A stretch of DNA of 20,244 nucleotides. It comes from a virus. The translations under genes were made by a program, and so were the position numbers. Location: the IMG/VR virus record IMGVR_UViG_3300049855_000236, positions 1-20,244 of that record; one strand, given 5' to 3'. Shown here piece by piece: positions 1 to 20,244 of this stretch. Every line of letters starts with the position of its first letter. Within the stretch, counting starts at the first letter, position 1. The notes below the pieces were generated by a model, which saw only the letters and a program-made list of their open reading frames with translations, was not told where the DNA came from and searched no databases.

Positions 1-121
1 GGGCGGGCGCCGGCATCGCGGCCGGCGCGACCGCACCGGACGTGGGGCCGCCGCTGAACAGCGTCAGCGCCTTGGCGGCGACGGCGGGATCATCGGTGGT
101 GAAGGTGTAGGTGTTGGGCAT
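1..121 (-). CDS. Hypothetical protein, N-terminal part only
   Basis: This is the beginning of a leftward gene that runs off the window. The visible 40 residues start MPNTYTFTTDDPAVAAKALT and become Ala/Pro/Gly-rich. An AGGAGG ribosome-binding site lies five bases before the ATG at 121. A second in-frame ATG at 124 is too close to that site, so 121 is preferred. The leader carries CAACCCCAGGAG, which also precedes the gene at 3424. No family is recognised from this fragment. It is the most downstream visible gene of the leftward block. Confidence 0.55.
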   Translation of the reverse strand, partial: MPNTYTFTTDDPAVAAKALTLFSGGPTSGAVAPAAMPAPA

Positions 122-153
122 CATGGCCTCCTGGGGTTGCAACGGATAATCTC

Positions 154-492
154 TTACCGGAGCATCGCGGCGAGATCAAGCCCGCCGTTGTCGATTTTCT
201 CCGGTTTCAGTCCGAGCATCACGTCCATGTCGAACGTGGGCTCGCTATGCGACAAAGGGCATACGTCCTCCATCACATTCTTGATCGCCTCGTGCATGGT
301 GTCGCCCTGCATCGTGACGGAAATCTCGCTATTGTCCATGTAGCCGATGACCGGGCCACGCTGCCCGCGACGGTGCATGAACTCATAGTAGTTGCAGAAG
401 TTCGCGGTCCACACGCCCTTCGTGCTGCGGCCGATGTGCCACGGCATATAGCCGTGGTCCTCAAGGCGCTGGATAATTTCCTCAATCGTCAT
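154..492 (-). CDS. Hypothetical protein with two C-terminal D-x-x-M-L motifs
   Basis: This is a 112-residue protein of unknown function. An AGGAGGAAGG ribosome-binding site precedes the ATG, and the first bases overlap the end of the upstream gene (ATG at 490-492, upstream stop at 482-484), so the two are probably translationally coupled. The N-terminal two thirds looks like a small mixed alpha/beta domain (MTIEEIIQRLEDHGY...). The tail is acidic and holds FDMDVMLG (residues 87-94) and LDLAAMLR as its last eight residues. The same short pattern appears in the proteins at 2600-3424 and 11985-12761. Its position next to the SNF2 helicase suggests a role in DNA metabolism, but that is only context. 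Confidence 0.75.
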   Translation of the reverse strand: MTIEEIIQRLEDHGYMPWHIGRSTKGVWTANFCNYYEFMHRRGQRGPVIGYMDNSEISVTMQGDTMHEAIKNVMEDVCPLSHSEPTFDMDVMLGLKPEKIDNGGLDLAAMLR

Positions 493-634
493 CGCCTTCC
501 TCCTGCACGAAATGCCAGCGCGGCGTGTCGAAGGCGATGCGCTCGTAGTCGTCCGACTTCCAGCCCATGCCGTTCAGATCGGTGGCGAAGCACCATGTCC
601 CGTCAGCCCACAAAATGATGTCATCCGGGTTCAC
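482..634 (-). CDS. Small hypothetical protein, GTG start
   Basis: A 50-residue protein begins MNPDDIILWADGTWCF and ends in an acidic EEGDDD tail. The start is GTG at 632-634, overlapping the stop of the SNF2 gene as GTGA. A GGAGGAA ribosome-binding site lies eight bases upstream, inside the last codons of the SNF2 gene. Its stop overlaps the next gene's ATG. The pattern D-G-T-W-C-F...W-K-S-D-D-Y-E resembles small conserved phage proteins of unknown function. The double overlap with both neighbours argues that it is translated. Confidence 0.7.
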   Translation of the reverse strand: MNPDDIILWADGTWCFATDLNGMGWKSDDYERIAFDTPRWHFVQEEGDDD

Positions 635-2007
635 GACAGCATTTCCTCCATCGTGGGCACGTCGCCGTCGTGGCTGGTGGCGATGTCGAGTTCGCCAACA
701 GCCCGCGTCTTTTCGGCCACGAGCTTGTTCACCTGCACGTCGAAGCTATTGGCCAGCGTGATCAGCCGCGCGCGCACCTTCCGCGTCTGCGTCAGGCGAT
801 GCACGCGCTTGATCGCCTGATAGTTCGAGGCGGGCGCCCAATCGCTTTCGAGCATGTCGAGATTGCAGGATGCCGTGAGCGTCAGCGCGGTGCCGGCGGC
901 TCGAATGTTGGCGAGCACCACGCGGAACTCGGGATCACCTTGGAACGCCGTGATGATCGCCTGCCGTTCCTTCTCGCTAGTGCTGCCGTCGATCACGCCG
1001 CAGCGGACGTTGTGCTTGAGTAGGCGGTCGCGCACGGTTTGCAGCGTGCTGCGGTGGTGCGCGAACACCACCATCTTGTCGAGCCCGCCTTCCAGTTCGC
1101 CGATCAGCGTGGCGGCGTAGGGCACCGCCTTGGCTTCGCCGATCAGCCGCCGCAGCGTCGCCACGTGCGGCGCGTCGAGCCCTGCGATCCCCTTCTCGCT
1201 TGCCAGCGCGTCGATGATCGACTGGTCAAGGCCAGGGTGTTCGAGCAGCAGCCGGCGAACTTCTGCCGCGTCGCCGTCCACGAGATAGGTGGTCACGAAG
1301 ATCGGCGGCAGTTGCACGCCAGTCTCGGCCAGCGTGCGGCATATCGAGTTGTTCGCGATCAAGGCGCGTAGCTCCCCTGTCATCTCGGGCTTCGCGCGTT
1401 GCACGCTGCCGTAGGTGGTGGGCCGGCTGGTGAAGTAGCGCGTCGAGAACGCCTTCTTCGACAGCGGCATGACGTTCTGGAAACGCAGGAAGGTGAAGAT
1501 GTCGATGGGATCGTTCGGCACGGGCGTTCCCGTGAGCCACCATGCGTGCTGCGCCCATTGCGTGGCGCCATACGCGCCGTCGCTCTCGGGGCCGAGCAGC
1601 GCCTTGCCACGCAGCGTGCCGCCGTTCTTGAGATAGTGCGCTTCATCGAACACCATGAAGTCCAGAACTTCGCAGCGTTCATGCAGATGCTTCGTCCAGC
1701 GAACCGCCAGATCGTAGCTCGTAACCATGATGTCGAAGTGGCCGTGCGCCCACGCCACGAAGTCGTGGATCGTCTGCCCCTTGCACACCTTGCGCGATTG
1801 CAGGCCGAACTTCTCGAACTCTCCCCGCCAATGCTCGCGCGCCACGGCGGGGCACGTGATCCACCCTCGCATCATGCCGCGCAGATCAGTGGCGCGGACA
1901 ACCTGCGCCGTCTTGCCCACACCGGGCTTGTCGAGCAGGCCGGCGCGGGGGCGGTCCGCGAGGAACCGCGCCCCTTCTTCCTGATACGGGAAGATGTCAT
2001 GCGCCAT
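631..2007 (-). CDS. SNF2-type DEAH helicase / DNA translocase
   Basis: This 458-residue superfamily 2 ATPase acts on DNA in the cytoplasm. Visible motifs in order: Q-like FPYQEEGARF near the N-terminus, Walker A KPGVGKT (27-33), Walker B DEAH (121-124), motif III LTGTP (158-162), a second RecA-like lobe with VFAHH (314-318), motif V-like RAAGTALTLT (369-378) and motif VI QAIKRVHRLTQ (397-407). All catalytic motifs are intact, and the length fits compact phage SNF2 proteins that lack extra chromatin domains. The start ATG at 2007 follows the resolvase stop after one base, so the two genes form one transcription unit. Phage enzymes of this type are placed in replication, recombination or fork remodelling. 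The exact substrate cannot be read from the sequence. The protein ends MEEMLS, loosely like the D-x-x-M-L tails elsewhere in the window. Confidence 0.93.
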   Translation of the reverse strand: MAHDIFPYQEEGARFLADRPRAGLLDKPGVGKTAQVVRATDLRGMMRGWITCPAVAREHWRGEFEKFGLQSRKVCKGQTIHDFVAWAHGHFDIMVTSYDLAVRWTKHLHERCEVLDFMVFDEAHYLKNGGTLRGKALLGPESDGAYGATQWAQHAWWLTGTPVPNDPIDIFTFLRFQNVMPLSKKAFSTRYFTSRPTTYGSVQRAKPEMTGELRALIANNSICRTLAETGVQLPPIFVTTYLVDGDAAEVRRLLLEHPGLDQSIIDALASEKGIAGLDAPHVATLRRLIGEAKAVPYAATLIGELEGGLDKMVVFAHHRSTLQTVRDRLLKHNVRCGVIDGSTSEKERQAIITAFQGDPEFRVVLANIRAAGTALTLTASCNLDMLESDWAPASNYQAIKRVHRLTQTRKVRARLITLANSFDVQVNKLVAEKTRAVGELDIATSHDGDVPTMEEMLS

Positions 2008-2008
2008 G

Positions 2009-2593
2009 TCAGCAGTTCACTCCCCACCACGCGATCAGAGCGGCTTCGGCGCGGTCCGACCGGACCACGAACTTGCCCTTCTGCGTCGCGTGCGGCACGC
2101 GGAACAGATCGCGGTGTTCCTCGAACGTGGCGTCCGCGCAGGCGACCGCCTGCTTCTTGTCGGCGGGCACCTGGGCGTCCTTCTTCCACTGGCCCGGCGA
2201 CACGAGTTCAGGCACGAGCCCGTGCGCGACGAACGCCATGTGGACCACGCCGCAGTTCCACCCGAAGGTGAAGCCGCTGCCCTGCCCAGGCATCCCCCCG
2301 ACCTTCTCGATCACGACGCGCTGGACGCCGTAGCTGTCCACCAGCATCTTCGCGAGATCGGACAGCGCGCGAAGATCAAGCTCGACCTTGAACTTGTTCT
2401 TCGTCGTCTGCACCTTCCGCGTCGGCATATCCCACACCATGAGCTTGTGCGGGGTGATCATGATGTCCGTGCCGGGCGGGCCGGGGATCGGCGCCGCGTT
2501 CGGGCGGTAGAGGGCGAGTGCGCCGTTCCCGCCCGGATCGACGCCGAGCACGATGTCGTGCCCGGCCTCTTTCGGCTTTCGATTGATGCCCAT
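2009..2593 (-). CDS. RuvC-like Holliday junction resolvase
   Basis: This 194-residue RNase H-fold nuclease probably cuts branched DNA during recombination or before packaging. The N-terminal strand LGVDPGGNGA supplies the first acidic residue (D19). RVVIEKVGGMPGQGSG supplies the second (E96), with the Gly-rich loop typical of phage RuvC-like enzymes. The C-terminal helix RSDRAEAALIAWWG supplies D180 and E183. A conserved-looking WKK segment at about 136-138 matches the basic patch of this family. The start is ATG at 2593, inside a GAACGATCATGGGC copy of the repeated junction motif and just after the stop of the upstream gene. The neighbouring SNF2 helicase supports a recombination module. RuvC-like versus another RNase H-like nuclease would need a profile search. 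Confidence 0.85.
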   Translation of the reverse strand: MGINRKPKEAGHDIVLGVDPGGNGALALYRPNAAPIPGPPGTDIMITPHKLMVWDMPTRKVQTTKNKFKVELDLRALSDLAKMLVDSYGVQRVVIEKVGGMPGQGSGFTFGWNCGVVHMAFVAHGLVPELVSPGQWKKDAQVPADKKQAVACADATFEEHRDLFRVPHATQKGKFVVRSDRAEAALIAWWGVNC

Positions 2594-2599
2594 GATCGT

Positions 2600-3424
2600 T
2601 CACCGAACCTGCCGGAACACGTCGGCGGCGGCCATGAGCTTCGACATGCGCACGTCGATCTCGCCGAGCATCACGCGCGCCTGATCGAGCGAACACTTCA
2701 CGCGCTGCGTCTTGCCGGACACCATGTTGTGCAGCGTCGAGCGCGAGATGCCCAGGCGCTTCGCGACATCGGCATCCTTGCTGTCCAGGGCTTCGCCGAA
2801 CGCCACGAAGGCGTCGCGGAGATGCACGCTGCTGACTTCGCCCGTCTCCGGCGTGCCGGCACCAGCAGGCGCGACGGTGGGCACCGGGGCGGCCGGCGCG
2901 TCGCCCCGGTGCCCGAGCATGGCGTTCATGTCGAACTCGGCGGGAGCTTCCGGCGCGGGCGGTGCCGGCGGCGCGGCCGTCGTGGTGCTGGGCGTGATCG
3001 CGTCGAGATCGCCCTTCACGATGCCGAACTTCGCGAGCCACTTCCCACGGTTCATGGGCATCGGCGCCTTGAGCACGGCGCGGATGAAGTTCTTCGTGGT
3101 GGTGGGGAGATCAAGATCGTCGCCCGTCCAGGCCAGCAGCGCCATGGCCGCCGCGTCCTCGATGCCGCTGAACTGCGCTTCGGCTTCCTTGATCGCGCCG
3201 ACGATCTGCGCGTGGTCCGGGCCGAAGATCATGATCTGCGTGCTCACCGGATCGGCGAGCTTGGGCGCGAGATCGAACGCCTTGCTCTCGGCCACGTAGT
3301 CGAGCAGCGCATCGACCACCACCACCTTCGGATCGGCGCCGTCAGCCATGCGGCTCTCGGCATCGCGAAGGACCGTCACCTTGGCGTGGTCCGCAAGCGC
3401 GACCGCCGCGTTCATGTCGTCCAT
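2600..3424 (-). CDS. Two-domain protein with C-terminal helix-turn-helix
   Basis: This 274-residue protein has no named family that I recognise. Residues 1-145 look like a globular, mainly helical domain. Residues 146-200 are a Pro/Ala/Thr-rich flexible linker that contains FDMNAMLG (164-171). Residues 205-262 are helical and include AKRLGISRSTLHNMVSGK, a good helix-turn-helix of the kind found in phage regulators. The start at 3424 is chosen because AGGAG lies nine bases upstream; an ATG at 3454 has no such site. The leader shares CTCCTGGGGTTG (plus-strand reading) with the gene at 121. A tethered DNA-binding domain fits a replication or transcription role next to the resolvase and helicase. 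That is inference. Confidence 0.8.
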   Translation of the reverse strand: MDDMNAAVALADHAKVTVLRDAESRMADGADPKVVVVDALLDYVAESKAFDLAPKLADPVSTQIMIFGPDHAQIVGAIKEAEAQFSGIEDAAAMALLAWTGDDLDLPTTTKNFIRAVLKAPMPMNRGKWLAKFGIVKGDLDAITPSTTTAAPPAPPAPEAPAEFDMNAMLGHRGDAPAAPVPTVAPAGAGTPETGEVSSVHLRDAFVAFGEALDSKDADVAKRLGISRSTLHNMVSGKTQRVKCSLDQARVMLGEIDVRMSKLMAAADVFRQVR

Positions 3425-3481
3425 AGTCTGGTTCTCCTGGGGTTGATAATCCATTCACCGTATGGCAGTCGCGCGCGCCTG

Positions 3482-3760
3482 TCAATCACCGCAAAGCGGT
3501 TTTCCATCCGAACCGGGGCAGGGCGTGGTGCAGGAACCGCACGGGCAGGAATGCAGCGCGTTCGGGAACGGCAGGACGTTTTGTCCATGATCGTCTGCGC
3601 GCTTCCCGGCCGCCCATGTCTGCGCGCGTTCCGGTCCGAGTTCGAGCATCGCGACTTCCACCACCATGTCCTCGATCTCGTCAGCGTCGGCGCGAGAAAG
3701 GGAAGCGCGCGCCTTTTCCAGCGCGGCGCTTAGACGTTCTGTCAACGACAGCTTGGGCAT
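3482..3760 (-). CDS. Small protein with coiled coil and Cys-rich tail
   Basis: A 92-residue protein. Residues 1-50 are charged and helical (LSLTERLSAALEKARASLSR). The last 25 residues hold CPCGSCTTPC and a final C, a probable metal-binding cluster. AGGAA lies about ten bases before the ATG, and the leader again contains CAACCCCA. One copy of the repeated GACGATCATG motif lies inside this gene at 3586-3596, where it encodes ADDHG and does not start the frame. A shifted frame opened by that ATG runs to 3412 but is Arg/Pro-rich and less convincing. Function unknown. Confidence 0.7.
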   Translation of the reverse strand: MPKLSLTERLSAALEKARASLSRADADEIEDMVVEVAMLELGPERAQTWAAGKRADDHGQNVLPFPNALHSCPCGSCTTPCPGSDGKPLCGD

Positions 3761-3881
3761 TTTGTGTAGGTTCCTCTTGCTTGGGGTTGCAGTCGGGCGG
3801 CGCGTCGTCGTGATCCCACGAGAACGAGCAGGCGGCGCAGCGCCAGCTTCCGTCAGCCATGCGCCGCGCCTGACACGTCAC
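3681..3881 (-). CDS. Putative small zinc-ribbon protein, GTG start
   Basis: A 66-residue frame begins MTCQARRMADGSWRCAACSF if GTG at 3881 is used, and a later Cys follows in PPDC. The C-x-x-C pair with flanking Cys residues and the G-S-W-R-C core resemble small phage zinc-ribbon proteins. The GTG overlaps the stop of the preceding small gene (GTGA). The 3' part overlaps the next gene by 80 bases and is basic and low complexity, which weakens the call. An alternative start is ATG at 3860. No strong ribosome-binding site is visible for either start. Confidence 0.45.
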   Translation of the reverse strand: MTCQARRMADGSWRCAACSFSWDHDDAPPDCNPKQEEPTQNAQAVVDRTSKRRAGKGARFPFSRRR

Positions 3882-4051
3882 GGACGGAAGCCCATGATCG
3901 TCTGGAATAGCCGGAGCCGGCGGCCCCAGCGCAGATACCAGCCCAGGCGATACGGCGCGCGCCGGAACGTCGGGATGATCTGGAACGGACGGGGCTTCAT
4001 CGGCCCCGTCCGGGCGGCGGCAGCGTGCCGCGCCATCTTCGCGGCGTGCAT
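3878..4051 (-). CDS. Small very basic hypothetical protein
   Basis: A 57-residue, strongly basic protein begins MHAAKMARHAAAARTGPMKP and has an aromatic/Arg segment (YRLGWYLRWGRRLRLF). The ATG overlaps the stop of the SAP-domain gene as TGATG, and its stop overlaps the next gene's GTG. The last codons (FQTIMGFRP) are formed by a copy of the GACGATCATG motif at 3893-3903. No ribosome-binding site is obvious, so coding depends on coupling. Function unknown; the charge would suit nucleic-acid binding. Confidence 0.45.
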   Translation of the reverse strand: MHAAKMARHAAAARTGPMKPRPFQIIPTFRRAPYRLGWYLRWGRRLRLFQTIMGFRP

Positions 4052-4539
4052 CACGCGGAACGCCGCTGCGCCCGCCGCGTCGCCTTGCGCATCTTGCGGC
4101 GCACGTCACGCTGGCGCTGCGCCTTCGTCTTGGGCGTGTCGTAGGTGCCGGTCACGTGCCGCCGCCCGTCCGCCCGGACTTCCGTGGTGAAGCCGCCCGT
4201 GACCGGCGCGTGGTTCCCGTAGGGCGCGTTCATGATGTCGGCGACCTGGGCGCCGCCCGCGACCATGTGCGCCATGACGCGCGCCTCGATGTGCCCGTAG
4301 TCCACGCCGATGATCTCGGGCAGGGGATCGTTCAGGATGATCTGCGCTTCCTCGCTATCCGCAGGCAGCACGTCGCCGTTGACGACGATGGCGGACGCAG
4401 CGGCATCGGCGGCTTCCGCTTCCCGGCGGTCCTCCGCCTCGATGCGCGTGATCGTCTCGGCCTTGCTGCGGCCGGGCGTGATGCGGAGCCGTGCGCACAT
4501 CTCGCGCAGTTCCACCATGCTCAAGTTCTCGTAGCTCAT
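4051..4539 (-). CDS. SAP-domain protein with DNA polymerase I motif-A-like segment
   Basis: A 162-residue protein. Residues 2-36 (ENLSMVELREMCARLRI, then RSKAETITRIE) fit a SAP-type DNA-binding helix-extended-loop-helix. Residues 37-50 are acidic and Ala-rich. Residues 75-94 read EIIGVDYGHIEARVMAHMVA, very close to motif A of family A DNA polymerases (DYSQIELRVLAH), with the Asp, Tyr, Ile, Glu and Arg positions kept. The rest of the palm and fingers is absent; the C-terminus is a basic Arg/Lys tail. The start is ATG at 4539, preceded by AAGAAAGGAAC and the GACGATC motif. An upstream in-frame ATG at 4644 overlaps the preceding gene and lacks a site. A truncated or reused polymerase segment is possible. 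Confidence 0.75.
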   Translation of the reverse strand: MSYENLSMVELREMCARLRITPGRSKAETITRIEAEDRREAEAADAAASAIVVNGDVLPADSEEAQIILNDPLPEIIGVDYGHIEARVMAHMVAGGAQVADIMNAPYGNHAPVTGGFTTEVRADGRRHVTGTYDTPKTKAQRQRDVRRKMRKATRRAQRRSA

Positions 4540-4564
4540 GATCGTCTGTTCCTTTCTTGGGTTG

Positions 4565-4816
4565 TCAGTCAGCGCAGTAGACGACACTTCGTTCGCCCCT
4601 GCCTTGTTTGGTCCGACTGCGGTAGTCGGTCCATACTCGCACACCGCGATCCGCCCTGTAAATCACCACTTCCTCCGCGCCGTCATCGCGCACGCGGCAG
4701 GAAATGAGGCACCCACGCCCGGACGGAAAGGTGACTTCCGCAATGCGTTCCTCCGGGAGCGAATGATCGTCAGCCGGCGGGCGCGGGTTCACCATCGGGC
4801 GCTGGCGCCGGCTCAT
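4565..4816 (-). CDS. Hypothetical protein
   Basis: An 83-residue protein of unknown function with beta-rich composition (EVTFPSGRGCLISCRVR...VVIYRADRGVRVWTDY). The ATG overlaps the stop of the upstream gene as ATGA, indicating coupling. A degenerate copy of the repeated motif (TGACGATCATT) lies inside at 4762-4772 and encodes ADDHS, close to where a second start could lie. No Cys cluster, membrane segment or signal peptide is visible. Confidence 0.65.
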   Translation of the reverse strand: MSRRQRPMVNPRPPADDHSLPEERIAEVTFPSGRGCLISCRVRDDGAEEVVIYRADRGVRVWTDYRSRTKQGRGERSVVYCAD

Positions 4817-5289
4817 ACCGGCTCGCCCGCGACATAGGGCCAGTCGGTGCTGCGCTGGCGCACGGCGCGCGTCGTGGGCTTCACGACCTGATAGGGCGTC
4901 ATGATGTCGTTCGGAGCCCGGTAGGCTTGGACCACGGCGCCGGACAGATAAAACTCCCCGGCGCGCGGCGGGCGCATCCCCTCATGCTGGTAGAAGCATT
5001 CGCCGATCCCCTCGAAGTAGGCGACTTGCTGCGCGCGGGAGACGATACGCTGCACCGTGGCGCGAGGATCAGCGCCCGCCTCGCCACGATAGGCGACGGG
5101 CGACACGTGGTTCGCCTTACTGTCGAGCATCCATTGCGCAATGGCTTCCACCATGCGCTCGGCCGCGTCTCCGCCGTCCGTGGGCAGGTTGAAGCGGCGC
5201 GCGACATCGAAGCAGCCTTGCGCCATCTTGTCGCACGCTTCGCGCTCGGCTCCCCGGAGCATTTCGTAGGCTCGATGAATGTTGCCCAT
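4813..5289 (-). CDS. Hypothetical phage protein
   Basis: A 158-residue protein. The N-terminal two thirds is helical (MGNIHRAYEMLRGAEREACD onward). The C-terminal part reads GEFYLSGAVVQAYRAPNDI followed by TPYQVVKPTTRA, a pattern I associate with small phage proteins of unknown function. The start sits in GGAAGTAGACGATCATGGGC: the ribosome-binding site and TAG stop belong to the upstream gene, and six bases separate stop and start. No catalytic motif is recognised. Confidence 0.75.
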   Translation of the reverse strand: MGNIHRAYEMLRGAEREACDKMAQGCFDVARRFNLPTDGGDAAERMVEAIAQWMLDSKANHVSPVAYRGEAGADPRATVQRIVSRAQQVAYFEGIGECFYQHEGMRPPRAGEFYLSGAVVQAYRAPNDIMTPYQVVKPTTRAVRQRSTDWPYVAGEPV

Positions 5290-5295
5290 GATCGT

Positions 5296-5466
5296 CTACT
5301 TCCTTTCCGTCAGTGACGCGATAAAACCAGGATCGGCAGCAATGCCACGCTCGCGCAGCACCGCGACAATTTCAGCCACGGGGCGGTGCGCCAGTTTGGC
5401 AACAACACGCCGTATCTCGGCTTCGATGCGCGCCGCGCTAGCGGCGTTGTTTTGCTTGCGTGCCAT
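5296..5466 (-). CDS. Small helical hypothetical protein
   Basis: A 56-residue basic protein beginning MARKQNNAASAARIEAEIRR, predicted mostly helical, ending SLTERK. AAGGA precedes the ATG, which lies in the junction motif TAGACGATCATG. Its own stop TAG is the TAG of the next copy of the motif, so it is packed between two copies. Function unknown; a small DNA- or protein-binding helical bundle is possible. Confidence 0.65.
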   Translation of the reverse strand: MARKQNNAASAARIEAEIRRVVAKLAHRPVAEIVAVLRERGIAADPGFIASLTERK

Positions 5467-5472
5467 GATCGT

Positions 5473-5784
5473 CTATCCTTCCCGGTTGAAGCCGAGCACG
5501 CGCGACACTCGCGCGTAGCTCGACGGAGTGATGTTGCGCGGCGGATGAATGCTGCGCGTCTCGACGGCTCCCGTCGTGTAATTCTGCCGCCCATCGACTT
5601 CGCTCCACCATCTGCCGCTATCCTCTTGCGGCGCGGCAAGGCGCATGGCTTCGCGCAGCGTCAAGCCGTCGCCCGCGTCATCCGTGCGCCACTCGCCCGG
5701 CTGCACATAGCCGCGACTTTCCGCGTCGCCATGCTCGGCGCTTTCGTGGGTGACAATCTCATAGGTCACTCGAAAATTGCCCAT
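5473..5784 (-). CDS. Conserved hypothetical phage protein
   Basis: A 103-residue protein. YEIVTHESAEHGDAESRGYV, then LTLREAMRL, RWWSEVDGRQNYTTG and HPPRNITPSSYARVSRVLG form a pattern familiar from small proteins in many phages of GC-rich hosts, all of unknown function. It starts in GGGGAGTAGACGATCATGGGC and ends NREG with its TAG forming the next motif copy. No signal peptide or membrane segment is present. The complete family-like length argues for an intact gene. Confidence 0.75.
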   Translation of the reverse strand: MGNFRVTYEIVTHESAEHGDAESRGYVQPGEWRTDDAGDGLTLREAMRLAAPQEDSGRWWSEVDGRQNYTTGAVETRSIHPPRNITPSSYARVSRVLGFNREG

Positions 5785-5790
5785 GATCGT

Positions 5791-5958
5791 CTACTCCCCA
5801 CGCTGGCGCAGAACGCGCCGGATCACCGCGTTGACGCGCGCCGTGCTCGGCAGGAACCGGCGCGCGGGGCACGTCCGATTGGAGTAGAGACACGCGCGAA
5901 GCCACGTGCTCGATTGCGCGGCCACGGCTCGGCGCAATTCATTCGTGGAAAGGCTCAT
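5791..5958 (-). CDS. Small basic hypothetical protein
   Basis: A 55-residue basic protein beginning MSLSTNELRRAVAAQSSTWL with two Cys residues in the middle. GGGGAGAGACGATC precedes the ATG at 5958. The stop is the TAG of the following junction motif. An in-frame ATG at 6075 lies within the upstream gene and is rejected for lack of a ribosome-binding site. Function unknown. Confidence 0.65.
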   Translation of the reverse strand: MSLSTNELRRAVAAQSSTWLRACLYSNRTCPARRFLPSTARVNAVIRRVLRQRGE

Positions 5959-5971
5959 GATCGTCTCTCCC

Positions 5972-6226
5972 CTAAATGCCGCAATAGAGCTTGGCGGCAC
6001 GCCGCGCGCCGCTTGCGCTGCGCCACATGCGAATATCCCCGCCCGTCGTATGGAGCCATCCATAGGCGGTTCCAATGACCGCGTAGCGTGTCTTGCGCGC
6101 CTTGCTGGCGCAGTCGCATTCGCCCGCGAATGTCAGATAATCGTGCTTGTCGCACAATTCGAGCTTGACCGGGCGAGGCTCCCCGGCGCGAATGTCGATT
6201 GCCCCGCGACTTGACATAATGTCCAT
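5972..6226 (-). CDS. Conserved hypothetical phage protein; two possible starts
   Basis: An 84-residue protein from ATG 6226. KLELCDKHDYLTFAGECDC followed by ARKTRYAVIGTAYGWLHTTG and MWRSASGARRAA forms a pattern I recognise in small phage proteins without known function; the C-x-C and further Cys could bind metal. Both ATG 6226 and the in-frame ATG 6319 sit in identical GGACAGACGATCATGG contexts. The longer form would add 31 residues encoded by a segment that contains a 10-bp inverted repeat (6260-6310), so the shorter form is preferred. The upstream copy may be a duplicated leader. Confidence 0.7.
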   Translation of the reverse strand: MDIMSSRGAIDIRAGEPRPVKLELCDKHDYLTFAGECDCASKARKTRYAVIGTAYGWLHTTGGDIRMWRSASGARRAAKLYCGI

Positions 6227-6259
6227 GATCGTCTGTCCAATCCGTTGTGTTTCGTGATC

Positions 6260-6310
6260 CTGCACAAAACGTCGCACATGCCGAATAGGAATGCAAGACA
6301 TTTTGTGCAG
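6260..6310. repeat. Inverted repeat, ACAAAA family
   Basis: CTGCACAAAA at 6260-6269 and TTTTGTGCAG at 6301-6310 are perfect reverse complements separated by 31 bases. The element lies between two copies of the GACGATCATG motif. It shares TGCAC-(A/G)-AAACGTCGC with 10408-10423 and the CAAAATG/CATTTTG core with dyads at 9221 and 9607. A protein-binding operator or leader structure is plausible. No T-run follows on either strand. Confidence 0.6.
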
Positions 6311-6342
6311 GTTGCCCATGATCGTCTGTCCGGCGCGTGGCG

Positions 6343-6630
6343 CTACCTTGCCCCGGATTGGACGGCGCGCGCCAGCGTGACCGAGCACGTCCGCGCGCCA
6401 TCCTCGCGGCAGGCTTCGCGCCATCCTAGGCGGTTCCCCCGCAACCCGCTGAACAAGCGCCGGGCGGTTTCTGCCACGTCCGGCGGGAGCACGTCCGGGC
6501 CACGCTGGCGCATCTCGCGCACGGCTCGATTGAAAGCCTCTTGACGTGTCCGGCCGGCTCCCGTGGCGTGCTCCCCGGTTCCCGTGCGGCAGATAGTCGC
6601 GCGCCAGATGGCGCGGCTTGCCATGCTCAT
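6343..6630 (-). CDS. Hypothetical protein, paralogue of its upstream neighbour
   Basis: A 95-residue basic protein. WRATICRTGTG, GAGRTRQEAFNRA and a C-terminal REDGARTCSVTLAR line up with WRVTIFRTGTG, SAGRTRSEAFARA and REDDMRTCSLRVQR of the next gene upstream, so the two are tandem duplicates. The N-terminal half resembles a small beta-beta-alpha phage domain of unknown function. GGGAGGG lies eight bases before the ATG and overlaps the upstream stop (GGGAGGGTTGACATCATG). A second ATG at 6624 is possible. Confidence 0.7.
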   Translation of the reverse strand: MSMASRAIWRATICRTGTGEHATGAGRTRQEAFNRAVREMRQRGPDVLPPDVAETARRLFSGLRGNRLGWREACREDGARTCSVTLARAVQSGAR

Positions 6631-6634
6631 GATG

Positions 6635-6955
6635 TCAACCCTCCCGGTTCAAGCGTTGCACGCGAAGGCTACACGTCCGCATGTCATCCTCCCGCGTGAC
6701 ATCCTCCCGGACGTGCGGCGCATTGCGCGCCACGGCGCGGAATAGGCTTTGCAGCGTGGGGAGGATGTCAGGTTGCGGCGTGCCCCGGAACGTGCTCCCG
6801 CCCGTGTAGAATGGCCCGGCTAGGGCACATGCACGCGCGAAGGCTTCGCTTCGTGTCCGGCCGGCGGACGTGAAGCCGCATCCCGTTCCCGTGCGAAAGA
6901 TAGTCACGCGCCACCTATCGGAAGCGCGCGCAATCCCGGTCAACCTACGGGGCAT
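6635..6955 (-). CDS. Hypothetical protein, paralogue of its downstream neighbour
   Basis: A 106-residue basic protein sharing the WR-x-TI-x-RTGTG ... AGRTR-x-EAF-x-RA core and the RTCS-containing C-terminus with the gene at 6343-6630; the middle (about residues 45-70) has diverged. GGGGAG precedes the ATG. It ends LNREG, and those codons also carry the GGGAGGG ribosome-binding site of the next gene, a junction cassette reused at 7240. The -1-frame extension of the upstream zinc-ribbon gene overlaps its first codons. Function unknown. Confidence 0.7.
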   Translation of the reverse strand: MPRRLTGIARASDRWRVTIFRTGTGCGFTSAGRTRSEAFARACALAGPFYTGGSTFRGTPQPDILPTLQSLFRAVARNAPHVREDVTREDDMRTCSLRVQRLNREG

Positions 6956-7067
6956 GTCGCGTGCTCCCCTTGCAGCGCCGCACGGTAACTAAGTCATGCC
7001 CCGTGCTATCGTGCCGCCCGTGCCACGTGGCGCCGTCCGGGCCACGGAACCGGAAAGAGATACCGCC
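6945..7067 (-). other. -1-frame C-terminal extension of the zinc-ribbon gene
   Basis: Read one base back from the zinc-ribbon frame, this stretch encodes GGISFRFRGPDGATWHGRHD then STGHDLVTVRRCKG and a TAG at 6945. FRGPDGATWHG and the later VRRCKG look like the C-terminus of the same family. Joining the frames near residue 50-56 would give about 95 residues. I do not see a canonical X-XXY-YYZ slippery heptamer at the join, so a real frameshift mutation or a base-calling error is as likely as programmed frameshifting. Confidence 0.55.
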
Positions 7068-7234
7068 GCCCGTTCCGCTTCCGCCGCGCACGGATAGCAG
7101 ATGCGCGCGCCGTCCGGCTTGACCGCGTAGCCGGTTCCGCCGCAATGGCCCGGCGGGTTGACCGGGAACGCAGCGCCGCACGTGCTGCAAGCCGTGCCGC
7201 CGTTGTCCGGCCGCATCTCTCGATTGCGCGCCAT
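6989..7234 (-). CDS. Zinc-ribbon protein, apparently interrupted by a -1 frame change
   Basis: The frame from ATG 7234 gives 81 residues. It begins MARNREMRPDNGGTACSTCG and contains C-S-T-C (16-19), a Cys at 31, GTGYAVKPDGARICYPC (34-49) and then AAEAER. This matches a widespread phage zinc-ribbon family (C-x-x-C ... GTGY ... CY-x-C). After about residue 55 the frame turns into low-complexity Ala/Gly/Thr sequence. The expected family C-terminus (G-P-D-G-x-x-W-H-G ... VR-R-C) is instead in the -1 frame at 7067-6945. GGGAGGG lies upstream of ATG 7234; an in-frame TTG at 7240 is less likely. Confidence 0.65.
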   Translation of the reverse strand: MARNREMRPDNGGTACSTCGAAFPVNPPGHCGGTGYAVKPDGARICYPCAAEAERAAVSLSGSVARTAPRGTGGTIARGMT

Positions 7235-7236
7235 GT

Positions 7237-7515
7237 TCAACCCTCCCGCTTCGTCGTGGGGAGCTTTGCCCCTTGGCGGGGATGGGCGGCACGAATGCGG
7301 CAGGCTTCCGCCGTGATCCTATCGCATTCGTCCAAGCGAAGGCGCAGCGTGAAGCGCGCGCCGTGCGCGTCAAGCACGACTGCCACGGTAGCCGAGCCGT
7401 CCGCTTCGCTTTCCGTCCAAACCATGGCGGAAGCCTCCCCGGAACCCGCGAGGGTTGACGGCGCGAGATGCTTGCCGCGCGTGGCGTGCCACGTCTGGCG
7501 CGTGAGGGTTGACAT
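7237..7515 (-). CDS. Hypothetical protein
   Basis: A 92-residue protein beginning MSTLTRQTWHATRGKHLAPS, with a beta-rich centre (ATVAVVLDAHGARFTLRLRLD) and a helical end with ECDRITAEACRIRAAH. AAAGGA lies ten bases before the ATG at 7515. A longer upstream frame is rejected because it crosses the 21-bp hairpin and another gene. Its final codons REG plus TGA contain the next gene's GGGAGGG ribosome-binding site. Function unknown. Confidence 0.7.
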   Translation of the reverse strand: MSTLTRQTWHATRGKHLAPSTLAGSGEASAMVWTESEADGSATVAVVLDAHGARFTLRLRLDECDRITAEACRIRAAHPRQGAKLPTTKREG

Positions 7516-7551
7516 AGTGTCGTGATCCTTTCCGGGAGTGTCGCGGGATTG

Positions 7552-7603
7552 CTGCCACTCCCCTAGCCTGCCACGTGCGGGCGGCAGGCTAGGGGAGTGG
7601 CAG
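7552..7603. repeat. Large perfect hairpin, 21-bp arms
   Basis: Arms at 7552-7572 and 7583-7603 are perfect reverse complements around a 10-base loop (ACGTGCGGGC). It lies in the 119-bp gap between the genes at 7635 and 7515. There is no T-run on the minus strand, so it is not a standard terminator. It could stabilise or process the mRNA, or attenuate reading between the two genes. Part of its left arm and loop (CCCTAGCCTGCCACGTGC) recurs exactly at 10710-10727. Confidence 0.9.
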
Positions 7604-7634
7604 GGGAGGCTTGCGCCATCCCCTGCCGCCGTGA

Positions 7635-8810
7635 TCAGGCTTCGCCCATTGCCACGGCTTCCGCGCCGTCCGGGATGGGGATGCCGGCATTCGTCGCGGC
7701 TTCCACCATGCTTGCCCATTCCAGCAAGTGGCAACCCACGCGGGCGGTTCCGTCCGCCGACACGTGCGAGAGATGGAAGGAACCCACGCGAAGGCTTCCC
7801 GTCCATTCGTGCCCCGTGCGGCGGACGTGCGCGCACATGCCGAGCAAGCGCCGGCCGGCGGCAAGGGGAACCTTTGCCCCGCGCGCGGTTTCCACGACAT
7901 CCCCCACGACGCGCACGACACCCCCGCCCGTGGCGGTTTGCGACACTTCCCACGGGAGATGCACGGGAACGCCACGCTTCCACGCCGCGAGCTTGTCCGC
8001 ATTCTCGGCACGCGCCAGCGTCAAGGCTTCCGCCCGCTTCGCTTCGCGTTCCGCTTCCACGGCGGCACGGCGCGCGGCATCCCGCGCAACCTTGGCACGA
8101 TACGCGGGAGTGTCGCGCTTCGCAGCGCGCGCGGCGTGGTGCGCGCGAAGCGCCACCATGTCCGCTTGCGCGTCCGGCATGTCCGCCGGAAGGGGCAGGT
8201 TGAAAACGGCGCAGTAGCGGCGCAATTCGTGAAGCGCGCGGCCGGGTTGCCCATAATCCGAATGGGAACCGGGTTCCGCCGGAAGCTCGGCGACCATCTC
8301 TTGCGCGCCGTTGACCCATCGCAGCGCGTTGACTTCCGCCCATCCCGGAAGCTCCCGCTTGCGCATGGCGGCAGTCATGCCGGCGCGATACTGCGCCAGA
8401 TAGTGCGCGACATTCCCGGCATGTTCCACGACGGCGCAGCGTGCGGCGTAATCCTCCCCGCTTTCGTCATTGCGCCAGTCGCGCGCCGGCTTGTCGCGAG
8501 GCTCGGCATACCGGCCGCGCATGTGCCCCGGCGGGAGCAAGAGATAGGGCACGTGGAACGTGGGATACTGCGACGTGTCGCGCGTGCTCGGCATGTGCTT
8601 GCCGGAAGTCGTGACACTGTAGGAAATGCACGTGATCAGCGCCACGCCGCTACCGTCCGGCGCGGACGTGATATGCGCGATGGGCGTTGAATAGGACGAA
8701 AGCACGCCGCCGGAAAACGAAAGGTTCCCGTTTGGCGTCCGGGCTTCGTCCTGCGTTTGTGCCGCCCATACGTGCAACACTTGCGAATTGTCCATAACCT
8801 TGCGGACCAT
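7635..8810 (-). CDS. Large conserved hypothetical phage protein with central helical region
   Basis: A 391-residue protein, the largest of the accessory group. The N-terminus (VLHVWAAQTQDEAR then NLSFSGGVLSSYSTPIAHI) matches a pattern common to large uncharacterised proteins of many phages of GC-rich hosts. Residues 120-150 and 190-280 are helical, with a long charged Ala/Arg/Glu segment (about 222-278) likely to form a coiled coil. A C-terminal beta-rich domain follows, with GVVRVVGDVVETARG (297-311). AAGGA lies nine bases before ATG 8810. Reading further upstream to 9047 would overlap another gene. No enzyme motif is visible. Confidence 0.8.
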   Translation of the reverse strand: MVRKVMDNSQVLHVWAAQTQDEARTPNGNLSFSGGVLSSYSTPIAHITSAPDGSGVALITCISYSVTTSGKHMPSTRDTSQYPTFHVPYLLLPPGHMRGRYAEPRDKPARDWRNDESGEDYAARCAVVEHAGNVAHYLAQYRAGMTAAMRKRELPGWAEVNALRWVNGAQEMVAELPAEPGSHSDYGQPGRALHELRRYCAVFNLPLPADMPDAQADMVALRAHHAARAAKRDTPAYRAKVARDAARRAAVEAEREAKRAEALTLARAENADKLAAWKRGVPVHLPWEVSQTATGGGVVRVVGDVVETARGAKVPLAAGRRLLGMCAHVRRTGHEWTGSLRVGSFHLSHVSADGTARVGCHLLEWASMVEAATNAGIPIPDGAEAVAMGEA

Positions 8811-8895
8811 GTGGCCTATTCCTTCAATCGAGATGCAAGCGGGATGCTGGCATTCGGGATGCACGGCGCCACGCGGGAGCCGTGCGGCCGGAATG

Positions 8896-9141
8896 TCAGA
8901 TATTCGCGCGGCGGTTCCAATGGGCGGCAAGGGTTGCCTCCCCTGCGTTGCGGTAGTGCTGCGCCGCGAGGATGCACGCGGCACGGAAGCCGGCGCGGTC
9001 ACGGCGCGACAAGGCGCGGCCGGCATCCTGCAAAGCATCCCGCGCAAGCTCCCGGCTTTCGTTCTGCGCCAGCGTCAAGCGATGCATGACGTGCATGTTG
9101 CGCGCTGCGATGGAACCGGCCGGAACGTGAGAATGGAACAT
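8896..9141 (-). CDS. Small helical hypothetical protein
   Basis: An 81-residue protein beginning MFHSHVPAGSIAARNMHVMH. The remainder is helical (RLTLAQNESRELARDALQDA then GRALSRRDRAGFRAACILAA), resembling a TPR-like helical pair. AGAAAGG lies before ATG 9141. An in-frame ATG at 9243 falls inside the promoter-like repeat and is rejected. A TTGACA promoter candidate lies about 50-75 bases upstream, so this may be the first gene of a sub-operon. Function unknown. Confidence 0.65.
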   Translation of the reverse strand: MFHSHVPAGSIAARNMHVMHRLTLAQNESRELARDALQDAGRALSRRDRAGFRAACILAAQHYRNAGEATLAAHWNRRANI

Positions 9142-9189
9142 GTCGGGAGCCTTTCTTGCCTTGCGCGCCGTGTCTGGCGCCGTGACCGC

Positions 9190-9252
9190 ATTAGGGGAGA
9201 AAGCGCGCGCCGTGTCAATCGACAAAATGCGCGCCTTGCACATTTTGTCAGG
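9190..9252 (-). promoter_or_regulatory. Promoter/operator cassette, copy 1
   Basis: The dyad GACAAAATG (9221-9229) / CATTTTGTC (9241-9249) sits directly upstream of TTGACA (9218 to 9213, minus strand), and a CCTAAT -10 candidate follows after 17 bases (9195-9190). The -35 is perfect to the sigma-70 consensus and the -10 matches four of six positions. The dyad overlaps the stop of the upstream gene. A dyad abutting the -35 box suggests regulated initiation. A second copy is at 9576-9642. Confidence 0.55.
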
Positions 9253-9388
9253 CTCCCCGGTAGAACGGCGCTTCGTGCCACGTGGGGAGCTTCCGCGCGG
9301 CCGGCTTCCGGCGGCAGATGCACCACGACACTTGCAAGCGCGCCACGCGAAGGAACCGCAACCCGCCGACTTTGCGAAACGTGATCAT
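9248..9388 (-). CDS. Small hypothetical protein
   Basis: A 46-residue basic protein beginning MITFRKVGGLRFLRVARLQV and containing SWCICRRK, a pattern seen in very short phage proteins (a V-G-R-x-x-x-S-x-C-x-C strand pair). Its ATG follows the upstream stop by three bases. The ribosome-binding site is weak (GGGAT). Its stop TGA is part of the copy 1 dyad. Function unknown. Confidence 0.55.
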   Translation of the reverse strand: MITFRKVGGLRFLRVARLQVSWCICRRKPAARKLPTWHEAPFYRGA

Positions 9389-9391
9389 GTC

Positions 9392-9526
9392 TCAATATCC
9401 CGTAAGGTTGACGTTGTAGCCTCCCGCGCACGGGAGCACGTGATACGCAATCCCCTGCCGCGTAAGCTCGGCGCAGAATTGCGCCATTTCCACGATGTTT
9501 TCAGTCCGGAAGAAAGCGGTTCCCAT
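9392..9526 (-). CDS. Small hypothetical protein
   Basis: A 44-residue protein, MGTAFFRTENIVEMAQFCAE followed by LTRQGIAYHVLPCAGGYNVN and LTGY. The composition looks like a small helix-beta-hairpin unit (helix ENIVEMAQFCAELTRQ then YHVL...YNVN). GAAAGGCTAGG precedes ATG 9526. The leader holds an 8-bp hairpin and promoter cassette copy 2. Function unknown. Confidence 0.6.
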   Translation of the reverse strand: MGTAFFRTENIVEMAQFCAELTRQGIAYHVLPCAGGYNVNLTGY

Positions 9527-9545
9527 GGTCCTAGCCTTTCGCGTC

Positions 9546-9567
9546 CGGGAGGCTCGATTGCCTCCCG
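9546..9567 (-). other. Leader hairpin before the gene at 9526
   Basis: CGGGAGGC (9546-9553) and GCCTCCCG (9560-9567) form a perfect 8-bp stem with a 6-base loop in the 5' leader, between promoter cassette copy 2 and the start codon. No T-run follows, so a leader structure is more likely than a terminator. Confidence 0.6.
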
Positions 9568-9575
9568 TGGAACCC

Positions 9576-9642
9576 TCTTAAGGGGAAAGCCGGCCGCGTG
9601 TCAATCGACAAAATGCACGGCTTGCACATTTTGTCAGGTTGC
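9576..9642 (-). promoter_or_regulatory. Promoter/operator cassette, copy 2
   Basis: GACAAAATG (9607-9615) and CATTTTGTC (9627-9635) flank 11 bases, and TTGACA follows (9604 to 9599, minus strand), nearly identical to copy 1 over about 45 bases. The -10 at a 17-base spacer (TTAAGA) is poor, so promoter activity is less certain than for copy 1. The dyad overlaps the stop codon of the gene ending at 9634. Confidence 0.45.
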
Positions 9643-10263
9643 CTTGTCCGCCCGCATTGCTGCCACGGCTTCGCGCTTCGCCATGTGCTTCATGCGCAAG
9701 CCGGCGCGCATGGCGGCAAGCCGGAAGTTATGCACGTGCCAGCGTCCGGCTTCCCATTCCACGCGGAAGCCTGCGACGTTGTGCGCGAGGCTTCGCCACG
9801 CAAGCGCCGTTTCGTCCGCCGTGACCGGCTCGGCTCCCGGCCGCATGATCAGCGCCAACGGCTCGGCACATGCCACGACGGCGGTAAGGATGCCGCCGGC
9901 CGGATCATTCGCCCATGCCATGCCGCCCGCGACGAATGGTGCATCTCCCGCTTTCTTGCTGGCAACCTTGACGGCGCGCGGCGTGATCCACTCTTTAGGC
10001 CACTTGGACGCAAAGAACGCAGCGCGCGCCACGCTATCGGCTTCCCGTCCACTCCCCCACGGCGCCACGGCTACGCAAGCCCACCCCGTGCTATACGTGC
10101 GGCACCACGCCGCGCGATTATCCGGGAGCTTGACGCGCACGACGGCGGTTTCCCCTTCCGGCGCAAGCATGAGAGAAAGCCGAGCCTGCGCCAGCACGGC
10201 GGCAGGATCAGCGCCGGCCGCTTCCAAGAAAGCGCGCGAGTGTTCAAGCCAAGTGTCAGACAT
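9634..10263 (-). CDS. Hypothetical protein, first gene of the leftward block
   Basis: A 209-residue protein beginning MSDTWLEHSRAFLEAAGADP. The centre is mixed alpha/beta (TAVVRVKLPDNRAAWCRTYS; GGILTAVVACAEPLALIMRP) and the C-terminus is helical and basic (RLAAMRAGLRMKHMAKREAV). GGGGAGA lies seven bases before ATG 10263; an ATG at 10287 has no site. No family is recognised. Being closest to the control region, it may be among the earliest expressed. The 3' end overlaps the copy 2 dyad. Confidence 0.7.
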   Translation of the reverse strand: MSDTWLEHSRAFLEAAGADPAAVLAQARLSLMLAPEGETAVVRVKLPDNRAAWCRTYSTGWACVAVAPWGSGREADSVARAAFFASKWPKEWITPRAVKVASKKAGDAPFVAGGMAWANDPAGGILTAVVACAEPLALIMRPGAEPVTADETALAWRSLAHNVAGFRVEWEAGRWHVHNFRLAAMRAGLRMKHMAKREAVAAMRADKAT

Positions 10264-10309
10264 GCCACATTCTCCCCTAACGCGCATGTGCGCGTCGTAT
10301 GTCCATAAT

Positions 10310-10339
10310 CCCCACTCCCGCTATAGGCGGGAGATGGGG
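10310..10339. other. Stem-loop upstream of the first leftward gene
   Basis: CCCCA-CTCCCGC (10310-10321) pairs with GCGGGAG-A-TGGGG (10327-10339) around a TATAG loop: a 12-bp stem with a single-base bulge. It lies about 50 bases before ATG 10263, so it would be in the leader of the leftward transcript. No T-run follows. Confidence 0.65.
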
Positions 10340-10383
10340 GAATAATGGGGCATACTTCCACTAGGGATGCAAGAGGCTTTGTG

Positions 10384-10473
10384 CATGTGGCCGCTAGGCT
10401 ATCGCATTGCACGAAACGTCGCGAGGCTTGACGCTGGCGCTTGCCTCGCGCCTTTCCGCCATGTGACCGCTAG
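10384..10473. repeat. Direct repeat CATGTG(G/A)CCGCTAG enclosing an 8-bp inverted repeat
   Basis: CATGTGGCCGCTAG (10384-10397) and CATGTGACCGCTAG (10460-10473) differ at one base and are 76 bases apart. Between them CGCGAGGC (10420-10427) and GCCTCGCG (10443-10450) form an inverted repeat. Possible binding sites for a regulator or initiator. Confidence 0.55.
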
Positions 10474-10501
10474 TGCCACCATGGGCACAACGGGGATTTA
10501 G

Positions 10502-10529
10502 GGCATTTTGTGCAAGATGGGAAAATGCC
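10502..10529. repeat. Inverted repeat GGCATTTT / AAAATGCC
   Basis: A perfect 8-bp dyad with a 12-base centre (10502-10509 and 10522-10529). It belongs with the CATTTTGT family: GGGCATTTTGTG also occurs at the gene start at 3757-3768. Confidence 0.55.
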
Positions 10530-10709
10530 TGGTTTTGCGCTAGACGCTGCGTCGTGGTCGATGTGAGCTAGTGGGACGTTGCGCCCTATGTCGTGGGGGA
10601 TGCGCCACGCCATACAGTGGCGCCACGTTAAAGCGCGCGAGGATCAGCGCAGCGCGCACCACGACACAACGTCAAGCCGTCAACCTGCCACGTCCGGGCG
10701 GTTCCAATG

Positions 10710-10822
10710 CCCTAGCCTGCCACGTGCTCGGCACGCTGGCGCGACGTGCGACTAGGACACAATGCGCAATCTGCCCCGGCTTGGACGTGCTCGGCACGCT
10801 GCAACCCGCGCATTGTGTCCTA
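10710..10822. repeat. Composite repeat cluster with 15-bp inverted repeat
   Basis: TAGGACACAATGCGC (10753-10767) and GCGCATTGTGTCCTA (10808-10822) are perfect reverse complements 40 bases apart. ACGTGCTCGGCACGCTG occurs twice as a direct repeat (10722-10738 and 10785-10801), and each copy contains the small palindrome CGTGC-TCG-GCACG. A partial third copy is at 10945-10955. CCCTAGCCTGCCACGTGC (10710-10727) is an exact copy from the hairpin at 7552-7603. The density suggests an operator array or origin. Confidence 0.75.
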
Positions 10823-10988
10823 ATGGGCAACCTGACATCTAGCAATATCAGTCACTTAGCACGCGCCTTTCCATAATGATACTTATGCGGCATTCGTCAA
10901 AGCGTGCTTGCGCAAGGGGTTGTGCCCCGGCTCGGCTTGCTTTGCGTGCTCGGCAAGCTCGGCGCTGCGCCGGCCGCGCCGTGCTCGA

Positions 10989-11030
10989 CCCCCTCCCCCG
11001 GCCTCGCGCCAGAACACGGGGGGAGGGGGG
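10989..11030. repeat. C-rich / G-rich inverted repeat
   Basis: CCCCCTCCCCC (10989-10999) and GGGGGAGGGGG (11019-11029) are a perfect 11-bp inverted repeat with a 19-base centre. The strong purine/pyrimidine asymmetry could form a very stable hairpin or unusual DNA structure. It lies about 150 bases before the first rightward gene. Confidence 0.75.
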
Positions 11031-11185
11031 CCGCCGATACCCCCGCCGCGTAACCAGCCCACCCCACTCGCACAAATTATCCTACATTTCCAACACGTTA
11101 CGCCCTGTCCTAATCAAAATATTGTGCAGTCCTGACGCCTATGTTAAGGCTTCCCAGCTACCCACAAGCACAGAAAGGACTTCCC

Positions 11186-11722
11186 ATGCAGAATGATCAC
11201 CCCCTGGCGCTGACGCCCGAGCAGCAGATGCAGGCCACCCTGCGTCAGATCGAGCAAACTGTCCACACCATGATGCAGCACGCGCTGTCGTTGCTGGCAC
11301 CGGGCTACAAGGCGACCGTCTTGTTCACCTTTAAGGGAAAGCCCGAACGAGACGTTGTGCTGACGCAGGCGGCTTTCGAGGACGTTTTGTCCAGTTTGAT
11401 CGCCAAAGCTACCCCGGCACAGGTGGCGAGCGTCAAGAACCTGAACACCGCGTCCAAAATGGCATCTGCACAAGATGTCGAGGATCGTCTTGCGCTCGTG
11501 CGCAAGGCGATGGCGTTCCTCCCCCATATGGCCGCGACGCAGGTTTTCCGCGACAAGATGACCGAGGCGCTTGCGAGCGCGCTCCCCGCGCCGAAGCCGC
11601 TGCCCGAGCCCACGATGATCCCGGCGTGCCTGAACTGCGGCAGCACGAACCTGGGCTCGATGCCGAACGGACACTTCGGTTGCATGGATTGCGGGAACGA
11701 TCTGACGGAATGCCTGCAATGA
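11186..11722 (+). CDS. Hypothetical protein with C-terminal zinc ribbon
   Basis: A 178-residue protein, first of the rightward operon. Residues 1-120 are mainly helical (TPEQQMQATLRQIEQTVHTM) with a short strand pair (KATVLFTFKGKPERDVVLT). The C-terminus has CLNCGSTNLG ... GHFGCMDCG, a classic four-Cys zinc ribbon. AGAAAGGAC lies before ATG 11186; an ATG at 11141 lacks a site. The next gene overlaps its stop (ATGA). Its place before the terminase genes could suit a DNA-binding or regulatory protein, but no family is recognised. Confidence 0.75.
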   Translation: MQNDHPLALTPEQQMQATLRQIEQTVHTMMQHALSLLAPGYKATVLFTFKGKPERDVVLTQAAFEDVLSSLIAKATPAQVASVKNLNTASKMASAQDVEDRLALVRKAMAFLPHMAATQVFRDKMTEALASALPAPKPLPEPTMIPACLNCGSTNLGSMPNGHFGCMDCGNDLTECLQ

Positions 11723-11988
11723 GGCGGGCGGTGCGCAGGCGCTACGTCGAGCCTGACGTGGTGCCTCGCCTACCGCCGAAGCCGCCCAGGCCGGAGGGGA
11801 TGGTGCAGGCGGACATGCAGGCGTTCGATGCCCTGCCGCAGCCCATCCGCGATCTGCTGCGCGACGGCAAGGTGTCGTTCCCCGCAAAAGCGGTCTACGA
11901 CGATTGGTGCAACAAACGCCGCATATGGGGCAATGAGGATGATGCAACCCGCATCATCCTCAAGACGATGAAGGATCGAGGCGCATGA
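11719..11988 (+). CDS. Small hypothetical protein
   Basis: An 89-residue basic protein beginning MRRAVRRRYVEPDVVPRLPP, then a Pro-rich stretch and a helical domain (MQAFDALPQPIRDLLRDGKV and RIILKTMKDRGA). GGAA lies eight bases before ATG 11719, which overlaps the upstream stop; ATG 11710 is an alternative. The A-F-D-x-L-P-x-x-I-R core recalls short uncharacterised phage proteins. The terminase small subunit starts within its stop codon, which implies coupled expression. Confidence 0.65.
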   Translation: MRRAVRRRYVEPDVVPRLPPKPPRPEGMVQADMQAFDALPQPIRDLLRDGKVSFPAKAVYDDWCNKRRIWGNEDDATRIILKTMKDRGA

Positions 11989-12761
11989 GCATCGCCAAGG
12001 AAACCGAAGCCACGCAGATCGCGAAGCTGCTTGAGCGCAAGCAGCCCGAGACGCTGAACGAGCAGCAGAAGCTATTCGTGCTCGAATACATGATCGACCT
12101 GAATGCGACGCAGGCCGCGATCCGTGCAGGCTATCCGCCGCAGCGCGCGCAGGCGACAGCATCGCGCATGATGAAGCCGGGCTCCGTCGTCCACAACGCC
12201 ATCGCGCGTGCGCTGGCGGCCCGGAGCGCGCGGACAGGCGTGACGGCGGACCGCGTGATCCGCGAGGCGGCCAAGGTGGCGTTCGGTGATCCTCGCGTCC
12301 TGTTCCGCGACGACGGTGCGCTGCGTGCGCCCACCGAATACAACGAAGATGACGCCGCGATGATCGAGGGGATCAAGACGCGGCGCATCGTGGAAGTCGG
12401 CGCTGACGGCAACATGGTGCCTGTCGAGATACAGGAAGTGAAGCTCGCGTCGAAGATGGGCGCGCTGACGCTGCTGGCGCGACATCTCGGCCTGCTGACG
12501 GACAAGATCGACGTGAACGTGAACAGCCTCGCCGTGCGCCTGGACGAAGCGTTCAAGCGGACAGGCGTGACGCGGCCGGTGATCGAGGGGCAGGCGGAGG
12601 AAGTCCACGACCACGATCCCGAGCCGGACGAACTGACGCCGGAGCAGGCCGAGATCGCCGCGCGCCTGCTGGGGTTGCAGCACCGCATCACGCACGCCGA
12701 TCCGAACACGGGCGAGGAACCCGAGGAATACGATCTCGACGCGATGATGGGGCGGAAGTGA
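11985..12761 (+). CDS. terS: Terminase small subunit (Terminase_2-like)
   Basis: A 258-residue packaging protein that recognises phage DNA and presents it to the large subunit. Residues 25-70 (LNEQQKLFVLEYMIDLNATQ, AAIRAGYP) form the N-terminal helix-turn-helix of the Terminase_2 family, followed by helices with ATASRMMKPGSVVHNAIARA and RVIREAAKVAFGDPR. The middle probably mediates oligomerisation. The acidic C-terminal tail ends YDLDAMMGRK and would contact the large subunit in this family. The ATG overlaps the previous stop, and AAGGA lies upstream. The large subunit follows after two small genes. Confidence 0.9.
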   Translation: MSIAKETEATQIAKLLERKQPETLNEQQKLFVLEYMIDLNATQAAIRAGYPPQRAQATASRMMKPGSVVHNAIARALAARSARTGVTADRVIREAAKVAFGDPRVLFRDDGALRAPTEYNEDDAAMIEGIKTRRIVEVGADGNMVPVEIQEVKLASKMGALTLLARHLGLLTDKIDVNVNSLAVRLDEAFKRTGVTRPVIEGQAEEVHDHDPEPDELTPEQAEIAARLLGLQHRITHADPNTGEEPEEYDLDAMMGRK

Positions 12762-13036
12762 CCGTCTACGTTGACGACATGTTCAAGTATCCGATGGGCG
12801 AGTTCCGCCGGATGAAGATGTCGCACATGATGGCGGACACCGACGACGAACTGCACGCCATGGCCCAGCGCATCGGGCTCAAGCGCGAGTGGTTCCAAGG
12901 CGACCACTACGACGTGTCGATCACCGTGCGGCAGAAAGCCGTGGCGGCCGGCGCCGTCGAGATCACGTTGCGCGAAATGGCGCAGTTCGCCAAGATGAAG
13001 CGAGAAGCCGCGTGGATGGCGCGAATGCTGGCCTGA
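12758..13036 (+). CDS. DUF4031 family protein, GTG start
   Basis: A 92-residue protein. MTVYVDDMFKYPMGEFRRMK, SHMMADTDDELHAMAQRIGL and GDHYDVSITVRQKAVAAGAV give the full DUF4031 pattern (start MTVYVDD, core H-M-x-A-D-T, then Q-G-D-H-Y-D). The length is usual for the family, whose function is not established. The start is GTG overlapping the terminase small-subunit stop (GTGA). Such genes occur in both phages and bacteria. Sitting inside the packaging operon suggests a late-gene role here. Confidence 0.85.
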   Translation: MTVYVDDMFKYPMGEFRRMKMSHMMADTDDELHAMAQRIGLKREWFQGDHYDVSITVRQKAVAAGAVEITLREMAQFAKMKREAAWMARMLA

Positions 13037-13049
13037 CAGGGGAGCCGCG

Positions 13050-13196
13050 ATGTTCGTGAAGGGACAGCAGGGAACGCGGAAGCAGCATGAGGCTCGCATG
13101 GCGGCCAAGGTGCGCTATCTGAAACGCAAGGCGAAGAAGCAGCGCGAGCTTGGCTTCTGGAAGAAAAGGATCGAACGGTGCGAGCACAAGACGTAG
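13050..13196 (+). CDS. Very small basic protein overlapping the terminase start
   Basis: A 48-residue, Lys/Arg-rich protein (MFVKGQQGTRKQHEARMAAK ... LKRKAKKQRELGFWKKRIER). GGGGAG lies five bases upstream of the ATG. Its last 19 bases overlap the large terminase GTG start in another frame, so the two are likely coupled. The composition suggests nucleic-acid binding. No family is recognised. Confidence 0.55.
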   Translation: MFVKGQQGTRKQHEARMAAKVRYLKRKAKKQRELGFWKKRIERCEHKT

Positions 13197-14716
13197 AGGC
13201 GGAACTGATCGAGACGATAGCGACCTTCCGCTACGATCCTCTCGGCTTCGTCCAGTTCGCGTTCCCCTGGGGGCAGGCAGGCACGAGCCTCGAAAAGATG
13301 ATCGGCCCCACGCAATGGCAGGCCGAGTTGCTGATCGACGCAGGGCTCGCAGCGAACCCCAACAGCGGCTACAGCGCGAACTATGGCATGTCGCCCGGCA
13401 AGGGGCGCTTCGTCACCGCGTCAGGCAAGGGCATCGGGAAGTCGGCCGAAGTGTCGTGGCTGGTGTTGTGGGGCTTGGCCACCTTCCCACACAGTCGCGT
13501 TAGGCTGACGGCGGGAACCGAGCCGCAGCTTCGTGGCACCACGATGCCCGAAGTGGCGAAGTGGTTCAACATGATGATCTGCAAACACTGGTTCAAGTTC
13601 ACCGCCACGTCGATCTACGCGGCCGATCCCGAGTTTGAAAAGACGTGGCGCATGGATGCCATGGCGTGGAACGAGCAGAACCCCGAAGCCTTCGCCGGCC
13701 TGCACAACTTCGGCAAGCGCATCGTGTTCGTGAAGGACGAAGCGTCGCAGATCGCCGATCCTATTTGGGATACCACGGACGGCATCTTTTCGGACGCCGA
13801 CACCGAAGTTCTACAGTTCGCATTCGGCAACCCGACACGTGGCGCTGGCCGCTTCCGTGAAGCCTTCGATGACCGCCGCTGGCGCAAGCGCAACATCGAC
13901 AGCCGCACCGTGCCTGTCACCGACAAGAACGAACTGAACGCGCTTGTCGAGAAGATGGGCGAGGACAGCGACTATGTGCGCGTCAACGTGCGCGGCATGT
14001 TCCCTCGCGTGTCCTCGATGCAGTTCATCTCGAATGAGGACGTGTGGCGTGCGCGCAAGAACGAAGCCATCGCGCATCTGTCCGATCCGCTGATTGCGGG
14101 CGTCGATGTCGCGCGCTTCGGCAGCGACAAGTCGGTGATCGCCGTTCGCAAAGGGCGCGACTGCCGCACGATCCCCTGGAAAATCATGTCTGGCAACGAC
14201 ACCGTGGAAGTGGCGAACGCCGTGGCGCAGATGCACGCCATCTACCGCTTCGATGCGATCCACGTGGACGGCGGCGGTGTGGGCGGCGGCGTGGTGGACA
14301 TCCTGCGTCGCATGAACGTGCCGGTGCGCGAAGTCCAGTTCGGCGCGAAGTCGGACAGGGCGCAGCTTTCCGTCGATGCCGCGAACTACGCGAACAAGCG
14401 CACCGAGATGTGGGGCGTGATGCGCGAGATGCTTCCCTATCTCGCGCTGCCCGACGATCCTGATCTCGCCAAGGAACTCGTGAGTGCGCTCTATGGCCAC
14501 CGCAACGACCGCGACATCCAACTCGTGTCGAAAGAGATCATGAAGCGCCAGCATGGCGTGGACAGCCCTGATCTCGCCGACGCGCTGGCGCTGACGTTCG
14601 CCTACCCTGTCCAGAAGATGCCTGACGGGAAGCACGGCGGCGGTCCGAACAACGCGAATACCAGCCCCTATCGTGCCTCGACAGAATACGATCCCTTTGT
14701 TATGAGGGATGCGTAG
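13178..14716 (+). CDS. terL: Terminase large subunit (packaging ATPase/nuclease), GTG start
   Basis: A 512-residue motor that pumps DNA into the prohead and cuts it. The N-terminal ATPase has a Walker A-like ASGKGIGKSA (81-90) and Walker B IVFVKDEAS with D187-E188. The C-terminal RNase H-like nuclease has GVDVARFGSD (first Asp about 310), IHVDGGGVGGG (about 364) and VDSPDLADAL (462-468). All three acidic positions are present. The start is GTG 13178, with AAAGGA seven bases upstream, overlapping the small gene at 13050. Its strength of match and operon position make this a firm call. A terminator follows after the stop. Confidence 0.95.
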   Translation: MRAQDVEAELIETIATFRYDPLGFVQFAFPWGQAGTSLEKMIGPTQWQAELLIDAGLAANPNSGYSANYGMSPGKGRFVTASGKGIGKSAEVSWLVLWGLATFPHSRVRLTAGTEPQLRGTTMPEVAKWFNMMICKHWFKFTATSIYAADPEFEKTWRMDAMAWNEQNPEAFAGLHNFGKRIVFVKDEASQIADPIWDTTDGIFSDADTEVLQFAFGNPTRGAGRFREAFDDRRWRKRNIDSRTVPVTDKNELNALVEKMGEDSDYVRVNVRGMFPRVSSMQFISNEDVWRARKNEAIAHLSDPLIAGVDVARFGSDKSVIAVRKGRDCRTIPWKIMSGNDTVEVANAVAQMHAIYRFDAIHVDGGGVGGGVVDILRRMNVPVREVQFGAKSDRAQLSVDAANYANKRTEMWGVMREMLPYLALPDDPDLAKELVSALYGHRNDRDIQLVSKEIMKRQHGVDSPDLADALALTFAYPVQKMPDGKHGGGPNNANTSPYRASTEYDPFVMRDA

Positions 14717-14761
14717 CCGCTTCGTCTCGGCTGCTTTCTTGGACGTTTCCTCCCAAACTCG

Positions 14762-14794
14762 CCCCGGCGCCGCAAGGCTCCGGGGTTTTCTTTT
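14762..14794 (+). terminator. Rho-independent terminator after the terminase gene
   Basis: CCCCGGCGCC and GGCTCCGGGG form a 10-bp stem with one mismatch around a GCAA tetraloop (14762-14785), followed directly by TTTTCTTTT. Placed 45 bases after the terminase stop, it separates the packaging genes from the virion genes. Confidence 0.9.
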
Positions 14795-14820
14795 GCATTT
14801 TTCTTGACACTAGGTATGGT
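14792..14820 (+). promoter_or_regulatory. Probable sigma-70-like promoter for the portal operon
   Basis: TTTGCA (14792-14797) and TATGGT (14815-14820) are separated by 17 bases; each matches four of six consensus positions. A TTGACA at 14804-14809 is an alternative -35 but has no good -10. The pair begins in the terminator T-tract, a common stop-then-restart arrangement. GGTGT and ACACC flank the likely start region. Confidence 0.55.
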
Positions 14821-14857
14821 GTGTGCCTGTCGCAACACCTACTAGGAGAAGGGTTCC

Positions 14858-15124
14858 ATGGGCGGTAAGCCGAAAACCGTGTATGTGCCGCAGGCGAGCA
14901 CGCCGGCCGCGAGCACCCCGGAGGGGCAGGCAGCAGCAGCAGCGGCAGCCGCCTACGTGCCGCCCGCGTCGCAGCAAAGCCCCACCGCCGCGTCTGGCGA
15001 GACGGCGAAAGGCGCGGGCGCGATGGCCGCCGGCCTGGGCTTCGGCGGCACGGTTCTGACCAGCGGCGCCGGGCTCACGCAGCAGGCGAGCACCACGCGC
15101 AGCAAAGCCTTGCTGGGCGCCTGA
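14858..15124 (+). CDS. Small Ala-rich protein upstream of the portal
   Basis: An 88-residue protein beginning MGGKPKTVYVPQASTPAAST with a run of eight Ala residues around 25-32 and a C-terminus TVLTSGAGLTQQ ... TTRSKALLGA. Short proteins with this Gly-Lys-Pro start and a Thr-x-Leu-Thr-Gly/Ser plus K-x-L-L-G ending are common next to podovirus portal genes and are thought to be minor virion proteins. AGGAGAAGG precedes the ATG. Exact function unknown. Confidence 0.75.
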   Translation: MGGKPKTVYVPQASTPAASTPEGQAAAAAAAAYVPPASQQSPTAASGETAKGAGAMAAGLGFGGTVLTSGAGLTQQASTTRSKALLGA

Positions 15125-15138
15125 ACGGAGATCGACAC

Positions 15139-16911
15139 ATGGCGCGTGCCCCTAAGCTCATGACTGACACGCCGGCAGCGGAAGATGGGGCGCGCATGAG
15201 GGCGTCACCGACCGGGCCGGAAATACTCGATCTGCTGACGGGATTGAGCAGCCGGCTTTCGATGCTCGAAAAGGTGCGCCTGTCGTGGTGGACGCATTGG
15301 AAGGAACTCGCCGCGTTCATCCTTCCACGCCGCTACGTGTGGCTCGCGACGCCCGACAAGAATGATCGCGGCTCGCCGCTGAACAACCGCATCATCAACA
15401 GCACCGGCACCGAAGCTGCGCGGAAGTGTGCCAGCGGCATCATGTCCGGCGTGTCGAGCCCGAGCCGCCCCTGGTTCCGTCTCACGGTGCCCGATCCCGA
15501 GCTTGCGCAGGATCAGGACGTGATGACGTGGTGCGACGAAGTGACGAAGCGCATGATGCGCGTGATGGCGGGCAGCGGCTACTACAACGCGAAGGCGACG
15601 CAATATCTCGATCTCGTGGTGTTCGGCACGGCGCCGATGATCATCTACGAAGATGAAGATACCGTGATCCGCTGCTTCGTGCCGGCGGCCGGAGAGTATT
15701 TCTGCGCCACCGGGCCGAACTTCTCCGTGAACACCCTGTTCAGGAAGTTCACAATGACCGTGGCCCAGGTGGTCGCCGAGTTCGGCATCGAGAATTGCAG
15801 CACCACGCTCAAGTCGCTCTACGGCAACGGCCGCGCGATGGCGATGGGCTCGATGGATCAAGAGATCGTCGTGTGCCACGCCATCGAGCCGAACCCGGAC
15901 TATGAGCGCAACCCACGTTCTGTTGGGCGCGCTGGCCTGCCGCGCAACTTCCGCTACCGCGAAGTCTATTGGGAAGAAGCCGCGACGGAACGCGCGCTCC
16001 GGATCAGTGGCTTCCTCGATCAGCCGTTCTCGTGCCCGCGCTGGGATACGCTGGCGAACGATGCCTATGGCCGCAGCCCCGCGATGGACGCGCTCGGCGA
16101 CATCAAGCAGTTGCAGCAGGAAGAAAAGCGAAAGGCGCAAGGCATCGACAAGATGACCGACCCGCCGATGGTGGCGGACGCCAGCATGAAGAACGAGCCG
16201 GCATCGCTGCTGCCCGGCGCGATCACCTACGTCCCGCGCCTGGACGCAGGGATCGGCTTCAAGCCGGCGTTCATGGTCAACCTGCCGCTGGGCGAGTTGA
16301 AAGAGGACATCGCGAAGGTGGAAAGCCGCATCCGCGAAGTGTTCTTCAACGACGTGTTCCTCATGATCTCGCAACTCGACACCGTGCGCACCGCCACGGA
16401 GATCGACGCGCGCCGCGAGGAAAAGCTGATCATGCTCGGCCCGGTGCTGGACAGGAACCAGCAGGAAGGGCTGACGCCGGACATCAACCGCATCTTCCAG
16501 ATCATGGCGCGTCGCGGCCTGCTGCCGCCGCCGCCTGACGTGATGCGGAACACGCCGGTCAAGGTGGACTACATCTCGCCGCTGGCCGACCTGCAACGCG
16601 CGTCCGCCGCCACTGGCATCGAACGTCTTTGGGGTTTCACCGGCACCGTCAGCGCGGCCCGCCCGGAAGCCCTGGACAATCTCGACGCCGACGCTTCGAT
16701 TGCCGAGATGGCGGAACTGCTGCGCGTGCCGCCGAAGCTGCTGACAGGCAGGAAGCAGAAGGAAGCCATCCGCGCCGCGCGCAACGCCCAGGTGCAGCAG
16801 CAGACGCAGGTGCAGCTTGGCGCCGAAGCCGTCAACGCTGGCAAGGTGCTGTCCGACACCGACGTAGGCGGCGGCCAGAATGCGCTGAACATGATCCTGA
16901 ACGGAGGCTGA
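15139..16911 (+). CDS. Head-tail connector (portal) protein
   Basis: A 590-residue protein of the T7/epsilon15 podovirus connector family. It forms the ring at one head vertex through which DNA enters and to which the tail attaches. ILDLLTGLSSRLSMLEKVRL followed by WWTHWKELAAFILPRR at the N-terminus, NNRIINSTGTEAARKCASGI, MSGVSSPSRPWFRL, YLDLVVFGTAPMIIYEDED and the long helical C-terminal part (QKEAIRAARNAQVQQQTQVQ) are the family hallmarks. GGAG lies before the ATG. The length is close to the usual 500-730 residues for the family. No frame disruption is visible. Confidence 0.93.
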   Translation: MARAPKLMTDTPAAEDGARMRASPTGPEILDLLTGLSSRLSMLEKVRLSWWTHWKELAAFILPRRYVWLATPDKNDRGSPLNNRIINSTGTEAARKCASGIMSGVSSPSRPWFRLTVPDPELAQDQDVMTWCDEVTKRMMRVMAGSGYYNAKATQYLDLVVFGTAPMIIYEDEDTVIRCFVPAAGEYFCATGPNFSVNTLFRKFTMTVAQVVAEFGIENCSTTLKSLYGNGRAMAMGSMDQEIVVCHAIEPNPDYERNPRSVGRAGLPRNFRYREVYWEEAATERALRISGFLDQPFSCPRWDTLANDAYGRSPAMDALGDIKQLQQEEKRKAQGIDKMTDPPMVADASMKNEPASLLPGAITYVPRLDAGIGFKPAFMVNLPLGELKEDIAKVESRIREVFFNDVFLMISQLDTVRTATEIDARREEKLIMLGPVLDRNQQEGLTPDINRIFQIMARRGLLPPPPDVMRNTPVKVDYISPLADLQRASAATGIERLWGFTGTVSAARPEALDNLDADASIAEMAELLRVPPKLLTGRKQKEAIRAARNAQVQQQTQVQLGAEAVNAGKVLSDTDVGGGQNALNMILNGG

Positions 16912-16915
16912 CAAA

Positions 16916-17137
16916 ATGGCGTATTTCATCCGCAACGACAAAGGGCGCGCGCACGGCTTGTTCGGCTGGGCAGCGCCCGAGTTCGGGCTGCACTACCGCA
17001 CGAAGGAAGAAGCCGAGGCGGTGCGGCAGCAGTCGCCCGCGCTCGCGGCCTGCACCGTCGAGAAGGTGCCGCCGAAGCTCGACGCCGGCATGAGCAAGCC
17101 CGAGCGCCCGATCTTCTCCGGAGGCGCACATGGCTGA
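16916..17137 (+). CDS. Small hypothetical protein in the head operon
   Basis: A 73-residue protein beginning MAYFIRNDKGRAHGLFGWAA and containing a helix (KEEAEAVRQQSPALAACTVE). GGAGG lies eight bases before the ATG, four bases after the portal stop, and the next gene's ATG lies within its last codons. Its compact head-operon position suggests a minor assembly or accessory protein. No family is recognised. Confidence 0.7.
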   Translation: MAYFIRNDKGRAHGLFGWAAPEFGLHYRTKEEAEAVRQQSPALAACTVEKVPPKLDAGMSKPERPIFSGGAHG

Positions 17138-17471
17138 CGAAGAACTGCTGCCGGAGGAAAATGAGCATCCGAACGCAGCGACCGAGGACGGCGTAAAGCG
17201 CCAGCGGCAGACGGCACGTCGGCGCTCGCAAGAGCAGAACGAAGTGATCAAGAACCTGCTGTCGTCGGCGGCTGGCCGTCGATTTTACCACGACATCGTG
17301 TTCAAACTATGTGGGGTTCATGACCCCTTAACTGCGCCCACGCTGAACGACGGCTACACGTTGTTCCGGGAGGGCGCGCGGCAAGTCGGCCTTGACTTGC
17401 AGAACAGGGCGTTGCAGGCCGCGAGGGAACAATATATGGTCCTTCTGTCCGAAAACATGCCCAACATCTAG
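17130..17471 (+). CDS. Bbp19-like phage protein
   Basis: A 113-residue protein. The N-terminus is charged and disordered. Residues 50-100 contain AGRRFYHDIVFKLCGVHDPL, then LFREGARQVGLDL and ALQAAREQY, the pattern of a Bbp19-like family: A-G-R-R ... F-x-E-G-x-R-x-V-G-L. Such genes lie between portal and scaffold/capsid genes in BPP-1-like phages; the molecular function is not established. GGAGG lies upstream, and the start overlaps the previous gene by eight bases. Confidence 0.7.
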   Translation: MADEELLPEENEHPNAATEDGVKRQRQTARRRSQEQNEVIKNLLSSAAGRRFYHDIVFKLCGVHDPLTAPTLNDGYTLFREGARQVGLDLQNRALQAAREQYMVLLSENMPNI

Positions 17472-17482
17472 GGGATCACGAC

Positions 17483-18211
17483 ATGAGCGAAAGCACCGGC
17501 ACCACCGCCGACGCAGGAACCACCGCCCCGGCCGCAGAAGCAGCCGCGACGACCGCTGCGCCCGTCGCCCCTGCGGCGCCGGAAAGCGCCGTCACGTCGT
17601 CGCTGCTGTCGGACAAGGCCGCCGAGCCGGCCGCCACGACGGAAGCGGAGAAGCCCGCCGAAGGCGAGAAGCCTGCCGATCCGAAGGCGGAGCCGGAGAA
17701 GCCGGCCGCGCTCGATCCGAAGGACTACAAGCTCGACGCGCTTCCCGAAGGCATCAAGGCCGACGACGAACTCGTGCAGGCGTTTCTCGACGGTGCCGCC
17801 AAGGGCGGCATGGACAACGAGAGCGTCAACGCGGTGCTGAACGCGCTCGGCCCGAAGCTGACGGAGCGTCTGAACGCGGGCGCCGTCGCCTTCAAGGAAC
17901 TGAACGATCAGTGGCAGCAGGCCGCCATCGCCGATCCCGTGATCGGCGGCAGCGCGGAAAAGCTGGAAGCGAACATGGCCGTCGTGAAGAACGCCATGAA
18001 CACGCTCGGCCTGCCTGCCGAAATGGTGACGGACGCGCTCCGCACCTTCCAATTCACCGGGGCCGGGAACAACCCGTCCATCCTGCGCGTCATGCACGCG
18101 ATGGCGTCCCTTCTGGTGGAGAAGTCCGTCGTGCAGGGCGGCGGACCGGCGCCCACGGGCAAGACTGCCGCCCAGCGCATGTATCCCACACACTTCAACA
18201 GCGCCGGTTGA
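17483..18211 (+). CDS. Scaffolding protein
   Basis: A 242-residue protein directly upstream of the capsid gene, the usual place for a scaffold that guides prohead assembly and then leaves. Residues 1-80 are Ala/Pro/Glu/Lys-rich and probably disordered. Residues 85-160 are helical (DDELVQAFLDGAAKGGMDNE; LTERLNAGAVAFKELNDQWQ). The C-terminus reads KTAAQRMYPTHFNSAG, and a short basic K/R-x-x-Y-P-T/N end of this kind is common in podovirus scaffolds. GGGGA lies before the ATG. The sequence is acidic and Ala-rich like known scaffolds. No protease motif is visible, so a protease role is not claimed. Confidence 0.8.
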   Translation: MSESTGTTADAGTTAPAAEAAATTAAPVAPAAPESAVTSSLLSDKAAEPAATTEAEKPAEGEKPADPKAEPEKPAALDPKDYKLDALPEGIKADDELVQAFLDGAAKGGMDNESVNAVLNALGPKLTERLNAGAVAFKELNDQWQQAAIADPVIGGSAEKLEANMAVVKNAMNTLGLPAEMVTDALRTFQFTGAGNNPSILRVMHAMASLLVEKSVVQGGGPAPTGKTAAQRMYPTHFNSAG

Positions 18212-18233
18212 TCCGGCGAGCGGAGGTTAGAAC

Positions 18234-19271
18234 ATGGCCACCCTTTCCAGTGACTTTCTGACGCTCGCCGATTGGGCGAGGCGTCTCGATCCGGACGGCA
18301 GCACGGCGGATGTCGTGGACTTGCTGTCGCAGTCCAACCAGATGATGGAGGACATGCTTTGGACGATGGGCAACCAGACGGACGGTCATCGCACCACCGT
18401 CCGGACCGGCCTGCCGTCCGGCACGTGGCGCCTGATGTATCAGGGCGTCCAGCAGTCGAAGTCCACCACCGCGCAGATCACCGACAAGTGCGGCAATCTG
18501 GAAGGCTACTCGACCATCGACCGCGATCTCGCCGATCTGAACGGGAACACCGCGCAGTTCCGGATGCAGGAGGACGCGGCCTTCTATGAAGGCATGACGC
18601 AGCAGGCGCAGGAAGCGTTCCTCTACAGCAATTCGCTGAACACGCCGTCGCAGATCATGGGCTTCACGCCGCGCTACAACTCGCTCGGCGGCGCGGCTTC
18701 CGGCGCCAACATCATCGACGCGGGCGGCACGGGCTCCACGAACACGTCCATGTGGATCGTGGGCTGGGGGCCGAACTCGTGCTTCGGGATGTTCCCGAAG
18801 GGCAAGGTGGCGGGGCTGATCCATCGCGATCTCGGCGAGGAAACGGTCTACGACAGCAACAACAACCCCTATCAGGCGTATCGCTCCCACTTCAAGTGGG
18901 AGATGGGACTGTGCGTCCGTGACTGGCGCTACATCGTGCGCATCGCGAACATCGACGTGTCGCTGCTGTCCGGCGGCAGCGCGGCGAACCTGATCAACGC
19001 GCTGATCAACGCGATGCACCTTTTCCCCACCACGCCGGCACCGATGGCGAACGTGCAGACCGCGACGCGGCCTGCCGGCGTTCTCGGCGCGACGCGCTGG
19101 GCGATCTACTGCAACCGCACGATCTCGACGGCGCTGGACAAGCAGGCGTTGAACAAGACGAACGTGCTGCTGCGTTACGACGAATGGGACGGCAAGCCTG
19201 TCACCACCTTCCGGGGCATCCCGATCCGGACGGTGGATCGGCTGCTGAACACCGAAAGCCGTGTGATCTGA
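18234..19271 (+). CDS. Major capsid protein (epsilon15/BPP-1 type)
   Basis: A 345-residue shell protein with the HK97 fold expected for this group. Recognisable segments are TLADWARRLDPDGSTADVVD, LSQSNQMMEDMLWTMGNQTD, GHRTTVRTGLPSGTWRLMYQ, GVQQSKSTTAQITDKCGNLE, DRDLADLNGN and WEMGLCVRDWRYIVRIANID. These match the family in order and at the expected length (about 330-350). The start has GGAGGT nine bases upstream. The gene is intact and follows the scaffold by 22 bases. A stable UUCG hairpin follows its stop, perhaps setting its mRNA level above that of later genes. Confidence 0.94.
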   Translation: MATLSSDFLTLADWARRLDPDGSTADVVDLLSQSNQMMEDMLWTMGNQTDGHRTTVRTGLPSGTWRLMYQGVQQSKSTTAQITDKCGNLEGYSTIDRDLADLNGNTAQFRMQEDAAFYEGMTQQAQEAFLYSNSLNTPSQIMGFTPRYNSLGGAASGANIIDAGGTGSTNTSMWIVGWGPNSCFGMFPKGKVAGLIHRDLGEETVYDSNNNPYQAYRSHFKWEMGLCVRDWRYIVRIANIDVSLLSGGSAANLINALINAMHLFPTTPAPMANVQTATRPAGVLGATRWAIYCNRTISTALDKQALNKTNVLLRYDEWDGKPVTTFRGIPIRTVDRLLNTESRVI

Positions 19272-19276
19272 TGATC

Positions 19277-19298
19277 GGCGCGGCCTTCGGGCCGCGTC
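19277..19298 (+). other. UUCG tetraloop hairpin after the capsid gene
   Basis: GGCGCGGCC and GGCCGCGTC form a 9-bp stem with one G-T pair, closed by TTCG (loop 19286-19289). It lies six bases after the capsid stop. There is no T-run, so it may stabilise the capsid message 3' end or reduce read-through rather than fully terminate. Confidence 0.75.
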
Positions 19299-19344
19299 AC
19301 CTGCCTGCAACCTGAACAGCGGCCGAGCCGCACCGGAGCTTCAC

Positions 19345-19815
19345 ATGATCTTGGATCGCAACCTCGTGTTCGACGGCGGGCTCGCGCTTGCCTTCGTTCC
19401 GATCACCGCCTCCCGCCCCAGCACGGACGTCATTGATCTTCGCACCGCGAATGAAATTTCGTGGGGCGAAAAAATTCAAGTCACCGTGCTGTCGAACGGA
19501 TTGTTCGCGGCAGCGGGCGCTGCCACGCTGGCCATCGACTTTCAGGGCAGCGTGGACAATTCGACGTGGACTACCTACGCATCCGAACTGCCCATGCCCA
19601 TCGCCACGCTGAACTCGCGCGTCGTCGGCGGGCAGCCCTACGTGATGGCGATGTCCGTGCCGCCGCGCCAGCCGGGTGCCGCGCGCCCGCGCTTCCTGCG
19701 CCTGAACTACACCGTCGCCACCGGCCCGTTTACGGCCGGCGCGGTGCTGGCGTTCCTGAACCTGGGGCGTGATGAGATCGAGGCGTATCCGCGCAACTTC
19801 TCCGTCACGTTCTGA
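19345..19815 (+). CDS. Bbp16-like capsid cement protein
   Basis: A 156-residue protein. MILDRNLVFDGGLALAFVPI, then STDVIDLRTANEISWG, ATLAIDFQGSVDNSTWTTYA and PRFLRLNYTVATGPFTAG match the Bbp16 family, an external protein of BPP-1-like heads thought to cement capsid subunits. It is beta-rich throughout with no signal peptide. GGAG lies six bases before the ATG. The position immediately after the capsid gene is the family's usual context. Confidence 0.85.
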   Translation: MILDRNLVFDGGLALAFVPITASRPSTDVIDLRTANEISWGEKIQVTVLSNGLFAAAGAATLAIDFQGSVDNSTWTTYASELPMPIATLNSRVVGGQPYVMAMSVPPRQPGAARPRFLRLNYTVATGPFTAGAVLAFLNLGRDEIEAYPRNFSVTF

Positions 19816-19826
19816 TCTGAGCATCA

Positions 19827-19854
19827 AGGCGCCCGAGCGCAGGCTTGGGCGCCT
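19827..19854 (+). other. Twelve-bp stem-loop after the cement gene
   Basis: AGGCGCCCGAGC (19827-19838) pairs with GCTTGGGCGCCT (19843-19854) around a GCAG loop, with one G-T pair. No T-run follows. It ends 32 bases before the next gene's start codon and 19 before its ribosome-binding site, so it could affect translation or message stability. Confidence 0.75.
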
Positions 19855-19886
19855 ACAGCATGAACCTTTTCATGGAGAACAAACTC

Positions 19887-20244
19887 ATGGTCAAAAACAC
19901 GGAATGGCCCACCGCGAAGTATGTGCTGACACAGAAGGCGCACATGCCGCGCGTGCCGGGAGCCGAACCCGAAATGCTGATCGAAGGCACCGAGATCGTA
20001 TTCGACGGCAAGCCCGGCCCGCACATGCGCGCGCTGGACGACGACGGCATGGTGGCAAAGGCGATGGTGGGTGATCAGAACCTTTCGCCACACAACAGCG
20101 AGCCGATGACGGGAGACGATGACGACAGGCTCGCCACGCTGATCAGTGAAAGCATCGGCAAGGCGCTGATCGTCGCGCTGCCCGCCATGGTTGCCGCCAT
20201 GCTTGATGCGATGCAGAAGGCGCAGCAGCCGGCAAATCCCGCGC
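19887..20244 (+). CDS. Hypothetical virion-operon protein, 3' end outside window
   Basis: The first 119 codons of an open frame are visible, beginning MVKNTEWPTAKYVLTQKAHM. The segment AEPEMLIEGTEIVFDGKPGP suggests a small beta domain; the region after residue 70 is acidic (GDDDDR) and then helical (LISESIGKALIVALPAMVAA). ATG 19887 is preferred because GGAG lies nine bases before it; ATGs at 19860 and 19872 are in frame but have no site. No family is recognised. The gene is open to the window end. Confidence 0.65.
   Translation, partial: MVKNTEWPTAKYVLTQKAHMPRVPGAEPEMLIEGTEIVFDGKPGPHMRALDDDGMVAKAMVGDQNLSPHNSEPMTGDDDDRLATLISESIGKALIVALPAMVAAMLDAMQKAQQPANPA

Follow-up and report, generated by a model that had tools for sequence, protein, structure and literature searches.

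A viral zinc-ribbon gene split between two reading frames, probably by an internal deletion

Layout of the Locus

When the two recognizable ends of a small gene lie in different reading frames, is the gene recoded, broken, or misread? The question arises on the minus strand of a 20,244-base metagenomic virus fragment, the whole of which we call the window. A preliminary description of this DNA placed an N-terminal zinc ribbon in one frame and a family-like C-terminus in the -1 frame, and named three possible causes: programmed -1 frameshifting, a disabled gene, or an indel error. The plus strand of the window carries tailed-phage head genes, and the minus strand a helicase and a row of small genes, of which the split gene is one. 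Its features, together with the evidence for each, are as follows.

7064..7234, minus strand: family-like N-terminal part, with the zinc ribbon (CxxC ... CGGTGY ... CYPC) and the predicted first part of the next helix; profile match (37.1 bits, positions 6-51) and codon-usage score
6989..7234, minus strand: open frame likely translated today, an 81-aa zinc-ribbon stub whose terminal residues (about 24) are out of family, ending at TAG 6991-6989; GGAGGG upstream of the ATG
6945..7064, minus strand: out-of-frame (-1) 3' remnant, FRFRGPDGATWHG...VRRCKG, ending at TAG 6947-6945; profile match (16.9 bits, positions 94-124) and frame comparison
7050..7070, minus strand: probable deletion scar, with profile positions ~52-93 (the central block, including an invariant W-x-G) absent in every frame; 38 nt vs. 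52-74 codons in 36 relatives
6635..6955, minus strand: next gene, with its ribosome-binding-like sequence AAGGGGAG inside the remnant; sequence and open reading frames

The 81-codon frame starts at ATG 7234, immediately downstream of the good ribosome-binding-like sequence GGAGGG, and contains the motifs CSTC, CGGTGY, and CYPC. The motif FRGPDGATWHG...VRRCKG is in the -1 frame relative to the zinc ribbon, where the sequence from about position 7064 is GISFRFRGPDGATWHGRHDSTGHDLVTVRRCKG. The coordinates and the split were accurately described at the outset, as was the 11-nt overlap between the stop of the remnant (TAG 6947-6945) and the start of the next gene (ATG 6955). A 142-aa open reading frame with a TTG start (7373-6945) was judged to be a long chance frame across the upstream gene. 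Downstream, the two adjoining small genes in 6343-6955 (minus strand) are tandem paralogues with 41% identity over 95 residues; both contain WRxTIxRTGTG...AGRTRxEAFxRA, and repeats that match at the DNA level are spaced 307 nt apart.

Relatives of the Split Gene

Neither the window halves nor their fusion, used as queries, returned anything usable from phages or viral contigs, and the terminase and one small neighbor gene retrieved no viral relatives. The family was instead defined from DNA-pattern scans that do not rely on the two window halves together. A scan for GPDGxxW[HY]G gave 11 viral proteins, each with an N-terminal zinc ribbon; the GPDG..W pattern was taken from the C-terminal part in the window, and these first 11 members share the motif by selection. 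An alignment scan and then a zinc-ribbon pattern scan enlarged the family; for members from the latter, the C-terminal motif was not selected for. The resulting profile (nr2, from alignment A2) comprises 36 non-redundant members, 35 from viral contigs and one from a bacterial metagenome-assembled genome (MAG), and includes no window sequence. A 37th homologue, Mbo2_099 of the isolated Rhodococcus phage Mbo2 (URG17469.1), was found with a query composed of family motifs, which served only as a lead. A weak match to VroomVroom gp64 (E 0.6) was not taken as a family member.

The family is widespread in viruses (L058, L095, L101, L107, and 32 other loci in alignment A2), with recurring motifs NWPG and GPDGxxWHG. 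Members are about 110-170 aa long, mostly 120-150 aa. Among genome contigs the alignment scan found no member, and the pattern scan found the one intact MAG member (L111:5071-5493, minus strand); the 116-kb contig around it is assigned to a Proteobacteria MAG and may carry a prophage or be a binned phage contig. Two related viruses, L002 and L003, have a matching helicase (77% and 63% identical) and neighboring genes in common with the window. Family members are not detectable in either record, and the small-gene region of the window (4816 to 9634) is poorly conserved. Our searches found no virus record near-identical to the window, and the collections may omit its near relatives.

Searched in six frames with the 36-member profile, the whole window yields only two matches above threshold: the N-terminal part (37.1 bits, E 7e-11) and, in the -1 frame, the C-terminal part (16.9 bits, E 1.3e-4). 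They are adjacent, on the same strand, and in the correct order; across 100 first-order resampled windows, no score exceeded 11.2 bits. The C-terminus had been called family-like, and it does match the profile of the same family as the zinc ribbon. Codon usage traces the same change of frame, with the N-terminal frame preferred to about 7075 and the C-terminal frame from about 7060 to 7040. Over 25 codons, the C-terminal frame scores -2.2, which places it between true genes (5th percentile 4.0) and wrong frames (95th percentile -6.9 or lower).

The window copy thus retains the zinc ribbon with its invariant second CxxC and the C-terminal W-H-G ... R-C-K/R motif, the latter in the -1 frame; it lacks the single open reading frame of its relatives. 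All 36 carry both ends in one open frame, and no homologue was seen to end naturally in the first frame, an outcome that had been named as one that would overturn the split. Mbo2_099 is likewise intact in one frame, with a central VTTWTGG block.

The Missing Central Block

Aligning the relatives located the join, as had been suggested, and also revealed what is absent. The family match in the first frame ends at about 7064, and the apparent scar falls within 7050..7070. Profile positions 6-51 and 94-124 are matched, leaving about 42 central positions without a match in any frame of the window. The 36 relatives have 52-74 residues between the last aligned column of the N-terminal part and the W of WHG; in the window this interval is 38 nt long, so that 39-61 residues, the middle third of the coding sequence, are missing. 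The W-x-G of this block (W81 and G83 in L058) is invariant in all 36 relatives and absent from the window in every frame. The expectation of a sensible full-length protein from the joined frames does not hold: the product is about 95 aa and is not full-length, because the central block is missing.

An AlphaFold model of the relative L058 (36 sequences, pLDDT 90.9) contains a helix at 42-56 and strands at 58-67, 73-79, 86-97, 101-109, 115-121, and 127-132. The missing part corresponds approximately to L058 residues 53-104, a stretch that in the model takes in the last part of the helix, three of the six barrel strands, and some of another. By this prediction, about half the beta-barrel is lost.

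From the model and the scans, the intact family combines a zinc ribbon with a predicted six-stranded barrel and is without a database model. The members scanned have no Pfam or NCBIfam match, matches to PHROGs are weak and scattered, and fold searches gave no significant match to a solved structure. A profile search of solved structures gave only weak zinc-ribbon matches, to primase zinc domains (E 0.07). If the ribbon is any guide, the family might bind nucleic acid.

Deletion, Artifact, or Recoding

Most likely the split reflects nothing more than a broken gene of the usual kind or a gap in the local assembly, and not programmed frameshifting. A real out-of-frame internal deletion in a phage gene is the best explanation and, in our judgment, probably the correct one; of the three causes originally proposed, the disabled gene is the best supported. 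A single-base error alone does not explain the loss of 39-61 residues. Such an error, or a mutation, could account for the frame change if near relatives of the window have a naturally short, single-frame form from which this copy differs by one base at the join. The tight scar with well-kept flanks fits this, as does the possibility that such relatives are absent from searchable collections, but none of the 36 relatives, gathered by three scans, is short, and every one of them has the central W-x-G; we regard this as quite improbable. More serious, though still unlikely, is a local assembly error in which the gene is intact in the phage and the assembler lost the central block on joining reads. 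In favor of such an error are the metagenomic origin of the window, the frequency of short repeats in this GC-rich region, and the good conservation of both ends of the gene, neither of which contains a stop. Against this, the direct repeats touching 7050-7099 are only short (13-23 nt) and imperfect, and the helicase, portal, terminase, and capsid genes are all uninterrupted: the helicase aligns with that of L002 over 456/458 residues, and the portal and terminase match their PHROGs nearly end to end. Because these long genes are uninterrupted, the contig is not generally indel-ridden or poorly assembled. Neither part of the split gene has gained a stop codon so far, which fits a recent event or an artifact at least as well as long-standing decay.

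It is extremely improbable that programmed -1 ribosomal frameshifting fuses the two parts and so yields a functional product of about 95 aa. The direction of the shift (-1) is right, both frames are open across the join, and the C-terminal frame outscores the wrong frames of known genes. However, the zero frame contains no slippery heptamer (X_XXY_YYZ) from 7234 to 6989, and RNA structure downstream of the join is no better than that of shuffled sequences (z -1.19, 0.18, and -0.08, for pseudoknot-free folds). The product would also lack about half the predicted barrel and the central block found in all 36 relatives, and neither these relatives nor Mbo2_099 include a split homologue. In a survey of prokaryote reading-frame transitions, 4010 clusters were pseudogenes vs. 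146 that were recoding, and unclustered transitions were mostly put down to sequencing errors, indels, or gene overlaps (PMC3711429). It is very improbable that the short two-frame gene is functional in some other way, either with the 81-aa stub now acting as a stand-alone protein or with the 3' part added by rare -1 frameshifting that needs no canonical slippery site.

If the deletion is real, the ancestor would have been a typical family member with an N-terminal zinc ribbon, a helix, a six-stranded beta-barrel, and a terminal GPDGxxWHG...RCKR motif. Loss of more than 100 bp from its interior, by a net length that is not a multiple of three, would have taken away the last part of the helix together with about half the barrel and shifted the 3' end into the -1 frame, an event in the phage genome and not in the assembly. 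Today, ribosomes probably initiate at 7234 and terminate at 6989, so that the product would be an 81-aa zinc-ribbon stub with a foreign tail; the 3' remnant is probably no longer translated in its old frame. The survival of the remnant may reflect a short elapsed time as well as the ribosome-binding site of the next gene, which lies at the end of the remnant.

Comparison with Known Systems

A gene split between frames into two plausible halves need not indicate recoding; here, relatives expose a missing middle that is invisible from one sequence alone. A useful by-product is a viral zinc-ribbon/six-stranded-barrel family without a Pfam or NCBIfam match.

Programmed -1 frameshift genes (dnaX, IS transposases, phage tail assembly chaperones) have two overlapping open frames in a -1 relation, as in the window, but the window lacks the slippery heptamer, the stimulatory structure, the conserved split, and the full-length product. 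With the unnamed viral zinc-ribbon/beta-barrel family it shares the N-terminal zinc ribbon and the C-terminal GPDGxxWHG...R-C-K, in the same order and on the same strand; in contrast to that family, the window copy lacks the central W-x-G block and its ends are in different frames. Pseudogenes formed by out-of-frame internal deletion in phages and bacteria differ in that neither part of the window gene has so far gained stops and its deletion, read from assembled sequence, is a probable one. They are otherwise alike in having two conserved ends, a lost middle, a change of frame, and no split relatives, and intact one-frame relatives that contain the missing block are available for the window copy in 36 of 36 cases and in Mbo2_099.
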